Shown: piece after piece, positions 1 to 64,000 of the stretch
Numbering within the stretch: position 1 is the first letter of the stretch
Layout of the letters: every line of letters starts with the position of its first letter
Assembly: GCF_900101015.1 (NCBI RefSeq)
Contig: NZ_FNFZ01000006.1
Location: 1 to 64,000, forward strand
Direction: 5' to 3'
Source of the DNA: Sarcina sp. DSM 11001
GTDB lineage: Bacteria; Bacillota; Clostridia; Lachnospirales; Lachnospiraceae
DNA: 64,000 bases
Translations under genes and position numbers: made by a program
Notes under the pieces: model-generated
What the model was told of the DNA's origin: nothing
Databases searched by the model: none
Seen by the model: the letters and a program-made list of their open reading frames with translations, nothing else

Positions 1-1
1 T

Positions 2-85
2 TCCAAAAGGACCTTTTACCGCAGATGGAATCAGATCGCTCAGCTGAACCTTGACCCGGAGACCCCTTTCAGCAAGTGGATTTAA
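2..85 (+). CDS. 3' end of an unidentified protein (5' end outside window)
   Basis: An open frame enters from the left edge and stops with TAA at 83-85. It encodes 27 residues, charged and aromatic (it begins SKRTFYRRW and ends PETPFSKWI). The composition looks like real coding sequence, but the fragment is too short to place in a family. A strong inverted repeat follows 13 bases downstream. No function is proposed. Confidence 0.4.
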   Translation, partial: SKRTFYRRWNQIAQLNLDPETPFSKWI

Positions 86-98
86 TTACCAATCCATT

Positions 99-125
99 GT
101 GCCAAAAATCATTGATTTTTGGCAC
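99..125. repeat. Near-perfect palindrome after the partial gene
   Basis: Two 13-base arms (GTGCCAAAAATCA and its reverse complement) are separated by one base. A third half-site, ATTTTTGGCACAC, follows at 130-142. It has no T-run, so it is a poor intrinsic terminator. It may be a protein-binding site or an end of a lost mobile element. The rest of 126-438 shows no convincing gene. Confidence 0.55.
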
Positions 126-438
126 ACCACTTATTTTTGGCACACTCGTCTGCTGAATTTGCATGCAGAGCCTCAAAGGTGCACCGGCTCTTCTCCTGCT
201 GTACCTGGAAACTGGTAATCACTCCGGTTGATTACGCTTTCAAAAGAGATGTATTGGCGATTTTTAAAGAAAAATCGCAGATACGTCTGGTTCTTTGTAC
301 CCATTTTCAGGCTTCAGTGTGAAATTTCCCTAATTTGACGCTCGTTTGACCACGTTGTTACCTGACACCATAAACGTGACCCCGGTATTTTGAAACAATC
401 AAAATGTCCCTGCTTTTACATGTTTACAGTCTAAAAAA

Positions 439-472
439 GCAAATAATAGGTTGTATTTAACCTATTATTTGC
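439..472. promoter_or_regulatory. Putative operator of the phd-doc operon
   Basis: A perfect inverted repeat has 14-base arms (GCAAATAATAGGTT / AACCTATTATTTGC) and a 6-base centre. It lies 27 bases upstream of the antitoxin start and overlaps a plausible promoter (TTGTAT at 451-456, 16-nt gap, TATCAT at 473-478). Phd-type antitoxins are known to repress their own operons at palindromes, so this is the likely autoregulatory site (inference). Confidence 0.6.
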
Positions 473-499
473 TATCATTGTTTTGGGAGGAAAACTAAT

Positions 500-742
500 A
501 TGACAATTAACACGAATGCGATCGTAAGCGCGACAGAAGCGAATCAGAATTTTTCCAAAGTTGCCAGGATGGCTGAAAAAAGGGGACATGTGGTAGTGTT
601 CAAGAACAATAAGCCCAAGCTGCTTGTCATTGATTTGGATCAGGAACCTCAGATCGATATGACAGAGGATGAAAAGTTTGAGTTTGTAGCCGCCAGGATC
701 CTTCGCGAACATCGGGCGGCATTTGAGGAGCTTGCAAAATGA
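500..742 (+). CDS. phd: Phd/YefM-family antitoxin
   Basis: The protein has 80 aa. The N-terminal half has the Phd/YefM pattern: a strand ending in VSATEANQNFSKV, then MAEKRGHVVVFKNNKPKLLVIDL, the beta-alpha DNA-binding and dimerisation part. The acidic, Arg-rich C-terminal tail (REHRAAFEELAK) would fold on the toxin. The start is set by GGGAGG nine bases upstream. The stop overlaps the toxin start by 4 bp (ATGA), which implies translational coupling. Expected role: neutralise the Doc toxin encoded next and, with it, repress the promoter at the 439-472 palindrome. Confidence 0.88.
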   Translation: MTINTNAIVSATEANQNFSKVARMAEKRGHVVVFKNNKPKLLVIDLDQEPQIDMTEDEKFEFVAARILREHRAAFEELAK

Positions 743-1119
743 TAAAGTTTTCCAGAGAAAGAGTATTGCTGCTGCATCAGATCATAGGAGAAGCCACCGG
801 CGGAAGCATAGGCGTACGCGACGAAGGGCTTTTAGATTCTGCCCTGGAAGGTATCTACGCGGGATTTGGCGGTAAAGAGTTTTATCCGACCAAAGAGGAA
901 AAGGGCGCCCGCCTGGGTTTTTCTTTGATTTCCAACCATGCATTTGTTGATGGCAATAAGCGGATCGGGATATATGTCATGCTGGCGTTTCTCGAAATGA
1001 ATGGGATACGGTTGTACTGTACGGATGACGAGCTTGTCAAAGTCGGCCTGTCCGTAGCTGAAGGTTCAATGAAATATGAGGAGTTGCTTGCGTGGGTGGT
1101 GGAACATGAAACAATATAA
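739..1119 (+). CDS. doc: Doc-family (Fic fold) toxin
   Basis: The protein has 126 aa, the usual Doc length. The Fic/Doc motif is present as HAFVDGNKR at about residues 73-81, with the conserved His, the acidic residue and the GNKR anion-binding loop. Upstream is the Doc signature GSIGVRDEGLLDSAL near residues 22-36. Doc proteins of this type phosphorylate EF-Tu and stop translation; activity here is inferred from the intact motif. The gene is translationally coupled to the antitoxin. It is followed by repeat-rich DNA, as is common for mobile toxin-antitoxin cassettes. Confidence 0.9.
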   Translation: MIKFSRERVLLLHQIIGEATGGSIGVRDEGLLDSALEGIYAGFGGKEFYPTKEEKGARLGFSLISNHAFVDGNKRIGIYVMLAFLEMNGIRLYCTDDELVKVGLSVAEGSMKYEELLAWVVEHETI

Positions 1120-1180
1120 AAGTCACGGGTATAGTCCTTTTGTAGGTCGCGGGGACTGTGATGAAGGAATGTAGGTCACG

Positions 1181-1262
1181 GGGACGGTCCTTTTGTTTCC
1201 GTCCCCTTGTTTGTGCTTCTGACTGTTGGGAATCAGGGAGACAGATACAAAAGGACCGTCCC
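1181..1262. repeat. Intergenic inverted repeat, GGGACGG type
   Basis: A 16-base arm (GGGACGGTCCTTTTGT, 1181-1196) is matched perfectly by its reverse complement at 1247-1262. Degenerate GGGGAC copies precede it (1150-1160), and about four CTTTGTTTC units follow (1262-1300). Similar GGGGACG palindromes recur in this window (58280-58327, and in the flanks at 19128-19135 and 19289-19296), so this looks like a dispersed non-coding repeat family. Confidence 0.65.
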
Positions 1263-1450
1263 TTTGTTTCCCTTTGTTTCCTTTGTTTCTGCCTTTGTTT
1301 CTGCGGCGCTCACTGCTGCGGCGTTGTGATACTGAGCCAAGGCTGTATGGTGGAAAGGCAGTCCGATCCCCCTCAAGGTGAACCTGCCGTAAGGCAGGTA
1401 GTAGGAAGCACGCGGCGGTAGTCGTGTGAGGCTTCACTGGCCAAAAAAAC
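1263..1450. other. Gene-free stretch with a small hairpin
   Basis: No gene was found. After the CTTTGTTTC units the sequence is GC-rich and contains the perfect hairpin CCTGCCGTAAGGCAGG (about 1383-1398). It looks structured, but it matches no RNA family that can be named with confidence. Confidence 0.4.
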
Positions 1451-1451
1451 A

Positions 1452-1480
1452 TTGACCTAAAGACGGATTTATGATAATGT
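1452..1480 (+). promoter_or_regulatory. Promoter of the trp leader/operon
   Basis: TTGACC (1452-1457), a 17-nt spacer and TAATGT (1475-1480) give a good sigma-A promoter. Transcription should start near 1487, just before the T-box leader. Confidence 0.65.
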
Positions 1481-1486
1481 GATTGC

Positions 1487-1830
1487 AATTTAATAAAACC
1501 GTTGAGGGAGAGTGAGTAGGTGGCTTCCCTGTCATTACAGAGAACTGCGGGCGGTGAGATCGCAGTATGATATATTTCACTGAATGGACTCCTGAGGGCG
1601 CAGTCAAAAGAATTATTATTCAAAGAATTATTGCTCAAAGAATTATTATTCCCAGTATGCTGCGACGTTGCAGGCAGACGTCAATTGCCGGGGATATGTT
1701 GGTATCCCGCTAAGTGCACGGGTCAGACCGTGAAATCAAGGTGGCACCGCGGATAGTGTCTATTGCTTTTATCTATTCGTCCTTGACAGATGGTATCTAT
1801 GTATCCATCTGACAGGGACTTTTTTATGTC
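1487..1830 (+). promoter_or_regulatory. T-box riboswitch leader, tRNA-Trp type
   Basis: The T-box consensus AAGGTGGCACCGCGG is at 1738-1752, followed by a terminator (1779-1826). In the stem I region the sequence GAA-TGG-ACTCCTGAG puts the triplet TGG (1585-1587) in the specifier position, after the GGTGAGAT/CAGTATGA part of the stem. TGG is the Trp codon, which agrees with trpDCF downstream. Uncharged tRNA-Trp should stabilise the antiterminator and allow expression. The stem I tip contains AT-rich direct repeats (AAGAATTATTATTC-like, about 1609-1655). Confidence 0.9.
1779..1826 (+). terminator. Terminator hairpin of the T-box leader
   Basis: GTCCTTGACAGATGG pairs with CCATCTGACAGGGAC (few mismatches or wobbles) and is followed by TTTTTT. 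The left arm follows the T-box sequence directly, as expected for the alternative antiterminator/terminator switch. Confidence 0.8.
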
Positions 1831-1981
1831 TCCGGCGGATGGGAAAACTGTTTTTCTGCCTGCGCGGCGGGAGAGTACTGCCGCTTTAAACAGACAGGCA
1901 GGACACAGGCAGGGCTAAGGCCGGGTTATTTCTGAAAGGATTTCCGCCAGGCCTTCCAATCGTTTTTCAGGAGGAGAACAA

Positions 1982-3016
1982 ATGATTAAGGAAGCAATCG
2001 TAAAGATCGTCAGCAAAGGTGACCTCAGCTTTGATGAAGCCTACACCGTCATGAATGAGATCATGAGCGGCAGTACGACGGCGACGCAGAACGCGGCTTT
2101 CCTGGCAGCACTTTCTACAAAGAGTGCCAGGGCGGAGACGACCGATGAGATTGCCGGATGTGCCGCCGCCATGCGGGCACATGCCACGAAGGTTGAGACC
2201 GGCATGGATCTGTTTGAAATCGTGGGAACCGGCGGAGATAACGCACGCAGTTTCAATATTTCCACGACTTCCGCCCTGGTCGCTGCCGCGGGCGGAATGA
2301 AGGTGGGCAAGCACGGCAACCGGGCGGCATCCTCCCAGTGCGGAACGGCTGACTGCCTGGAGGCGCTTGGCGTCAATATCGATCAGAGCCCTGAAAAATG
2401 CCTGGAACTGCTCAAAGAGGCCGGCATGTGCTTCTTTTTCGCCCAGAAATATCACACTTCCATGAAGTATGTCGGCGCCATCCGAAGGGAGCTCGGCTTC
2501 CGGACGGTTTTCAATATTCTGGGACCTCTCACCAATCCGGGAACACCGTCCATGCAGCTCCTGGGAGTCTATGATGACTATCTTGTGGAGCCGCTTTCCC
2601 ATGTACTGGTGAGCCTTGGCATAAAGCGCGGCATGGTGGTGTATGGGATGGATAAGCTTGACGAAATCTCTATGAGTGCGCCTACGAAGGTATGTGAGAT
2701 CAAGGATGGATGGTACCGGACATCCGTGATCACACCGGAGGAATTCGGCTTTATCCGGTGTACGAAAGAAGAACTGAAGGGCGGGACGCCGGAAGAGAAT
2801 GCGGAGATCACACGGGCTATTCTGCGTGGAGCCCCCGGACCGAAGAGAGATGCGGTCCTGGTGAATGCGGGCGCCTCCCTCTATATCGGAGGAAAAGCGG
2901 ACAGCATGAAGGAAGGCGTTGCCCTGGCAGCACAGCTGATTGATTCGGGGAAGGCCATGGAAACGCTCGAGAAACTGATCGAGGTCAGCAACAGGCCGGA
3001 GAAATTATGTAGTTAG
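1982..3016 (+). CDS. trpD: Anthranilate phosphoribosyltransferase
   Basis: The protein has 344 aa, full length for TrpD. It transfers phosphoribose from PRPP to anthranilate, the second step of tryptophan synthesis in the cytoplasm. Motifs seen: GTGGD (residues 82-86, PRPP/Mg site), KHGNRAASS (110-118), and the NILGPLTNP segment near 180. The start has GGAGGAG at good spacing. It is the first gene behind the Trp T-box and is followed closely by trpC and trpF. No trpE/G precede it and no trpB/A follow trpF, so those steps must be encoded elsewhere. Confidence 0.96.
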
Positions 3017-3041
3017 AAAAAAGCAGTTATGGAGATTTAGT

Positions 3042-3830
3042 ATGACAATACTGGATACGATAGCGAGATATGCCAGAGTGAGAATAGCAAGGGATAAGGC
3101 GTCCATCAGCTCCGGGGAGATGAGGGAGCGTGCTTTTTCCCTTGGAAGAGGGAACGGCAGAGCTTTCTCCGCAGCTCTTGCAAAGCCGGGTCTGCGTTTT
3201 ATCTGCGAGATCAAAAAGGCCTCCCCCTCAAAAGGACTTATCGATCCGGTCTTTGATTACAGGAAGACTGCATCGGAGTACGAGTCGGCGGGAGCAGACG
3301 CAGTTTCTGTTCTGACTGAGCCCAGGTGGTTCCAGGGCTCTGACGAGATCTTCCGGAATGTCCGCAGCCTGATCCGGACACCTATGCTCCGCAAGGATTT
3401 TGTGGTGGACGATTACCAGATCTACCAGGCCAGATGTCTGGGAGCGGATTGTATCCTTCTGATCTGTGCCCTACTTGATACGGAGACGATCCGAAGTTAT
3501 CTTGGCATATGTGAGAAACTCGGGCTGGCAGCCCTGGTGGAGGCGCATGATGAAGAAGAGATCCGGTCCGCGGTCAGGGCAGGCGCCGGGATTATAGGTG
3601 TAAACAACAGGAACCTGAAGGATTTTTCTGTAGACCTGAGGAATGCCTCGCGTCTGCGGGACCTGATCCCTCGGGATGTCCTGTATGTGGCGGAAAGCGG
3701 CGTAAAGACAGCCGGCGATGTCCGTAAGCTGTACCAGACCGGAGCTGATGCCGTTCTGGTGGGGGAAGCCCTGATGCGCTCACCGGATAAACAGCGGCTC
3801 CTCGATGATTTCCGGGAGGCGGCCCGATGA
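3042..3830 (+). CDS. trpC: Indole-3-glycerol phosphate synthase
   Basis: The protein has 262 aa, a normal length. It closes the indole ring from carboxyphenylamino-deoxyribulose phosphate. TIM-barrel active-site motifs are present: EIKKASPSKG (56-65, catalytic Lys), VLTEP, LRKDF, ALVEAHDEEE, IGVNNRNL and VAESGV. It starts 25 bp after trpD with a GGAG site, and its TGA overlaps the trpF ATG by 4 bp (ATGA). It is regulated with trpD by the T-box leader. Confidence 0.96.
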   Translation: MTILDTIARYARVRIARDKASISSGEMRERAFSLGRGNGRAFSAALAKPGLRFICEIKKASPSKGLIDPVFDYRKTASEYESAGADAVSVLTEPRWFQGSDEIFRNVRSLIRTPMLRKDFVVDDYQIYQARCLGADCILLICALLDTETIRSYLGICEKLGLAALVEAHDEEEIRSAVRAGAGIIGVNNRNLKDFSVDLRNASRLRDLIPRDVLYVAESGVKTAGDVRKLYQTGADAVLVGEALMRSPDKQRLLDDFREAAR

Positions 3831-4591
3831 CAAAAATAAAGATCTGCGGTCTGTTCCGTGAACAGGATATCGAATATGTGAATGAAGCGCTGCCGGATTA
3901 TGCCGGATTTATCCTGCATTTTCCCAAAAGCCACCGCAATATTGACCTTGGAAAAGCGAAGGCTCTGAGAGACCGTCTGGTCCCGGAGATCCGGCCTGTC
4001 TGTGTATTCGTAGACCAGCCTCTGGAGACCGTGATCCGGTCTGCAGAATACATTCAGCCGGATATCCTGCAGCTTCACGGCAGTGAAAGCAACAAGTACA
4101 TTGAAGAATTGAAAGAAAAAACAGGATTGACTGTCTGGAAAGCATTCCGGGTCAGAAACAGCGCATCGATGACGGAGGCTATGGAATCCAGTGCGGATCT
4201 GGTTCTTTTGGACAACGGTTACGGCACCGGGGAAGTTTTTGACTGGTCAAAGGTGGAATCGTTACTTTTCAGACCGGCACGAAATTCGAGGCGTTTTTCG
4301 CGGGTTTTTCGCGAAAAATCCGAGTGGAACGGCGTTCGCCCCATTCGCGAAGCGAATTCAGCATGGGCGAACGCAAGTTACTGTCACGCCCCTCGAGGGG
4401 GCGTGGACAGTAACGCGGAATCCTTCCGGCGTCCTTTCATTCTCGCAGGCGGCCTGACCCCGGGGAATATCCCGGATGCTGTTTTAAGGCTGTGTCCAGC
4501 AGCAGTTGACATCTCCTCCGGGGTTGAGACAAACCGTCAGAAGGACAGGGACAAAGTGCTCGCGGCAGTCCGGGCAGCCCGTTCCTGCTGA
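3827..4591 (+). CDS. trpF: Phosphoribosylanthranilate isomerase interrupted in frame by a palindromic repeat
   Basis: The protein has 254 aa against about 200 for the family. TrpF landmarks: KICGL with catalytic Cys7, VCVFVDQP, LQLHGSE, LLDNGYGTGEVFDWS and, after the interruption, RPFILAGGLTPGN and AAVDISSGVE. Residues about 145-198 are encoded by a 154-bp multi-hairpin element plus a duplicated GGAATC. They read as an Arg/Ser-rich segment unrelated to TrpF. Removing exactly 162 bp restores DWSKVESFRRPFILAGG, a normal TrpF join in the loop before the phosphate-binding GGL motif. Reading frame and stop are intact, so an active enzyme with a surface insert is possible. The start overlaps trpC by 4 bp. 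Confidence 0.92.
   Translation: MTKIKICGLFREQDIEYVNEALPDYAGFILHFPKSHRNIDLGKAKALRDRLVPEIRPVCVFVDQPLETVIRSAEYIQPDILQLHGSESNKYIEELKEKTGLTVWKAFRVRNSASMTEAMESSADLVLLDNGYGTGEVFDWSKVESLLFRPARNSRRFSRVFREKSEWNGVRPIREANSAWANASYCHAPRGGVDSNAESFRRPFILAGGLTPGNIPDAVLRLCPAAVDISSGVETNRQKDRDKVLAAVRAARSC
4261..4414 (+). repeat. Palindromic element copy A, inserted in trpF
   Basis: The 154-bp element runs from GTTAC to GTAAC. Hairpins: GTTTTTCGCG/CGCGAAAAAT; an outer stem GCGTTCGCCC/GGGCGAACGC enclosing ATTCGC-GAA-GCGAAT; and GTTACTGTC...GACAGTAAC around ACGCCCC/GGGGCGT. GGAATC directly precedes it (4255-4260) and recurs at 4417-4422, a candidate target-site duplication. A homologous copy in the opposite orientation is at 19136-19288. 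Stem sequences differ between copies but stay paired. It has no coding capacity of its own; mobilisation in trans is inferred. Confidence 0.88.
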
Positions 4592-4658
4592 CCGGATTAA
4601 AATGAAGGCATGGCAGGCGGCAAGGCCCGACCGGGCAGCCCGCTCCTGCTGACCGGAT
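4570..4658 (+). repeat. Direct repeat copied from the trpF 3' end
   Basis: A 28-nt sequence spanning the end of trpF and its stop (4570-4597, starting CCGGGCAGCCCG) is repeated with one change at 4631-4658. The period is 61 nt. The same spacing recurs at 23735/23796 and 50674/50735. Confidence 0.75.
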
Positions 4659-4689
4659 ACTGACCTGATGTATCTGATGTACATGATAG

Positions 4690-4740
4690 AAAACCCGGTT
4701 CGGGATCTTCCATGGGGAAGACCCTGAACCGGGTTTTTTA
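4690..4740 (+). terminator. Terminator of the trpDCF operon
   Basis: The arms AAACCCGGTTCGGG... and ...CCCTGAACCGGGTTT form a long stem with a short CATGG-containing loop, then TTTTTT. It lies about 100 bp after trpF and can end the trp transcript. Confidence 0.85.
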
Positions 4741-4829
4741 CAGCAGAATGATCAACAGCAGGATGATTAGCAGCAGGATGATCAACAGCAGGATCATCAG
4801 CATCAGAACCATCAGCATCAGAACCATCA
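4740..4829. repeat. 15-nt tandem repeat, six copies
   Basis: The unit is ACAGCAGGATGATCA-like, in six contiguous 15-nt copies. The array starts at the trp terminator and ends exactly at the stop codon of the convergent VanY gene. It gives no useful protein on either strand. It is one of many fixed-period arrays at gene ends in this window. Confidence 0.8.
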
Positions 4830-6098
4830 ATAACCGGAATCTACGATTTCCCATCCACCGTTTTCAGTGCGCCCGAGCCACCACTGGTAATCGGTGTATT
4901 CAGTGTCAGGCGTCAAGGGAGAGAGACCACTCTCGACCGGGCTGTGAAAGCTGCCCAGGAATTCGGCGACCTGTGTGTATTTTTCTGTTACGCCTTCATG
5001 GGAATTCAGCCATGCGATGTTTTCTTCGGTGCAGCACTCATCACCGGCATAGCGCAGGCTGTGGAGCTCACAGCCCTTCCAGGAGGCAAAGTTGCATTTG
5101 ATCTGGATGTCGGCCTCTTCCAGGTCCTCCTGACTGTAGAGTTCGGAAGTGCCGTAGTCGATGTCCACATCTGTCTCATTGACATCTCCGAGGTAACCCT
5201 CCAGGGTCACGCCGGTCGACATGATCTCTCTTGCGATATCTACATTGTCCAAATACCGGATGTGCCAGGGCTCATAGCCATAGCCGGTGAGATGCTCCTT
5301 GCCCTCCAGAGCGCGGAGGACAAAGCCGTAGTCGGCAATCTTCGCATGGATTTTCTCCCAGATTTCTGGATACTGGATCATATCTTCGTTTTCAAAAACG
5401 TCAACGCCGTCGATAATGAGATACAGATCCAGCGCCAGTCCGGTGTGGTGTTCGGAGAAGCCCGGAGTCGCAACTGTCTTTGCGGCATAGTCCGCACCGT
5501 ATTTTTTTGTAAAGTCGTCCATGATCCTCTGCTGATCAGCGACACTGCGGCGGCCGGAATCAAGATCCACGTACACACCTTCCTTTTCCAGGTCTTCCTT
5601 CAGGCGCAGGTAGGCATCATAGGTTTTCTTTTCCACCTCTACATCATCGCCCAGGGAATTTGTCGTATGGACTGTCTCAAGCGCGTCCTCCCAGCCCTCA
5701 GGCAGGGGATGAATCTTGTTGACCAGCACGAGATAGTCTATGCTCTCTGCGGTAGTCTGTGCGCTGTCCGTGGCAGCAGTGGCAGCAGTTTCAGGAGCCT
5801 CCTCAGTGGAGAAGGCAGCGGCTCCCGCAGTCGAAAACTCAGTAGCTGCTGCGGTCGAAAAGGCAGCGGCGTCAGCGGAAAGAGTCGCAGAAGCTTCCTC
5901 AGCGGCAGCAACAGAGAGATCTGCAGAAGCATCATCAGAATCTTCAACAGAATCCGCAGCGGAAACGTCTGCTGGAGCTTCCGTTTCTTTTTCTGTATCT
6001 GCGGCAGGAGCAGCGGTTCCGGAAGAACAAGCCGCAAGCGCAAATACCATACCAGCCGCAACGATCAGGCTGCAGCATTTTTTCCATGTTTTTTTCAT
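4827..6098 (-). CDS. VanY-type D-alanyl-D-alanine carboxypeptidase lipoprotein
   Basis: The protein has 423 aa. A lipoprotein signal ends in LAAC (Cys24), so it should be anchored on the outer face of the membrane. Residues 25-118 are a Ser/Ala/Glu/Asp-rich linker. The VanY/D,D-peptidase domain follows, with Zn and catalytic motifs SGRRS (181-185), SEHHTGLALD (215-224, His and Asp ligands) and EPWHI (276-280). A C-terminal region (about 310-423, ending GGWEIVDSGY) has no recognised domain. Expected activity: removal of the terminal D-Ala from peptidoglycan stem peptides. There are no van regulatory genes nearby, so a cell-wall maintenance role is likelier than glycopeptide resistance. It is convergent with trpF. 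Confidence 0.88.
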   Translation of the reverse strand: MKKTWKKCCSLIVAAGMVFALAACSSGTAAPAADTEKETEAPADVSAADSVEDSDDASADLSVAAAEEASATLSADAAAFSTAAATEFSTAGAAAFSTEEAPETAATAATDSAQTTAESIDYLVLVNKIHPLPEGWEDALETVHTTNSLGDDVEVEKKTYDAYLRLKEDLEKEGVYVDLDSGRRSVADQQRIMDDFTKKYGADYAAKTVATPGFSEHHTGLALDLYLIIDGVDVFENEDMIQYPEIWEKIHAKIADYGFVLRALEGKEHLTGYGYEPWHIRYLDNVDIAREIMSTGVTLEGYLGDVNETDVDIDYGTSELYSQEDLEEADIQIKCNFASWKGCELHSLRYAGDECCTEENIAWLNSHEGVTEKYTQVAEFLGSFHSPVESGLSPLTPDTEYTDYQWWLGRTENGGWEIVDSGY

Positions 6099-6298
6099 AA
6101 CTTTTTCCCTCGCTTGTTTTGTTGTTTTGATATTGTGATTTTTTTAAAAACCCCACAAACACAAGTGCCGATACTATAATATCTTAGAATTCATCAGAAT
6201 GGGAACGGTTTCGTATTATTTTAAATTGTTTTCACAAAGCACCGGCTGTTATCACAGAGTATTGGTTATTTTACGCTGGTCGCTTTTCTTCTTCACCA

Positions 6299-6378
6299 GC
6301 ATAGGTGACCTTGGACTTCCGGAGCCGGAATATCGCTTTACTCTTTCCTCGGCATAAGTGACCTTGTGCTTTCGGAGC
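6299..6378. repeat. 27-nt direct repeat in a 700-bp intergenic region
   Basis: The sequence starting GCATAGGTGACCTTG (6299-6325) recurs with four changes at 6352-6378, period 53 nt. The rest of 6100-6490 holds no gene that can be supported. Confidence 0.65.
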
Positions 6379-6495
6379 TGCTGCATTGTTAAAAAGGATG
6401 ACTACATGTATGTATTATTGCTAAAGCTTTCAGGCAGGCCTGTACAGATCAGGAAATTTTTCTTTGATTGACAGCTGACTGAATTTCGAGTTATT

Positions 6496-6524
6496 TTGCA
6501 TAGCCTTTCTGCATAATGTATAAT
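6496..6524 (+). promoter_or_regulatory. Promoter upstream of the DUF434 gene
   Basis: TTGCAT (6496-6501), a 17-nt spacer and TATAAT (6519-6524) form a near-consensus sigma-A promoter. It leaves a leader of about 270 nt before the start at 6799. No known riboswitch was recognised in that leader. Confidence 0.6.
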
Positions 6525-6798
6525 AAGAATCTGGAATCTATGGATTTGTAAACGATGGCAAAACAGTCTGCAGACCTTCGGACATTTCACGTCATGAACC
6601 TGCGGACGGTACTATTTCGGAGAGAATTGAAACCCGTAATAATTTCCTGACTCAGATTGATTCCGAAAAAACAAAAGAACACAGTTGTAAGATAGAAAGA
6701 AACCAGCAGCCATATAAATCGAATTCGAGTTTTAACGAGTACAGCACCATCTTTAACATGCATTGGCTTGCGGTAATCTGCCAGAAGGAGATACCATC

Positions 6799-7497
6799 AT
6801 GAACGCAAAGCGCGGCTTCGTCCCGGAGGACGAGAGAAACTTCTCTCTTCCTGCATTGGAAAATATGAAGACTGCCTCCCGTCACGTCTGTTATCTCCTG
6901 AATGAGGGATATGACCTGAAACAGGCTGTCACCTTTGTGGGCAATCACTACCTTCTCTCGGAACGCCAACGACTTGCGATCATGCGGAGTGTTGCCACGC
7001 AGACACAGATTGAAAACAGAAAAGAAAAACAGGTGCCGCTCACTTCATTGTCCGGCAGAGAAGTCTGGATCGACGGCTTTAATACGATCATCACTCTGGA
7101 AGTTCTGCTGAGTGATTCTATTCTCTTTGCCTGCATGGACGGCACGATCAGGGACCTGGCTGCTCTTCGCGGCACCTACAGACTGATTCCGGAGACTGAA
7201 GCTGCGATCCGTATGCTGTTCGACATTCTCCGGGAGGCAGGAGTAAGCAGAGTAAATATCCTGCTCGACCAGCCTGTCTCAAATTCCGGACGTCTGAAAA
7301 CCTGTATGGCTGACCTTGGCGAAGAATACCCCTTTATACTGGACATCCGGATCCTCAGGGATGTCGACCGGGAATTATACGGGAAAGAAAACGTGGTCAC
7401 ATCCGATTCCATCATACTGGATCATTGCATAAGCTGGGTCAATTTGACACCGGAATGCCTGGAGCGGCAGGGAAAAGACACTATTCAAGTCTGGTAA
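6799..7497 (+). CDS. DUF434-type conserved protein
   Basis: The protein has 232 aa. ATG 6799 is chosen over an upstream in-frame ATG because AAGGAG (6785-6790) is correctly placed for it. The N-terminal half is alpha-helical (DLKQAVTFVGNHYLLSERQR). The C-terminal half begins GREVWIDGFNTIITLE and continues RDLAALRGTYRLIPETE and a conserved acidic DSIILD segment. This is the DUF434/DUF5616 pattern, probably a NYN/PIN-like nuclease-type fold (family knowledge plus inference). It has its own promoter and convergent neighbours, so the context gives no pathway. Confidence 0.75.
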   Translation: MNAKRGFVPEDERNFSLPALENMKTASRHVCYLLNEGYDLKQAVTFVGNHYLLSERQRLAIMRSVATQTQIENRKEKQVPLTSLSGREVWIDGFNTIITLEVLLSDSILFACMDGTIRDLAALRGTYRLIPETEAAIRMLFDILREAGVSRVNILLDQPVSNSGRLKTCMADLGEEYPFILDIRILRDVDRELYGKENVVTSDSIILDHCISWVNLTPECLERQGKDTIQVW

Positions 7498-7540
7498 AAA
7501 ACAGGGCGGACCAGGGGAAGGGGCTGGTTCCCAAGCCCGC

Positions 7541-8467
7541 TCAGAACAGCCTAAGCTGCGGATCGATCCAGCTCTTTTGTTTCGCCTCATGAACTTTGTC
7601 TTCCGGACGGAGCCTCCCCACGAGGAGCGGAGAGGAAGGGTCGTGCCTGAGCATATTATTCTTTACAGTCGTGATATCTGCGTTCGCGTAGCAGTATCGG
7701 CACAGGTGCCCGCAGGTGTTGTATTGACCTATATCATTTGTGATGTAACAGGTGCATTCCTTCCGATTGCCGGGATTGGGCGGCAGGGTCAGGTTCTGCC
7801 CTACTGCGGCCTCGAAGGTCTTCAGTGTCATGCAGCCGGATAAGTCCGCGCCTGCAGAGGCCAGCCGCGGATCTTCCCCGCAGGGCTTGATGATCATTTG
7901 ATGCCGGGCCGCAATCTTTACAAGGGCTTTTGTGAGGTGCATCTGAACATCAAACGGTACTGTCCTTGCCTCAGGGAAATTCCTCCATACTTTTTCATAA
8001 AGGTCGATAAAGCTGATGACACAAGTATATGTCCGGCCTTCCAGTTTTTCACACATGGAGGAAAAAGCATCGATATGACGGCTGACAGTCCATTCCTGAT
8101 CGACAAGGATCGGGTCATACCGCCAGCACATGCGCTCCGGACCGACGATTTTCGAGAGACTGCAGAAGGTGTCTATAACCAGCTCTTTTTCTGGAACGTT
8201 GGGTTCGATGTCCCTGCCGTAGGGTGTGATCGTGATAAACCAGTACTGTTTGTACGGCTTTAAGAGACTCATATAGGGAAGCATTGGCCCGGGATTCTTG
8301 GAGCAGAATACGATCAGGTCGACGATGGATGGATCGAACCGGTATTTTGTTACCTGGACAGGATTGAAAGGATTTCGCACGAGCACATAGCCTTCCCGCA
8401 GACGGTTGGCGAACCATTCCGGATAGAAGGCGGGGATATCTGTGCGGTTTCCAGTCTGGATGATCAT
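7541..8467 (-). CDS. DUF1848 protein with C-terminal Cys cluster
   Basis: The protein has 308 aa, typical of DUF1848. Features: an N-terminal TDIPAFYPEWF, IVFCSKNP near residue 60, YWFITITPYG near 80, and a C-terminal cluster starting KECTCYITNDIG and ending CGHLCRYCYAN, which could hold a metal centre. Family members are compared to spore photoproduct lyase-type radical SAM proteins, but the function is unknown. The start at 8467 is chosen because the preceding 73 codons of the open frame are encoded by a tandem repeat (8528-8648). It is divergent from the glyoxalase-fold gene. Confidence 0.82.
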   Translation of the reverse strand: MIIQTGNRTDIPAFYPEWFANRLREGYVLVRNPFNPVQVTKYRFDPSIVDLIVFCSKNPGPMLPYMSLLKPYKQYWFITITPYGRDIEPNVPEKELVIDTFCSLSKIVGPERMCWRYDPILVDQEWTVSRHIDAFSSMCEKLEGRTYTCVISFIDLYEKVWRNFPEARTVPFDVQMHLTKALVKIAARHQMIIKPCGEDPRLASAGADLSGCMTLKTFEAAVGQNLTLPPNPGNRKECTCYITNDIGQYNTCGHLCRYCYANADITTVKNNMLRHDPSSPLLVGRLRPEDKVHEAKQKSWIDPQLRLF

Positions 8468-8527
8468 CACGGTGTCTCTCTTTCTTACGACAGTCTTACA
8501 AAAATATATTGTAGCATGTTTTGCGGC

Positions 8528-8648
8528 ACGAATCTGTTCGTGAAGGAGGATATACAGAACGAATCTGTTCGTGAAGGAGGATATACAGAACGAATCTGCT
8601 CGTGAAGGAGGATACACAGCACGAATCTGTTCGTGGAGGAGGATATGG
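8528..8648 (+). repeat. 31-nt tandem repeat carrying a hairpin and a ribosome binding site, four copies
   Basis: Copies start at 8528, 8559, 8590 and 8621. Each has the hairpin ACGAATCTGTTCGT followed by GAAGGAGGATAT. The last copy supplies the GGAGGAGG site for the gene at 8649. Since 31 is not a multiple of three, no continuous protein is maintained. The array lies between two divergent genes. Confidence 0.88.
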
Positions 8649-9011
8649 ATGAAACTGAAAAATGTGCTGATCGTTGTAAAGGACATAGAGCGGTCGAGAG
8701 ACTTTTATCATGACGTCTTCGGGCTTGATCTTCTGCTCGACAACGACGGGAACATGATCCTTACAGAAGGCCTCGTGCTGCAGGATGAGAAGATCTGGAA
8801 AAAGTTCCTGGACAGGGAAATTACTCCGGAGAACAACTGCAGTGAGTTGTATTTTGAGGAGCCCGATATCGAGGGATTTGTGGAACAACTGGAGAAAAAA
8901 TATCCGGAAGTGCGCTATGTGAACAGGCTGATGACCCACAGCTGGGGTCAAAAGGTCGTCCGCTTTTACGACCCGGACGGCAATCTGATCGAAGTTGGAA
9001 CCCCGACGTAG
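8649..9011 (+). CDS. Glyoxalase/bleomycin-resistance (VOC) family protein
   Basis: The protein has 120 aa, a single VOC module. Seen: MKLKNVLIVVKDIERSRDFY at the N-terminus (first beta-alpha unit), GLDLLLDNDGNMILTEGL, and VRFYDPDGNLIEVGTP at the C-terminus with the conserved metal-ligand Glu. These proteins bind metals and small electrophiles or antibiotics; the substrate here is unknown. The start is fixed by the GGAGGAGG of the fourth 31-nt repeat. A longer in-frame ORF begins inside the repeat array and is rejected. Confidence 0.88.
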   Translation: MKLKNVLIVVKDIERSRDFYHDVFGLDLLLDNDGNMILTEGLVLQDEKIWKKFLDREITPENNCSELYFEEPDIEGFVEQLEKKYPEVRYVNRLMTHSWGQKVVRFYDPDGNLIEVGTPT

Positions 9012-9144
9012 GGGTATTGTGGAATTCGTTCCCCGGTCACTCCTGGTCCACATGCTCGCTTTTGATATTTACGCGGGGACAAACCATGGTAAAATGGAGT
9101 TCAGGGAACAGGAAGAGCTTTAAAAAAGCAGGAGGTAAATAAGA

Positions 9145-9672
9145 ATGAACGACGTAATCAAAGCCATGAAAGAACGCAGGAGCATCCGCAGCTTTAAGCC
9201 TGATATGCCGGCGGAGGCGGATATCGAGCAGATCCTGGAAGCGGGTCTGTACGCGCCCAGCGGTATGGGAAAACAGAGCGTGATCACTGTTGCAGTGACA
9301 AACAAAGAGATCAGGGATAAACTTGCAGCGGACAACTGCAGGATCGGCGGCTGGAAGGAAGGATTTGATCCTTTCTATGGGGCGCCTGTCATCCTGATCG
9401 TTCTTGCAAAGAAAGGCAGCTTCACATGCGTTTATGATGGCAGCCTTGTGATGGGCAACCTGATGCTGGCGGCACATTCTCTTGGTCTCGGGAGCATCTG
9501 GATCCACCGTGCCAAAGAGGAATTCGAGATGGAGGAATACAAAAAACTCCTCGCGGATCTCGGTGTCGAGGGCGAGTGGGAAGGTATCGGACACTGTGCA
9601 GTCGGTTATGTCAACGGAGATCAGCCGGAGGCGGCACCGCGCGCCAAAAACAGGCTTTTCTATGTGAGATAA
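9145..9672 (+). CDS. Nitroreductase-family flavoprotein
   Basis: The protein has 175 aa. The nitroreductase fold is shown by MKERRSIRSFKPD (FMN phosphate site) near the N-terminus, EAGLYAPSGMGKQ at about 32-44, DGSLVMGNLMLAAHSLGLGSIWIH in the middle, and a C-terminal GYVNGDQP...RLFYVR. It would use FMN and NAD(P)H to reduce nitro-aromatics, quinones or similar; the physiological substrate is unknown. AGGAGGT precedes the ATG. It is monocistronic, followed by a weak terminator. Confidence 0.92.
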   Translation: MNDVIKAMKERRSIRSFKPDMPAEADIEQILEAGLYAPSGMGKQSVITVAVTNKEIRDKLAADNCRIGGWKEGFDPFYGAPVILIVLAKKGSFTCVYDGSLVMGNLMLAAHSLGLGSIWIHRAKEEFEMEEYKKLLADLGVEGEWEGIGHCAVGYVNGDQPEAAPRAKNRLFYVR

Positions 9673-9707
9673 AAAGACTGAGTAAGAGATAGTAATTGAA
9701 GTATTTG

Positions 9708-9764
9708 AAAGGGGATGGTTCTGTTGTCAGGGTTTACCAGACCAGAGAGCCATCCCTTTGTTTG
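9708..9764 (+). terminator. Probable terminator after the nitroreductase
   Basis: AAAGGGGATGG pairs with CCATCCCTTTG across about 30 nt and is followed by TTTG. The stem has a bulged G and the U-run is short. Confidence 0.5.
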
Positions 9765-9776
9765 TTACATATTTTT

Positions 9777-9850
9777 CCGGTTTTTATATTTCCCCGGTTT
9801 TTATATTTCTCCGGCTTTTCATATTCTTCCGGCTTTCCATGTATTTCCGG
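9777..9850. repeat. 17-18-nt tandem repeat, five copies
   Basis: CCGG boxes recur at 9777, 9794, 9811, 9829 and 9847, each followed by a CTTTTCATATTCTT-like tract. The array sits between the convergent nitroreductase and ABC ATPase genes. Confidence 0.7.
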
Positions 9851-9869
9851 CTCTCCCTGGTTTGCCGGC

Positions 9870-11003
9870 CTACATGATCTTTCGGGTTTCTACGAGGGTG
9901 TCTTTCGCAGGAAGGAGAAAATACAGGCGGTTTTCTCTTTCAACATAGGAATACTCCGCCTTTGATGTCGTGCCCTTGAGGATCCTGACAGACAGAAGGT
10001 CATCATCCTTGAGGGGGTCAAATTCATCTCCCTGATAGCAGATGGAAACGGCGGGGCTTTGCCCGGCATCTCCGCATTCGACTGTGAACCGGACCGGGAA
10101 AGCAGTTTCGCGCGTCTGCAGCAGTTCAAAAACAGCTTCTTCAAAAATGCGGGTCACGAGATTGACAGTCCGGATGCCCATTGACTGTTTGTGGCAGAAA
10201 GCGGCCAGTTCCGCAATGGTCTTCGCGTAATCGATCTGAGGATGTTGAAATACGATCTCACAGGTTTTCAGCCGATTGACAAAGATGCGCGTCTTTTCCT
10301 TTTCAGGGTGATGGAAGATTTGTTCCGGGTTTCCTTCTTCATAGATCCTTCCGTCAGACATGAAAAAAACTCTGCTGCTGACATTTTCGGCAAAACGCAT
10401 CTCATGGGTCACGATCAGCATGGTGTATCCTCTTGAAGCCAGGTCGCGGATCACGGAGTGGACTTCGTCGACCATGGCGGGATCCAGGGCAGAGGTCGGT
10501 TCATCCAGAAGGAGCAGGTCGGGATCCATGCAGAGGGTACGTGCAATGGCTACGCGCTGTTTCTGACCGCCGGACAATTCGTCCGGATAGTTGTTTTCAC
10601 GGCCGGCAAGGCCGACTGTCTCCAGCATGGACCTGGCTTTTGCCTCCGCCTCCTTTCTCCCGAGACCCTTGAGCGTTATGGGGCAGACGGTCAGATTTTC
10701 GAGGACAGTCATATTGGAAAACAGGTTGAAGGATTGAAAGACCATTCCGATCTTCCTGCGGGTTTCCCGAAGCTGTTTCCTGTTGTCGCTCATAAGGGTT
10801 CCGGAAAAATACACCTCTCCGCTGTCGGGAATCTCCAGACGGTTGATGCATCTGAGGAAGGTGCTTTTCCCCGTGCCGGAGGGACCGATCACAGAGATCA
10901 CTTCACCGCTTTCAACCGTACAGTTCACGTCCTGCAGAGGGGCAAGATCTCCGTATTTTTTTGCGAGATGCTTTATCTCCAGAAGAACCTTTCTATTCTG
11001 CAT
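9870..11003 (-). CDS. Amino-acid-type ABC transporter ATP-binding protein with C-terminal extension
   Basis: The protein has 377 aa. Residues 1-250 are a standard GlnQ-like ATPase: Walker A GPSGTGKST (40-48), Q-loop VFQSFNLF, signature LSGGQKQR (143-150), Walker B LLLLDEP (163-169), H-loop VTHEM. Residues about 255-377 are extra. EEAVFELLQ, CYQGDEFDPL, LSVRILK, EYSYVERENRL resemble a degenerate histidine-kinase-type ATPase (anti-sigma-like) domain; this is inference. It energises the permease encoded just upstream, with which it overlaps by 11 bp. The start has AAAGGGG. Confidence 0.9.
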   Translation of the reverse strand: MQNRKVLLEIKHLAKKYGDLAPLQDVNCTVESGEVISVIGPSGTGKSTFLRCINRLEIPDSGEVYFSGTLMSDNRKQLRETRRKIGMVFQSFNLFSNMTVLENLTVCPITLKGLGRKEAEAKARSMLETVGLAGRENNYPDELSGGQKQRVAIARTLCMDPDLLLLDEPTSALDPAMVDEVHSVIRDLASRGYTMLIVTHEMRFAENVSSRVFFMSDGRIYEEGNPEQIFHHPEKEKTRIFVNRLKTCEIVFQHPQIDYAKTIAELAAFCHKQSMGIRTVNLVTRIFEEAVFELLQTRETAFPVRFTVECGDAGQSPAVSICYQGDEFDPLKDDDLLSVRILKGTTSKAEYSYVERENRLYFLLPAKDTLVETRKIM

Positions 11004-12570
11004 ATTTTTTCCCCTTTTCAGGCGTTCTTTTTACTTTGGATCTCCTTCCATTCAGTTTCCTTTCAGCGATGGAAAGCAGGAGCAGGACAAGGCGGCAGAT
11101 CAGAAAATAGATCAGGGCTGTAAAGACCAGGGAGAAAAAGGCTTCATAGGTCCGGGCCCGGATGATGTCCGAAGCCTTGGTAAGGTCCTGTACAGCAATG
11201 TAACCCACCACGGAGGTGGCTTTGATCAGATTGACGACCTGGGTCTTGTAGACGCCGAAGATGTTCTGTACCGCCTGAGGAAAAATGATCAGGCGGTGGA
11301 TCTGGAAGGGGCTCATCCCCATAGATTCCGCAGCTTCGATTTCGCCCTTTTCCACGCTTCGTATCCCGCTGTCGAGGGTCACGGCGCCCCGGCAGCCGAA
11401 ATCTGTGGCAAAGGCAATGATCGCCACGATCATCTCCGGGAGACCCGTTCTGGCAAATATCACATAGAAGCAGATCATCAGGAAGAGGACAATGGGCATA
11501 CCGTTGACCAGTTCAATAACAGATTTCATGAACAGGGAGACTGCCCTGAACCGGCTTCCTGCTGCCGCACAGAAGAGACAGGCCAGGATCGTTCCCAGGA
11601 CCAGAGAGCAGCAGGAGAGTAGGAGTGTGACCCGCAGCCCGTCCAGGATCAGCTTCCAGCGGGATTCACGAATAAAGGTCTTTTCGAAATTTACCCGCAT
11701 TGTGTCGAGAAAAGTGGATGAAGGGCCGGCATTTTGGGCCAGCACCATCATTTCAGTCGGTACTTCATGGATGGCGGGAAAAACGAAATCTGCCTGTTCG
11801 GCTCTTTCTTCTGTATAGAAAAAACCGCCGTCCGTCATATCGATCCGGCCGAATTCCGCATCGGAGAGCTGAGAGGTCGTATCTTCTACACGGAAATCCA
11901 CGGCATAGCCATACTCAAGGGCAAAGGTCCTGACGAGCTCAACACACATACCGATCAGCTCATCTCCCTGATAAAAGGAATAGGGCACTATTGTTCCCTG
12001 TGTCCCGGTAGTGATGACTGCCCTGGGCTGCTGCGCTTCGGGAATGTCCGGCATTACATACCCGTTTCCGGAAGTCCAGCGGTCATACAGGTCGTCCAGA
12101 TAGCCTTGTTCCTTTTTGGCCTCCATAAATTCTGTCACTTCACTGTGGAGCGATTTGATCTTTGTTTTAGGGGAAACGGTCATACAGATTTCGTCTGTCC
12201 CGACCGGTGTCTTCAGTATATAGAGTTTGTCCGGTTTTTCACGCTGCGCGTTTTCCAGGACGATCCCGTTGTAGACAATGGCATCGACCTGCCCCCGCTC
12301 CAGCCCCAGGATCAGTTCCGTCGGTCCTTTATAGCTTTTGATCTCTGCCTTATGGAAAAGCTTTCTGACCAGAGTTTCCGACCCGGCTCCGGTTACGATA
12401 CCAATCGTGTTTTCCGGCCTGTCCATCTCCAGGGGGTCTTCAGTGTGGAAGGGAGCCTGTCCGGAGACCGATGGTATTACTGCCCGGGCTTTTACCCGGC
12501 AGAACACAGAGGCAGCCAGGACAAGAGCGGTCAAAAGCAGGTATAGCCGGATAATGATTCTTTTATTCAT
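10993..12570 (-). CDS. ABC transporter substrate-binding and permease fusion (polar amino acid type)
   Basis: The protein has 525 aa. An N-terminal signal or membrane anchor (YLLLTALVLAASVF) is followed by a periplasmic-binding-protein-type region (about 45-285), including GTIVPYSFYQGDELIGMCVEL and DMTDGGFFYTEER. From about residue 305 comes a His/Glu/Gln-type inner-membrane permease with several TM helices and the EAA-like loop EAAESMGMSPFQIHRLIIFPQA. Binding and transport functions are therefore on one chain, as in other Firmicutes fusions. Substrate is probably an amino acid (unproven). It forms an operon with the overlapping ATPase. Confidence 0.9.
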   Translation of the reverse strand: MNKRIIIRLYLLLTALVLAASVFCRVKARAVIPSVSGQAPFHTEDPLEMDRPENTIGIVTGAGSETLVRKLFHKAEIKSYKGPTELILGLERGQVDAIVYNGIVLENAQREKPDKLYILKTPVGTDEICMTVSPKTKIKSLHSEVTEFMEAKKEQGYLDDLYDRWTSGNGYVMPDIPEAQQPRAVITTGTQGTIVPYSFYQGDELIGMCVELVRTFALEYGYAVDFRVEDTTSQLSDAEFGRIDMTDGGFFYTEERAEQADFVFPAIHEVPTEMMVLAQNAGPSSTFLDTMRVNFEKTFIRESRWKLILDGLRVTLLLSCCSLVLGTILACLFCAAAGSRFRAVSLFMKSVIELVNGMPIVLFLMICFYVIFARTGLPEMIVAIIAFATDFGCRGAVTLDSGIRSVEKGEIEAAESMGMSPFQIHRLIIFPQAVQNIFGVYKTQVVNLIKATSVVGYIAVQDLTKASDIIRARTYEAFFSLVFTALIYFLICRLVLLLLSIAERKLNGRRSKVKRTPEKGKKYAE

Positions 12571-12625
12571 TTTTTGAACCTCTTTCCTGCCCCGTCTGCC
12601 GGAGAGTATGAGCGAGTCTTCAACT

Positions 12626-12707
12626 ACAAGTCAGTTATACACATGAACAAGTCAGTTCTACACATGGCAGCGATTTTCTGAACAGATCTGAACAGATCTG
12701 TTCAGAA
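12626..12707. repeat. 21-nt direct repeat and 13-bp palindrome
   Basis: The 21-nt unit ACAAGTCAGTTATACACATGA (12626-12646) is repeated at 12647-12667. A perfect inverted repeat follows (TTCTGAACAGATC 12676-12688, GATCTGTTCAGAA 12695-12707). It lies between two minus-strand genes. There is no U-run, so it could be a regulator site for the ABC operon or a repeat element. Confidence 0.65.
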
Positions 12708-12750
12708 TGGAGAAGCTGCTTGATCCTTGTCCCGTGTTTAAAAGGAAAGG

Positions 12751-14808
12751 TTATGGAAGCTGTACATAGGCTTTATCAAAAGCGTTCCGGAGGCTCTCCC
12801 TGAGAGAGTCTGCCTTTGCCTTGTCCTTGCTCTTTTCAGCCATGTGCGTAAACAGCTCGAATTTGCTCTGCGCGTTCCTGACAGTCGGATGGGTTCCGGC
12901 CAGGCGCGCTTTTTTATTCAGATCCTCCGGGATCAGCTTCAGACTGTCGAGCGCCATGTCCACGGAGAGGTCCAGAAGCTGGCCGCTGATGTCCGTGTCC
13001 GAATCCATCCCCATGGAGAGGATCTGGGGAACAAAACCAAGAGTGGAAGCAGTGTACCAGCCGCCGTCAAAGTCGTTTGGATTTTCTTTCAAGTCCGTAA
13101 CCCGGGTGTTGATCTTGTTCGTCAGATAGGCGATCACCAGATTGCGCTGCAGGTCGATCATGACAAGGGTGCCGGTCCATCCCTGGTGGCCTATGGTGTT
13201 TGAGCCGGCCTGTGAGCCGAAATACCAGATCCTCTGACCGTCGCCCTGACGCCACCAGCCAAGTCCCCAGTTCGCCGCGTTCTCCATCTTGGGCGCCGTG
13301 AACAGATCGATCACGTTCTGTGAGAAATAGCGGTTCCCGCCGTATCCGCCGCTGAGCATGACGGAGGCAAGCTTTGCCACATCCGATGCGCTCGCGAACA
13401 GGCCTGCATGGCCGGATACTCCATCCATGCTGTAAAATGCCTTCTCGTCATGTACCTCTCCCTGGAGGATATAAGTCCGGTAGCCCGGGAAATCCAGAAG
13501 GTGGTCACGGGTGTTTCCGTTCAGTTCAGTGGCCGCGCAGTCATCTTTGGCAAAGCCGTTTCTCAGAGGATTGTAGGTGATATGTGTCAGACCCATCGGA
13601 TCCCAGAAAGTCTTTTTGAGCCAGGTGTCCAGTTTTTCGCCTGTGGTCTTTTCGACAACGAGACCGAGGATCATGTAATCCAGATCGGAATACACGGTCT
13701 TTGTGCCGGGTTCATACCACAGAGGAGTCCTGCAGATCATGTCGACCGTTGCCTTCGTGGTTTCTTTCCCGGGGTTATTGCCGGCAAAAAGCGGGTTCTC
13801 CGGGTAGCTCTCACCCTCCGGTACCTCATCATCGTAAAGAAAAGGTGCACTGTATTTAGGATCCGGAGGGAAGCCGCCCTGATGACGGAGCAGATCCCTG
13901 ATCGTCAGTTCCTTTTTCCATTTCTTGATCTGCTTGAGGTCTGCTTCCGGATATTGTCCCTTCTCATTGGGCACATAGAGGGTTTCCTTTACAAACTCTT
14001 TCCCCAGAAAATCCGTGATCTTTGCGTCCAGACTGACCTTCCCGTCCGTCACGAGCTTCTGCAGAGCATAGTTGACGGAAAACATCTTCGTCAGGGAGGC
14101 AAGATCATAGAGAGTCTCTGTTGTCACTTCCGGACTTTCCGTGTCCGGACTCCCGTCCTGCAGATAGCTGTTGGTCTTTCCCCAGGCATTCTCATAGACC
14201 AGCCTTCCGTTGCGGATGACTGCAAGCTGGGCGCTGGTGAAGCCGTGGCTGACGTCTGTCTCGATCAGGTCCGAGACCATCTCCAGGGCCTGGGCGGAGA
14301 AGCCCTCCTCTTCCGCTGTACCCGGAAGGACCTCCGGATAAGGGACGCACAGGGTCACGGTCGCGTCTGTGACATTGGGGGTGATCCCCGAGATCTGGAC
14401 CGTGTTTTCTCCGTCTCTGGTCAGAGAGGAGATATCCAGATCGTATTTTTTCCCGCCGGTCAATTCAGCGGTGTCGACAAGGACCTCGTTGACATAGAGA
14501 CGGAATCCCGTGACTTTCTTCGAGGGGCCCAGGCGCAGTGACCCCTGCCCGTGAAAGCCCAAAAAGCTGTACATATGATTCATGGCCAGGGTATCGTCCA
14601 CATAGCCTTTCCAGTAGGGATAGGTCACTTCTTCCTTTCCGTAGGGCTCCTTAGAGGGAGAAACCTCCTGAACAGCTACTTTAATGCCGTTTTCTCCGGC
14701 AGCCTTCGAACCCTCTTTCTTTTCGGTACATGCTGTCACGGCCAGAATCAGGAGTAAGCAGATAAGAACTGCGCATATCCTTTTTTTATACTGTCTGAAC
14801 ATGATCAT
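12751..14808 (-). CDS. Serine beta-lactamase-like hydrolase lipoprotein
   Basis: The protein has 685 aa. A lipoprotein signal has lipobox VTAC (Cys27). Residues about 50-160 form a beta-rich N-terminal module (GSLRLGPSKKVTGFRLYVNEVL). The class C beta-lactamase/PBP-like domain follows, with SLTK (238-241, catalytic Ser/Lys), YSD (373-375, YxN equivalent) and GHQGWTG (about 540-550, HxG box). It is likely a cell-surface esterase or D-amino-acid peptidase acting on cell-wall material; resistance to antibiotics should not be assumed. The start follows GGAGGT. Confidence 0.9.
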   Translation of the reverse strand: MIMFRQYKKRICAVLICLLLILAVTACTEKKEGSKAAGENGIKVAVQEVSPSKEPYGKEEVTYPYWKGYVDDTLAMNHMYSFLGFHGQGSLRLGPSKKVTGFRLYVNEVLVDTAELTGGKKYDLDISSLTRDGENTVQISGITPNVTDATVTLCVPYPEVLPGTAEEEGFSAQALEMVSDLIETDVSHGFTSAQLAVIRNGRLVYENAWGKTNSYLQDGSPDTESPEVTTETLYDLASLTKMFSVNYALQKLVTDGKVSLDAKITDFLGKEFVKETLYVPNEKGQYPEADLKQIKKWKKELTIRDLLRHQGGFPPDPKYSAPFLYDDEVPEGESYPENPLFAGNNPGKETTKATVDMICRTPLWYEPGTKTVYSDLDYMILGLVVEKTTGEKLDTWLKKTFWDPMGLTHITYNPLRNGFAKDDCAATELNGNTRDHLLDFPGYRTYILQGEVHDEKAFYSMDGVSGHAGLFASASDVAKLASVMLSGGYGGNRYFSQNVIDLFTAPKMENAANWGLGWWRQGDGQRIWYFGSQAGSNTIGHQGWTGTLVMIDLQRNLVIAYLTNKINTRVTDLKENPNDFDGGWYTASTLGFVPQILSMGMDSDTDISGQLLDLSVDMALDSLKLIPEDLNKKARLAGTHPTVRNAQSKFELFTHMAEKSKDKAKADSLRESLRNAFDKAYVQLP

Positions 14809-15179
14809 ATCCGGGACCTCCTTCTTTAATGTTTCTATTATTATGCTTCCATTATGCTTGAAATAATCTCTGGTTTACAGTGGGATGCCGTAAAGACTTT
14901 CTGAGTCTTTTTTTATCAATGTCACTCAAAATCATAATATAAGCCAGACAAAAGAACAAGAAGCTGGCGTTCAGACTGTCACGAAACTCGATGCAGCCCG
15001 GTGTACCATTACGTGGTTTCCAACGCAAAATCCGATTGGACAACAATGTGTAATGAACAGGAGAATAAGGGCTCTTCCACGGGATTCTCCACTTGATTAA
15101 TGCGGGGAATTCCCATATAATCTGAGCCATTGGAGTCAGAAGATTTCCGCAAGTCAGGGAGTTTGTAGAGGAGAAACGG
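14809..15179. other. Gene-free region upstream of the kinase-PqqD-peptidase triad
   Basis: No supported gene. A 20-codon plus-strand ORF (from about 14992) and a longer minus-strand frame have no ribosome binding site. It was searched for a precursor peptide to fit the next three genes; none was convincing. Confidence 0.4.
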
Positions 15180-16013
15180 TTGGAGAAATTCACGATAGAG
15201 ATTGCCGGGATACCTGTCCTGATCAGGTGCCGGTACAGTGTCAACAGAGATTTCCTGAGGGATTATTTGAGTGAAAAAGAGCCGGTGTGCACTATTGAAC
15301 CGTCTGCCGAAGACCTGGTCCGGATGCAGTCGGACTTTGACCGGATGAACGAAGCTGAGGGATTTCCCGCCCGCCGGAGGTCGGACGAGTTTCTGGAAAA
15401 TAATGCTATCCATTCTCTGCTGGCGGAAAAACTCGTCGGGCACGGTGTCCTGCTGATGCATGGCTCTGCTCTGTGCATGGACGGGGAGGCCTACATTTTT
15501 ACGGCAAAGAGCGGAACCGGCAAGAGTACACACACCAGGCTCTGGCGGGAGATGTTCGGGGACCGCGTCTGGATGATCAATGACGATAAGCCCATGCTGC
15601 GGATCTTCGGAGAAAAAGAGACCGGCAAAGGGGCTTGTGCAGACAGCTGCAGAGATGCGGCCGGCAATGACAGGAATGACCATGTAAATGAACGTGTCAT
15701 GGTATATGGCACGCCATGGAACGGCAAACACCGCCTGAGCCGCAACGCCTGTGCACCTTTAAAAGCCATTGTCAACCTGTACAGAGATGAACAGAATCAT
15801 ATAGAACCGATGACGAAAGCAGATGCTTTTCCGGAACTGATGAAGCGGGCCTTTTTCTCTCAAAATCCATCCACGATGGCGGGGATCATGATTCTGGAGA
15901 AAAAGATTCTGAACGCCGTAGATTTCTATACTCTGGGCTGCAATATGGAGCCGGAAGCGGCGCGGACGGCCTGGGAGGGGATGAATGGGCTCCTTGCAAA
16001 AGGTTCATTGTAA
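15180..16013 (+). CDS. HprK-like P-loop kinase of a RiPP-type cassette
   Basis: The protein has 277 aa. A TTG start is inferred from GAGGAG six to seven bases upstream. Walker A AKSGTGKST is at 109-117 and MINDDKP near 135 matches the HPr kinase/PEPCK-like Asp-Asp pair. LLMHGSAL precedes the P-loop. Such small HprK homologues accompany PqqD-like proteins in lasso-peptide and related clusters, where some phosphorylate a peptide (family knowledge). The final codons (LAKGSL) lie in a 14-nt tandem repeat that continues to the next gene. No cyclase, leader peptidase or precursor gene is seen. Confidence 0.78.
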   Translation: MEKFTIEIAGIPVLIRCRYSVNRDFLRDYLSEKEPVCTIEPSAEDLVRMQSDFDRMNEAEGFPARRRSDEFLENNAIHSLLAEKLVGHGVLLMHGSALCMDGEAYIFTAKSGTGKSTHTRLWREMFGDRVWMINDDKPMLRIFGEKETGKGACADSCRDAAGNDRNDHVNERVMVYGTPWNGKHRLSRNACAPLKAIVNLYRDEQNHIEPMTKADAFPELMKRAFFSQNPSTMAGIMILEKKILNAVDFYTLGCNMEPEAARTAWEGMNGLLAKGSL

Positions 16014-16061
16014 AAGGCTCATTGCAAAAGGCCCATTACAAAAGGTTTTTTACAAAAGGAG
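15994..16061 (+). repeat. 14-nt tandem repeat forming the pqqD ribosome binding site
   Basis: The unit is TTGCAAAAGGTTCA, in copies at 15994, 16008, 16022, 16036 and (partial) 16050. The first lies in the kinase gene; the last becomes AAAAGGAG, the ribosome binding site of the next gene. A closely similar 15-nt unit is inside the cobK fusion gene (48620-48724). Confidence 0.85.
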
Positions 16062-16068
16062 ATTTGAT

Positions 16069-16329
16069 ATGAAACTGAAATCGGATTTTATCACTCAGGA
16101 GATCGATGACACCCAGTTCCTGGTGCCTGTAGGCGCGGAGTCCTTCAGCGGTATCGTGCGCAGCAATAAGACGGCGGCCTTTATCGTGGACTGCCTGAAA
16201 GAGGAGACCACAGAGGAAGCTATCGTTGACAAAATGTGCGCGAAGTATGACGCGGACCGCGCGACGATCGCGGCCGATGTGAAGAAGATCCTGGACACTC
16301 TGAGAAAGATCAACGCGATCGAGGAATGA
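16069..16329 (+). CDS. PqqD-like peptide-chaperone protein
   Basis: The protein has 86 aa. The PqqD-like winged-helix pattern is seen: LKSDFITQEIDDTQFLVPVG, then SNKTAAFIVDCLKEETTEEAIVDKM and a helix ADVKKILDTLRKINAIEE. PqqD-like domains bind RiPP precursor leader peptides and present them to modifying enzymes. AAAAGGAG precedes the ATG. It overlaps the peptidase gene by 4 bp (ATGA), and with the upstream kinase forms a three-gene unit. Confidence 0.85.
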   Translation: MKLKSDFITQEIDDTQFLVPVGAESFSGIVRSNKTAAFIVDCLKEETTEEAIVDKMCAKYDADRATIAADVKKILDTLRKINAIEE

Positions 16330-16790
16330 GCATGACCTTTGAAGACATCCTTGCCCGGGACGGGAAGCTGGTTTACAAGACCAGAGGCGTGAGCATGGAA
16401 CCTATGCTGCGGCAGAACAGGGACCTGGTGGTGATCCGGGTTCCTTCTTCACGTCTGAAAAAATATGATGTGGCGCTCTATAAACGGGGAGATAATTATG
16501 TCCTGCACCGGGTGGTGGGCGTCGGGGACGGCCATTATCTGATCCGGGGCGACAATACCTATACTCTGGAGATCGTGCCCGACAGCGCCGTGATCGGGGT
16601 GCTGGACGGCTTTCAGCGCAAGGGCAGGCAGATCTCCGCAGACGACAGAGGATATCAGACCTATGTCTGCCTCTGGGATACCGTCTATCCGCTTCGCCGC
16701 TGTGGGTTCAAATGCCGGAGACTGGCAGTGAGAGCTGCGCGGAAACTCGGGATCCTGCCGGTGATCAAAAAAATGATGGGAAGATCGTGA
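16326..16790 (+). CDS. S24/S26 peptidase (SipW-like Ser-His type)
   Basis: The protein has 154 aa. The nucleophile motif GVSMEPML (21-28, Ser23) and a downstream YVLHRVVGV suggest the Ser-His arrangement of SipW/eukaryotic-type signal peptidases rather than Ser-Lys. YLIRGDNTYTLE is the typical GDN box. There is no clear N-terminal membrane anchor; the basic C-terminus could associate with the membrane. In similar triads such peptidases are candidates for leader removal (inference). It is translationally coupled to the PqqD-like gene. Confidence 0.82.
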   Translation: MSMTFEDILARDGKLVYKTRGVSMEPMLRQNRDLVVIRVPSSRLKKYDVALYKRGDNYVLHRVVGVGDGHYLIRGDNTYTLEIVPDSAVIGVLDGFQRKGRQISADDRGYQTYVCLWDTVYPLRRCGFKCRRLAVRAARKLGILPVIKKMMGRS

Positions 16791-16827
16791 GACTGCCCGT
16801 CGCGAACCAGATGACTACGGAAGAATC

Positions 16828-16890
16828 TCCGGACTGAAAGATTTCCGGACTGAAAAATTTCCGGACTGAAAAATTTCCGGACTGAAATTC
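16828..16890. repeat. 16-nt tandem repeat, four copies
   Basis: The unit TCCGGACTGAAAAATT starts at 16828, 16844, 16860 and 16876. The array lies in the short gap between the peptidase gene and the glmS terminator. Confidence 0.8.
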
Positions 16891-16906
16891 AAAAGGGGCA
16901 ATGACG

Positions 16907-16936
16907 AAAAAAACTGCCGGCGCCGGGCGCCGGCAG
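16907..16936 (-). terminator. glmS terminator
   Basis: On the minus strand CTGCCGGCG and its complement form a GC-rich hairpin followed by TTTTTTT. It lies 20 bp after the glmS stop. Confidence 0.85.
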
Positions 16937-16956
16937 GGGAGATTTCAGGGGAAATA

Positions 16957-18795
16957 TCATTCCACTGTAACACTTTTGGCGAGGTTTCTGGGCTTGTCCA
17001 CATCGAGGCCTTTAGCGACGCTGACATAGTAGGCCATAAGCTGGAGGGAGATGATGGCGAGGCTGTTCGCGAAATGCGGGTCTGTGCGGGGAACGTAGAC
17101 TGTGAAATCAGCCGTGTCTTCGACACTGTAGTAACCGTAGGAAGTGAGGCCCATGAGGTAGGCTCCGCGGCTCTTGACTTCTACCATGTTGCTGATGGTT
17201 TTTTCAAAGAGATCGGGCTGAGTGAGGGAGCCGATGACGAGGGTGCCTTCCTCCACGAGGCTGATGGTGCCGTGCTTGAGCTCGCCGGCGGCATAAGCCT
17301 CGGAGTGTACATAGCTGATCTCTTTCATCTTGAGGCTTCCCTCCATACAGATCGCGTAGTCGACTCCGCGTCCAATGAAGAAAATATCATGCGCGTGGGA
17401 GTATTTGGCGGCGAACCACTGGATACGTTCCTTATCCTCCAGGATGCGGGTGATCTGGGAGGGGATCTTTGCGATGTCCTCCAGATAGCGGGCGTACTGG
17501 TCTTCTGTGATTTTCCCGCGGACCCTGCCGAATTCTATGGCAAGGAGATAGCCGGCGATCAGCTGTGTGGAGTAGGCTTTGGTCGTCGCGACCGCGATCT
17601 CCGGTCCTGCCAGCGTATAGAGTACATTGTCCGCCTCGCGGGCAATGGAGGAGCCGATGACATTGACGATACCGAGAGTCCTGGCGCCGCGGCTCTTTGC
17701 CTCCCGCAGGGCAGCCAGAGAATCCGCAGTCTCCCCGGACTGGCTGATGACGATCACCAGCGTGTCCGCGTCAAGGATGGGCTTCCGGTACCGGAACTCG
17801 CTGGCGAGCTCCACACGGACGGGGATCCTTGCCAGATCCTCTATGACGTACTGCAGGCTGATCCCGACATGATAGGCGCTGCCACAGGCGACGATCACAA
17901 TATTGTGTATTTTTTCAATGGCTTCCGGCGTTATTTCGATACCTTCAAGATCTACGTGCCCGTCCCTGACGATCGCATTGTATGTGTCCTGGACAGCCTT
18001 GGGCTGCTCATGGATCTCCTTCATCATGAAATGTTCGAAACCGCCCTTTTCCGCGGATTCCGCATCCCACTTGATCTGCGTGACCTCTTTTTCGATCTCC
18101 TCCTGGTCGATGTTATAGAAGGTGGCGGATCCGGCACCCAGCCGGGCAATCTCGAGATTGCCGATGTAGTATACATTCCGGGTATACTTTAAAAGCGCGG
18201 GGACATCCGAGGCCACATAGGTATCAGTTCCGTCTACACCGATGATCAGGGGGCTGTCCTTGCGCGCGACATAGAGCTCGCCCGGGTACTCCTTGAACAT
18301 GAAGGCGAGGGCATAGGATCCCCGGACACGCATCATAGTCCGGACAATGGCGTCGATCGGCCCCTTGTTGTATTTGCGCAGATAATAATCGACCGTTTTG
18401 ATCGCGACTTCGGTATCTGTCTGCGAATGGAAGGAGTAACCCTTTCGGACCAGCTTGTCCCGAAGCTCCTGATAGTTTTCGATAATGCCGTTGTGAACGC
18501 CGATGATCGACCGGTCATCTGTGCAGTGCGGGTGTGCGTTGCCCTCCGAGGGCTCTCCGTGAGTCGCCCAGCGGGTGTGCCCGATGCCGCAGTTCCCGGG
18601 CAGGCTCAGACCGTCATCGGTCTTTTCCGCCAGGATCTTGAGACGTCCCTTTGCTTTGACGATGACAGGCTCCGCTTCGCCGTCCCGCACAGCGAGCCCC
18701 GCGGAATCATACCCGCGGTATTCCAGCTTCGACAGCCCTTCCAGAAGGATGGGCGCCGCCTGTCTGTTTCCAATATATCCGACAATTCCACACAT
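16957..18795 (-). CDS. glmS: Glutamine-fructose-6-phosphate aminotransferase (isomerizing)
   Basis: The protein has 612 aa, full length. It makes glucosamine-6-phosphate, the entry to cell-wall amino sugars. The N-terminal class II glutaminase has catalytic Cys2 (MCGIVGYIGNR) and CGIGHTRWATHG. Two SIS sugar isomerase domains follow (ISQSGETADSLAALR near 355, and IGRGVDYAICMEGSLKMKEISY near 480). The C-terminus ends PRNLAKSVTVE as in the family. It is a single gene with its own terminator. No GlmS ribozyme core was recognised in the upstream region 18796-19000. Confidence 0.97.
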   Translation of the reverse strand: MCGIVGYIGNRQAAPILLEGLSKLEYRGYDSAGLAVRDGEAEPVIVKAKGRLKILAEKTDDGLSLPGNCGIGHTRWATHGEPSEGNAHPHCTDDRSIIGVHNGIIENYQELRDKLVRKGYSFHSQTDTEVAIKTVDYYLRKYNKGPIDAIVRTMMRVRGSYALAFMFKEYPGELYVARKDSPLIIGVDGTDTYVASDVPALLKYTRNVYYIGNLEIARLGAGSATFYNIDQEEIEKEVTQIKWDAESAEKGGFEHFMMKEIHEQPKAVQDTYNAIVRDGHVDLEGIEITPEAIEKIHNIVIVACGSAYHVGISLQYVIEDLARIPVRVELASEFRYRKPILDADTLVIVISQSGETADSLAALREAKSRGARTLGIVNVIGSSIAREADNVLYTLAGPEIAVATTKAYSTQLIAGYLLAIEFGRVRGKITEDQYARYLEDIAKIPSQITRILEDKERIQWFAAKYSHAHDIFFIGRGVDYAICMEGSLKMKEISYVHSEAYAAGELKHGTISLVEEGTLVIGSLTQPDLFEKTISNMVEVKSRGAYLMGLTSYGYYSVEDTADFTVYVPRTDPHFANSLAIISLQLMAYYVSVAKGLDVDKPRNLAKSVTVE

Positions 18796-18850
18796 ATTTT
18801 TACCTCTGTCTTTAACCTCTGTATTATTCCTCTGTTACTTTTATGCTTCC

Positions 18851-18876
18851 TGATCGATAGTATTGATCGATAGTAT
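18851..18876. repeat. 13-nt tandem duplication in the glmS upstream region
   Basis: TGATCGATAGTAT occurs twice head to tail. The surrounding 18796-19120 region contains no supported gene, only degenerate TTCCTGACCGG repeats (about 18889 and 18923). Confidence 0.5.
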
Positions 18877-19120
18877 TCTTTTTTATGTTTCCTGACCGGG
18901 AGTATACCCTTGTCTTAGCGTTTCCTGACCGGTATTTCGGGCTGCAGGTACTCAGGGTGATAAAAAAGAAAGGCATCAGGAAACAGGGCAGGATTCCCCC
19001 CCTGATTCCAGACGCCTTTGCCTGAATTTATGGATGAAAAAAAGATAATTTTTGTACTTCAGGAAATGAGTATAGCACAGGCCGGCAGTTCAGGCAAGCG
19101 TAATGAAGGGAGACAAAAAT

Positions 19121-19296
19121 CTGTAGCCGTCCCCTGCTACAGTACACGCCCTATCGAGGGCGTGTACTGTAGCTTGCGAAAATCCCATTCCAAATCGCTT
19201 CGCGATGGGATTTTCGCCGTAAAACTCGGGTTTTTCGCGAAAAAGCCGCGAAAAACGCCTCGAGTTTCGAGCCGGTCTGTACTGTAGCCGTCCCCT
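19121..19296 (-). repeat. Palindromic element copy B with flanking direct repeats
   Basis: The element core is 19136-19288 (153 bp) and is reversed relative to the trpF copy. Read on the minus strand it has the same order: left end GCTACAGTAC, AGACCGG, a GTTTTTCGCG/CGCGAAAAAC hairpin, an outer stem GCGAAAATCCC/GGGATTTTCGC enclosing ATCGC-GAA-GCGAT, and a terminal 16-bp stem GCTACAGTACACGCCC. CTGTAGCCGTCCCCT occurs at both flanks (19121-19135, 19282-19296). Of this, CGTCCCCT is the likely target duplication and CTGTAGC belongs to the element end. Confidence 0.88.
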
Positions 19297-19472
19297 TTCT
19301 CTCCGCAGCCGTAAGACAGAAGCAGATCACTCTTCTGAAAACTATGGCACAGTTTTTGCTTTATATTTTGACATAAGAAGGAAACCGTATGGCTCGAGTG
19401 GACGGAAAAACAAAGATCCATATTAACCGTACGATCAAGATTCGACTATGTGCGATCAGATGGAGGGTTTGC

Positions 19473-20945
19473 TTGAGAAGAGCCGAATTCTATAAGCGTA
19501 TATTTGATGAAATGCTGCGCCTGTCTGATGACGGGTTTATCGTTGTGGACAACCACGCCATCGTCACGGACATCAATGAACTCTACAGCAGGTTCCTGGG
19601 GAAACCGAGAGAGGAGATCATAGGAAAGCCCATCACGAATGTCATACCCAACAGCAAGATGCCGGACATCATGAAAAACCAGTACCGGGAGGACCTGGCG
19701 CTGCACAAGTATGTCCCGGGATATGTGAAGGATGCCAAAAATGATTTCGTTCTGGTCAGCCGGACATTCGTCAAGGATTCCAGGGGCAATGTCATCGGAG
19801 GTGTGGCCCAGGTCCATTTCCGTGAGCAGTCCATACAGTCGGCCAGACGCATGCTTAAGGAATACAACGAACTGGAATTTCTGCGTGAGCAGTACGAACA
19901 GTTCAATGAATCCAGACCCGGTTTCAATGATATCATTGGAAAAAGCGATATCATTCAGGAAAAAAAGCGGCTGGCTATCCAGGCTTCCAGAACCGATTTT
20001 TCAGTTCTGATCACCGGAGAGAGCGGCACCGGAAAGGAAGTATTCGCCAGGGCGATCCATTACACGGGGGCGCGCAACCACCGCCCCTTTGTCAGCGTCA
20101 ACTGCGCTGCGATTCCGAGTGAACTGCTGGAATCGGAACTCTTCGGTTATGAAGAGGGTGCCTTCACAGGAGCCAAAAAGGGCGGCCGCAAGGGAAAATT
20201 CATACAGGCGGACGGCGGCACGATCTTCCTGGATGAGATCGGAGATATGCCGATGGTGATGCAGGCCAAGCTGCTCCGCGTTCTGCAGGAGCGGGAGGTG
20301 GATATGGTGGGCGGCAGCACGCCTGTCCCGGTAGATATCCGCGTGATCTCCGCTACACGCAAGAACCTGGAGCAGATGATCCGTGAGGGGACCTTCCGCG
20401 AGGACCTCTACTACCGTCTGAACGTGATCAACATCAATCTGCCCCCTCTGCGCGAGAGGAGGGAGGACATCCCGCTGCTCGTGGGCTACTACATGGACAA
20501 GCTGAATCAGGAATATAAGCGGAATGTTTCGATCTCGAAAGAGGTCATGCACGCGCTCTGCGTTCATTCCTGGGACGGGAATGTCCGTGAGCTGGACAAC
20601 GTGATCAAGGGCGCCTATGCGGTCTGTGACGGGCTGGAGATCGTGATGTCGGATCTGCCGGTCAAGATGGAATCCGCTCACAAAAAGCATACCGAGACTG
20701 CCATTCAGAAAACAGTGACCCAGGTGACAGAACCTGATGAGATGATAAAACTGGTGCACGAGATCGGCTCCATGAAAGCCTATCTGGAAGCTATTGAAAA
20801 AACAATGATTCTCTCGGCATACGAGAAATTCCACAGTGTCCGCAAAGCGGCGGAATATCTTGGCATGAGCATGCCGACCTATGTCAGAAAGCGGCAGGCT
20901 TATCTTAATGAAGAACAAAAGGGAGATGGCTCAGGCACTTCCTGA
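19473..20945 (+). CDS. Sigma-54-dependent activator with PAS domain
   Basis: From TTG 19473 the protein has 490 aa (GGAGGG lies 5 nt upstream). ATG 19389 would add 28 basic, non-conserved residues. An N-terminal PAS sensor ([20 protein letters not shown]) is followed by an AAA+ domain with Walker A GESGTGKE, the sigma-54 contact loop GAFTGA, Walker [13 protein letters not shown] and an R-finger region [12 protein letters not shown]. The C-terminal Fis-type HTH is [20 protein letters not shown]. It should activate the -24/-12 promoter at 21254-21270 and so the acyl-CoA genes; the PAS ligand is unknown. Confidence 0.92.
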
Positions 20946-21021
20946 CTGGAGACGGGGCAGCTGCTTTCCTGACAGGATTCAGCGCAGTCCGTCTTCCGGC
21001 AAAGCTCCGACAAAGATTTTA

Positions 21022-21078
21022 AAAACGCTCCATTATTGAAACGCTCCATTTATGAATGCTTCAATAATGGAGCGTTTT
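21022..21078. terminator. Large perfect hairpin after the activator gene
   Basis: 19-base arms (AAAACGCTCCATTATTGAA and its reverse complement) surround a 19-base loop that itself repeats ACGCTCCATT. The right arm ends in GTTTTG, so it may terminate transcription weakly in either direction. Confidence 0.65.
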
Positions 21079-21253
21079 GCAATTATAACCTGAGTTATGA
21101 CAGCTTTTTTTACATGAAGGGGGGACAATGGCTGCTCTGTTTTGTCTGTTTTCCACAAAAGCCAAATGGCGGGAAAGTATTGAAAAATATAAAAATTATA
21201 TAAATACCACAAAGGAACCTGATATAAAAAGGTTTGGATACACCTTGTTATTT

Positions 21254-21270
21254 TTGGCACAGCAATTGCT
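21254..21270 (+). promoter_or_regulatory. Sigma-54 (-24/-12) promoter of the acyl-CoA gene cluster
   Basis: TTGGCACAGCAATTGCT matches the consensus, with GG at 21256-21257 and GC at 21268-21269 exactly ten bases apart. It lies about 230 bp upstream of the enoyl-CoA hydratase and downstream of the sigma-54 activator. A possible activator site with TTTTGT/ACAAAA half-sites lies about 100 bp upstream, but it is uncertain. Confidence 0.85.
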
Positions 21271-21311
21271 TTAAAGAATATGTGGGAACCTCTCCTTTTC
21301 CAGGCTGGTCC

Positions 21312-21377
21312 TGTTTTGAATCCGATCCTGTTTTGAATCCGGACTTGTTTTGAATCCGGACTTGCTTTGGATCCGGG
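21312..21377. repeat. 17-nt tandem repeat, four copies
   Basis: The unit TGTTTTGAATCCGGACT starts at 21312, 21329, 21346 and 21363. It is transcribed in the leader between the sigma-54 promoter and the first gene. Confidence 0.8.
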
Positions 21378-21496
21378 CATGGAAATCAAAGGAATGGAAT
21401 GGAAAAGGAAAGAAAAGCTGCGGATCCTGCCCCGGCCGGTAAGTCCGGCCCTTCTGCAGCAGGAACAATCGTCCATCCAAGAGAGGAGGTACTAAG

Positions 21497-22297
21497 ATGA
21501 AATTTACGGAAGTGGCAAAGACAACAGAGTTTGTGAAAGGCGAACTTGATGGAAAAGTCGCGATCCTTACTATGAATCGTCCTAAGGCAATGAATGCGCT
21601 GAATGATCAGACCCTCGGTGAGCTCGACGCTTTCTTTACAGCGATCGCTGAGGATGAGGATGTCCTGGGAGTGATCATTACCGGAAATGGAAAAGCCTTC
21701 GTCGCAGGAGCGGACATCAGCCAGATGCAGTCTTACGGGGCTGCGGAGGGCAGGAAGTATGCAGACCGCGCTCAGACTCTTTTCAACAAGATCGAATGCG
21801 TCGAGAAACCGGTCATTGCCGCGGTCAACGGATTTGCTCTGGGCGGCGGATGCGAACTCTCCATGAGCTGTGACATCAGGATCGCTTCCGAGAAGGCCGT
21901 TTTCGGACAGCCGGAAGCCAACCTCGGTCTGATCCCCTGCTTCGGGGGGACACAGAGACTTTCCAGGCTTGTCGGAACCGGGATCGCGAAAGAACTGATC
22001 TACACCTGCCGTCAGGTCAAGGCAGACGAGGCTAAGGAGATCGGTCTTGTCAATAAAGTCGTCCCTGCGGATGAGCTGCTGAACGAAGCAAAGGCCATGA
22101 TGGATATGATCCTGCTGCGTTCTCCTGTGGCGATCGCCTACTGCAAAGTCGCCATCAACCGCGGCGTGGACACCGATCTGCGCAATGGCCTCGAGATCGA
22201 GAAGGACTGCGCAGCCGTCGTATTCAGTACAGAGGACAAGCAGGAAGGCGTCAACGCGTTCCTGGAGAAGAGGAAACCTGTCTTTAAAAACCGCTGA
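21497..22297 (+). CDS. Enoyl-CoA hydratase/crotonase
   Basis: The protein has 266 aa. Crotonase fold with oxyanion loop GKAFVAGADIS and both catalytic glutamates in context: GGGCELSMSCDI and FGQPEANLGLIP, followed by GGTQRL. It should hydrate 2-enoyl-CoA or dehydrate 3-hydroxyacyl-CoA. It is the first gene after the -24/-12 promoter, with GGAGGT before the ATG. With the CoA-transferase and acyl-CoA dehydrogenase downstream it forms a small acyl-CoA pathway. A carnitine-type (CaiD) role is possible, but no BCCT transporter is present. Confidence 0.93.
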   Translation: MKFTEVAKTTEFVKGELDGKVAILTMNRPKAMNALNDQTLGELDAFFTAIAEDEDVLGVIITGNGKAFVAGADISQMQSYGAAEGRKYADRAQTLFNKIECVEKPVIAAVNGFALGGGCELSMSCDIRIASEKAVFGQPEANLGLIPCFGGTQRLSRLVGTGIAKELIYTCRQVKADEAKEIGLVNKVVPADELLNEAKAMMDMILLRSPVAIAYCKVAINRGVDTDLRNGLEIEKDCAAVVFSTEDKQEGVNAFLEKRKPVFKNR

Positions 22298-22346
22298 TCA
22301 CTTTTTGTGACACGACAGATCGCAAATTAGAAATGAGGTATACCAT

Positions 22347-23663
22347 ATGAATACTTTGGGCATTCTAGGCATTGTGCTTGCCTTTGCTTTATTGATGTTT
22401 CTCATCATGAAGAACCTCAATCTGTACCTGACTGTTTTCATTTGTGTGGCAGTCGTTATTATCCTCAACGGACTCTCTCCTTATGAAACATTCAAGGAAA
22501 CCTATATGACAGGTTTCGTGGGGTTCTTCAAGAATTATTTCCTGCTGTTCCTGGCAGGTACGGTACTGGCGAAATTCATGGATATCACCAACGCGGCGAG
22601 GAGTATAGCCCAGACGATCATCAAGAGTATCGGTAAAGACTGGGCCTTCGTCTCTGTCCCGATCGCCTGCGCCATCCTTTCCTATGGCGGCGTCTCCGCC
22701 CACGTCGGCGCATTCTGCGTTTTCGCGATCGCTCTGGAAATCTGGCGTGAAGCGGATCTTCCCAGACGCGCCCTTCCCGGTACGCTCTTCTTCGGCGTCG
22801 CGACCTTTGGTATGATCGCCCCCGGCGCAGTTCAGATCCACAACGCGGTACCGGCGACCAATCTGGGAACCAGCTTCATGGCAGGAGCCGTGGTCGGCTT
22901 CATCTCCATCGCTTTCATGGGCATTGCGGGTATTGCCTATCTGAAATTCTGGCTCGACAATGCGGTAAAGAACGGTGAGCATTTTGTGGAAAGAGCGGAC
23001 GATGATTTCTCTACAGATGATAATCAGGAGCTTCCCAGCTTCATCATAGCGCTGATCCCGCTCATCATCTGCATTGTCCTCGTCAATATCAAGCTCGGAG
23101 AGGCCAAGTTCCCTGTGGAAGCGGCCGTCTTCATCGCAGCCCTGTCCGCCCTGGGTCTTATGTGGAAATATATCGATAAGAGCAAAAAGCTCCAGGTCTC
23201 CTTCCAGGAAGCCCTGACGACCGCGATCATTTCCGTCAGCAACACCTGCTGCGTCGTCGGATTCGGCGCTGTCGTCTCCTCGACAGATGCTTTCCAGGAC
23301 ATCGTTCAGGTCATGCTCAATATCCCCGGCCCGAGGCTTCTTTCCCTGCTCATCGGAACCACCGTCATCTGCGGTATCTGCGGAAGCGCTTCCGGTGGTC
23401 TGGGCATTGCAGTCCCGATCCTGGGTCCCGTGTATACACAGATGGGAATTTCCCCTGCTATCGTCCACCGTGTCATGAGCCTTTCCTCTTCGGCACTTGA
23501 CTCACTGCCCCACAACGGCGTTGTCGTCACGATCACAACCGGTCTTTGCAAAGAGACGCACCGCGACTCTTATCCTCTGACCTGTGTCCTCAGTGTCGTG
23601 ATCCCGTTTATCGGCTCCCTGATCGGTGTCATTCTGTTCACCCTGTTCCCTGGTCTGCCGTGA
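22347..23663 (+). CDS. GntP-type organic-acid permease
   Basis: The protein has 438 aa with about 12 hydrophobic segments, including the N-terminal LGILGIVLAFALLMFLIM. Seen: FLAGTVLAKFMDITNAA, SYGGVSAHVGAFCVFAIA, a hydrophilic loop with acidic residues (FVERADDDFSTDDNQE) in mid-protein, and GSASGGLGIAVPILGP near the C-terminus. These fit the GntP/H+:gluconate-like superfamily. By context it probably imports the small hydroxy or unsaturated acid processed by its neighbours; the substrate is unknown. It follows the hydratase by 49 bp. Confidence 0.83.
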   Translation: MNTLGILGIVLAFALLMFLIMKNLNLYLTVFICVAVVIILNGLSPYETFKETYMTGFVGFFKNYFLLFLAGTVLAKFMDITNAARSIAQTIIKSIGKDWAFVSVPIACAILSYGGVSAHVGAFCVFAIALEIWREADLPRRALPGTLFFGVATFGMIAPGAVQIHNAVPATNLGTSFMAGAVVGFISIAFMGIAGIAYLKFWLDNAVKNGEHFVERADDDFSTDDNQELPSFIIALIPLIICIVLVNIKLGEAKFPVEAAVFIAALSALGLMWKYIDKSKKLQVSFQEALTTAIISVSNTCCVVGFGAVVSSTDAFQDIVQVMLNIPGPRLLSLLIGTTVICGICGSASGGLGIAVPILGPVYTQMGISPAIVHRVMSLSSSALDSLPHNGVVVTITTGLCKETHRDSYPLTCVLSVVIPFIGSLIGVILFTLFPGLP

Positions 23664-23734
23664 TCACCGGGTCTCTTTCGGATCCATTGGCAGGGACGCT
23701 GTCATAGAATGCCCTGCATTTTGTGATGCGCAGA

Positions 23735-23821
23735 TCTGCCCCGGAAGACCTGGCGCAGGTTAGTGGGGCACAGCAGGGTCAAGCGAAGGCAACGGTCTGC
23801 CCCGGAAGACCTGGCGCAGGT
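23735..23821. repeat. 26-nt direct repeat, period 61
   Basis: An identical sequence (TCTGCCCCGGAAGACC and the next ten bases) occurs at 23735-23760 and 23796-23821. It lies in the 272-bp gap between permease and CoA-transferase, which has no other gene or clear terminator. Confidence 0.85.
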
Positions 23822-23935
23822 GCGTGTCGGCATGACGATAAGCATGACTGCTCTTTTTTCGGGGGTCCGCATTGGAACACAGTGGACTCCCGCAAAATAT
23901 AAAGTGTTTATAGTGTTCCGGAAAGTGGGGTAATT

Positions 23936-25171
23936 ATGTTTCAACCGTTAAAGGGTGTAAAGGTTATCGATCTTACCTATTTTGTCGCAGGTCCCGGCGC
24001 AGCCAGGATCCTCGCGGACTGGGGCGCGGATGTCATCAAAGTCGAGCCCGGATTCGGTGATCCCGGACGCGGGACCGGCGCTACGATGTCCTGCCCGACC
24101 AAAAAGGACTGCAACCCCTTCTACACGATCTACAACATGAACAAGAGGGGCATCGCCCTCAACCTCAAGAAGGAGGAAGGCAAGGCTATCCTGGACAAGA
24201 TCCTTGAGACGGCGGACGTTTTCGTGAGCAGCTACAGGACTGGAGCTTTGAAGCGCCTGGGCCTGGACTATGACTCACTGAGCAAAAAATTTCCTCATCT
24301 GATCTGGGCACAGATCAACGGATTCGGCGATTTCGGCCCTGCCAAAGACAATGCCGGTTTTGACACGGTCGCTTTCTGGGCCCGTTCGGGCGCAATGATC
24401 GACCTCACGGAAAAGGATACCAGCCCGATCAATCCTCTGATCGGCTTCGGCGATGCTACGACCTCCTGCTCACTGGCAGGCGGGATCTCCGCAGCTCTCT
24501 ACCAGAAGGCACAGACCGGCAAGGGCTGCAAGGTCATGATCTCTCTGTTCGGTCAGGCGATCTGGAGTGAGAGCGCGGGTATGGTCTCCGTCCAGTACGG
24601 TGATGAATATCCCAAGACCCGTCTCAATCCCGGCAGCCCCGTCATGGACACCTACTGCAGTTCCGACGGCAAATGGTTCTATATGAGTATTCTGGAACCC
24701 GACCGCTACAACAACAAGCTGTTTGAGGAACTGGGACTGACAGATCTGATCGACAATCCCGACTTTGCGACAGCGGTCGGATCGAAAGCCCACTCCGCCG
24801 AGTTGGTCAGCATCCTGGCCCCTGCTTTCGCAAAGCACACCATGGAAGAGATCGAGGGAATGTTTGCCCGCGCGGATATCGCCTACGATCATGTCCAGCA
24901 TCTGAGCGAAGTCGTCAACGATCCTCAGGCTCTGGAGAACAAGTATATCGTTCCCTTTGCCAACAATGACGGGACTGTGACAAAGCAGCCCACGACTCCG
25001 ATCCGTTTCACGCTCACCGAGCCTGAAACCGTCGAAGACATCGCCCCCACTCTGGAGCGCCAGGCGCCCATGATCGGCGAGCATACCATTGAAGTGCTCA
25101 AGGAGTATGGATATGCGGATGACGTGATCCAGAAATATATTGACGATGGCGTTGTGACCGTGACAAAATAA
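23936..25171 (+). CDS. Class III (CaiB/BaiF family) acyl-CoA transferase
   Basis: The protein has 411 aa. N-terminal signature: GVKVIDLTYFVAGPGAARILADWGADVIKVE (Rossmann-like CoA site). The catalytic Asp is predicted at residue 173 in IGFGDATTS. The C-terminal QPTTPIRFTLTEPE matches the closing segment of the family. It would move CoA from an acyl-CoA product to the incoming acid, so activation needs no ATP. CaiB, HadA and FldA are family members; sequence alone does not decide the substrate. It belongs to the sigma-54 cluster. Confidence 0.92.
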   Translation: MFQPLKGVKVIDLTYFVAGPGAARILADWGADVIKVEPGFGDPGRGTGATMSCPTKKDCNPFYTIYNMNKRGIALNLKKEEGKAILDKILETADVFVSSYRTGALKRLGLDYDSLSKKFPHLIWAQINGFGDFGPAKDNAGFDTVAFWARSGAMIDLTEKDTSPINPLIGFGDATTSCSLAGGISAALYQKAQTGKGCKVMISLFGQAIWSESAGMVSVQYGDEYPKTRLNPGSPVMDTYCSSDGKWFYMSILEPDRYNNKLFEELGLTDLIDNPDFATAVGSKAHSAELVSILAPAFAKHTMEEIEGMFARADIAYDHVQHLSEVVNDPQALENKYIVPFANNDGTVTKQPTTPIRFTLTEPETVEDIAPTLERQAPMIGEHTIEVLKEYGYADDVIQKYIDDGVVTVTK

Positions 25172-25299
25172 AATAGAATTGTCAAAGCAAACCGGGTGCC
25201 TGTGAACCAAATATCACACAGTTTTTCGCAGGTATCCGGCAGCGCGCGATGGGAACAGCGCTTAGTTTTTGGTTCCTCGGAAGGGAGGTAGAGATTTAA

Positions 25300-26442
25300 A
25301 TGGCAATCATCATGACAGAAGACCAGAAGGCAATGGTCGAGCTTGCGAAACAGTTTGCGGAGGGAGATATCGCTCCGTATTCTCAGGAGATGGATGAAAC
25401 AGGTCACATGCGTCCCGAGATCGTCGCCAAAATGGCTGAGTTGGGTTTCATGGGCATCAATATCCCTGAGGAGTACGGCGGAGCCGGTCTGGACGAGGTC
25501 ACCAAGATCCTGGTCATCGAGGAGATCGCAAAGGTCGACGCATCTGTCGCCGAACTGCTCTCCGTGCACACGCTGGTCAGCGACATTATCATGAAACGGG
25601 GCAACGAGGAGCAGAAAAAGAAATATCTTTCCCTCGCCAGTTCCGGCAAGGTCGGCGCCTTTGCGCTGACAGAGCCCGGCGCAGGTTCCGACGCGGCAGC
25701 CGCCAAGACCAAGGCTATTGCTGACGGCGATGACTATGTCATCGACGGCACCAAGTGCTTCATCTCCAATATGGGACAGGAGGAAGGCGACTATGTCGTT
25801 CTGATCGCCCTGACAGAGCCTGAGAAGAAGACAAAAGGCATGTCTGCCATCATCGTTGACCGCGGCACACCCGGATTCACTGTCGGAAAGACAGAGAACA
25901 AGATGGGCCTTCGCGCAGCACCGGTCTCGGAACTGATCTTTGAGAACTGCCGGGTTCCCAGGTCCAATCTCCTCGGACAGGAAGGCAAAGGCTTCATGAT
26001 CGCCATGGCAGCTCTTGACGGCGGACGTATCGGCATGGGCGCCCAGGCAGTCGGTATCGCGGAAGCTGCCATCGAAGCAGCTGTGAAGTACTCCGGCGAG
26101 CGTATTCAGTTTGGCAAACCGATCAACGCAAACCAGGGTATCCAGTGGTATCTGGCCGACATGGCTACCACGACAGAAGCGGCAAAGCTTCTGGTCTGGA
26201 ACGCTGCCAACCTCCGTCAGAACGGTTTCAACATCAACAAGGAAGCATCGATGGCGAAGTACTATGCTTCTGAGAATGCTGTTGCGGTCTGCAACCGTGC
26301 CCTTCAGATCCACGGAGGCTACGGCTACATGAAGGACTACGCAATCGAGCGGATGTACAGAGACGCCCGTATCGTTCCTCTTTACGAGGGCACCTCCGAA
26401 GTTCAGAAGATGGTCATTTCCAGGGCTGTCATCAACGGCTGA
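25300..26442 (+). CDS. Acyl-CoA dehydrogenase
   Basis: The protein has 380 aa, a standard length. FAD/acyl-CoA motifs: FALTEPGAGSDAAA, CFISNMGQEEGDYVV, MGAQAVGIAEAAIE, QIHGGYGYMKDY, and the catalytic Glu in LYEGTSEVQKM near residue 366. It would reduce or oxidise a short-chain acyl/enoyl-CoA pair. No etfAB genes accompany it here, so electron transfer proteins must lie elsewhere. It is the last gene of the cluster; AGGGAGGT precedes the ATG and a terminator follows. Confidence 0.95.
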   Translation: MAIIMTEDQKAMVELAKQFAEGDIAPYSQEMDETGHMRPEIVAKMAELGFMGINIPEEYGGAGLDEVTKILVIEEIAKVDASVAELLSVHTLVSDIIMKRGNEEQKKKYLSLASSGKVGAFALTEPGAGSDAAAAKTKAIADGDDYVIDGTKCFISNMGQEEGDYVVLIALTEPEKKTKGMSAIIVDRGTPGFTVGKTENKMGLRAAPVSELIFENCRVPRSNLLGQEGKGFMIAMAALDGGRIGMGAQAVGIAEAAIEAAVKYSGERIQFGKPINANQGIQWYLADMATTTEAAKLLVWNAANLRQNGFNINKEASMAKYYASENAVAVCNRALQIHGGYGYMKDYAIERMYRDARIVPLYEGTSEVQKMVISRAVING

Positions 26443-26618
26443 CGCCCTTTTTCGTACAGGACCTCCTTATCATTTCCGGACTTGTTTATGAGTCCTGGAA
26501 AGATAAGCAGGACAGTGAGATTTCGACTGGATAAGTTCCTCTCTCTACACCGTGCACACGGTCTGCTTATCCCAGGTTGGAACAGCTGTAGATCAAAATC
26601 GAAAGATCAGTGAGCACA

Positions 26619-26656
26619 GGGGAAAGTCCCGGGAAACCGGGGCTTTCCCTTTTTAA
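26619..26656 (+). terminator. Terminator of the acyl-CoA cluster
   Basis: GGGGAAAGTCCCGGG pairs with CCGGGGCTTTCCC and is followed by TTTTT. It lies about 180 bp after the dehydrogenase gene; the gap also has a small GTGCAC palindrome. Confidence 0.85.
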
Positions 26657-26810
26657 CGGCATGGAAGTAGTTTTGCAACCGGTTTCTTATTTGTGTATAA
26701 TAATGATGATTACAGATTTTTGAAAACACAACCGGCTCATTCTCGAAACTTCAGTCATGAGTTATCCGGTTTTCAAACAGGAGATTAGTTGGAATTCAGG
26801 AATTGGTAAT

Positions 26811-27158
26811 ATGAAAAAAATCCAAATAATTATCGATTTGGAGCGGACAGGAAAGAGACTGAAGGCTATAGCTGTACAAAAAGGATACAGTGTTAAGAGT
26901 ATTCAAGAATATCTGGGTCTGTCCTGTCCTCAACCGATTTACAGATGGTATAAGGGAATGATCCTCCCTTCTGTTGACCATCTTCTGATGCTGAGTGAGC
27001 TTTATCAAGTGCATATGGAAGATCTGCTGGTAAAGAAAAACATTAAGTTAAACATGAATATTGAGGATCGTGAGGAAAAGTCAGATATTATTTCAGATAT
27101 GAATTTTACAAAAAGAACCCTTCGCCTTCAGGCGTACTTCTTAAAGCTGTATGCTTAA
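26811..27158 (+). CDS. Small helix-turn-helix (XRE-like) protein
   Basis: The protein has 115 aa. The start at 26811 gives MKKIQIIIDLERTGKRL; AGGA precedes it weakly. An HTH is suggested by AVQKGYSVKSIQEYLGLSCPQPIYRWYKG, followed by MLSELYQVHMEDLLV, typical of XRE/Cro folds. The C-terminal tail is charged. The gene is AT-richer than its flanks and sits just before a nuclease-fold gene, so it may come from a mobile or accessory island. The target is unknown. Confidence 0.7.
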   Translation: MKKIQIIIDLERTGKRLKAIAVQKGYSVKSIQEYLGLSCPQPIYRWYKGMILPSVDHLLMLSELYQVHMEDLLVKKNIKLNMNIEDREEKSDIISDMNFTKRTLRLQAYFLKLYA

Positions 27159-27267
27159 AATTCATTGGATTAACCGTCCAATGACAATTACAGTTAAACC
27201 TCCTACGATTGATTCGAACACGGTGTTAAGAATCCGGTATCTTTAAATCATGAGGAGGCAGACACGA

Positions 27268-28707
27268 ATGACAAGAGGAAAAATCATTTATCTTGACAGT
27301 GATCAAAAAGCATACAGTACAATCGAATTTAATGGAGATATGTATCCTGAAGGACATGGAGATGAAATCCTCGAGAGATTTGAGGAGAATTATTTTACAA
27401 GTTTCACAGTTTATGAAAACTTTGTTTTCAGGTTTAATAAAAGAAACTTCGGTTATCCGGAAAAACTGATACACTCCCTTTCCTGCAGCCAGACCGGTGT
27501 TATTGATGTAACAGGAAACTGGACAGATTACCTGTATATAATTAATGAGTCCACCCAAAAATGGATCATATTGGACGAGGAGGGAACTAAGGATCTTCCT
27601 GACCAGACATTGGGAGTTGTAAGTTTTAAAAGTGTAGAGAATGTAATACAGAAGAAATCGGAATCCGTATCGGATCAAACCAGCGTAGTATTACATCGAT
27701 CAGAAGAACCCGCATTTGTATCGGAATCAGCACCTTTCAGGAAGGCAGTGAGTAATAATCCTGCGATTGGTACGCCGTATGATGATGCATACCGTACACT
27801 GCTTAACGACTGTGAGCGCCTTATTATCCCTGTCATCAACGAAGTGTTTGGAAAAGATTATCGGGGAGACGAAAGGATTATCCATCATCCGGATATTCAT
27901 TTTATTAACAGACAGGATGGGACTGAAGAAAAACGCATCACAGACAGTATCTTTACAATTTCCAGTAAAACTGATGAAAAATACCTTATGGAGTGTCAGT
28001 CTTATGGGGACAGCAGTCTGCTCGTCAGGATTTTTGAGTACATCACTCAGGAAGCGATTGATGGCAGTGAAATGTCAGGGAGTGTGCTAAAAGTTACTAT
28101 TCCGCATGCGGGTGTACTTTTTCTTAGAAGCACTGGGAAAACACCTGATCAAATGAACGTTTTCATTGTAACGCCTGGAGGAAACTGTTCTTTCGATATT
28201 CCTGTGATGAAGATACAGTCTTATTCCATAGATCAGATTGTCAAACGAAAACTGTATTTCCTGTTGCCGTTTTATATTTTTAATCATGAAAAGTATTTTT
28301 CTGAATATGAAAAAGATGAGAAAAGTCGTTCATCTCTTCAAGGTGAGTACATAAGAATTATGGAGTTGTTGGATCAGGCGGTAAAAGAGAAGGAGATTTC
28401 TTATTATTACCGCCGCACAATTATTGATATGATGAAAAAGGTTTTGGACAACATAGCCAGAAATTATGAGAATGTTAAAGAGGAGGTGAAGAAAATCGTG
28501 GGCGGTGAGATTTTGGAGCATGAAGGTAAAACGATCTATAACGAAGGAAAAGAAGAAGGACACATTGAAGGAAAAGCAGATGGAGAAGCACTGGTATCTA
28601 AACTGATGAGTATTTTGTTTAAAGAGAATAAGATTGAAGATGCAAAAAAGGCAGCGGAAGACAGTAACTATCTCCATCTTCTGTTAAAACAGTACAACAT
28701 TGAGTAG
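27268..28707 (+). CDS. PD-(D/E)XK-like (Rpn/transposase-type) protein
   Basis: The protein has 479 aa from ATG 27268, with GAGGAGG nine bases upstream. The N-terminal 150 residues are a poorly conserved beta-rich region. Then TPYDDAYRTLLND, ITDSIFTISSK and YLMECQSYGD give the D...E-x-Q pattern of PD-(D/E)XK nuclease-fold proteins of the Rpn/'transposase-like' group. The C-terminus is helical with GKxxGxxEG-type repeats (EGKTIYNEGKEEGHIEGKADG), typical of these families. Low GC suggests transfer. The function of this group is unsettled: recombination or phage defence have been proposed. Confidence 0.7.
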   Translation: MTRGKIIYLDSDQKAYSTIEFNGDMYPEGHGDEILERFEENYFTSFTVYENFVFRFNKRNFGYPEKLIHSLSCSQTGVIDVTGNWTDYLYIINESTQKWIILDEEGTKDLPDQTLGVVSFKSVENVIQKKSESVSDQTSVVLHRSEEPAFVSESAPFRKAVSNNPAIGTPYDDAYRTLLNDCERLIIPVINEVFGKDYRGDERIIHHPDIHFINRQDGTEEKRITDSIFTISSKTDEKYLMECQSYGDSSLLVRIFEYITQEAIDGSEMSGSVLKVTIPHAGVLFLRSTGKTPDQMNVFIVTPGGNCSFDIPVMKIQSYSIDQIVKRKLYFLLPFYIFNHEKYFSEYEKDEKSRSSLQGEYIRIMELLDQAVKEKEISYYYRRTIIDMMKKVLDNIARNYENVKEEVKKIVGGEILEHEGKTIYNEGKEEGHIEGKADGEALVSKLMSILFKENKIEDAKKAAEDSNYLHLLLKQYNIE

Positions 28708-28836
28708 AAGTATGTTTTGTGGTAATAGTCTCACTAGTAAAAGACCATGGAACCCTAAAACTTTCGCTGAGTCATTGAGTGACCGGAAAAACACAGCAGA
28801 GACTGCAAATATTGCATTATTGTATACAAATTTCCA

Positions 28837-28864
28837 TTGACTTCCCTTCCAAGACGTGTATAAT
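28837..28864 (+). promoter_or_regulatory. Promoter of dapL
   Basis: TTGACT (28837-28842), a 16-nt spacer and TATAAT (28859-28864). Predicted start near 28871, about 96 nt before the dapL ATG. Confidence 0.75.
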
Positions 28865-28877
28865 GTGTTTTAGAGCA

Positions 28878-28925
28878 AAGGCGCTTGAGGAAACAGAATA
28901 TCCGTTTCTTCGGGTGCCTTTTTTT
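28878..28925 (+). terminator. Leader terminator (possible attenuator) before dapL
   Basis: AAAGGCGCTTGAGGAAAC pairs along its whole length (with wobbles) to GTTTCTTCGGGTGCCTTT, followed by TTTT. It starts only about 7 nt after the predicted transcription start. It therefore either attenuates dapL or yields a short RNA. The upstream gene at 27268 reads in the same direction but is separated from it by this promoter. Confidence 0.75.
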
Positions 28926-28966
28926 GTTTTTTCGGCGTATCCTGTGTCTGACTGGAGGATCTGTAC

Positions 28967-30184
28967 ATGGTAGCTGCAAATCAGGACTATCTCAAGCTCC
29001 CGGGGAGCTATCTGTTTTCAACAGTGGCAAAAAAGACAAAAGCCTATACGGACGCGCATCCCGGGGCGCGGATCATCCGTCTCGGGATCGGGGATGTGAC
29101 CCTGCCGCTCCCGCAGGCTGTGATAGAAGCTCTTCACCGGGCAGTGGATGAGCAGGCAGACGCGGCGACATTCCGCGGGTATGCACCGGATCTGGGCTAT
29201 GATTTTCTGCGGGAGACCATCGCGGAACAGGATTTCCGTGCGAGGGGCTGCGATATTGCGGCAGACGAGATCTTTATCTCAGACGGAGCCAAGAGCGACT
29301 GCGCGAATATCCAGGAGATTTTTGAAAAAGACGCCCGGATCGCTGTCTGTGATCCGGTCTATCCGGTTTATGTCGACAGTAATGTCATGGCCGGCAGGGC
29401 CGGGACTTATGATGCCGGAACACAGATCTGGAGCCGGGTCCTCTACATGCCCTGTACAAGAGAGAACGGCTTTGCGCCGCAGCTTCCGGATGAGGCACCG
29501 GACCTGATCTATCTGTGTTTTCCCAATAATCCGACCGGCGCCGCGGTGACAAAGGATTTCCTGCAGGAGTGGGTCGACTACGCCAACCGCATCGGTGCTG
29601 TCATCCTGTACGATGCGGCCTATGAAGCCTATATTTCAGAAGAAGGGATCCCCCATTCGATCTATGAGTGTGAGGGGGCCAGGACCTGCGCCATTGAGAT
29701 GCGCTCTTTTTCCAAAAACGCGGGATTCACCGGGCTGCGGCTGGGCGCCACGGTCATCCCCAGGGATCTCAAGGACAAAAACGGACAGGCCTTCCATCCC
29801 CTCTGGGCGAGGCGGCACGGTACAAAGTATAACGGTGCTCCCTATATCGTCCAGCGCGCAGGCGAGGCCTGCTATTCTCCGGAAGGAAAGAAGCAGATCG
29901 CGGACATGATCGGGCACTACATGAAAAACGCCCACTATATCCGCGACAGCCTGAAATCCTTCGGCTATGAGGTCTCCGGCGGTGTCAACTCGCCTTACAT
30001 CTGGCTCCGCACACCGGAGAATATGACCAGTTGGGAGTTTTTTGATCATCTTCTTGAAAAGGCCAATGTCATCGGCACACCCGGCAGCGGATTCGGCCCG
30101 GCGGGCGAGCATTATTTCAGGCTGACCGCCTTCGGTACCTATGAAAACAGCGTGGAGGCGATGGAGAGGATCCGGAAGCTGTAA
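28967..30184 (+). CDS. dapL: LL-diaminopimelate aminotransferase
   Basis: The protein has 405 aa, the DapL length. It makes LL-diaminopimelate from tetrahydrodipicolinate with glutamate, for lysine and peptidoglycan. PLP class I/II motifs: RLGIGDVTLPLP, TFRGYAPDLGYDFLRE, FPNNPTGA, the Schiff-base Lys in RSFSKNAGFTGLRLG, and FRLTAFGTYEN at the C-terminus. GGAGG precedes the start. It has its own promoter with a leader terminator. It is followed at 89 bp by purA. Confidence 0.96.
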   Translation: MVAANQDYLKLPGSYLFSTVAKKTKAYTDAHPGARIIRLGIGDVTLPLPQAVIEALHRAVDEQADAATFRGYAPDLGYDFLRETIAEQDFRARGCDIAADEIFISDGAKSDCANIQEIFEKDARIAVCDPVYPVYVDSNVMAGRAGTYDAGTQIWSRVLYMPCTRENGFAPQLPDEAPDLIYLCFPNNPTGAAVTKDFLQEWVDYANRIGAVILYDAAYEAYISEEGIPHSIYECEGARTCAIEMRSFSKNAGFTGLRLGATVIPRDLKDKNGQAFHPLWARRHGTKYNGAPYIVQRAGEACYSPEGKKQIADMIGHYMKNAHYIRDSLKSFGYEVSGGVNSPYIWLRTPENMTSWEFFDHLLEKANVIGTPGSGFGPAGEHYFRLTAFGTYENSVEAMERIRKL

Positions 30185-30272
30185 ATCCGGAGAAATCGGG
30201 TAAATTCGCCATTAGAATGTTCTGCATAACGTATTTTTATAAAAATATTAAAGACGAGGTCGAGGAGCATAA

Positions 30273-31547
30273 ATGAGTAATTGTGTAATTGTCGGTATTA
30301 ACTGGGGAGATGAGGGAAAGGGCAGGATGGTAGATCTGCTGACCCGGGGGTATGACCTTGTCGTGCGCTATCAGGGCGGCGGAAACGCCGGACATACTGT
30401 TGTGAATGAAAAGGGAAAATTCGCCCTCCATCTGCTACCTTCCGGCGTATTCAGGAGCGGTGTCACCAACATTCTCGGGAACGGAGTCGCCTTTGATCCT
30501 GAGAACCTCTGGAAAGAAATGGAGGAAGTGCGTTCAAAGGGTGTGGAGCTCACACCGGAGAACCTGAAGATCAGCAGCAGGGCGTCCCTGCTCCTTCCCT
30601 GGCACAGGGAGCTGGATGCGCTGGAGGAAACGCGTCTCGCTGACAAGCAGTACGGATCCACGAAACAGGGGATCGCGCCTTTTTATTCCGATAAATACCA
30701 GAAAAAGACCGTTCTTGCCGGTGAGCTTTTTTATCCTGAGGAACTCAAAGATCATCTGAAGGATCTGATGGAGTGGAAGAATCTGACGCTGACAAAAGTA
30801 TATGGAGCCAGACCCTGGACGATGGAGATGCTTGAGAAATGGATCCATGATTTCTGCGAGCCCGTCAGACCCTTTATCTGTGATACGGCGGCCTTTCTGG
30901 AGCAGGCTGTGGAGGCAGACAAAAAGATTCTGTTCGAAGCGCAGCTGGGCGCTCTCCGGGACCTGGACTACGGCATCTATCCCTACACGACCTCTTCCAA
31001 TACATTGGCGGCCTATGCGCCGATCGGCTCAGGCCTGCCGTCTGCCCGGATCGATGAAGTGATCGGTGTAGTCAAAGCCTATTCCACCTGCGTGGGCGAG
31101 GGACCGTTTGTCTGTGAGATGTTTGGAGAAGAAGCTGAAAAACTCCGCGAAGCCGGCGGGGAATATGGAGCCAAAACAGGCAGGCCCCGCCGCGTGGGTC
31201 CTATTGACCTTGTCGCCACCCGTTACGGCGTCAAAGTGCAGGCGGCTACGCAGATCGCCCTGACGAAACTGGATGTGCTCAGCTATATGGACAGGATCCC
31301 TGTCTGCGCCCGGTACCGGATAAACGGGAAGGAGACGGACCGTTTCCCCTTCCCCACCGAGCTGGATAAGGCTGAACCCGTGATCACCTGGATGGACGGC
31401 TGGAAATGTGATATTTCCGGAGTCAGACACTGGGAGGACCTGCCGCGGGAAGCCAGGGACTACGTGACCTGTATTGAAGAGGCTGTCAAGTGCCCCGTGA
31501 CTTATGTGTCCGTGGGACCGGAGCGGGACAGTATAATTTTCAGATGA
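30273..31547 (+). CDS. purA: Adenylosuccinate synthetase
   Basis: The protein has 424 aa, complete. It couples GTP hydrolysis to adenylosuccinate formation from IMP and aspartate. Motifs: INWGDEGKGR near the N-terminus (GTP/catalytic loop, Asp and Lys), GGGNAGHTVV, GSTKQGIAPFYSDK, TGRPRRVGPIDLVATRYG and the C-terminal TYVSVGPERDSIIFR. GAGGAG precedes the ATG. It may be co-transcribed with dapL, and is followed by a terminator. Confidence 0.97.
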   Translation: MSNCVIVGINWGDEGKGRMVDLLTRGYDLVVRYQGGGNAGHTVVNEKGKFALHLLPSGVFRSGVTNILGNGVAFDPENLWKEMEEVRSKGVELTPENLKISSRASLLLPWHRELDALEETRLADKQYGSTKQGIAPFYSDKYQKKTVLAGELFYPEELKDHLKDLMEWKNLTLTKVYGARPWTMEMLEKWIHDFCEPVRPFICDTAAFLEQAVEADKKILFEAQLGALRDLDYGIYPYTTSSNTLAAYAPIGSGLPSARIDEVIGVVKAYSTCVGEGPFVCEMFGEEAEKLREAGGEYGAKTGRPRRVGPIDLVATRYGVKVQAATQIALTKLDVLSYMDRIPVCARYRINGKETDRFPFPTELDKAEPVITWMDGWKCDISGVRHWEDLPREARDYVTCIEEAVKCPVTYVSVGPERDSIIFR

Positions 31548-31645
31548 TCCTTATTTTGACAGCATTCATAATTTCAATTTCCCATGAGAAAGAGAGAATA
31601 TGAAAATGAAACTATGAATGCCGACAGCAGTAAACCATGAACAGT

Positions 31646-31680
31646 GAAAAACGTCCTGATAAAAGGGCGTTTTTTATTTC
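31646..31680. terminator. Bidirectional terminator between purA and the alkylation-repair gene
   Basis: AAAACGTCCT and AGGGCGTTTT form the stem, with TTTTTTATTT on one side and an A-run on the other. It therefore suits both convergent genes. Confidence 0.75.
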
Positions 31681-31683
31681 CAT

Positions 31684-32376
31684 TTATTTCTTTTTTATTT
31701 TCAGGCTCTTGAGGTATTCCTTCTGCTCCGGCGCGATGCGGTAACTTTCCACGGCTTTCTGGATCGCTTTATTGTGTGTCCAGACATCCAGTCTGCGGCC
31801 TTCAATGTACGGCAGTACAGCATCATACTGCTTTGCCAGGGCAGTAGCGAAATACCAGGCGGTCATCATGTTTACATAGTATTCTTCTGACCGGATACCG
31901 GAGACCATTTCCGGATATGCCCTGTCGAAATCTTCGTTCAGGAAATGCTCCATCAGCATCCCGACCGCAAAACGGATCGTGTAGGTCTGGTCAGAGCATA
32001 TCCATATTTTTACAGGATTCAGCAGCTCCTGCCGGTGCTTTTTAAACACCTTCGGCGACAGCTGGTCGCAGGTCGCCCAATTATCTATATAGGGCAGAAA
32101 ACGACTCACTTCTTCGATGCATTTTTCATAGTCCTTCATTTCTGAAAGAATGAAGGCGTGAAGCTGATTTTCGTCAAAATACTGATGGGGCAGATCATCC
32201 AGAAAAGCGGAGATATCGTCTCTTTTGATCAGCTTTTTTGCGTATTTTCTGAGTTCCGGAGTCCGCACTCCGATGATGGAATCCGCGGCGGCGGTCGGGA
32301 TCAGCTTTGCCTGAAAATCCCGGTATTTTTTATCCTGAAGCAGGAACAGGTCTTTTCTGATTTCTTCTGTCAGCAT
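31684..32376 (-). CDS. DNA alkylation repair protein (AlkD-like HEAT-repeat)
   Basis: The protein has 230 aa from the ATG at 32376, which has AAGGAG at correct distance; six upstream codons are excluded. It is all-helical. Seen: LIPTAAADSIIGVRTPELRKYAKKL, DENQLHAFILSE, YIDNWATCDQLSPKVFKK, YYVNMMTAWYFATALAK and LDVWTHNKAIQKAVESYRI. These are the family pattern, with the conserved DNWATCD and Trp/Asp positions. AlkD-type glycosylases remove N3/N7-alkylpurines without base flipping. Monocistronic. Confidence 0.9.
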   Translation of the reverse strand: MLTEEIRKDLFLLQDKKYRDFQAKLIPTAAADSIIGVRTPELRKYAKKLIKRDDISAFLDDLPHQYFDENQLHAFILSEMKDYEKCIEEVSRFLPYIDNWATCDQLSPKVFKKHRQELLNPVKIWICSDQTYTIRFAVGMLMEHFLNEDFDRAYPEMVSGIRSEEYYVNMMTAWYFATALAKQYDAVLPYIEGRRLDVWTHNKAIQKAVESYRIAPEQKEYLKSLKIKKK

Positions 32377-32642
32377 GGGTACTCTCCTTGTCAAATGGAT
32401 CCTTTTATAAATATATTGTAATACAGATTTGCCGGATTTAAAGAAGAACAGGCTTACATTTCAGATTGCCTTTAAATTCAGGTGTTCTGTGCGACTTCCA
32501 ACGAAAAACCAGAAAAACCATTATTCCAAATCAGTTGAGTCAAGGGTTTTTTCGTGTTACTCTGACACTGCCGGTCAATTGTAATAATACAGTGCTTAGT
32601 GAGGCTGTTTGAAAGCGGGGAGAATACCCATAACAATCGAAA

Positions 32643-35600
32643 ATGAAAAAAAAGAAAAAGAAAAAAAGCGCGGCGGGAATCATTGAACAGTCGAATCCCA
32701 TGCCGCAAAATCCCGCGGCGGATCTGGAGACCTATCTGAAAAGCAGAATGAACGACCTTCCCTGCCGGGATCTGATCAGAAATATTTCCGTCAGTGAAAG
32801 CGGGGACGGGAAGAGCCTGAATGTGACGATCGTTCCAAAGTGCGGAGAGGCCGTCTCTTTAGGGACGCTGAAAATAAGCCTGGAAAACGTGAACGGATCT
32901 CTGTGGAAGAGAAAGAAAAAAGATGCCTGGGCTGGTCTGAAAGGGTATCGTCCCAAAGTTGATCCTAAACTCTCCGGGAGGATCCTGGAGGAGGCAAATG
33001 CCTGTCTGACCGCCTGGAGGGAGGACCACCCCTTCTCTGACGAGTTGAGATCCGACCTGTTTTCTCAGAAGGCTTACGGATTTTTGAGTCCGGGGAAAAT
33101 CAATACACTTCGTTTCCTTGCGGGAGAGAAGGTGCTCACCGGCCAGCGGACGGAGGTCCTTGCGGATGCTGTCCATATGGAGTTTAACGGGATCCCTTAT
33201 AAGGCGGTCTGTGCTCTCCCTGCAGGGACGATAAAGTTTACACTCTCGAAAGCAGACTTTCTCCTGCATCAGTTTGAACTTGTGCGGAAGGAGATCCGGA
33301 CAAAAGAAGCGATCGGCGGGTACCTGACAGAAAAAGGGATCCCCGGGGAGGTGCAGTATGCGGGGAAACCGGGGACCTTCTGTCTCTTATTTGATTTTGC
33401 CCTCAGCAGGGAAAAGGAAACCGTCACTGTCGGGACAGCCTTCCGGAGGATCGTGATGACCGCCTACAGGAATGCCAGGGACAGGGAGAGACAAAGGGAA
33501 GAGAAACTTGAAAAGTACCTGAAGACATGCCCCTGGTACGGGACTTTTGTGGCTCAGGCCGTCCTGACAAGCCTGGAAGAAAACAAAAAGCGGCTGACCA
33601 GAGGGCAGCTTGTCAATCTGCTGAGAGGTGTGAATGTCTCTGCCGATTATGTTTTTGGAGAATACTCTGGAAAGTATAACCTGATGCCAAAGTCCGAAGT
33701 CAGAGAGGTCGTTGACTGCCTGGTCCGGTTCGGCATCGTCGGCGAATGGCGCGTACACGGGGAATATCAGGATTACTATACCTGTTTTGTCACACCGGAG
33801 GGGAAGTTTTTTGAACGCCTGCAGAGTGAAGCAGTCCCGAAGAAGAGGCCGGTCACTGAACAGGAATATCATCTTGTCTTAACAGCTGTGAGGGAAGATA
33901 TCCCGAGGCTTGAAGATAAGGAGAAGCAAAAGCTCCTGCAGGCGGCCGTAAGCATGCGGAGCCTCTTTTTGACCGACCCGGAGCTTATTCTGGACTGCGT
34001 AGAGCAGATGGGAGAGCCCGCGGCAGAATACCTGCGTGACCAATACAAAAACGAAGAGACCAGGACGGATAAAAGGATCCTGAAGCTCCTGCTCAATGCC
34101 GCCTCCGGAAAGGGCAAAGAAGTCCCGAAAAACGGCCTGGATGCCTTCCGGGAAAGGAACGAGAAAAAACGGCGGAAAAAGGAGGAAGAGGAGAAACGGG
34201 ACAGGGAGCTGTTCCAGCTGGTCCTGACGGAGATCCCTGACAATTATGTCGATCTGTATCCCGCCGCCCGCCTGATGCACAGAAAATTTGTCCTCCACAT
34301 CGGACCGACCAATTCGGGCAAGACCCACGATGCGGTCCAGGAGCTGATGCGGGCAGATAACGGGATCTATCTGGCCCCGCTCCGTCTCCTTGCCTACGAG
34401 CAGTATGAGCGGCTGAACCGCGCGGAGTGCCCCTGTTCCCTGGTGACCGGCGAGGAGCAGTTTCTCATAGACGGGGCCAGACACCAGTCCTCCACCATCG
34501 AGATGGTCAGCTTAAAGACCCGCTACGAAGTGGCAGTGATCGATGAAGCGCAGATGATCGCGGACAGGTCCCGCGGCGGCGCCTGGACAGCGGCCATCAT
34601 GGGAGTCTGCGCGGATACAGTGTATGTCTGCGCGGCCCCGGAGGTGGAACAAAGACTTGTGGAGATCATCAAAGACTGCGGAGATGAATATAAAGTCGTC
34701 CACCACAGGAGGATGACGCCTCTTGAATACGAGGAAGAAAAATTCATCTTCCCGGACGATGTAAAGCCGGGGGATGCCCTGATCGTCTTTTCCCGGAGAA
34801 ATGTCCACGCCGTGGCGGCTCAGCTCTGGAAAAAACACGTCAGCTGCAGCATTATCTACGGCGCTCTTCCCTATGACGTGCGGCACAAACAGGCGGAGCT
34901 TTTCGCTGCGGGCAAGACCGATGTGGTGGTCGCCACAGATGCCATCGGCATGGGCATGAACCTTCCCATCAGACGTGTCGTCCTGATGGAGACCGTAAAA
35001 TATGACGGCTTTGAAAGGCGTTCCCTCACCTATGGGGAAATCAGGCAGATCATCGGCAGGGCGGGAAGATACGGCATCTACAATGTCGGATATGCAGCAG
35101 CTGCGGATGACGGTGAGAGGGTAAAAAAGGCTGTCCATAAGCGGCTTGACCCTATCGGGGAAGCGGTGATCGACTTTCCGGAGACACTCCTCACCGTTGA
35201 CGCCACCATCCTCGAACTCATCAAAAAATGGGAGCAGGTCATTCCGGCAAAGGGCTGGTGCAAAGAGTCCGTCGAGCATATGCACCGTATGGCGGAAATG
35301 ACGGAAGACCTGAATGCCCCCAAGCACCTGGCCTATGATTTTCTGACGATCCCCTTTGAAGACGAAAACGGAGAGCTTCTGCAGATCTGGCTGGATATTT
35401 TTGAAAAAGAGGTGCGGGGAAGAGAATACAGCATTTTTGATCAGGCCGCCGCAGTCGAACTGAAAAGCCCCTCCGCTGCTGATGCCATTGACGCGCTTGA
35501 ACAGCAGCACCGTGTCCTGGATCTGTATTACGCCCTGGCCCGCAAGTTCCAGCCCCTTGAGAGTACACTGGAATATATCATGGAAAAGAAAAGAGTCTGC

Positions 35601-35729
35601 TCTGAAAGGATCATGAAGGTGCTCGCAAAGCGGGGGTTCAGGGAAAAGAGGTGCAGGATCTGCGGCAGGCCGCTCCCCTGGAACCACCCCTACGGGATGT
35701 GCGGCCGCTGCTGGGACAAGAGGATGTGA
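32643..35729 (+). CDS. SUV3-like superfamily 2 RNA/DNA helicase with C-terminal zinc ribbon
   Basis: The protein has 1028 aa. Helicase motifs are in the C-terminal half: Walker A GPTNSGKTHDA (about 557), motif II VIDEAQMIADRSRGGAWTAA (about 631), motif III-like VCAAPEVEQ, and motifs V/VI VVVATDAIGMGMNLPI and EIRQIIGRAGRYG. These are strikingly like mitochondrial SUV3. The last residues (CRICGRPLPWNHPYG, CGRCW) form a four-Cys ribbon. The first 550 residues are unassigned, with coiled, Lys/Glu-rich stretches. The N-terminus is MKKKKKKK from an A-tract, a possible slippage site. It may act in RNA turnover (inference). Confidence 0.85.
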   Translation: MKKKKKKKSAAGIIEQSNPMPQNPAADLETYLKSRMNDLPCRDLIRNISVSESGDGKSLNVTIVPKCGEAVSLGTLKISLENVNGSLWKRKKKDAWAGLKGYRPKVDPKLSGRILEEANACLTAWREDHPFSDELRSDLFSQKAYGFLSPGKINTLRFLAGEKVLTGQRTEVLADAVHMEFNGIPYKAVCALPAGTIKFTLSKADFLLHQFELVRKEIRTKEAIGGYLTEKGIPGEVQYAGKPGTFCLLFDFALSREKETVTVGTAFRRIVMTAYRNARDRERQREEKLEKYLKTCPWYGTFVAQAVLTSLEENKKRLTRGQLVNLLRGVNVSADYVFGEYSGKYNLMPKSEVREVVDCLVRFGIVGEWRVHGEYQDYYTCFVTPEGKFFERLQSEAVPKKRPVTEQEYHLVLTAVREDIPRLEDKEKQKLLQAAVSMRSLFLTDPELILDCVEQMGEPAAEYLRDQYKNEETRTDKRILKLLLNAASGKGKEVPKNGLDAFRERNEKKRRKKEEEEKRDRELFQLVLTEIPDNYVDLYPAARLMHRKFVLHIGPTNSGKTHDAVQELMRADNGIYLAPLRLLAYEQYERLNRAECPCSLVTGEEQFLIDGARHQSSTIEMVSLKTRYEVAVIDEAQMIADRSRGGAWTAAIMGVCADTVYVCAAPEVEQRLVEIIKDCGDEYKVVHHRRMTPLEYEEEKFIFPDDVKPGDALIVFSRRNVHAVAAQLWKKHVSCSIIYGALPYDVRHKQAELFAAGKTDVVVATDAIGMGMNLPIRRVVLMETVKYDGFERRSLTYGEIRQIIGRAGRYGIYNVGYAAAADDGERVKKAVHKRLDPIGEAVIDFPETLLTVDATILELIKKWEQVIPAKGWCKESVEHMHRMAEMTEDLNAPKHLAYDFLTIPFEDENGELLQIWLDIFEKEVRGREYSIFDQAAAVELKSPSAADAIDALEQQHRVLDLYYALARKFQPLESTLEYIMEKKRVCSERIMKVLAKRGFREKRCRICGRPLPWNHPYGMCGRCWDKRM

Positions 35730-35743
35730 TCTTACAAAAAAGG

Positions 35744-36718
35744 TTACAAAGAAGGTTGCAAATAATGTGGCTCGAGTCCGCTGTTTTTGGCCTGGCTGCC
35801 TTTTTTCCGGACAGGATCAGGACAATACACAAGCTTCATGCCGGTGATGATAGAGGATGCCCGGATGCGGCCGATGCGGATGAGGTAGTCGATCTTGCAC
35901 CGGGCGGCGTAGCGGATGGGTTCCCGGTAGATGGGATTTGAGGGGAGCAGATCCAGGCCGTACATGACGGAATCGACGAAGTCATCGTATTCCTCCGGCC
36001 CGTTCAGCAGTTCCATGATCTCGTCGCAGATGCGATGATAGAGCCGTATATTCTGTTTCAGCAGACCGCGGATATCGCGCCCCTCGATGACTTCCATGTG
36101 CGCCAGGGCATAATAGGGATAAGGCTCTTCTGCAAGGAGGTTTTCTAATGTTCTGAACTGATCCTCCATGTATTCGCAGTAGGGCATGCGGGAATGTGCC
36201 GCGAGATAAGGCGAAAGAATGGTGTCACCGGCACAGAATACACCGTCCGGTGTGAGGAAGCCGAGATGGCCGATGGTATGGCCATAGAGCCTGTGGATGG
36301 CAAAAGTAGTCCCCATCAGAGTGATCTCAGTACTGTCCTCCGGAATCACCTCAACGGAAAAATCCGCTGTCTCCCGGATGCGCTCGAGTAGATCAGGCAG
36401 CAGATTCCCCAGATGAGCCGCCAGGTTCTCGATCGAGGCGACAGATTCGATCTCCGAGGGATTCGCAAAAAGGCGCGCCCCGAAAGCCTCAGCCAGTGCC
36501 CGGCTGTTCGCGATGTGGTCGACATGCAGATGGGTGTGGAGGACGGCATAGACAGAGACCCCATGCTCCCGAAGGAAGGGGATCAGTTCCGGGTCGGGAT
36601 CCGTACCGGAATCTATGAGGACGATGTTTTTTTCGTCCAGACGATAGGTCACTATGAGCGCCTGCCCGGAGAAAAAATAGCCTGTATTCCCTTTGATCTG
36701 ATGCCATTCACGGGGCAT
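35744..36718 (-). CDS. Metallo-beta-lactamase-fold hydrolase
   Basis: The protein has 324 aa. MBL motifs: VLIDSGTDPDPE, THLHVDHI (HxHxDH, di-metal site), RLYGHTIGHLGFL, FCAGDTI and, near residue 205, ALAHMEVIEG. The C-terminal 100 residues carry a helical add-on (LLKQNIRLYHRICDEIMELL and an RCKIDYLIRIGRIR segment). The family includes glyoxalase II-type and other hydrolases; the substrate is unknown. GGGAGG precedes the ATG. It is convergent with the helicase gene, 14 bp apart. Confidence 0.88.
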   Translation of the reverse strand: MPREWHQIKGNTGYFFSGQALIVTYRLDEKNIVLIDSGTDPDPELIPFLREHGVSVYAVLHTHLHVDHIANSRALAEAFGARLFANPSEIESVASIENLAAHLGNLLPDLLERIRETADFSVEVIPEDSTEITLMGTTFAIHRLYGHTIGHLGFLTPDGVFCAGDTILSPYLAAHSRMPYCEYMEDQFRTLENLLAEEPYPYYALAHMEVIEGRDIRGLLKQNIRLYHRICDEIMELLNGPEEYDDFVDSVMYGLDLLPSNPIYREPIRYAARCKIDYLIRIGRIRASSIITGMKLVYCPDPVRKKGSQAKNSGLEPHYLQPSL

Positions 36719-37005
36719 GCAGCCTCCCTTCAGCCTGAGTGTTTCAGACGCTCCTGATCATTTTATTTGCCGTATTTGTCTTTACCGGCTAAATGATGCG
36801 CTTTTGTGATATGCTTATTTTCGTAAAAATAATGCGGTAAAGATAATGATTTCAAGATTGTATTGTAAACCAGGCCAGCCAAAGATACAATGGTATTATC
36901 GTCTGTATACTGCCCCTTTCAGCGGGCGCGGGGATAAGGGAAGGAATTTGGACCGGCTTATAGCGCAAACCGTTTTACATCGTGAGAAGGAAGGTCTGAA
37001 GGAAT

Positions 37006-37602
37006 ATGGCCTATTGTGAAAACTGCGGCGCAAAGCTGCCGGAACAAAAAGAGGGACCGGGTCAGGAAAAACAGCCCGGAGAGGTGCATATCAAATGTCC
37101 CGCCTGCGGATATATCCGATGGAAAAATCCGGGGCCCTGCGTGTCGGTCCTGGTCGTCCGCGAAGGACGTGTCCTGCTGGGCCGCAGAACAGAAACGGAG
37201 ACGGATATCATGCCCGGAAAGTGGTGCCTTCCCTGCGGTTTTATTGAGTGGGGAGAGAGCTATTATGATGCGGCAAAACGGGAAGTCCTCGAGGAGACAG
37301 GCCTCACAATCCAGCCTGTCAGCATCATCAACGTAGTCACCAATCACTTTGGCCCGGGTACTTTCGGAGACCAGTACCCCGCAAAAAAATATGAGTCCCT
37401 TGTCGTAGTCCTTCTGGCTGTTCCTGTTTCAGGTGAGGAAAGGGCTGGAGATGATCTCACCGAGGTCGCATGGTTCCCTGCGGAAGGACCGCTCCCGGAA
37501 ATGGCTTTTCAGGCAGATCTGCATACCATCGGTCAATACAGGCGGTGCGGAGACCGGTTCGGAATCTTTTTTTCAGATACGGAGAATGTCTTTTGGGAAT
37601 GA
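37006..37602 (+). CDS. Nudix hydrolase with N-terminal zinc ribbon
   Basis: The protein has 198 aa. A zinc ribbon (CENCG near residue 4 and CPACG near 31) precedes the Nudix domain. The Nudix box runs from GFIEWGESYYDAAKR to EVLEETGL (about 84-106) with all catalytic Glu residues. The ribbon-Nudix layout resembles NudC-type or ADP-ribose pyrophosphatases. It would hydrolyse a nucleoside diphosphate derivative; the substrate is not decided. The start follows GAAGGA. Confidence 0.9.
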   Translation: MAYCENCGAKLPEQKEGPGQEKQPGEVHIKCPACGYIRWKNPGPCVSVLVVREGRVLLGRRTETETDIMPGKWCLPCGFIEWGESYYDAAKREVLEETGLTIQPVSIINVVTNHFGPGTFGDQYPAKKYESLVVVLLAVPVSGEERAGDDLTEVAWFPAEGPLPEMAFQADLHTIGQYRRCGDRFGIFFSDTENVFWE

Positions 37603-37709
37603 AGGGATCCGGGCCGGTGATTTCCAAAGGAAGATTTCTGTTTCAGACAGGGAAAAAATAGACGTAAAATTATGAAGTTATCTCTTTACAGTGCCTATGG
37701 AGTAAGAAG

Positions 37710-38009
37710 ATGGGAGAGGCCAAATCCCGCCCGGAGGGAAAACATTACACCTTTTTTCAGAATACGGAATGCGAGTTTTTCCCCTGTCATAAAACACAGG
37801 ATCCGTCCCGCTTTAACTGTCTGTTCTGTTACTGCCCGCTCTACGCATTGGGAAAAAGATGCGGCGGCAATTTCCGCTACACAGACCGCGGGAACAAAGA
37901 CTGTACAAACTGCCTGATCCCCCATGTGCCTGAAAATTACGAGCTGGTCACAAAGAAATATTCTGAGATCATGGAGGTCGTCCGCAGAGAGGACAGGAGA
38001 CTGCCCTGA
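37710..38009 (+). CDS. Cysteine-rich small-domain protein (cobalamin-associated type)
   Basis: The protein has 99 aa. Cysteines are arranged as NTECEFFPCH, FNCLFCYCPLY, GGNF and DCTNCLIPH. This is the pattern of the small Cys-rich domain often encoded near, or fused to, B12 biosynthesis genes (family knowledge). It probably binds a metal or Fe-S cluster. Its position 400 bp before the B12 riboswitch agrees with a link to cobalamin, but no role is established. GGAG lies 8 nt before the ATG. Confidence 0.8.
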   Translation: MGEAKSRPEGKHYTFFQNTECEFFPCHKTQDPSRFNCLFCYCPLYALGKRCGGNFRYTDRGNKDCTNCLIPHVPENYELVTKKYSEIMEVVRREDRRLP

Positions 38010-38268
38010 AGAGCCGCAGCCCCCGGATGTTCGGGGACGGAGGCGTCTCTCCGCTCCCGGCGAGGGGATTTTGGGTATCCTCCCTAATGACCCGGGGACA
38101 AAGGAGTACACCGGCAGGTCAGGGGACGGAGGGATAACCCGATAAAGATGCGAAAACGATAGTATTACAAGAACAAGTAAGACTGTTAATATTTAATAAA
38201 TTGAATATGTTTACAGGTGCCCGGTTTTCCCCGTGCAAAGCGTACGCGGCCTGAACTTCTTAAAGTCA
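38010..38268. other. Gene-free stretch with GGGGACGGAGG motifs
   Basis: No gene seen. GGGGACGGAGG occurs twice (near 38032 and 38123) and resembles the core of the GGGACGG repeats elsewhere. An AT-rich segment near 38190-38210 may hold the promoter for the riboswitch transcript, but no box is convincing. Confidence 0.4.
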
Positions 38269-38271
38269 TTG

Positions 38272-38390
38272 CAGGGTCATTGAAGGATCATTGCAGGGTC
38301 ATTGAAGGATCATTGGAGGATCGATCGTTGCAGGATCGTTGAAGGATCATGGGAGGATCATTGCAAGGATCATTGCAGAATCATCACAGG
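38272..38390. repeat. Degenerate 11-13-nt tandem array
   Basis: About ten units resembling GGATCATTGCAG / GGATCATTGAA run continuously up to the cobalamin riboswitch. There are no unique spacers, so it is not CRISPR. Confidence 0.75.
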
Positions 38391-38419
38391 ATAAGCAGGT
38401 TCATGTTCAGGGCGGGGGA

Positions 38420-38690
38420 AAAGAGGGTGAAAAGGGAAACGGGTGAGAGTCCCGTGCTGTCCCGCAACTGTGAAATGGTTGTTTTTTCGATTATGCCACT
38501 GGCGGAAATTCTGCCGGGAAGGGGAAAAAACAGACCGGACCTTTCAGCGTGTGAAAGCATATTGAATTTTAAACCGGATATAGCAGAAGGCAGTTCAGAA
38601 CTGAATCCGTCTCTGCTATCCGGTCTCAAAGAAAATGCTGAACAGGTTTGGAAGCCATGAGCCAGGAGACCTGCCTGTAAACGGTCGTCT
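38420..38690 (+). promoter_or_regulatory. Cobalamin (B12) riboswitch
   Basis: Conserved core pieces occur in order: AAAGGGAAACGGGTGAGAGT, CCCGTGCTGTCCCGCAACTGT, the B12 box GCCACTG (38495-38501), and the closing GAGCCAGGAGACCTGCC (about 38659). A large peripheral stem near 38572-38625 pairs ACCGGATATAGCAGA with TCTGCTATCCGGT. It precedes the cobaltochelatase lipoprotein gene, so adenosylcobalamin should repress it. A GGGGCA/TGCCCC hairpin near 38735 may be part of the expression platform. Confidence 0.93.
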
Positions 38691-38970
38691 ATGGTTACGG
38701 AGTATGACCGGAGGACGTGTGGAATGATCAGGGGCAGGTATGCCCCTCCTTTCCGTGTGCTGCCGGGACATGCCCTGTGTTCGCATAGACCTGTTTATCG
38801 GTAAAGATCCTGAGAGAGTTCTGAATGGATTTATACCGGAGACAGGACAGCGCTTTACTCATGACTATTTGCACAGGAGCGCCGCAAACAGTCCATGCAG
38901 CATAGAGAACGCCATTACTTACAGCGTGTTGTTATTCTATTTCAAGAGCGTTCCGGAAGGGAGTTTTTTT

Positions 38971-40779
38971 ATGAATAAGAAGTTGGCGGCAATCGTACTT
39001 GCGGCTGTGCTGGCAGGTTCTATGATCGCCGGCTGCGGAAGCAGTTCGGGAGGCGGTACAGCCTCTTCGGGATCCGGAGAGCCGGCAGCCGCAGAAGCGG
39101 AAGCTGAAACCGGAGGAGAAACGGAGGAGGAAACTCAGACTGTCGATGCAATCGATACTTCCGCTGCAGCAGTGGAAGATGTTGCGGAAACGGCTGCTTC
39201 TGTGGAAGCGGCGACAACAGTATCTGAAGCTGCCTCAACAGCTGCATCCTCAGCGGCGGAAACGGCAGTGGAGACTGACCCTGTGGCGCAGGCTGCTGCG
39301 CTGATCGACGCGATCTATGTACAGGAACGCACAGAGACAACGGACGCGGACATCGAGGCCGCCCGCAATGCCTGGAACGCGCTGACCGATGAGCAGAAGG
39401 CTCTGGTGGAAGGCGAAGACGCGGATCCCGATTACTTTGGCCGCGACACGGGCGACGCGTCCCTGGATGATCCCCGCAACGGAGATGAGATCGGCGAGAA
39501 CGAGCTCCTGGTCGTGAGCTTCGGCACCTCTTTCAATGAAAGCCGCGCAGAGGACATCGGCGGTATCGAAAAGGCACTTCAGGAAGCAAATCCTGACTGG
39601 TCCGTCCGCAGAGCATTTACAGCTCAGATCATCATCAACCATGTGCAGGCCAGAGACGAGGAAGTGATCGACAATGTCGACCAGGCACTGGCGCGCGCGA
39701 AAGCAAACGGAGTGAAAAATCTTGTCGTCCAGCCCACTCATCTCATGCATGGAGCGGAGTATGATGAACTGATGGCCGCTCTGAAGGCCGTGGAGGGTGA
39801 TTTTGAGACCATCCGTGTGGCGGAGCCCCTTCTGGGCCAGGTCGGTGAAGACGCATCTGTCATTAATGAAGACAAGGCCATTGTTGCCCAGGCTGTCGCA
39901 GCCACTGCAGCCGCGGAAGCAGGCTATGAGGGTGAAGATACCGCCGCAGCTCTTGCAGCAGCCGCAGAGGATGGCACTGCTTTTGTTTTTATGGGCCACG
40001 GCACCGCTCATGTCGCCAAGGTCTCCTACAGTCAGATGCAGACACAGATGAATGAACTGGGCTACAACAATGTCTTTATCGGCACCGTAGAGGGTGAGCC
40101 GGAGGAGACTGCCTGTGATCAGATCATCGAGAAGGTCAAGGCAGCCGGCTTTAAAAAGGTCATACTTCGGCCTCTGATGGTCGTGGCCGGCGACCATGCA
40201 AACAATGACATGGCTGGCGACGAGGAGGATTCTTGGAAGAGCATGTTCATGGCGGATGGAAGCTTTGATCAGGTCGACTGCCAGGTCGAAGGCCTCGGCC
40301 GCATCCCCGAGATACAGGCTCTTTATGCAGCCCACACAGCAGCCGCTCTCGCTTCTGATCCCACAGCCGGAACAGCTGTTTCCGGTGCGGCGGAAGACGC
40401 GGGCGCAGCCCTGGAGGACGGCACTTACACAGCAACCTTCACTACTGACGGCAGCATGTTCCATGTCAATGAAGCCTATGACAACAAGGGGACACTTACT
40501 GTCGCGGACGGGCAGATGACGATCCACGTCAGCCTTGTTTCCAAAAAGATCGTCAACCTCTTTTTGGGTACTGCTGAGGAGGCCCAGGCGGAAGGCGCTG
40601 CCCTCCTCGAGCCCACGACCGATTCTGTCGAGTACGCGGACGGAACAACGGATGAAGTCTATGGCTTTGACATTCCCGTGCCCGCCATTGGTGAGGAATT
40701 TGACTGCGCTCTTGTCGGCGAAAAGGGGAAATGGTATGACCATAAGGTCATGGTGACAGATCCCGTGAAGGCGGAATAA
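38971..40779 (+). CDS. cbiK: Exported CbiK-type sirohydrochlorin cobaltochelatase lipoprotein with C-terminal domain
   Basis: The protein has 602 aa from ATG 38971; the frame is open further upstream, but this start gives a lipoprotein signal with AGC (Cys22). An Ala/Glu-rich linker (30-90) leads to the CbiK domain: LLVVSFGTSFNESR, THLMHGAEYDEL and FMGHGTAHVAKVSY supply the His residues expected at the metal site. From about residue 490 a separate C-terminal domain (GTYTATFTTDGSMFHVN, SLVSKKIVNLFLGTAEEA) is found on other Firmicutes lipoproteins; its role is unknown. Surface location suggests metal or tetrapyrrole handling outside the cell. B12 riboswitch-controlled, with its own terminator. 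Confidence 0.88.
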   Translation: MNKKLAAIVLAAVLAGSMIAGCGSSSGGGTASSGSGEPAAAEAEAETGGETEEETQTVDAIDTSAAAVEDVAETAASVEAATTVSEAASTAASSAAETAVETDPVAQAAALIDAIYVQERTETTDADIEAARNAWNALTDEQKALVEGEDADPDYFGRDTGDASLDDPRNGDEIGENELLVVSFGTSFNESRAEDIGGIEKALQEANPDWSVRRAFTAQIIINHVQARDEEVIDNVDQALARAKANGVKNLVVQPTHLMHGAEYDELMAALKAVEGDFETIRVAEPLLGQVGEDASVINEDKAIVAQAVAATAAAEAGYEGEDTAAALAAAAEDGTAFVFMGHGTAHVAKVSYSQMQTQMNELGYNNVFIGTVEGEPEETACDQIIEKVKAAGFKKVILRPLMVVAGDHANNDMAGDEEDSWKSMFMADGSFDQVDCQVEGLGRIPEIQALYAAHTAAALASDPTAGTAVSGAAEDAGAALEDGTYTATFTTDGSMFHVNEAYDNKGTLTVADGQMTIHVSLVSKKIVNLFLGTAEEAQAEGAALLEPTTDSVEYADGTTDEVYGFDIPVPAIGEEFDCALVGEKGKWYDHKVMVTDPVKAE

Positions 40780-40873
40780 TGTGAAAGCGGAATGAAAATG
40801 ACATGACGGTATGAGCGGATGTTCTGGTTTTGTCATGTCCTGGCTGGAATAAAGGATAAGCAGCTGGAATTTA

Positions 40874-40917
40874 CAGGGGTGTTCCGGATGCACTGCATCT
40901 GGAACACCCCTTTATTA
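40874..40917 (+). terminator. Terminator after cbiK
   Basis: GGGGTGTTCCGGATGCA pairs with TGCATCTGGAACACCCC and is followed by TTTATT. It separates cbiK from cobT, so the remaining cobalamin genes may have another promoter or depend on read-through. Confidence 0.85.
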
Positions 40918-40960
40918 GGCTGACGAGATCTTTAAAGTCGAAGAAAGGACATTTGGTCCG

Positions 40961-41060
40961 GAGAGCAATCTTTTGATCCGGAGAACAATCTTTTGATCCG
41001 GAGAACAATCTTTTGATCCGGAGAACAATCTTTTGGTTCGGAGAGCAATCTTTTGGTCTG
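40961..41060. repeat. 20-nt tandem repeat, five copies
   Basis: The unit GAGAACAATCTTTTGATCCG repeats exactly every 20 nt from 40961. The array fills the gap between the cbiK terminator and cobT. Confidence 0.9.
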
Positions 41061-41137
41061 AAGAGCCGGAGATTTATTCAGGAAAGAACTGGTCGATCCG
41101 GATCAAAATCATTTAGGTATCTTGCTTGGAGGAAATA

Positions 41138-42307
41138 ATGATCGATATTGCCGAACGGCTGGAAGACGGTCTGCTCCGGTCTGCACTCCGCGGGATCCGT
41201 CCCGCGGATGAAGAGGCGGCAGCCCGGTGCCGGGCGCGTTGGAACTGCATCGCCAAGCCGCTCTACGGGCTGGGCGTGCTGGAGGATCTGGTCGTGCGGA
41301 TCGCCGCCGCACAGGGAACGGATCAGGTGGATATCTCCCGAAAGGGGCTGGTCGTTTTCTGCGCGGACAACGGTGTTGTCGACGAGGGTGTGAGCCAGAC
41401 CGGACAGGAAGTGACAGCCATCGTGGCGGAAAATTTCATCGACGGGAAGTCCTGCGCCGCGATCATGTGTAAGCGGGCAGGTGCCGATCTGTACCCTGTT
41501 GATGTGGGCATTGCGGTTGACACGCCGCGCGTGGAGAAGAGGAAGTGCAGGCGGGGCACAGCCAATATGACAAAGGGTCCCGCTATGACGCGCGAAGAGG
41601 CCGTTTTCGCAATTGAGGCGGGCATCTCTAAGGCTCAGGAACTGGAGGAAGCCGGCTATCGGATCCTGGCGGCAGGTGAGATGGGGATCGGAAACACCAC
41701 GACCAGCGCTGCCGTCACGGCGGTGCTTCTGGGGATGGATCCGGCAGAGGTGACCGGCCGGGGCGCCGGCCTTTCTGATGAAGGTTTGCGAAAAAAAACC
41801 GATGCCATCCGCCGTGCCATCGACATCAATCGGCCGGATCCGGAGGACCCGCTGGGCGTCCTGTCAAAAGTGGGCGGCTTTGATATCGCGGCCCTGACCG
41901 GCCTGTTTCTGGGAGGGGCATCCCTCCGCGTGCCGGTCGTTATTGACGGGGTTATCTCCGCTGTGGCTGCCCTTATCGCCGCGCGTCTGGAGCCTTCCTG
42001 CCGGGATTACATGCTGCCCTCACACATATCAGGGGAACCCGCCGCGATGGCTGTGATGACTGCCCTTGGATTGATACAGGAAGAACAGGAAACAGAACAG
42101 GGGAAATTGTTCCGGGAAAAAGAATTCGGGAAAAAGGGACCGGGCCCCGCTGTTTCTCCAATTCTGCATGCGGGTATGCACCTCGGGGAAGGCACCGGTG
42201 CTGTCGCCCTGTTTCCCCTGCTTGACATGGCTGTCGACATTTATTACAAAATGGATACTTTCGAAGGAATCGCGGTGGAGCAGTACAGAGACTACGATGC
42301 GGAATAA
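41138..42307 (+). CDS. cobT: Nicotinate-nucleotide:dimethylbenzimidazole phosphoribosyltransferase
   Basis: The protein has 389 aa. ATG 41138 is used (GGAGGA at 41128-41133); a TTG four codons upstream would overlap the site. It activates the lower-ligand base as its alpha-ribotide. Motifs: KPLYGLGVLEDL, VVFCADNGVVDEGVSQTG, AGEMGIGNTTTSAA, GRGAGLSDEGL and LPSHISGEPAAM with the catalytic Glu. A C-terminal region (EEQETEQGKLFREKEFGKKG) is a low-complexity insert in the last helical part. First gene of the cobTQ-cbiC... unit; cobQ starts 28 bp later. Confidence 0.95.
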   Translation: MIDIAERLEDGLLRSALRGIRPADEEAAARCRARWNCIAKPLYGLGVLEDLVVRIAAAQGTDQVDISRKGLVVFCADNGVVDEGVSQTGQEVTAIVAENFIDGKSCAAIMCKRAGADLYPVDVGIAVDTPRVEKRKCRRGTANMTKGPAMTREEAVFAIEAGISKAQELEEAGYRILAAGEMGIGNTTTSAAVTAVLLGMDPAEVTGRGAGLSDEGLRKKTDAIRRAIDINRPDPEDPLGVLSKVGGFDIAALTGLFLGGASLRVPVVIDGVISAVAALIAARLEPSCRDYMLPSHISGEPAAMAVMTALGLIQEEQETEQGKLFREKEFGKKGPGPAVSPILHAGMHLGEGTGAVALFPLLDMAVDIYYKMDTFEGIAVEQYRDYDAE

Positions 42308-42335
42308 TAAAAAACGATAAAAAACAGGTGCTTTT

Positions 42336-44081
42336 ATGGCAAAGTCGATCATGATCCAGGGGACGATGTCTAATGCCGGCAAGAGCCTGCTGGCAGCCGG
42401 CCTGTGCCGGATCTTCCGGCAGGACGGATACAGGACAGCCCCTTTTAAATCCCAGAATATGGCGCTCAATTCCTTCATCACCCGGGAAGGGCTGGAGATG
42501 GGCAGGGCCCAGGTCATGCAGGCGGAGGCGGCAGGGATCGTCCCGGATGTCCGGATGAATCCGGTGCTGCTAAAGCCTACGACGGATACGGGCTCCCAGG
42601 TCATTGTGCGCGGCGAGGTGCTGGGCCACATGGATGCCCGTCGTTATTTTGCTTATAAAAAAGGCCTGATGCCCATGATATTGGAGGCTTACCGGTCTCT
42701 GTCCGAGGAATATGATATTATCGTGATCGAGGGTGCCGGCAGCCCGGCGGAGATCAATCTAAAGAGCGATGATATCGTCAACATGGGTCTCGCAAAGGCA
42801 GTCGGAGCTCCGGTTCTCCTGGTGGGTGATATCGACCGCGGGGGTGTTTTCGCTCAGCTGCTGGGCACGCACATGCTCCTGGAACCAGACGAACAGGCTC
42901 TGCTGAAGGGCTTTATCATCAACAAGTTCCGCGGTGACAAAACGATCCTGGACCCTGGCGTCCGGATGCTTGAGGAGCGTGGAGGCGTACCCGTGGTCGG
43001 CGTGGTGCCCTACATGCAGCTTGACCTGGATGACGAGGATTCCCTCTCTCCGCAGCTGGAGCAGACGAACCGTCCTTCAGCAGGAAAGCCCGTTGAGATC
43101 GCGGTCATCCGCCTGCCGCATCTATCTAATTTCACGGATCTTAATGTATTTTTGAGGATTCCTGAAGTGGATCTCCGTTACGTGTCGCGTCCCGGGGCTC
43201 TCGGGGATCCGGACATGGTCATCCTTCCGGGCACGAAAAATACGATCGAAGATCTGCTGTGGCTTAAAGAAAGTGGAATGGCCTCCGCTATCGATGCTCT
43301 GCGGCAGATGGGCCGCCTGATTTTTGGAATCTGCGGCGGCTTCCAGATGCTTGGACGAAGAGTCAGCGACCCGGAGGGTATGGAGACAGGAAAAGCAGGT
43401 GCGTCCGTGGACGGACTCGGTTTTCTGGATGCGGATACTGTTTTTTTTACAGAAAAAAGACGCACCCGTGTCAGCGGAATCATCGGCAATCTGTCCGGCA
43501 TCCTGAGCACACTCAATGGTATGGCAGTCGTTGGGTATGAGATCCATATGGGACAGACCGGGACTAATGCTGCTGATCTGGACTATGGAGAGGCGGCTTC
43601 CGGAAGCTCTGTATTATCCGGGAAAGAATCAGGGACATTGACCTTTGCATTACCAGGAAAATCATCAGGGACACTGTCCGGGAAATTCTCAGAGACAGAA
43701 AAACCAGAGACAGAAAAACCAGAGACGGATTCAGAAAAAACAACTGGTTTTGCAGTGATCACAGACCAGCGCACAGGACAGACGACAGTTGACGGACTGG
43801 CCTGCGGGAATGTCTGCGGCACCTATATCCATGGTGTCTTTGACGCCCCCGGCATCGCCCGGAGGATCGTCCGGACTCTGGGAGATTTAAAGGGCCTGGA
43901 TATAGCGGCAGGCAATGACGCGGAAATTTGGGAGGGCACTGCTCCTGACAATGAAGATGGGGAACATCCCGACAAGTACAAAGAAGCACAGTATGATGCG
44001 CTGGCGGATACGCTCCGTTTACACCTGGACATGGAGAAAATCTACCGGATTCTGGAGGAAGGAGCCGCATTCAGGATATGA
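42336..44081 (+). CDS. cobQ: Cobyric acid synthase
   Basis: The protein has 581 aa, against about 500 for CobQ/CbiP. It amidates four side chains of adenosylcobyrinic a,c-diamide using glutamine and ATP. Motifs: N-terminal P-loop [28 protein letters not shown], and the class I glutaminase with [11 protein letters not shown] (Cys) and [10 protein letters not shown] (His). About 45 residues between DLDYGEAAS and GFAVITDQ (about 421-470) are Ser/Gly/Glu/Lys-rich with ETEKP repeats and look like a repeat-derived insert. The stop overlaps cbiC by 4 bp. Confidence 0.95.
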
Positions 44082-44827
44082 TGGAAATTGAACACGTCAG
44101 ACCGGCGGATATTGAACAGACAAGCTTTAGGATCATCGAGAAAGAAATCCGCGAAATGGGACTTGAGCTTCCGGAGGATAAAAAACATGTCCTGCTCCGC
44201 GTGATCCACACTACGGCGGATTTTGATTATCTGGACACCATGACCTTCAGCAAAAACGCAGTGGAAAAAGCAGAGGATGCCTTCCGGCGGGGCGCTCATG
44301 TCGTCACGGACACTACGATGGCCATGTCCGGCATCAATAAAAGAAGACTCGCTCTTTTCGGTGGACAGACTCATTGTTATATCGCGGACCCGGAGATCGC
44401 GGAGACTGCCCGAAGGGACGGAACGACCCGGTCTGCGGCCGCTGTGAAAAAGGCCTTGCGGGAGGCATTTCTTCCGGATATACCGGATGGAAAAGGAGAC
44501 ACATCTGCCCCGGACTGCGGGAAAATGAACCCGGATGCCGGAAAAGAAATAAAAGCAGTCTGGCAGAGAAAGCAGAGATATCCGCTCATTTTTGCCGTGG
44601 GCAATGCACCGACTGCCTTGCTGGCGCTGGAGGAAGAACTGCGGAAGGGATTCCGCCCTGAACTCATCATTGCAGTACCCGTCGGGTTTGTAAATGTTGT
44701 CCCCGCAAAGGAGCGGATCATGGCGGCCTGCGAGGAGGCAGGTGTTCCCTGTATCTGCAACAAAGGCAGAAAGGGGGGGAGCAACGTCGCTGCCGCCATC
44801 TGTAATGCAATCCTGTACAAGCTGTAA
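44078..44827 (+). CDS. cbiC: Cobalt-precorrin-8 methylmutase
   Basis: The protein has 249 aa. It moves the methyl group from C11 to C12 to give cobyrinate. Motifs: [14 protein letters not shown] (catalytic His), [30 protein letters not shown] and [36 protein letters not shown] short insert lies near residues 140-165 ([20 protein letters not shown]). It starts at the cobQ stop (ATGATG). The last 14 codons are duplicated in tandem downstream, still in the same frame, as far as cbiD. Confidence 0.95.
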
Positions 44828-44975
44828 CATGTCGTCAGCGCCGTCTGTAATGCAATCCTGTACAAGCTGTAACATGTCGTCAGCGCCGTCGTCGCTGCCG
44901 CCATCTGCAATGCAATAATGTATAAAATGTAGCATGTCGTCAGCGCCGTCGTCGCTGCCGCCATCTGTAATTCTT
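44786..44975 (+). repeat. 60/45-nt tandem duplication of the cbiC 3' end
   Basis: The 45-nt block 44801-44845 is exactly repeated at 44846-44890. A diverged 60-nt copy follows at 44891-44950 and a partial one after it. Each copy carries a stop codon at the same place. All copies are in frame with both cbiC and cbiD. Confidence 0.88.
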
Positions 44976-45028
44976 TTTTTGCAACAGCAGCGCGTAGTTT
45001 ATTCATACATGTTTGCGGGCACTCGCCC

Positions 45029-46336
45029 ATGGCCACAAGTATGCTCAAAGAATATATCGAAAAAGGGGGGCAGCGTCTCCGCCTTGGTTATACGACAGGA
45101 AGCTGTGCCGCAGCTGCGGCTAAAGCGGCAGTCCTTATGCTCTTTACCGGGCAGGAGGTCCGTCATGTCCGTCTGATGACGCCGAGAGGGATAGAACTCG
45201 TTCTGGACATTGAGGAGATCCGGATGCAGAAGAGGACAGGGGAGTCCAGTTCTCTGTTTTCCTGTGAGGATATAGAGGGATCCTGTAAAAACGGGAAGAC
45301 CGTGAATAAGCCTCCCTTTTATTCTGCCGTCTCCTGTGGAGTGCATAAGGACAGCGGAGATGATCCGGACATCACAAATGGAGCCCTGATCTGCGCGACA
45401 GCTGCCCTGTCCGACAGACCTGGCATCCGGATCGACGGCGGAGAGGGGGTTGGCCGCGTCACAAAGCCTGGGCTCAATCAGCCTGTCGGAAGCGCAGCGA
45501 TCAACAGCACACCGCGCCGGATGATTGAAACGGCGGTCAGAGAAGCCATGGAAGCGGCAGAAGCATGCGGAGAATACGGCCTGGAGGTGACGATCTCCGT
45601 ACCCCGGGGGCGGGAGCTCGCCGCGCAGACCTTCAATCCGAAACTGGGGATCAGGGGCGGGATTTCTATTCTGGGGACCAGCGGGATCGTGGAACCGATG
45701 AGTGACCAGGCGCTTTTGGATACGATCCGGACAGAGATCAGCGTCCGGCACAGTGAGGGAATGACGATCCTGGCTGCGGCACCGGGTAATTACGGAAAAA
45801 ATTTTTTCCTTGAGAAATACGATTTTTCCATCGAGACGGCAGTGACAGCCTCCAATTTTATCTATGATACGGTACAGATGGCATCCGAAGCCGGATTTAC
45901 ACGTATGCTCTTCGTGGGACACATCGGAAAGCTGGTCAAGGTCGCGGGCGGGATCAAAAACACGCACTCGCAGTACGGCGACCATCGGATGGAGATCCTG
46001 GGGCAGATCGCGGAAGAAACTGCCGGCAGCAGGGAAGCTGTTCCGCTGACGTTGAAACAGGAGCTTTCGGACTGCGTCTCGACCGATGAAGCAATCCGTA
46101 TTCTGAAAAAATACAGTCTCGACAAACAGGTCCTGCATGAAATGACAAACCGGATCCAGTCGGTCATGGAAGGCTGGACAAAAGGGAAGATGCGGGTGGA
46201 GGTCATAGTTTTTTCCAATGTTTTCGGAGAACTGGGGAAGACAGCAAAGGCGGAAGCCTGGATCTCGGAGCTGAGGCATGAGACAGGCCGGAGAGCCGGA
46301 AGACCGGCTGGTGAGGATCCTGGATCTCGGAGCTGA
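45029..46336 (+). CDS. cbiD: Cobalt-precorrin-5B C1-methyltransferase
   Basis: The protein has 435 aa; CbiD is usually about 370. Motifs: GYTTGSCAAAAAKAA near the N-terminus, GVGRVTKPGLNQPVGSAAIN, ISVPRGRELAAQTFNPKLGI, GTSGIVEPMS, and FVGHIGKLVKVAGGIKNTHS. An insert of about 35 residues lies near 73-110. The C-terminal tail (ETGRRAGRPAGEDPGSRS) is encoded by the first copy of a 62-nt duplication. No clear ribosome binding site is seen; ATG 45029 or 45041 are alternatives. Upstream is a piece resembling one end of the 47195-47385 element. Confidence 0.93.
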   Translation: MATSMLKEYIEKGGQRLRLGYTTGSCAAAAAKAAVLMLFTGQEVRHVRLMTPRGIELVLDIEEIRMQKRTGESSSLFSCEDIEGSCKNGKTVNKPPFYSAVSCGVHKDSGDDPDITNGALICATAALSDRPGIRIDGGEGVGRVTKPGLNQPVGSAAINSTPRRMIETAVREAMEAAEACGEYGLEVTISVPRGRELAAQTFNPKLGIRGGISILGTSGIVEPMSDQALLDTIRTEISVRHSEGMTILAAAPGNYGKNFFLEKYDFSIETAVTASNFIYDTVQMASEAGFTRMLFVGHIGKLVKVAGGIKNTHSQYGDHRMEILGQIAEETAGSREAVPLTLKQELSDCVSTDEAIRILKKYSLDKQVLHEMTNRIQSVMEGWTKGKMRVEVIVFSNVFGELGKTAKAEAWISELRHETGRRAGRPAGEDPGSRS

Positions 46337-46390
46337 GGTATGAGACAGGACGGAGAGGTGGAAGGCCGGCTGGTGGGGAGCCTGGATCCT
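46258..46390 (+). repeat. 62-nt tandem duplication of the cbiD 3' end
   Basis: Copy 1 (46258-46319) lies in cbiD, copy 2 (46320-46381) contains the stop region and the spacer, and a third starts at 46382. The unit starts CTGGATCTCGGAGCTGAGG. It accounts for most of the cbiD-cbiF gap. Confidence 0.88.
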
Positions 46391-46433
46391 GGAAACAGGG
46401 CTGGGAAACATAAGAATCCGTATGGAGGGAAAA

Positions 46434-47192
46434 ATGGTACATTTTGTGGGAGCGGGTCCCGGCGCGCCGGATCTGATCACGGTCCGGGGGGCACGGCTTA
46501 TCGGAGAGGCAGATGTGATCATCTATGCGGGATCACTGGTCAATCCCGCTCTTCTGGAAATGAAAAAAGAAAGCTGCCGGATCTGTGACAGTGCGAAAAT
46601 GACACTGGAAGAGGTGATCGAAACCATAAAAGACGCGGAAAAAGAGGGGCTCACGACGGTGCGGCTGCACACGGGGGATCCCTGTGTTTACGGTGCAGTC
46701 AGGGAGCAGATGGACCTGCTGGAAGAGGCAGGCATCTGCTACGATTCCACACCGGGTGTGAGCTCTTTCTGCGGCGCCGCAGCCGCTCTGGATCTGGAGT
46801 ATACCCTGCCCGGGATCTCACAGAGTGTGGTCATCACCAGGATGGCGGGCCGGACTCCGGTCCCGGACAGAGAATCTATTGAAACCTTCGCGGCGCATGG
46901 CGCGACGATGGTCATTTTTCTGAGTACCGGTCATCTGGAGGAGCTGAGCAAGCGGCTCGTGGACGGCGGCTATGCGCCTGATACACCGGCTGCGATTGTC
47001 TACAAAGCATCCTGGCCGGACGAGGAAAAATATATCTGCACGATCGAAACCCTCGCACAGACGGCGCAGGCACACGGAATCACAAAGACCGCCCTGATCA
47101 TTGCAGGGGAGACGGTTGCACAGAGCGGTTATGAGCGTTCAAAGCTGTATGATCCTTCTTTTACGACGGAATACAGAAGGGCAGCCGATTAA
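46434..47192 (+). CDS. cbiF: Cobalt-precorrin-4 C11-methyltransferase
   Basis: The protein has 252 aa. ATG 46434 is chosen because GGAGGG (46424-46429) precedes it; an ATG four codons earlier would include that site. It is a SAM-dependent tetrapyrrole methylase: VHFVGAGPGAPDLITVRG (N-terminal P-loop-like), YAGSLVNPALL, RLHTGDPCVYGA and PGVSSFCGAAA, ITRMAGRTPVPD, MVIFLSTGH. Matches CbiF/CobM. Located between cbiD and the 191-bp element that precedes cbiH. Confidence 0.96.
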   Translation: MVHFVGAGPGAPDLITVRGARLIGEADVIIYAGSLVNPALLEMKKESCRICDSAKMTLEEVIETIKDAEKEGLTTVRLHTGDPCVYGAVREQMDLLEEAGICYDSTPGVSSFCGAAAALDLEYTLPGISQSVVITRMAGRTPVPDRESIETFAAHGATMVIFLSTGHLEELSKRLVDGGYAPDTPAAIVYKASWPDEEKYICTIETLAQTAQAHGITKTALIIAGETVAQSGYERSKLYDPSFTTEYRRAAD

Positions 47193-47194
47193 AG

Positions 47195-47385
47195 TATGAT
47201 GAAAACAGCGAGCCAAGCGGCTGCAAATGCCATGCTCGCATGAGCATTTGCAGACATTTGGCGAGCGTACAAACATGAGGAAGGAGCCGTTTTGCACCCG
47301 GAACGGGTGCAAAACGAGCGGATTCCGAATGTTTGGAGCGGGCTGGGAGCGTGTAAGCGCGACAGCACGCGTAGTTTTCATCATA
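47195..47385. repeat. 191-bp element with perfect 12-bp terminal inverted repeats
   Basis: The ends are TATGATGAAAAC (47195-47206) and GTTTTCATCATA (47374-47385). Inside are a palindrome CTGCAAATG...CATTTGCAG (about 47219-47251) and a perfect hairpin GTTTTGCACCCG-GAA-CGGGTGCAAAAC (about 47290-47316). It has no convincing gene. It starts two bases after the cbiF stop and is transcribed in the cobalamin unit. A sequence like its right end (GCACGCGTAGTTT...CATATATGTTTG) appears degenerate before cbiD (44981-45018). Confidence 0.82.
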
Positions 47386-47432
47386 TATGTTTGTGAACAG
47401 CAGGTCATGGCACTGAAGGATGGGAGAAACGG

Positions 47433-48200
47433 ATGAAGGAGAAAAGGGGACAGCTGATCGTGGTGGGGATCGGTCCGGGCGCTATGGACAAGATGACCTT
47501 TGAGGCCTACCGTGTCATGGAGGAATGCGACGTGATCGCGGGATATCATGTCTATGTGGACCTGGTGCGGGACAGTTTTCCGGATAAAAAATTTGTCACG
47601 ACTACCATGCGGCGGGAAACGGAGCGCTGCGTACAAGCCCTGGAGGAAGCCGCTTCCGGTCAGAAGGTTGCCTTTATCTGCAGCGGAGATGCAGGTGTCT
47701 ATGGATTGGCGGGACTCATCTGGGAGGTGGCTCAGGACTATCCGGACGTGGAGATCGATGTGATTCCGGGTGTCACAGCCGCCCTGAGCGGCGCCGCCTG
47801 CCTGGGAGCCCCCCTGATCCACGATTTTGCTCTCATCAGCCTCAGCGATCTCATGACGCCATGGGAAAAGATCGAAAAAAGACTCCGCGTGGCGGCAGAG
47901 GGGGATTTTTCCATTGTCCTCTATAATCCCTCCAGCCACCGTAGGAAGGAACATCTGCAGAAGGCCTGCGATATCCTCCTGGAGACCCTTCCCGGGACCC
48001 GGGTATGCGGTACCGTCCGGAACATTGGCCGCGAAGGAGAGGAGACACAGATTTATACCCTTGAAGAGCTGCGGAATGTGCACGTGGACATGTTCACGAC
48101 TGTTTTTATCGGGAACTCGTCAACAAAGCGCATTGGAGATAAGATGGTCACTCCCCGCGGTTATGCCAGGGAAAAGGCAGATGGAATTTTAGAACCATGA
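47433..48200 (+). CDS. cbiH: Cobalt-factor III / precorrin-3B C17-methyltransferase
   Basis: The protein has 255 aa. It performs C17 methylation and ring contraction. Tetrapyrrole-methylase motifs: LIVVGIGPGAMDKMT, AGYHVYVDLV, CSGDAGVYGLAGL, DVIPGVTAALSGAACLGAPL, DFALISLSDLMTPWEKIEKR and VLYNPSSHRRKEHL. GGGAGAAACGG precedes the ATG. The TGA overlaps the next start by 4 bp, so it is coupled to the cobK-cbiE-cbiT fusion. Confidence 0.96.
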   Translation: MKEKRGQLIVVGIGPGAMDKMTFEAYRVMEECDVIAGYHVYVDLVRDSFPDKKFVTTTMRRETERCVQALEEAASGQKVAFICSGDAGVYGLAGLIWEVAQDYPDVEIDVIPGVTAALSGAACLGAPLIHDFALISLSDLMTPWEKIEKRLRVAAEGDFSIVLYNPSSHRRKEHLQKACDILLETLPGTRVCGTVRNIGREGEETQIYTLEELRNVHVDMFTTVFIGNSSTKRIGDKMVTPRGYAREKADGILEP

Positions 48201-50653
48201 AGAAAACAGAAAAACAAATACTGATCTTCGGCGGGACGACGGAGGGGCGCATGGCAGCGGAGAGACTGCTGGCGGAAGGTGTACTCTGTACAGTCTGTGT
48301 GGCGACAGAATATGGAAGTGAAGTAATGGAGCCTCATCCTCTGCTCACAGTTCATGTCGGCCGGATGGACCGGATGGAGATGGTGGATATGATGGGCGGC
48401 GAAGTATACGCCTGCGTCATCGACGCGACGCACCCGCATGCGCAGAAGGTGACGGAGGAGATCCGGGCTGCCTGCCGGAAGACCCGGTTGCCATACCTGC
48501 GGGTGGAAAGAGATTTATCGGAGGCGGATCCTTCAGAGCGGAACAGGCAGAGAGAGCAGCTCGCCGAAAACTCTGTTGCGTATTATTTATGGAAAGATGA
48601 TCCTTGTGACAGAAGCCTGTTTGAAAAAGGTTCATTTGAAAAAGGTTCATTTGAAAAATCTTTATTTGAAAAGGGTTTATATAAAAGAGATTTATATAAA
48701 AATGATTTTTGCAAAAACGGCAGTTCCGGAATAATAGCATCAGAGGATCTGCCTGCGGTTCTTTATGCAGAGAACGCGGAGCTGGCGGCGTCCTTTCTTG
48801 CGCGGACACAGGGAAGGATCCTGGTGACGACTGGGAGCAGGGAACTGGGGAAGATCGTGCAGATCATCGGAGACCCCTCCCGGATCTCGGCCCGTGTCCT
48901 GCCTTCACGGGAGAGTCTCGAGGCCTGTACCCGCGCCGGCCTCAAAGGTGATCAGATCATTGCCATGCAGGGCCCTTTTGACCGTCAGATGAACATCTCC
49001 ACGATCCTCCATACCCGTGCGTCCTGGCTTTTGACCAAGGATAGCGGCAGGGTCGGCGGTTATCAGGAAAAGCTGGAGGCAGCACAGCAATGCAGGATCC
49101 GGACCGTGGTGATCAGGCCTGCTGCTTCCGATATATCCATGCCTCTGGAACAGGTATTGAAGACCGCTTTGGGCTATGCAGGGATGGGTAAAGACGGGAG
49201 AATCCAGGATTCTGACAGCATGACATGGAAGCCGGATCCTTTCTTTCCTGCCGGTCGGGAATATGAGGACATGACCGGCAATGCGGCACAGAGAGTAGCT
49301 GAAAAGGAAAAGCATACCCTGACGGGCCGATGCATTGCCAAGGCGGCTGAAAATGGCGTCAGGGAAGGCCGGCAGGACCTCTGGCTGGTCGGTGTCGGGC
49401 CCGGAAGCCATGAAGCCCGGACGAAAGAGGCTCAGCTGGCCCTTGCGCAGGCCGAGGTTATTTTCGGCGCTGAGAGCGTGCTGGGTGTATTGAACAGGGA
49501 CCAGATGCTGAAGAAAAGAGCTATGGAGCCCGTCTATGTCCCGATCTATGACAGCGCCCGGATCCTGCGATATCTGCAGGATCACCCGGATATTTGCAGG
49601 GCAGCTGTCGCTTATTCAGGGGACAGCGGATTTTACAGCGGAGCCTCCTCCATGCTCTCCCTTCTCAGAACAAAACAGAAATTCCCGACCGGAGTTTTAG
49701 AGCACCTCAGTGTCCGTATCATCTGCGGAACCTCCAGTGTATCGTGGTTTGCGGCGCGCGCCGGGATCCCCTGGCAGAACTGGAAGATCCTGAGCTCCCA
49801 CGGGCGTACCTGCAACATTGTCGGTCAGGTGCGCAGTCACCCGGAATGCTTTCTCCTGCTCTCCGGCGCGGAAGATCTGCGCAGGACCGGGAGACTCCTT
49901 GCCGACGCCCGGGCGCAAGGGGTGTTGGGAGAACTGCGTCTCATCTATGGGTACGAATTGTCTCGGGCGGCAGAGGAGATCCGCAGCTGTACGCCTGAGG
50001 AACTCTGCAGTCTTGATGAAAGCAGGTTGAAAGAGGGACTTTACGTCCTGTATATTGAACATAAGGATGCGAAAAAGACCCCCGTGCTTCCCGGGATGGC
50101 GGACAGCAGCTTCCTTCGCGGAAAGGCCCCGATGACTTCAGCCGAGATCCGCGCGCTTTCTCTGTGCAAACTGGGATTGACTGGTCAGGCCGTGGTCTGG
50201 GACATCGGCGCCGGCACCGGTTCTGTGAGCGTCGAAGCAGCCAGAACCTGTCCGGAAGGAACCGTCTGGTCAGTCGAATATAAAAAGGACGCGCTGGAAC
50301 TGCTGTATAAAAACCGCGCGAAATTCTGCCTGTCCAATATGGAAATCATTGAGGGAAGGGCGCCGGAGATCCTGAAGGAGCTCCCTGCACCGACCCATGT
50401 CTTTATCGGGGGCAGCGGTGGAGAAATCGGCGCGGTCATTGAGCAGGCGCTGGCGAAAAATCCCCGGGCCCGTTTCGTGGCAGACTGCATCACGGCAGAA
50501 ACTCTGATGGCGCTGCAGGAGGCGATCAGGCGCCTTCCCGTCTGTAACGTGCATGCGGTCCAGGTCAGCGTTCAGCGCATGGAAGAACTCGGGCGCTATC
50601 ATTATCTGAAAGCGCAGAATCCGGTTTTCATTATTTTTTTTTCAGGGAAATAA
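48197..50653 (+). CDS. Trifunctional CobK-CbiE-CbiT fusion protein
   Basis: The protein has 818 aa. Residues 1-330: precorrin-6A reductase (CbiJ/CobK), ILIFGGTTEGRMAAERLL, CVIDATHPHAQKVTEEI, LVTTGSRELGKI. Residues about 393-600: CbiE C5-methyltransferase, DLWLVGVGPGSHEARTKEA, YSGDSGFYSGA, SSHGRTCNIVGQ. Residues about 640-818: CbiT C15-methyltransferase/decarboxylase, VVWDIGAGTGSVSVEAA and HVFIGGSGGEIGAVI. CbiE-CbiT fusions (CobL) are common; adding CobK is less so. Residues about 142-176 (FEKGSFEKG...LYKRDLYKN) come from a 15-nt tandem array inside the reductase. It overlaps cbiH by 4 bp. Confidence 0.95.
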   Translation: MKKTEKQILIFGGTTEGRMAAERLLAEGVLCTVCVATEYGSEVMEPHPLLTVHVGRMDRMEMVDMMGGEVYACVIDATHPHAQKVTEEIRAACRKTRLPYLRVERDLSEADPSERNRQREQLAENSVAYYLWKDDPCDRSLFEKGSFEKGSFEKSLFEKGLYKRDLYKNDFCKNGSSGIIASEDLPAVLYAENAELAASFLARTQGRILVTTGSRELGKIVQIIGDPSRISARVLPSRESLEACTRAGLKGDQIIAMQGPFDRQMNISTILHTRASWLLTKDSGRVGGYQEKLEAAQQCRIRTVVIRPAASDISMPLEQVLKTALGYAGMGKDGRIQDSDSMTWKPDPFFPAGREYEDMTGNAAQRVAEKEKHTLTGRCIAKAAENGVREGRQDLWLVGVGPGSHEARTKEAQLALAQAEVIFGAESVLGVLNRDQMLKKRAMEPVYVPIYDSARILRYLQDHPDICRAAVAYSGDSGFYSGASSMLSLLRTKQKFPTGVLEHLSVRIICGTSSVSWFAARAGIPWQNWKILSSHGRTCNIVGQVRSHPECFLLLSGAEDLRRTGRLLADARAQGVLGELRLIYGYELSRAAEEIRSCTPEELCSLDESRLKEGLYVLYIEHKDAKKTPVLPGMADSSFLRGKAPMTSAEIRALSLCKLGLTGQAVVWDIGAGTGSVSVEAARTCPEGTVWSVEYKKDALELLYKNRAKFCLSNMEIIEGRAPEILKELPAPTHVFIGGSGGEIGAVIEQALAKNPRARFVADCITAETLMALQEAIRRLPVCNVHAVQVSVQRMEELGRYHYLKAQNPVFIIFFSGK
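48620..48724 (+). repeat. 15-nt tandem repeat within the cobK part, seven copies
   Basis: The unit TTTGAAAAAGGTTCA starts at 48620 and repeats every 15 nt with drift towards TATAAAAATGATTTT. Because 15 is a multiple of three, it adds about 35 codons without a frameshift. The sequence resembles the 14-nt array at 15994-16061. Confidence 0.88.
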
Positions 50654-50673
50654 GGAACTATTTCTGAATAAGG

Positions 50674-50872
50674 AACTATTCCTGTCCTGCGTGGACTTTC
50701 CTTGAACCGTAATATTGGCAGTCTCCACATCGGAAACTATTCCTGTCCTGCGTGGACTTTCCGGTTCCGGGACAGAGCAGAACAGGCAGGAAAGCCTGAT
50801 CAGACTTTAAATATATCAGCAGGACAGGCAGGAAGGCCGGATCAGATTTTGGATATATCAGCAGGACAGGAG
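50674..50872 (+). repeat. Two direct-repeat sets filling the fusion gene-cobD gap
   Basis: Set 1: a 28-nt sequence (50674-50701, AACTATTCCTGTCCTGCG...) recurs at 50735-50762, period 61. Set 2: a 42-nt unit starting AGGCAGGAAAGCCTG (50784-50825) recurs at 50826-50867. Its third, truncated copy is the AGGAG used as cobD ribosome binding site. Confidence 0.88.
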
Positions 50873-50874
50873 AA

Positions 50875-52371
50875 ATGGCGCACGGCACAGAGACTTTTAA
50901 ACACGGCGGGGAAATTTATCATAATAAAAACATACAGTATGATTTTTCCGTAAATATCAATCCTCTGGGCATTCCCGCATCCGTGAAAGAGGACCTGTCC
51001 GCCCTGATCTCCGGGACGGCAGGATGGGATTCCTGCCTGGAACAGTATCCGGATCAGGACTGCACGGAGCTCAGGGAAGCATTGTCTGTTTATACGGGAG
51101 TGCGGGCAGACCATATCCTGTGCGGAAACGGGGCCTCGGAACTGATCGAGACGGCTGTGCGGGCAATCCGGCCGGAAAGCATTCTGCTCACGGCGCCGTC
51201 CTTTTCCGGTTACCGCCATGCCGCGGAGGGGGCCTGTGTCCGGATCCTTTATCATGAACTGCGCAGGGAAGAGGACTTCTGCCTAACAGAGCGGTACCTG
51301 GAGGACCTGGAGCGACTGGGGCATAATGGAAGAAATCCTCAAACCTTCGGGCTTCCTTCTCAAACCCCGGGGCTTCCTTCTCAAACCTCCGGATCCCTTT
51401 CTGTAATGGCAATCCTGTGTAATCCGGCCAACCCTGTCGGAAACACGATCGAACCGGGGCTTCTTGAACGGATCGTGGAAAAGTGCTCACAACTGAGAAT
51501 ATGGCTCCTGATCGATGAGTGTTTCCTCGGCTTTTTAAAGGATGAGAAGGCGAGGACAGCGCGGAGATATTTTACGACAGATACTGGTGCCGCAAAGGCT
51601 GGGGCGTCAGGTGTATACCTGACCGGCTCCAGAAGCAATGATCAGGGCTTTGAAGGCAATGAATCGGACTTTGAGGGCAGTGAACCGGATTCCGGAGACA
51701 TTGAGCCGGATCTTAAAGGTGTAGGAGCAGACTCTGAGGGCATAAGAACGGACAGGCTTCTGGTTCTGGACGCATTTACCAAACGCTTTGCCATGCCGGG
51801 TATCCGGCTGGGCTATCTGATGGCGCAGAATACTGACCTGTTGAAAAAGATCCAGGCACAGCAGCCTGAATGGAGCGTTTCTGTCCTTGCGCAGAAAGCG
51901 GGACTGGCAGCACTGAAAGCTGATCTTCCTCAGAAAAGGGGAATGACGGAACTGAAAGCAGATCTTTCGCAGAAAGCGGGACTGGCAGCACTGAAAGCGG
52001 ATTTCCCGCAGAAGGCAGTACCAGGAGCACTGGAATCAGAAATGCCGGAATCCGCGGGTAATACCTATATGGACAGGGCGCGCGCGCTTGTGGCTGCTGA
52101 GAGAAAGAAAATAAAAGAGGCCTTACAGAAAATGGGCTTCAGGGTCTTTCCCGGAGAGGCAAACTATATCTTTTTTTCTGCCGGAGAGACCACGGGGCGG
52201 GAAAGACCTGACCTTCAGGCAGCCCTTCTTAAGCAGGGGATCCTCATCCGCAGCTGCGAAAATTATGTCGGCCTGCAGAAAGGGGACTACCGCGTTGCGG
52301 TGCTCTCGCCGGAGAAAAATGCTGCGCTCTTGACAGCGCTGGAGGGAAAAAAAGACGGACAAAAGGTTTAA
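50875..52371 (+). CDS. cobD: L-threonine-O-3-phosphate decarboxylase-like PLP enzyme with repeat inserts
   Basis: The protein has 498 aa, where the family has about 360. It would make aminopropanol phosphate, the linker of the nucleotide loop. Motifs: HGGEIYHNKNIQYDFSVNINPLG, ILCGNGASELIETAV, CNPANPVGN, WLLIDECFLGFL, and the Schiff-base Lys in LDAFTKRFAMPGIRLGYL. Three inserts account for the extra length: GLPSQTP repeats (about 157-173), an acidic EGSEPDSGD-like block (about 255-298) and four 13-residue QKAGLAALKADLP-type repeats (340-391). All keep frame. A histidinol-phosphate aminotransferase role is less likely given the context. Confidence 0.9.
   Translation: MAHGTETFKHGGEIYHNKNIQYDFSVNINPLGIPASVKEDLSALISGTAGWDSCLEQYPDQDCTELREALSVYTGVRADHILCGNGASELIETAVRAIRPESILLTAPSFSGYRHAAEGACVRILYHELRREEDFCLTERYLEDLERLGHNGRNPQTFGLPSQTPGLPSQTSGSLSVMAILCNPANPVGNTIEPGLLERIVEKCSQLRIWLLIDECFLGFLKDEKARTARRYFTTDTGAAKAGASGVYLTGSRSNDQGFEGNESDFEGSEPDSGDIEPDLKGVGADSEGIRTDRLLVLDAFTKRFAMPGIRLGYLMAQNTDLLKKIQAQQPEWSVSVLAQKAGLAALKADLPQKRGMTELKADLSQKAGLAALKADFPQKAVPGALESEMPESAGNTYMDRARALVAAERKKIKEALQKMGFRVFPGEANYIFFSAGETTGRERPDLQAALLKQGILIRSCENYVGLQKGDYRVAVLSPEKNAALLTALEGKKDGQKV
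51892..52047 (+). repeat. 39-nt coding tandem repeat in cobD, four copies
   Basis: Four consecutive 13-codon units start CAGAAAGCGGGACTGGC (51892) and diverge progressively: QKAGLAALKADLP, QKRGMTELKADLS, QKAGLAALKADFP, QKAVPGALESEMP. A second small coding repeat of 21 nt (CTTCCTTCTCAAACC) is at 51352-51393. Confidence 0.85.
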
Positions 52372-52436
52372 TTACTAAAGCGGCCATCACAATTACTATA
52401 GCGGAAAGATGCCTGAAGCTTAAAAAGGTTGATGAT

Positions 52437-53141
52437 ATGAGAGGAAAAGCGTATGGCGTGGGCGTGGGCCCCGGCGATCCGGAGCTGATGACATTGAAAG
52501 CAGTGCGGCTGATACGGAAAAATGAAGTGATCGCTGTTCCCGGCAGGGATGCAAAGTCTTCAGCCGCCTACCGGATCGCGGAGCGGAGTGTGCCTGAAAT
52601 CGCAGAGAAAACACTGGTCCCGATATACATGCCGATGGTCAGGGACCGGAAAAAGATGGACGAAGAGCACAGAAAAGGAGCCGCGCTCCTGGAAAAATAT
52701 CTCGACACGGGCAGAAACGTCATCTATCTGACACTTGGCGACCCGACGATCTACTGCACTTTCAGTTACCTGCAGCATATCCTGGAGAGTGAAGGCTACG
52801 AGGTCGAACTGGTCAGCGGCATCCCTTCTTTCTGCGCCGCAGCAGCGAGGCTGGGCATACCGCTCACCGAGTGGGATGAACAGCTCCATGTGATCCCCGC
52901 TGCCCACCAGTCAGGCGGGGTGCTTGATCAGCCAGGCACCTATGTACTGATGAAATCCGCCAGCCGCATGGAAGAGACCAGAGAGCTTTTGCGTCAGAGC
53001 GGCAGAGAGGCTGCCTGTGTGGAAAACTGCGGCATGGAAAACGAAAAAATCTACCGCAGTGTCCGGGAAATCCCGGATAATACCGGGTATTTTTCCCTTG
53101 TCATCGCAAAGCAGGATCGGGATACGCAGGCTCTTATTTAA
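52437..53141 (+). CDS. cbiL: Cobalt-factor II / precorrin-2 C20-methyltransferase
   Basis: The protein has 234 aa, normal length and free of inserts. It catalyses the first methylation after cobalt insertion. Motifs: AYGVGVGPGDPELMTLKAV, EVIAVPGRDAKSS, YLTLGDPTIYCTFSYL, LVSGIPSFCAAAARLGIPL and VLMKSASRMEET. It follows cobD by 65 bp and precedes cbiG, with AT-rich repeats (AAAACAAAACAGTC-like) in the 71-bp gap before cbiG. Confidence 0.96.
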   Translation: MRGKAYGVGVGPGDPELMTLKAVRLIRKNEVIAVPGRDAKSSAAYRIAERSVPEIAEKTLVPIYMPMVRDRKKMDEEHRKGAALLEKYLDTGRNVIYLTLGDPTIYCTFSYLQHILESEGYEVELVSGIPSFCAAAARLGIPLTEWDEQLHVIPAAHQSGGVLDQPGTYVLMKSASRMEETRELLRQSGREAACVENCGMENEKIYRSVREIPDNTGYFSLVIAKQDRDTQALI

Positions 53142-53218
53142 ACAAAACGATCAGTTTTTTTAAAACAAAACAGTCTTTTTTAAATCGAAGCAATCAGGTA
53201 TTGTAAAACAAAGTGATT

Positions 53219-54487
53219 ATGATTGAAACTCAGGGCCTGACAAAAAAAACTGAAAATTTCACTGCGGTGGACCACATCGACCTGACCATTGAGACAGCCG
53301 GCTGGATGAGGATAGTTATGATGGCGTGCACTGCCCGTGGATTTGAGGCGATGCGCCGCTGTGAAAAAAGGTTAAAAGAAATACTGCCGGCAGTGGAGAT
53401 CCTGACATTCGGAAGATGCAGTCATGTATCCGGATTTGAGGATAAGCCGAAGCTTTCGGAGTTGACAGCAGAATGGTTTGAACGGGCGGACGCGCTTGTT
53501 TTTTTCACCGCGGCGGGAATTGCCGTGCGCTGTATCGCCCCCTTTGTCAGCGACAAGTTCCATGATCCGGCAGTACTCGTCGTCGATGAAAACACCAGGT
53601 ATGTGATTCCGCTTTTGTCGGGACATGCCGGCGGCGCGAACAGGCTGGCCGGGATCATTGCAAAAGCTCTGGATTCTCAGCCGGTGATCACTACGGCAAC
53701 GGACGGCCGGGGACTTTTTGCTGTCGATGTTTTCGCGGTGGAAAACGGGCTTGTCATCTCCGACAGAACAAAGGCAAAACGGATCGCTTCGAGGCTTCTC
53801 GCCGGTGAGGAAGCAGCGGTGTTTTCGGATTGTGCAGATCGTGCAGATTGTGCAGGCGGGCTGCGGCTTTCAGACAGCTCTTTGCAGAAACGTCTGGATC
53901 GTTACGGGAAAGGGACTGTGCAGGTTGCGGACCGCGCCAGGGCGGATATCATTCTCTCCTTCCGGCAGCTGCCGGAAGACCCGGCAGATGCCCTCTATCT
54001 GATTCCCCGGATCCTGACATTGGGTATCGGATGCAGAAAGGGGATAACCGGGGACAGGATCTCCGATGCCGTTTTGGAAATGCTGGAAAAGAACGGTATT
54101 TTCCGCCAGGCTGTTTTCGGGATCGCTTCGATCGATCTGAAAAAAAATGAGGCAGGGCTCCTTACTTTTGCGAAGGAATGGCAGCTGCCAATCATTTTTT
54201 ACACTGCGGAGGAACTGCGGGCTGTATCGGGAGATTTTGTACCTTCCTCCTTTGTAGAGAGTGTCACCGGCGTCGATAACGTCTGCGAGCGAAGCGCTGT
54301 TCTTCTGGCCGGGAAAAACGGGGGCCTGCTCATTGGTAAACACAGGAAAGAAGGAGTTACAGCCGCAGCGGGGATCTCAATACCTGGCAGCGGACAGGCA
54401 GGGGAGTGCGGACATGAAAGTGCGAAGATACAGGATCAGGACCAGGCTGGAGAACAGGAACCCGATAACCATCGCGCTGGTCTCTGA
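53219..54487 (+). CDS. cbiG: Cobalt-precorrin-5A hydrolase with an ABC-ATPase-like N-terminal remnant
   Basis: The protein has 422 aa. CbiG proper begins near ATG 53306 (MRIVMMACTARGFEAMRRC) and shows FTAAGIAVRCIAPFV, LLSGHAGGANRLAG, ITTATDGRGLFAVD, and the C-terminal domain ILTLGIGCRKGI...GVDNVCERSAVLLAG. The preceding residues, IETQGLTKKTENFTAVDHI plus DLTI, match the opening of an ABC-2-type ATPase before Walker A. A gene remnant therefore seems to have been joined to cbiG. Neither start has a good ribosome binding site. The last about 25 codons overlap the phosphoesterase gene and are not conserved. CbiG opens the delta-lactone, releasing acetaldehyde. Confidence 0.9.
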   Translation: MIETQGLTKKTENFTAVDHIDLTIETAGWMRIVMMACTARGFEAMRRCEKRLKEILPAVEILTFGRCSHVSGFEDKPKLSELTAEWFERADALVFFTAAGIAVRCIAPFVSDKFHDPAVLVVDENTRYVIPLLSGHAGGANRLAGIIAKALDSQPVITTATDGRGLFAVDVFAVENGLVISDRTKAKRIASRLLAGEEAAVFSDCADRADCAGGLRLSDSSLQKRLDRYGKGTVQVADRARADIILSFRQLPEDPADALYLIPRILTLGIGCRKGITGDRISDAVLEMLEKNGIFRQAVFGIASIDLKKNEAGLLTFAKEWQLPIIFYTAEELRAVSGDFVPSSFVESVTGVDNVCERSAVLLAGKNGGLLIGKHRKEGVTAAAGISIPGSGQAGECGHESAKIQDQDQAGEQEPDNHRAGL

Positions 54488-55292
54488 TTTTCACAATGGA
54501 AATGCCGCCGCGGTGTCTGCTGCCCTTGACAGCTGCAGGCCGGATCTTATTGCAGTGGCGGGAGATCTGTTTCTGGGGTATCAATACCAGGGAGGCCCTG
54601 ATTTCTTTTCTGGACAGGAAAATGTCCTTCCCCTGATCCGGCATTGTGCGAAGCTTGCGCCGACCTTTCTTTCTCTGGGCAACCACGAATGGGTGGCGCC
54701 GGAAACAGAATTAAAGACGCTGGAAAATGAAGGCGTCGTCATCCTCGATAACCGGTGGATCCGGGATGAAGAGCGGGGGCTTGTGATCGGAGGCCTCAGC
54801 TCCGCCATGCTGATGGATTTCAGGAAATACAGGATCAGATATGGGGCCGACGCTCCTTACCCCCATGAGATCCGCCACACAGACAGGGTTTTCCTGCGCA
54901 CAAAGTCGGACTGGCTGGAGGATTTTTCCGCACAGAAAGGCTACAGGATCCTTCTCTCCCATCATCCGGAGTACTGGTGCCTCCGCGAACCGATGCTGCG
55001 GAAAAGAAAGATCGACCTTGTCCTCTCGGGGCATGCTCACGGGGGCCAGATCCGGATTTTTGGACAGGGCCTGTACTCGCCGGGCCAGGGACCTTTCCCC
55101 AAATATACAGGCGGATTATTCCGGGGGCCTTATGGCTGCATGATCGTCTCAAGAGGGACGACCAATACGGCAGCCATGGTTCCCCGTCTTTTCAATCCCC
55201 CTGAGATCGCTGTCATCGAGCTCGCCGGGCACGGAGCGCATCATAACAACATCAGTCAAAACATCGTCAGTCATAACATTAATCAGTCATAA
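54414..55292 (+). CDS. Calcineurin-like metallophosphoesterase (YaeI type)
   Basis: The protein has 292 aa from ATG 54414 (GGGGAG upstream); it overlaps the cbiG 3' end by 74 bp in another frame. Metal-site motifs: VSDFHNG, VAGDLF, LGNHEW, LLSHHPEY and LSGHAHGGQIRIFG. These give the full Asp/His/Asn set. YaeI-like enzymes cleave phosphodiesters, including lipid-linked ones; no N-terminal membrane anchor is obvious here. The overlap suggests co-transcription with cbiG, with no known tie to cobalamin. The C-terminus has HNNISQNIVSHNINQS, a repeat-derived tail. Confidence 0.88.
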   Translation: MKVRRYRIRTRLENRNPITIALVSDFHNGNAAAVSAALDSCRPDLIAVAGDLFLGYQYQGGPDFFSGQENVLPLIRHCAKLAPTFLSLGNHEWVAPETELKTLENEGVVILDNRWIRDEERGLVIGGLSSAMLMDFRKYRIRYGADAPYPHEIRHTDRVFLRTKSDWLEDFSAQKGYRILLSHHPEYWCLREPMLRKRKIDLVLSGHAHGGQIRIFGQGLYSPGQGPFPKYTGGLFRGPYGCMIVSRGTTNTAAMVPRLFNPPEIAVIELAGHGAHHNNISQNIVSHNINQS

Positions 55293-55363
55293 CATTTTAA
55301 TCAGTCATAACATTCATCATCCCATCGACGGTTTCCCGCCGCCAGTCTGCAGGAGAAAAACAA

Positions 55364-56071
55364 ATGACATTATTTCTTGCCAGTTTACTCTTTTCGGTCA
55401 TTGTTTTGATCTACTGGATCATATTGGAATTATTTACCCTGATGTTCCGCATCACCGGCCTGCCGGATGATAAGGCACGCTTTCAGGTCCTGTCCATCCT
55501 GACCGGAGCGGGTTTTACCACCCGGGAAAGTGAAAGCATAGTCTCTTCCAGGATGAGGAGAAGACTTGCCCAGGGGACGATGTTGTTTGGCTACGTTTTT
55601 AATGTGACGATCGTATCCGCACTTGTGAACGTGTTTTTTTCCCTGAAATCCGCGCAGGTGGACACTGTCTTTCTCGGGCTTGCTGTTCCGCTTGCGATCG
55701 CGGCGCTGGTGATCCATCTGATCAGGACACGGGCTGTCAGGAAAAGGATCGACCGCATACTCGGACGAGTTGCCGGCAGGATCATGAAACAGAATAAGGT
55801 CAATACGATCCTTCTGATGGATTACATAGGCAATGATTCCATCGCAAATGTGATCCTGAAGGAAGTTCCTGAATCATTGAAGGAAAAAACACTGGCGGAG
55901 AGCGGTCTGAAAACGGAGCACAGTATCCTGATCATGCTCATTGAAAGAGACGGGATCAAGCCGGAAAAGGCCAGAGCAGAGACCGTTTTTAAACCCGGCG
56001 ACACGCTGACGGTTTTTGGTCAGTACAAGGAAATCAGCCGGGTTTTTCAGGCGGAGGAGCGCTTTTTCTGA
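55364..56071 (+). CDS. Membrane protein with cytosolic TrkA-C (RCK_C) domain
   Basis: The protein has 235 aa. Hydrophobic segments are at about 3-25, 73-92 and 100-122. A conserved loop (TGAGFTTRESESIVSSRMRRRLAQ) lies between the first two. From about residue 140 the C-terminal part (GRVAGRIMKQNKVNTILLMDYIG, then FKPGDTLTVFGQYKEI) is a TrkA-C-like domain, which binds regulatory ligands in K+ systems. Family members are of unknown function; ion transport control is an inference. GGAG precedes the ATG. Confidence 0.8.
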   Translation: MTLFLASLLFSVIVLIYWIILELFTLMFRITGLPDDKARFQVLSILTGAGFTTRESESIVSSRMRRRLAQGTMLFGYVFNVTIVSALVNVFFSLKSAQVDTVFLGLAVPLAIAALVIHLIRTRAVRKRIDRILGRVAGRIMKQNKVNTILLMDYIGNDSIANVILKEVPESLKEKTLAESGLKTEHSILIMLIERDGIKPEKARAETVFKPGDTLTVFGQYKEISRVFQAEERFF

Positions 56072-56079
56072 GAACTTTG

Positions 56080-56190
56080 GCCTTATGCCCTTTGAAGGTA
56101 CGTATTTTGAGGTTCAATACGGAAACTCTGAGCCAACACTCCATTTTTGCCGGCCTAATGCCCATATAACTGTATGTATTTTGAGACCGG
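56080..56190. repeat. Imperfect direct repeat in the intergenic region
   Basis: GGCCTTATGCCC...TACGTATTTTGAGG and GGCCTAATGCCC...TATGTATTTTGAGA occur about 71 nt apart. Downstream, CCCGGTG...CACCGGG forms a hairpin without a T-run. No gene is supported in 56072-56343. Confidence 0.5.
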
Positions 56191-56343
56191 ATCTGTATGA
56201 CCACACCGTTCAATCTGTGTGATTTTTCAGGCTGCCCGGTGTGCCCGCACCGGGACCTGCAGATCCGTGTATTGTTCAGATCGTTTCTCTGCAGTTTTAT
56301 GACTGCTGGAGGAATCCCATAAAAAGAAAAGAGGAAAAAGTTT

Positions 56344-56889
56344 ATGATTTTACAAAATGGCAGACCGGAGGACGTGTCCGGCAGACTTCCCAGAGAGATC
56401 CGGACCTATGATTTTCTAGATTCTCTCAACATATCCTATCAGCGCACTGACCACGAGCGGGCCGATAACATGGAAGCCTGTAATGAGATCGATGCGGTCC
56501 TCGGCGTTGTGATCTGCAAAAATCTGTTTCTCTGCAACCGGCAGAAAACAAAATTTTACCTTCTCATGATGCCGGGGGATAAAAAGTTCAAGACAAAGGA
56601 ACTGTCATCCCAGATCAATTCCGCCCGTCTCTCCTTTGCCGGTCCGGATTCCATGCTGGAATATCTCGACATCGAACCCGGAGCTGTGAGTATCATGGGG
56701 CTGATGAACGACAAAGATAAAAATGTACAGCTTTTGATTGATGAAGATGTGCTGAAAGACGAGTATCTCGGCTGCCATCCCTGTGTATGTACCAGCAGTC
56801 TGAAGATCAGGACATCGGATGTGATCGAAAAGTTTATTCCCGCGACGGGGCACACCTATATGACCGTCCACCTGGTGGGAGAGGACTGA
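56344..56889 (+). CDS. YbaK/ProX-type aminoacyl-tRNA deacylase
   Basis: The protein has 181 aa. The YbaK/prolyl-tRNA editing fold is shown by TYDFLDSLNISYQRTDHERADNMEACNEID, CKNLFLCNRQKTKFYLLMMPGDKKF, SARLSFAGPDSMLEYL, PGAVSIMGLMNDKDKNVQLLIDE and YLGCHPCVCTSSLKI. It probably hydrolyses mischarged tRNA (for example Ala-tRNA-Pro), as stand-alone ProX/PrdX do. GAGGAAAAAG lies before the ATG. Monocistronic by spacing. Confidence 0.9.
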   Translation: MILQNGRPEDVSGRLPREIRTYDFLDSLNISYQRTDHERADNMEACNEIDAVLGVVICKNLFLCNRQKTKFYLLMMPGDKKFKTKELSSQINSARLSFAGPDSMLEYLDIEPGAVSIMGLMNDKDKNVQLLIDEDVLKDEYLGCHPCVCTSSLKIRTSDVIEKFIPATGHTYMTVHLVGED

Positions 56890-57027
56890 GGCAAAACTAA
56901 ACCGGGCTGCACAATCTGCTCCGCAGATCTGCCGGCAGCTGCTCAGCACTGAACACATGACTTCTCAGACTTCTGCTGTTTCAGCGGCAGGAGGAGATAC
57001 TGTTTCACAGATAAATGGAGATAATAG

Positions 57028-58260
57028 ATGAGAAACAGGAAAAGGAACTTTTTTTCGTCGATTATGACAGTACCTATAATGCTGCTTGCGGCGTCTTTTT
57101 TATTTCCGGGACAGAAACAGGCGCAGGCGCAGGACCGGTCATTTGTTCCGCTGACTCTGGCAGCAGCTACAGATCTGCACTACATTGCTCCTGAGCTGAC
57201 GGACGGGGGCGAGTGTTTTACCCGTCTTGTCGAAAACGCTGACGGCAAGGCCATGGCCTACTGTGAGGAGATCACGGATGCCTTTATATCGCAGGTGACC
57301 GGGGAAAAACCGGATGCACTGATCCTGACGGGCGATCTGACCTTCAACGGTGCGAAAGCGAGTCATGAGGCCCTTGCCGCTAAGCTGTCCTTCATCGAAA
57401 ATGCCGGCATTCCGGTACTGGTGATTCCCGGCAATCACGATCTGAACAGCACGATGGCGGCGTCCTTTCAGGGCAGATCCTACACCCTGGTCGATAGCGT
57501 CGACGCAGGACAGTTTGCCGAGATCTATGGAGATTTCGGATACCGGGAGGCCCTTGCCCACGATAAAGCCTCGCTCAGCTATGTATATGAATTATCGCCG
57601 GGGCTGCGGATCCTGATGCTTGACGTCAACACAAAAGAAGCACCGGGCACACTGACAGACGATACTTTCCGATGGGTGCGGCAGCAGCTCAAGGCAGCTC
57701 GTCAGGCAGGAGACCTCGTCCTGGCAGCCAGTCACCAGACTCTGCTGACCCATAACAGGCTGTTTTCGGACGGATATGTGATCGGGAAGGGCAGCCGGCT
57801 GCTGGAACTCTACGAAGAATACGGCGTATTCTGTAACCTGAGCGGACACATCCATATCCAGCACATCGCTCAGAGCCAGAAGGGCCTGACAGAGTTCGTC
57901 ACATCTTCCCTCATCACATCGCCCTGCCAGTACGGGATCCTGAAAGTAGATCCGAATGAGCTGGATTACCACACAGAGCGGATTTCTTTTTTCCATGCGG
58001 CAGAGGCAGAGCAGTTCTTCCGGGACACCGCCTGGCGGATGGCCTCGCAGCTGCTGCCTGACGCAGATGACGAACTGTATAGTCATTTTACAAATCTCAG
58101 CGTCGCATATTTTTCAGGCCGCCTTGATACTCATTTAAAAGATGAAGCCCTCTTTAAGGACATCTGTGCACGGGACCCCTTTATCGGCTTTTACCTTCAA
58201 TCCATTCTCGAAGACGGGTTTCAGGATCATACACAGAGAAAGGTAACAGTGGGACATTAA
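57028..58260 (+). CDS. Secreted calcineurin-like metallophosphoesterase
   Basis: The protein has 410 aa. A signal peptide (RKRNFFSSIMTVPIMLLAASFLF) is followed by catalytic motifs AAATDLHYI, LTGDLTFNGAK, VIPGNHDLN, AASHQTLLTHNR and CNLSGHIHIQH. It should therefore act outside the membrane on phosphoesters. The C-terminal 100 residues are helical without a clear domain. GGAG precedes the ATG. A strong palindrome lies 20 bp after the stop. Confidence 0.9.
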   Translation: MRNRKRNFFSSIMTVPIMLLAASFLFPGQKQAQAQDRSFVPLTLAAATDLHYIAPELTDGGECFTRLVENADGKAMAYCEEITDAFISQVTGEKPDALILTGDLTFNGAKASHEALAAKLSFIENAGIPVLVIPGNHDLNSTMAASFQGRSYTLVDSVDAGQFAEIYGDFGYREALAHDKASLSYVYELSPGLRILMLDVNTKEAPGTLTDDTFRWVRQQLKAARQAGDLVLAASHQTLLTHNRLFSDGYVIGKGSRLLELYEEYGVFCNLSGHIHIQHIAQSQKGLTEFVTSSLITSPCQYGILKVDPNELDYHTERISFFHAAEAEQFFRDTAWRMASQLLPDADDELYSHFTNLSVAYFSGRLDTHLKDEALFKDICARDPFIGFYLQSILEDGFQDHTQRKVTVGH

Positions 58261-58279
58261 TGGTGGAACCGATCCGGAA

Positions 58280-58327
58280 GGGGACGCTTCTCTGTCTCTT
58301 TTTTTGAGGAGACAGAGAAGCGTCCCC
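58280..58327. repeat. Perfect 19-bp inverted repeat, GGGGACG type
   Basis: GGGGACGCTTCTCTGTCTC (58280-58298) is exactly complementary to 58309-58327, with a T-rich 10-base loop. Its GGGGACG end resembles the element at 1181-1262. It may also end transcription of the phosphoesterase gene. Confidence 0.85.
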
Positions 58328-58455
58328 TGTCTTTCTTCCTCCGTCTCCGCAAATCTGTTCCTTTGTCTCCTTCATGATTGCAGCAGGACCACGGCAGGAC
58401 CACATCGCATGATCACATCGCATGATCATAGAGGAGATCAGTCGAAAAAGGGGTA

Positions 58456-58484
58456 TTGCATTATACCGGTGGGGGGTATATAAT
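58456..58484 (+). promoter_or_regulatory. csoR-copA promoter with an operator filling the spacer
   Basis: TTGCAT (58456-58461) and TATAAT (58479-58484) have a 17-nt spacer. The inverted repeat TATACCGGTGGGGGGTATA (58462-58480) covers that spacer, and the TACC/GGTA form is typical of CsoR-family operators. Binding would block RNA polymerase until copper is bound by CsoR. Confidence 0.82.
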
Positions 58485-58488
58485 AGGT

Positions 58489-58515
58489 CTCAGATACCCA
58501 GGTGGGGTATCTGAG
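58489..58515. promoter_or_regulatory. Second CsoR-type operator
   Basis: CTCAGATACCC and GGGTATCTGAG are perfect 11-base arms around AGGTG. The core TACCCAGGTGGGGTA resembles the first operator. It lies at or just after the transcription start. Confidence 0.75.
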
Positions 58516-58644
58516 GCCTGATTTCATATCCAGGATATATCCGGAACATGATCAGATTCTGACCGGGCTTTTTAACAATTCTTGTTTTTGCAGTTTAATA
58601 CGTTAATACAGTTTTTACATTTTTGTTTATATGGAGATTTGACC

Positions 58645-58992
58645 ATGGAAAGCATGGAGAAAACGAATCCTGAGGGCGTACAGGGAGCAGGAGATACGGA
58701 GAAGACCTGCTGCTGCCGCAAAAAGCTCCGCCCGGAAAAAGAATACAGGGATCTGCTGAACCGCCTCAGCCGTATAGAGGGGCAGATCCGGGGCCTCAAG
58801 GGAATGGTCGAGCGCGATGCCTACTGTATAGACATCCTCAACCAGGCATCTGCCGCGAGCAGTGCTCTTTCGAGCTTCTGCAAGGTGCTGCTCTCCAGCC
58901 ACATCCGCACCTGTGTCACAGAGGATGTCCGCGAGGGAAATGACGAGAAGGTCGATGAACTGGTTAAGACCCTGCAGAAAATGATGCGGTAG
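58645..58992 (+). CDS. csoR: CsoR-family copper-sensing repressor
   Basis: The protein has 115 aa from ATG 58645 (GGAG upstream); an upstream extension of the frame is hydrophobic and unconserved. The N-terminus holds a KTCCCRKK cluster. The all-helical domain RLSRIEGQIRGLKGMVERDAYCIDILNQ carries the first Cys ligand and LLSSHIRTCV the His and second Cys, the copper-type C-H-C set. It should release the two operators upstream when Cu(I) is bound, inducing copA. The 3' end is followed by in-frame tandem repeats of its last codons. Confidence 0.92.
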   Translation: MESMEKTNPEGVQGAGDTEKTCCCRKKLRPEKEYRDLLNRLSRIEGQIRGLKGMVERDAYCIDILNQASAASSALSSFCKVLLSSHIRTCVTEDVREGNDEKVDELVKTLQKMMR

Positions 58993-59120
58993 AAAGTATT
59001 GCAGAAAATGATGCGGCAGAAGACTCCGCAAAAGATGCTGCAAAAGAATCTGCAGAAGATGCCGCAAAAGCTGCGGTATAAGATGCTGTATAAGCAGCTG
59101 TAAAAGACGCCGCAAAATAT
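58972..59120 (+). repeat. Repeat expansion of the csoR 3' end
   Basis: CTGCAGAAAATGATGCGG at the gene end recurs 27 nt later, after the TAG stop, and then degenerates into 12-nt units (CTGCAAAAGAAT-like). The frame after TAG stays open for about 36 codons (LQKMMRQKTPQK...), up to a TAA at 59101. Confidence 0.78.
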
Positions 59121-59228
59121 GTCTGGGTGATTCAGTATATCATGCAGAAAGAAACCACGCAGATCTGCCCGGATTTACGTTTATATGTGGAATTTAAGAG
59201 GATTAAATTTTAAGAGGATTAAGAAGGA

Positions 59229-61949
59229 ATGGATCAGTACACAGTCACAGGAATGAGCTGCGCGGCCTGTCAGGCGCGCGTGGAGAAGGCGGTCTCCAAA
59301 GTCGAGGGAGTGAGCAGCTGCAACGTGAGTCTGCTCACGAATACGCTGGCGGTGGAGGGAACAGCTTCGCCGGAGGCGGTCATGCAGGCCGTGGAGAATG
59401 CGGGCTACGGCGCGGCGCCCAAGGGTGCCGGAAGCGCGGCAGGCGCCGGATCCGCGGGGGCAGGGAGCCGGGGCGCCCTGGGGAGTCTCTCCGCGAAACT
59501 GGCGGCGGAGGAGGATGCGCTGAAGGACCGGGAGACACCGGTCCTGAAAAAACGTCTTCTGACTTCGCTGGGCTTTCTCATCGTCCTCATGTATTTTTCC
59601 ATGGGGCATATGATGCTGGGATTACCCCTGCCGGCCTTTTTTACAGGCAACCATGTGGCGATGGGTCTGATCCAGCTCCTTCTGGCCGCCATCGTCATGG
59701 TGATCAACCAGAAGTTTTTCGTGAGCGGGTTTAAGAGCCTGCTGCACGGCGCGCCCAACATGGATACGCTGATCGCCATGGGCTCCGGCGCGGCCTTTAT
59801 CTACAGCACGGTGATGCTGTTCGCGATGACACGCGCGCAGACCGATGGAAATATGGCTGCGGTCTCGCAGTATATGATGGAGTTCTATTTCGAATCCGCT
59901 GCGATGATACTGACTTTGATCACAGTGGGCAAGATGCTGGAGGCCAGGTCCAAAGGACGCACGACGGACGCGCTGAAGAGCCTGATGAGGCTTGCGCCCC
60001 GGACTGCGACAGTCATCCGGGACGGGCAGGAGCAGGAGATCGGGATCGATTACGTGCGGACGGGAGATATTTTTGTTGTGCGTCCGGGCGAGAACATCCC
60101 TGTGGACGGTATCGTCCTCGAGGGATCGAGCGCGGTCAATGAGGCAGCGCTCACGGGCGAGAGCATTCCGGTGGATAAAAAGGAGGGAGACGAGGTCTCG
60201 AGCGCGACCCTGAACCAGTCCGGCTATCTGCGCTGCGAGGCGACGCGTGTCGGAGAGGACAGCACTCTCGCCCAGATCATCCAGATGGTGAGCGACGCGG
60301 CTGCGACAAAGGCGCCCATCGCCAGGCTGGCGGACACGATCTCGGGAGTCTTCGTACCGGCGGTCATCGGGATCGCCCTGGTCGTGATCTTCTTCTGGCT
60401 TGTGATCATGCACCGGCCGGCCGGCTTCGCGCTGGCCCGCGGCATCTCTGTGCTTGTCGTGAGCTGTCCCTGTGCACTGGGGCTGGCGACGCCGGTTGCG
60501 ATCATGGTCGGCAACGGCATGGGCGCGAAAAACGGCATCCTCTATAAGACTGCGGAAGCCCTGCAGGAGACAGGCAACGTGCAGATCGTAGCCCTGGACA
60601 AAACGGGGACGATCACGAAGGGGGAACCCGTCGTGACAGATATTCTTCCGGCGGACAAGGTTTCGGCAGAGGAACTGCTGACCTGGGCGGCAGCGCTGGA
60701 ATCCCGCAGCGAACATCCGCTGGCCAGGGCTGTTCTGGATCATGCGGCAGCTGTGTCTGCAGGAAGCGCAGAAGTATTTCCGGATTACAGGGCCCTTTCC
60801 GTCTCGGATTTCGAGGCAGTACCCGGCAATGGCCTGACAGCCGTCTGTGAAGGAAGGAAAATGGCGGGCGGAAACCTGGCCTTTATCCTGACCAGAGTCG
60901 ATCAGCCTGCAGACGCGGACGGTGTCATGGGGACGCAGATCCGCGGAACGGCGGACAGACTGGCGGAAGAGGGGAAGAACCCGCTGTTTTTTGCCCGGGA
61001 CGGACAGTATATGGGCACGATCGCTGTGGCGGACACCATGAAGGAAGACAGTGCGCAGGCTGTTGCGGAGCTTCGCGGTATGGGCATCCATGTTGTCATG
61101 CTGACCGGCGATAACCGCAGGACGGCGGAGGCCATCGGACGCCAGGCGGGCGTCGATGAGGTCGTGGCGGGAGTCCTGCCGCAGGGCAAGGAGGAGGTCA
61201 TCCGCCTTCTGCAGGAAAAGGGCAGGACAGCCATGGTCGGCGACGGCATTAACGACGCTCCGGCGCTGACCCGGGCGGACATCGGCATCGCCATCGGAGC
61301 AGGCACGGACGTAGCGATCGACGCCGCGGATGTCGTCCTAATGAAGAGCCGGCTGACAGATGTCAGTGCTGCCGTGCGCCTTAGCCGGCAGACCTACAAG
61401 ACCATCCTGTGGGGCCTTTTCTGGGCGCTCATCTACAATTCGATCCTCATCCCCATCGCCGCGGGACTCCTCGTCCCCCTGGGCATCACCATGGATCCCA
61501 TGTTCGGCGCGCTCGCCATGAGCCTGTCGAGCTTCTGTGTGGTCACCAATGCGCTCCGCCTGAACCTCATGCAGGTGCACAGCGCCGCAAAGGATACAAA
61601 AAACTGGAAAAACAGCTCCGGGCATCCGCTGCCGCTTGACGCGGACGGGAAGCTTCTGGCCGACTACACCCGCCGGCAGGAAGAGCGGAATAAAGAGGAG
61701 CAGCAAAAAGCGCTGGAAGCGTTGAGAAAGGAGAATCTCATGACTAAGACAATGGAAATCAAGGGTATGATGTGCACCCACTGCGAGGCGACCGTGAAAA
61801 AGGCCCTCGAGGCTGTTGCAGGTGTGACCGCGGCGGATGTCAGCCACGAGAAGGGTACAGCTGTCGTCTCCATGGACGCTGAGATCGCGGATGATGTCCT
61901 CAAAAAGGCGGTCGAAGACAAAGATTATGAGGTGCTCGGCATCGCGTAA
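59229..61949 (+). CDS. copA: Copper-exporting P1B-type ATPase with N- and C-terminal HMA domains
   Basis: The protein has 906 aa. The N-terminal HMA has MSCAAC (Cys11, Cys14). After a Gly/Ala linker come eight TM segments and P-type motifs: TGE loop ALTGESIPV, CPC in SCPCALGLATP, DKTGT phosphorylation site, SEHPLA (HP motif), GDGINDAP. A second HMA (GMMCTHCEA) follows from residue 838, beyond a charged linker (RRQEERNKEEQQKAL). It exports Cu(I) across the membrane and is controlled by CsoR. An internal ribosome binding site and ATG could also release the C-terminal domain as a CopZ-like chaperone. Confidence 0.96.
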   Translation: MDQYTVTGMSCAACQARVEKAVSKVEGVSSCNVSLLTNTLAVEGTASPEAVMQAVENAGYGAAPKGAGSAAGAGSAGAGSRGALGSLSAKLAAEEDALKDRETPVLKKRLLTSLGFLIVLMYFSMGHMMLGLPLPAFFTGNHVAMGLIQLLLAAIVMVINQKFFVSGFKSLLHGAPNMDTLIAMGSGAAFIYSTVMLFAMTRAQTDGNMAAVSQYMMEFYFESAAMILTLITVGKMLEARSKGRTTDALKSLMRLAPRTATVIRDGQEQEIGIDYVRTGDIFVVRPGENIPVDGIVLEGSSAVNEAALTGESIPVDKKEGDEVSSATLNQSGYLRCEATRVGEDSTLAQIIQMVSDAAATKAPIARLADTISGVFVPAVIGIALVVIFFWLVIMHRPAGFALARGISVLVVSCPCALGLATPVAIMVGNGMGAKNGILYKTAEALQETGNVQIVALDKTGTITKGEPVVTDILPADKVSAEELLTWAAALESRSEHPLARAVLDHAAAVSAGSAEVFPDYRALSVSDFEAVPGNGLTAVCEGRKMAGGNLAFILTRVDQPADADGVMGTQIRGTADRLAEEGKNPLFFARDGQYMGTIAVADTMKEDSAQAVAELRGMGIHVVMLTGDNRRTAEAIGRQAGVDEVVAGVLPQGKEEVIRLLQEKGRTAMVGDGINDAPALTRADIGIAIGAGTDVAIDAADVVLMKSRLTDVSAAVRLSRQTYKTILWGLFWALIYNSILIPIAAGLLVPLGITMDPMFGALAMSLSSFCVVTNALRLNLMQVHSAAKDTKNWKNSSGHPLPLDADGKLLADYTRRQEERNKEEQQKALEALRKENLMTKTMEIKGMMCTHCEATVKKALEAVAGVTAADVSHEKGTAVVSMDAEIADDVLKKAVEDKDYEVLGIA
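61740..61949 (+). CDS. Possible internally initiated CopZ-like copper chaperone
   Basis: Within copA, AAAGGAG (61727-61733) lies 6 nt before ATG 61740, in frame. The 69-residue product begins MTKTMEIKGMMCTHC and ends DKDYEVLGIA, the size and motif of free CopZ. This is a nested product, not a separate gene. It parallels E. coli, where a frameshift in copA yields a small chaperone. Translation from here is a prediction. Confidence 0.5.
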   Translation: MTKTMEIKGMMCTHCEATVKKALEAVAGVTAADVSHEKGTAVVSMDAEIADDVLKKAVEDKDYEVLGIA

Positions 61950-62069
61950 AAAAGCAGACATAAGAAGCAGCCGCGAAAAGCAGCTGTAAAAAAGTAAACG
62001 CAAAAGAAAACAATTGGAAAAGCAGACTGTTTTTTAAGAACGTGAGAAATTAAGAACGCGAGAAATGAT

Positions 62070-62109
62070 CAAAGGGGCGTTTCCTGCAGCAACGGGAAGG
62101 CCCCTTTGT
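62070..62109 (+). terminator. Terminator of csoR-copA
   Basis: CAAAGGGGCGTTTCC pairs with GGGAAGGCCCCTTTG across a short loop. The region 61950-62069 before it has AAGCAGC repeats and no gene. Confidence 0.75.
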
Positions 62110-62110
62110 C

Positions 62111-62154
62111 AGGAGACAGTCAGGAAATAGTCAGGAGACAGTCAGGAGGCAGAA
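62111..62154 (+). repeat. 11-nt tandem repeat of a ribosome binding site, four copies
   Basis: The unit AGGAGACAGTC starts at 62111, 62122, 62133 and 62144. The last copy (AGGAGGCAGAA) is the ribosome binding site of the radical SAM gene at 62157. Confidence 0.82.
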
Positions 62155-62156
62155 CC

Positions 62157-63143
62157 ATGCGTCAGAAAATGCTGTCGGAGGCGCTCAGGGAGCGCTTCGG
62201 GACAAAGGTCTATAAGCTGTCGCTGACGAGCGGCTGTACATGCCCGAACCGGGACGGGACGATCGGGACGGGAGGCTGCACTTTTTGTTCCGAGGGAGGC
62301 TCGGGAGAATTCGCGGCTCCTTTTCTTCCGATCGATGAACAGATCAGGGTCGCGAAACAGTGGGTCGACTCGAAATTCCCGGCAAAGATTCCGGTTTCTG
62401 AGCGCAGGTATATCGCCTATTTCCAGTCCTTTACAAATACCTGGGGAGACGTGGACAGACTGCGGCAGCTCTATCTGGAGACGATCCGGAGGCCGGAGAT
62501 CGCCGTTCTGTCGATCGGGACGAGACCGGACTGTCTGCCGGCGGAGATCCTGCAGATGCTGCAGGAACTGCGCTCGATCAAGCCAGTCTGGGTGGAGCTT
62601 GGCCTGCAGACCATGCATGAGCGGACCGCCCGGGCGGTCAACCGGGGATATTCTCTCCCGGTGTTTGAAGAGGCCTGCAGAAACCTGCACACGATCGGCG
62701 TCGAGGTCATCGTCCACCTGATTATGGGACTTCCGGGTGAAACCCGCGAGGATATGCTGGAAACCGTCCGGTACATCTCCCGGCTGGACCCGCTTCCCGA
62801 AGGTATAAAACTTCAGCAGCTTCAGGTGCTGCGCGGAACAGAGATTGGAAAGCTGTACGAAAAGCTGTATGAAAAACTGTATGGAAAACCGTGTGAAAAA
62901 CCTTATCGATATCCCAATCTCAGTGAAGAAACTCACCGCGATATCCGCAGGGAGGAGCAGCCCTTCCCTATCATGTCATTAGAGGAGTACTGCAGCCTGG
63001 TGCGTGACTGTCTGGCGATCCTGCCGGAGAGTATCGTGGTCCACCGCCTGACCGGGGACGGCCCCAAATCACTGCTCATCGAACCGTCGTGGTCTGCGGA
63101 CAAAAAGCGTGTGCTCAATACCATGCGGAAATATCTGACCTGA
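62157..63143 (+). CDS. Radical SAM protein of the YtqA/TIGR01212 type
   Basis: The protein has 328 aa from ATG 62157 (AGGAGG upstream). The N-terminal SGCTCPNRDGTIGTGGCTFC is the cysteine cluster of this family, with a longer spacing than the standard CxxxCxxC. Then YFQSFTNTWGD, VLSIGTRPDCLP, WVELGLQT and IMGLPGET (radical SAM barrel). Residues about 233-253 contain KLYEKLYEKLYGKPCEKP, a repeat-derived insert of 12-nt units in place of a short loop. Family role is uncertain (tRNA or methylthio-type modification suggested). Confidence 0.88.
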   Translation: MRQKMLSEALRERFGTKVYKLSLTSGCTCPNRDGTIGTGGCTFCSEGGSGEFAAPFLPIDEQIRVAKQWVDSKFPAKIPVSERRYIAYFQSFTNTWGDVDRLRQLYLETIRRPEIAVLSIGTRPDCLPAEILQMLQELRSIKPVWVELGLQTMHERTARAVNRGYSLPVFEEACRNLHTIGVEVIVHLIMGLPGETREDMLETVRYISRLDPLPEGIKLQQLQVLRGTEIGKLYEKLYEKLYGKPCEKPYRYPNLSEETHRDIRREEQPFPIMSLEEYCSLVRDCLAILPESIVVHRLTGDGPKSLLIEPSWSADKKRVLNTMRKYLT

Positions 63144-63250
63144 GATTTACAGATCAGCTGTCCGGTATTTTTTCAAATCAGCTGCAGTGCGCTGAAGCTT
63201 AATCCGGATGATTGATCACCCTGGCCGGATGACTGGCGCTGAAGCCGCTG

Positions 63251-64000
63251 TCAATCCAGATGATTGATCATACTGGCCAGATAACCGGCGCCGAAGCCAT
63301 TGTCAATGTTCACGACACTGACACCGCTGGCGCAGGAATTAAGCATTGACAGAAGAGCGGACAGGCCTCCGAAGGAAGCTCCGTAGCCAACACTGGTCGG
63401 CACGGCGATGACAGGGCAGTCAACAAGCCCTCCGATGACACTGGCCAGAGCCCCCTCCATACCGGCGATGGCAATGATGACGCGGGCGGAGAGGATCTCA
63501 TGCTGGTGCGCCAGAAGGCGGTGGAGCCCCGCTACGCCGACGTCGTAGAGACGGATGACTTCATTTCCAAAGGCCTCCGCAGTCAGTGCGGCTTCCTCCG
63601 CGACAGGCATGTCACTGGTGCCGCCTGACGCGATGACGATCCTGCCGCGGCCGTCCGGCACGGGGATCTGTCCGATGATGCCGACCTGGCTGAGGGGGTC
63701 ATAATTCAGGGAAATGCCGCTGCCGACAAGATCAGCGGCTTCCTGAGACATGCGCGAAATAAGGACAAGCTTCTGCCCGTGGGAAATCAGGGAGCGCGCG
63801 ATCCCGAGGATCTGTTCAGGCGTCTTCCCCGCGCCGTAGATCACCTCGGGGATGCCCTGGCGCATGGCGCGGTGCAGATCCGGCCTGGCATAACCGAGAT
63901 TCGCAAATCCGTGTCCGTACGCGGCATTTGTATCATTCGTATCGCAGCCGCAGGAGGGGTCCTGCTCGCTGCTGTGGGGAGCCCCGCCCGGAAGGGCATA
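63251..64000 (-). CDS. larB: LarB, nickel-pincer cofactor biosynthesis (5' end outside window)
   Basis: At least 250 residues are visible; the open frame runs to the right edge, so the N-terminus is missing. An AIR-carboxylase-like core is seen: [100 protein letters not shown] and [14 protein letters not shown]. LarB carboxylates and hydrolyses nicotinic acid adenine dinucleotide to start the cofactor of lactate racemase. The Gly/Ser/Asp-rich segment before GFANLG may be a linker insert. Other lar genes would lie beyond the edge. Confidence 0.93.

Follow-up and report, generated by a model that had tools for sequence, protein, structure and literature searches.

A MITE-like palindromic element inserted in frame into trpF of Sarcina sp. 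DSM 11001, and the repeat family to which it belongs

We analysed a stretch of 64,000 nucleotides, hereafter the window, from the start of contig NZ_FNFZ01000006.1 of Sarcina sp. DSM 11001 (Lachnospiraceae). The genome is a 4.15-Mb draft in 76 contigs, 98.6% complete. Near the beginning of the window lie three trp genes on the forward strand: trpD (1982..3016; PF00591 and PF02885) and trpC (3042..3830; PF00218, E 1.2e-78), both open, and trpF (3827..4591, stop included), which encodes phosphoribosylanthranilate isomerase. Pfam identifies a Fic/DOC family gene upstream of trpD (739-1119); past trpF, at 4827-6098, it finds a gene for a VanY-type D-Ala-D-Ala carboxypeptidase. A repeat spans the 3' end of trpF and the sequence past its stop (4570-4660), with CCGGGCAGCCCG(T/C)TCCTGCTGACCGGAT occurring twice about 61 bp apart, and a terminator-like hairpin followed by a T run was seen by eye at 4690-4740.

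The product of trpF has 254 residues, 54 of which form an insert that splits the PF00697 match in two stretches (128.3 bits for a cut-off of 22.7). The insert is a hairpin-rich palindromic element of 154 bp on the plus strand (4261-4414), which begins with GTTAC and ends with GTAAC. Its ends were placed by comparison of copies, and both DNA and model matches identify it as a MITE-like mobile element. Together with an 8-bp target duplication it adds 162 bp, i.e. 54 codons without a stop in the phase of trpF, and the frame stays open, in agreement with the original prediction of an in-frame insertion. The expected effect of excision also held: removing 162 bp gives FDWSKVESFRRPFILAGG, a normal join with nine linker residues. 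Counted from FDW to two residues before LAGG, nine is the commonest linker length in relatives (10 of 29, eight counted by script and two, L045 and L049, by eye).

The copies of the target are GTGGAATC at 4253..4260 and GCGGAATC at 4415..4422, both on the plus strand, and they differ by a single T/C mismatch. A duplication had been predicted here as GGAATC; it is present, but comparison of copies shows that these 6 bp are only the inner 6 of 8. We examined the flanks of 126 copies across the family, taken as matches down to about 66 bits with lengths of 122-192 bp, 50 of them from the own genome. We left out rows that repeated a place (two in the window and L028), a 67-bit match of 95 bp in L124, and all weaker or reverse-strand rows. 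With fixed ends, the flanking 8-mers were identical in 68 copies and differed at one position in 27, at two in 8 and at three or more in 23, whereas mispaired flanks were identical in 3 of 15750 cases. When the ends were free to shift by up to 3 bases, we found 73 exact duplications, 31 with one mismatch, 14 with two and 8 with three or more (n = 126), and mispaired flanks given the same freedom yielded 22 exact and 330 one-mismatch pairs in 15750. These two tests, with ends fixed and then with data and control optimised equally, left unchanged the conclusion of an earlier one on 40 loci of the own genome, where 22 of the 35 loci with placed ends were exact and 9 had one mismatch; there the ends had been picked in favour of a match, the control had not been re-optimised, and at least three loci (L018, L037 and L040) were apparently misplaced. 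The family duplicates a target of constant length, 8 bp. We also saw two palindromes of about 40 bp, consisting of little beyond the element's two ends and bearing their own 8-bp duplications (about 1976-2015 in both L125 and L128). It is possible that these are the minimal mobile units of the family.

Three hairpins make up much of the element. Hairpin 1 (4294..4318, plus strand, arms 4294-4302 and 4310-4318) falls in its first 65-74 bp, the part common to partial matches. Hairpin 2 (4332..4374, plus strand, arms 4332-4341 and 4365-4374) differs wholesale across subfamilies in the alignment of copies. The terminal hairpin 3 (4377..4414, plus strand, arms 4377-4385 and 4406-4414) is a near-perfect palindrome of 38 bp that starts and stops with the element's own end sequence. 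The arms of the three-hairpin element of 154 bp that had been predicted in trpF were thus found. The element is no product of chance, since in the own genome a DNA search returned 56 match rows and a covariance model 64 matches. The terminal inverted repeats of the family, approximately GTTACNGTNCANRCC, are short and imperfect: 146 places match with at most one mismatch, while the reversed pattern matches 37, and in the trpF copy the two ends read GTTACTTTTCAGACC and GTTACTGTCCACGCC. Folded as RNA, positions 4255-4422 (168 nt) reach a predicted -74 kcal/mol, compared with a mean of -54.5 for shuffled sequences (z = -4.4), and none of 200 shuffles was as low. The same hairpins are present in intergenic copies. 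Covariation of the terminal hairpin was assessed on 21 copies, out of the 126, picked because theirs is about 38 nt long (20 of them distinct). The 16 named pairs were formed in 91.7% of cells, and 7 of them had changed on both sides; this occurred in 26 cells compared with 10.4 under shuffling, a number that none of 500 shuffles reached, with the limit that the rows are related and the shuffles ignore kinship. Slid registers gave at most 8 such cells. Covariation thus indicates that the terminal hairpin is kept. An Rfam scan of the window at gathering score gave no match to the element, only a Clostridiales-1 RNA and a cobalamin riboswitch elsewhere (47200-47380 and 38380-38692).

The 56 rows of the DNA search (E ≤ 0.001) come from 41 separate places, the surplus being fragments of these copies and their echoes on the reverse strand. 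The closest copy to the trpF element is 95% identical to it. One further copy lies in the window at 19136..19288, as had been predicted. It is 153 bp long, on the minus strand between open reading frames, with the duplication CGTCCCCT at 19128..19135 and 19289..19296 (both given on the plus strand). We built a covariance model (R1) that holds only 29 base pairs because the subfamilies differ in hairpin 2, and which we used as a finder and not as structural evidence. It retrieved 64 matches in the own genome. A same-genus sample of 41 genomes contained nine carriers, the own genome included, and an order sample of 146 genomes gave a match in the own genome only (0 of the 145 others), under filters that were stricter in both samples and lost weak matches. 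The other eight carriers, out of 40 genomes, have 19-66 matches each: 66 in G008, 65 in G010, 52 in G018, 29 in G009, 25 in G027, 24 in G014, 21 in G061 and 19 in G011. The proposed search for further copies in this and related genomes was thus positive. A search of named genomes with an exact 38-base pattern, which may have excluded the own genome, gave five stretches: three in RUG12263 and one in RUG12566, each titled uncultured Lachnospiraceae, and a fifth in a Eubacteriales genome. Phage and plasmid records gave no match to the element. To judge from these matches, the element is a member of a high-copy family, which our searches detected in a single genus.

We then compared TrpF with its relatives. 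The search matched 35 other genomes, one of them (G009) through the element alone; loci were obtained for 29 and all were aligned, one of which (L053, from G011) stops within trpF past its linker. The segment is absent from all 29, so that the alignment proposed to look for element-free alleles found them throughout. Six of the element-bearing genomes have an element-free TrpF (G008, G010, G011, G014, G018 and G027). The closest relatives over the first part of the protein, G007 (63%), G005 (59%) and G002 (59%), carry no element anywhere in their genomes according to the covariance model. A scan of viral contigs for relatives of TrpF found none. Of the 27 columns that are invariant in 11 other TrpF proteins, the protein keeps 26; the exception is residue 59, where G is replaced by C.

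The insertion had been placed just before the phosphate-binding loop. This is correct in terms of sequence, but the site itself has strand 6/helix 6 on one side and strand 7 on the other. The turn that leads from helix 6 to strand 7 is situated, in (beta-alpha)8 barrels, at the opposite end from the active site. The solved TrpF structures 1dl3 and 1lbm have seven residues between the two matched parts, and the linkers of G010, G011 and G018 are long at the same place and bear no visible likeness to the insert, which suggests that the turn tolerates length. A single-sequence AlphaFold2 model of TrpF was poor (mean pLDDT 47.3) and served for strand order only: a strand at 125-129, a short helix at 140-142, the insert, and a strand at 205-207. 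The insert itself has a pLDDT of about 27-42 in this model, as does most of the C-terminal half. The insertion site is hence a length-variable turn, which probably faces away from the active site.

The original prediction also proposed a family that enters genes, like that of Rickettsia. Our survey of insertion sites does not bear this out. When flanks were joined across the 126 copies, an ORF picker placed 40 junctions inside a frame of at least 70 residues and 86 outside. Pfam was run on 35 of the 40 (all except L015, L017, L113, L123 and L189) and on seven of the 86 (L008, L089, L097, L149, L156, L157 and L191), a survey blind to genes without a Pfam domain, such as short or unknown ones. 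Among the 35 scanned junctions, from 126 sites, trpF was the only one with a domain on both sides of the element. At one other site (L022, 1499-1535) a UvrD-type helicase has its final residues replaced by the element, which also provides the stop codon; the helicase domain precedes the element. At six sites (L034, L117, L145, L169, L170 and L179) the domain begins beyond the element and the frame of the downstream gene is open back into it; these copies might give start regions or N-terminal extensions. The remaining scanned sites had no domain above the cut-off, with a CHZ match below it at L156, outside the 40. Copy lengths plus 8 are spread evenly over the remainders modulo 3 (41, 43 and 42 of 126), i.e. 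there is no in-frame bias. Many copies have an open frame, with 1.42 of six frames open per copy compared with 0.60 after base shuffling. Were such copies to insert at random within genes, about 7% of the insertions would keep the frame and leave it open (8% for own-genome copies). We also tried a codon-usage score for coding sites, which was too weak and failed to rank trpF itself. Within the reach of this survey, the site data do not support a gene-invading habit.

The trp genes of the window stand alone. In G005, trpE, G, C, F, B and A lie on one contig (by similarity and recognition), with TrpE, TrpG, TrpB and TrpA encoded adjacent to trpC and trpF; used as queries, these four G005 proteins found nothing in the window. 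Contig C49 of the genome carries a second set (G000, about 28156 to 33345, locus L076), consisting of trpD, a trpC-trpF fusion (from Pfam), trpB and trpA. The TrpB and TrpA of this set are 82% and 64% identical to those of G005, its trpD is 41% identical to that of the window, and the composition of C49 resembles the window's. Another carrier, G061, also has two separate TrpF matches. A search for the TrpE N-domain was negative throughout the genome (98.6% complete), whereas all 14 controls were positive. Two partial trp sets without a TrpE N-domain would fit the use of external anthranilate or indole. Because of the second set on C49 and the undetected TrpE N-domain, trpDCF of the window may be a partly redundant remnant, and weak selection may explain the tolerance of the insert.

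A search of the own genome for what might mobilise the family gave no IS1595, IS256 or ISL3 transposase and a single IS66 match, of which the one end that could be read begins with GTAAGCG and does not match the element. Facing pairs of ends 0.4-3.5 kb apart with a duplication were absent from the examined loci, which are mostly 2-4 kb long. The end pattern pointed to no mobiliser among the best 100 of 146 places, nor did it occur in viral contigs. A class of end pairs of 208 bp was ignored as most likely an artefact of gapped alignment. Given the inverted ends, the internal hairpins and the 8-bp duplication, a cut-and-paste (DDE-type) transposase acting in trans would most likely be what moves the copies.

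We consider it highly probable that a copy of a MITE family landed in trpF in frame and was tolerated there, probably without a role in TrpF. The family, made up of non-autonomous DNA transposons (MITEs), would be moved by a transposase supplied in trans, and one copy entered trpF in plus orientation. Because 154 + 8 is divisible by 3 and the phase has no stop, TrpF became 54 residues longer at the turn from helix 6 to strand 7. The insert may be tolerated because this turn is length-variable among relatives and seems to point away from the active site; partial redundancy of trpDCF, given the second trpD-trpCF set, is probably a further reason. Against this reading stand the mobiliser not found in the searches above, the mismatch in the trpF duplication, the 23 of 126 copies with three or more mismatches at fixed ends (8 with shifted ends), and the changed residue 59 of TrpF. 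The insertion looks like a rare lucky event for an ordinary kind of repeat. The TrpF protein with its insert is presumably made. That a working TrpF carries a 54-residue segment recently donated by a MITE, with element-free alleles in relatives, is a tentative proposition that we place a little below an even chance. A pseudogene in the making is a serious possibility, itself just short of probable: trpDCF would be redundant, any insertion free, the frame open by luck and TrpF inactive. The second set with trpD, trpCF, trpB and trpA speaks for it, as do the failure of the G005 TrpE, TrpG, TrpB and TrpA queries in the window, the TrpE N-domain undetected genome-wide, and the one altered column of TrpF. 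It sits less well with the strong Pfam scores of the open trpD and trpC, with the 26 of 27 invariant columns kept, and with a frame that remains open although the duplication has acquired a mismatch. Being in frame and open by luck has a chance of only about 7%, which is mild evidence of selection against disruption, and this outcome of the insertion is somewhat unlikely without any selection on TrpF.

The other explanations fare less well. The in-frame, open, mid-gene position in conserved trpF, the excess of open frames over shuffled copies (1.42 against 0.60 of 6) and the new C-terminus that a second copy gives a UvrD-type helicase are what one would expect of a protein-coding palindrome of the Rickettsia type, adapted to enter genes in frame and adding a peptide to many proteins. 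We regard this as improbable, since trpF alone has a domain on both sides among the 35 junctions scanned of the 40 inside a frame, six domains start past the element, and length plus 8 is even over the remainders (41/43/42 of 126). It is very improbable that selection favours the segment, be it as a novel functional part of TrpF or for an RNA structure that it gives the trp mRNA: the predicted fold is stable and the frame stays open, but the same hairpins in intergenic copies make the fold a property of the element, and none of 29 relatives conserves the segment. Finally, a draft of 76 contigs with many similar copies might have misjoined a repeat into trpF. We find such an artefact extremely unlikely, as both flanks belong to the same trpF gene, the copy is flanked by its 8-bp duplication there, and the nearest copy is only 95% identical. 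The locus is a clean natural experiment on whether a barrel enzyme withstands a chance insertion of 54 residues in a named turn, with empty alleles in relatives for comparison.

The family has the features of MITEs: it is short (122-192 bp) and repeated, lacks a transposase gene, and has terminal inverted repeats and a constant 8-bp duplication. The latter sets it apart from REP/RAYT repeats, which make no target duplication and are moved by a Y1 (HUH) transposase. Titles and abstract openings, with subscription papers mostly outside this scope, described neither this family nor a MITE in trpF; what is added is a MITE family with no earlier description found, seen in one genus, whose 8-bp duplications are clear and whose terminal hairpin covaries. 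Reviews place MITEs chiefly between genes and report in-frame fusions for several families (PMC2229807; PMC10969869). Such fusions are on record for ERIC/RU-1, the 107-bp Correia repeat, YPAL/RU-2, RU-3 and archaeal repeats (PMC2229807; PMC10969869), and Wolbachia-type palindromes are reported in frame within the recombination genes addA, addB and priA (PMC4224334). The Rickettsia elements are therefore not the only well-known parallel, as had been claimed at first. ERIC/IRU/RU-1, Correia/NEMIS and YPAL/RU-2 resemble the present family as short palindromic non-autonomous elements, chiefly intergenic with occasional in-frame fusions, but ERIC and Correia are described with TA ends, in contrast to GTTAC/GTAAC and 8 bp here, and YPAL with duplications of 3-26 bp instead of 8 bp (PMC2229807). 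RUP of Streptococcus pneumoniae is similar in size (107 bp), in its 108 intergenic copies, in its terminal repeats and in its target duplication; it is described as having stops in all six frames and a proposed partner in IS630-Spn1 (PMC2229807), whereas here many copies are open and no partner was found. The palindromic elements of Rickettsia (RPE) and Wolbachia share with the trpF copy the habit of hairpin-rich repeats sitting in frame in genes, RPE being repeated units of 105-150 bp within conserved genes (PMC10969869; PMC2229807). The target duplication of RPE is entered as '?' in the review table (PMC2229807), while that of the present family is a clear 8 bp; the two are set apart by description. 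Nearly half of the first-reported RPEs lie in open reading frames (PMC10969869), compared with one found among 126 sites here plus one at a C-terminus. This corrects the expectation that a copy within a gene implies a gene-invading family like that of Rickettsia.
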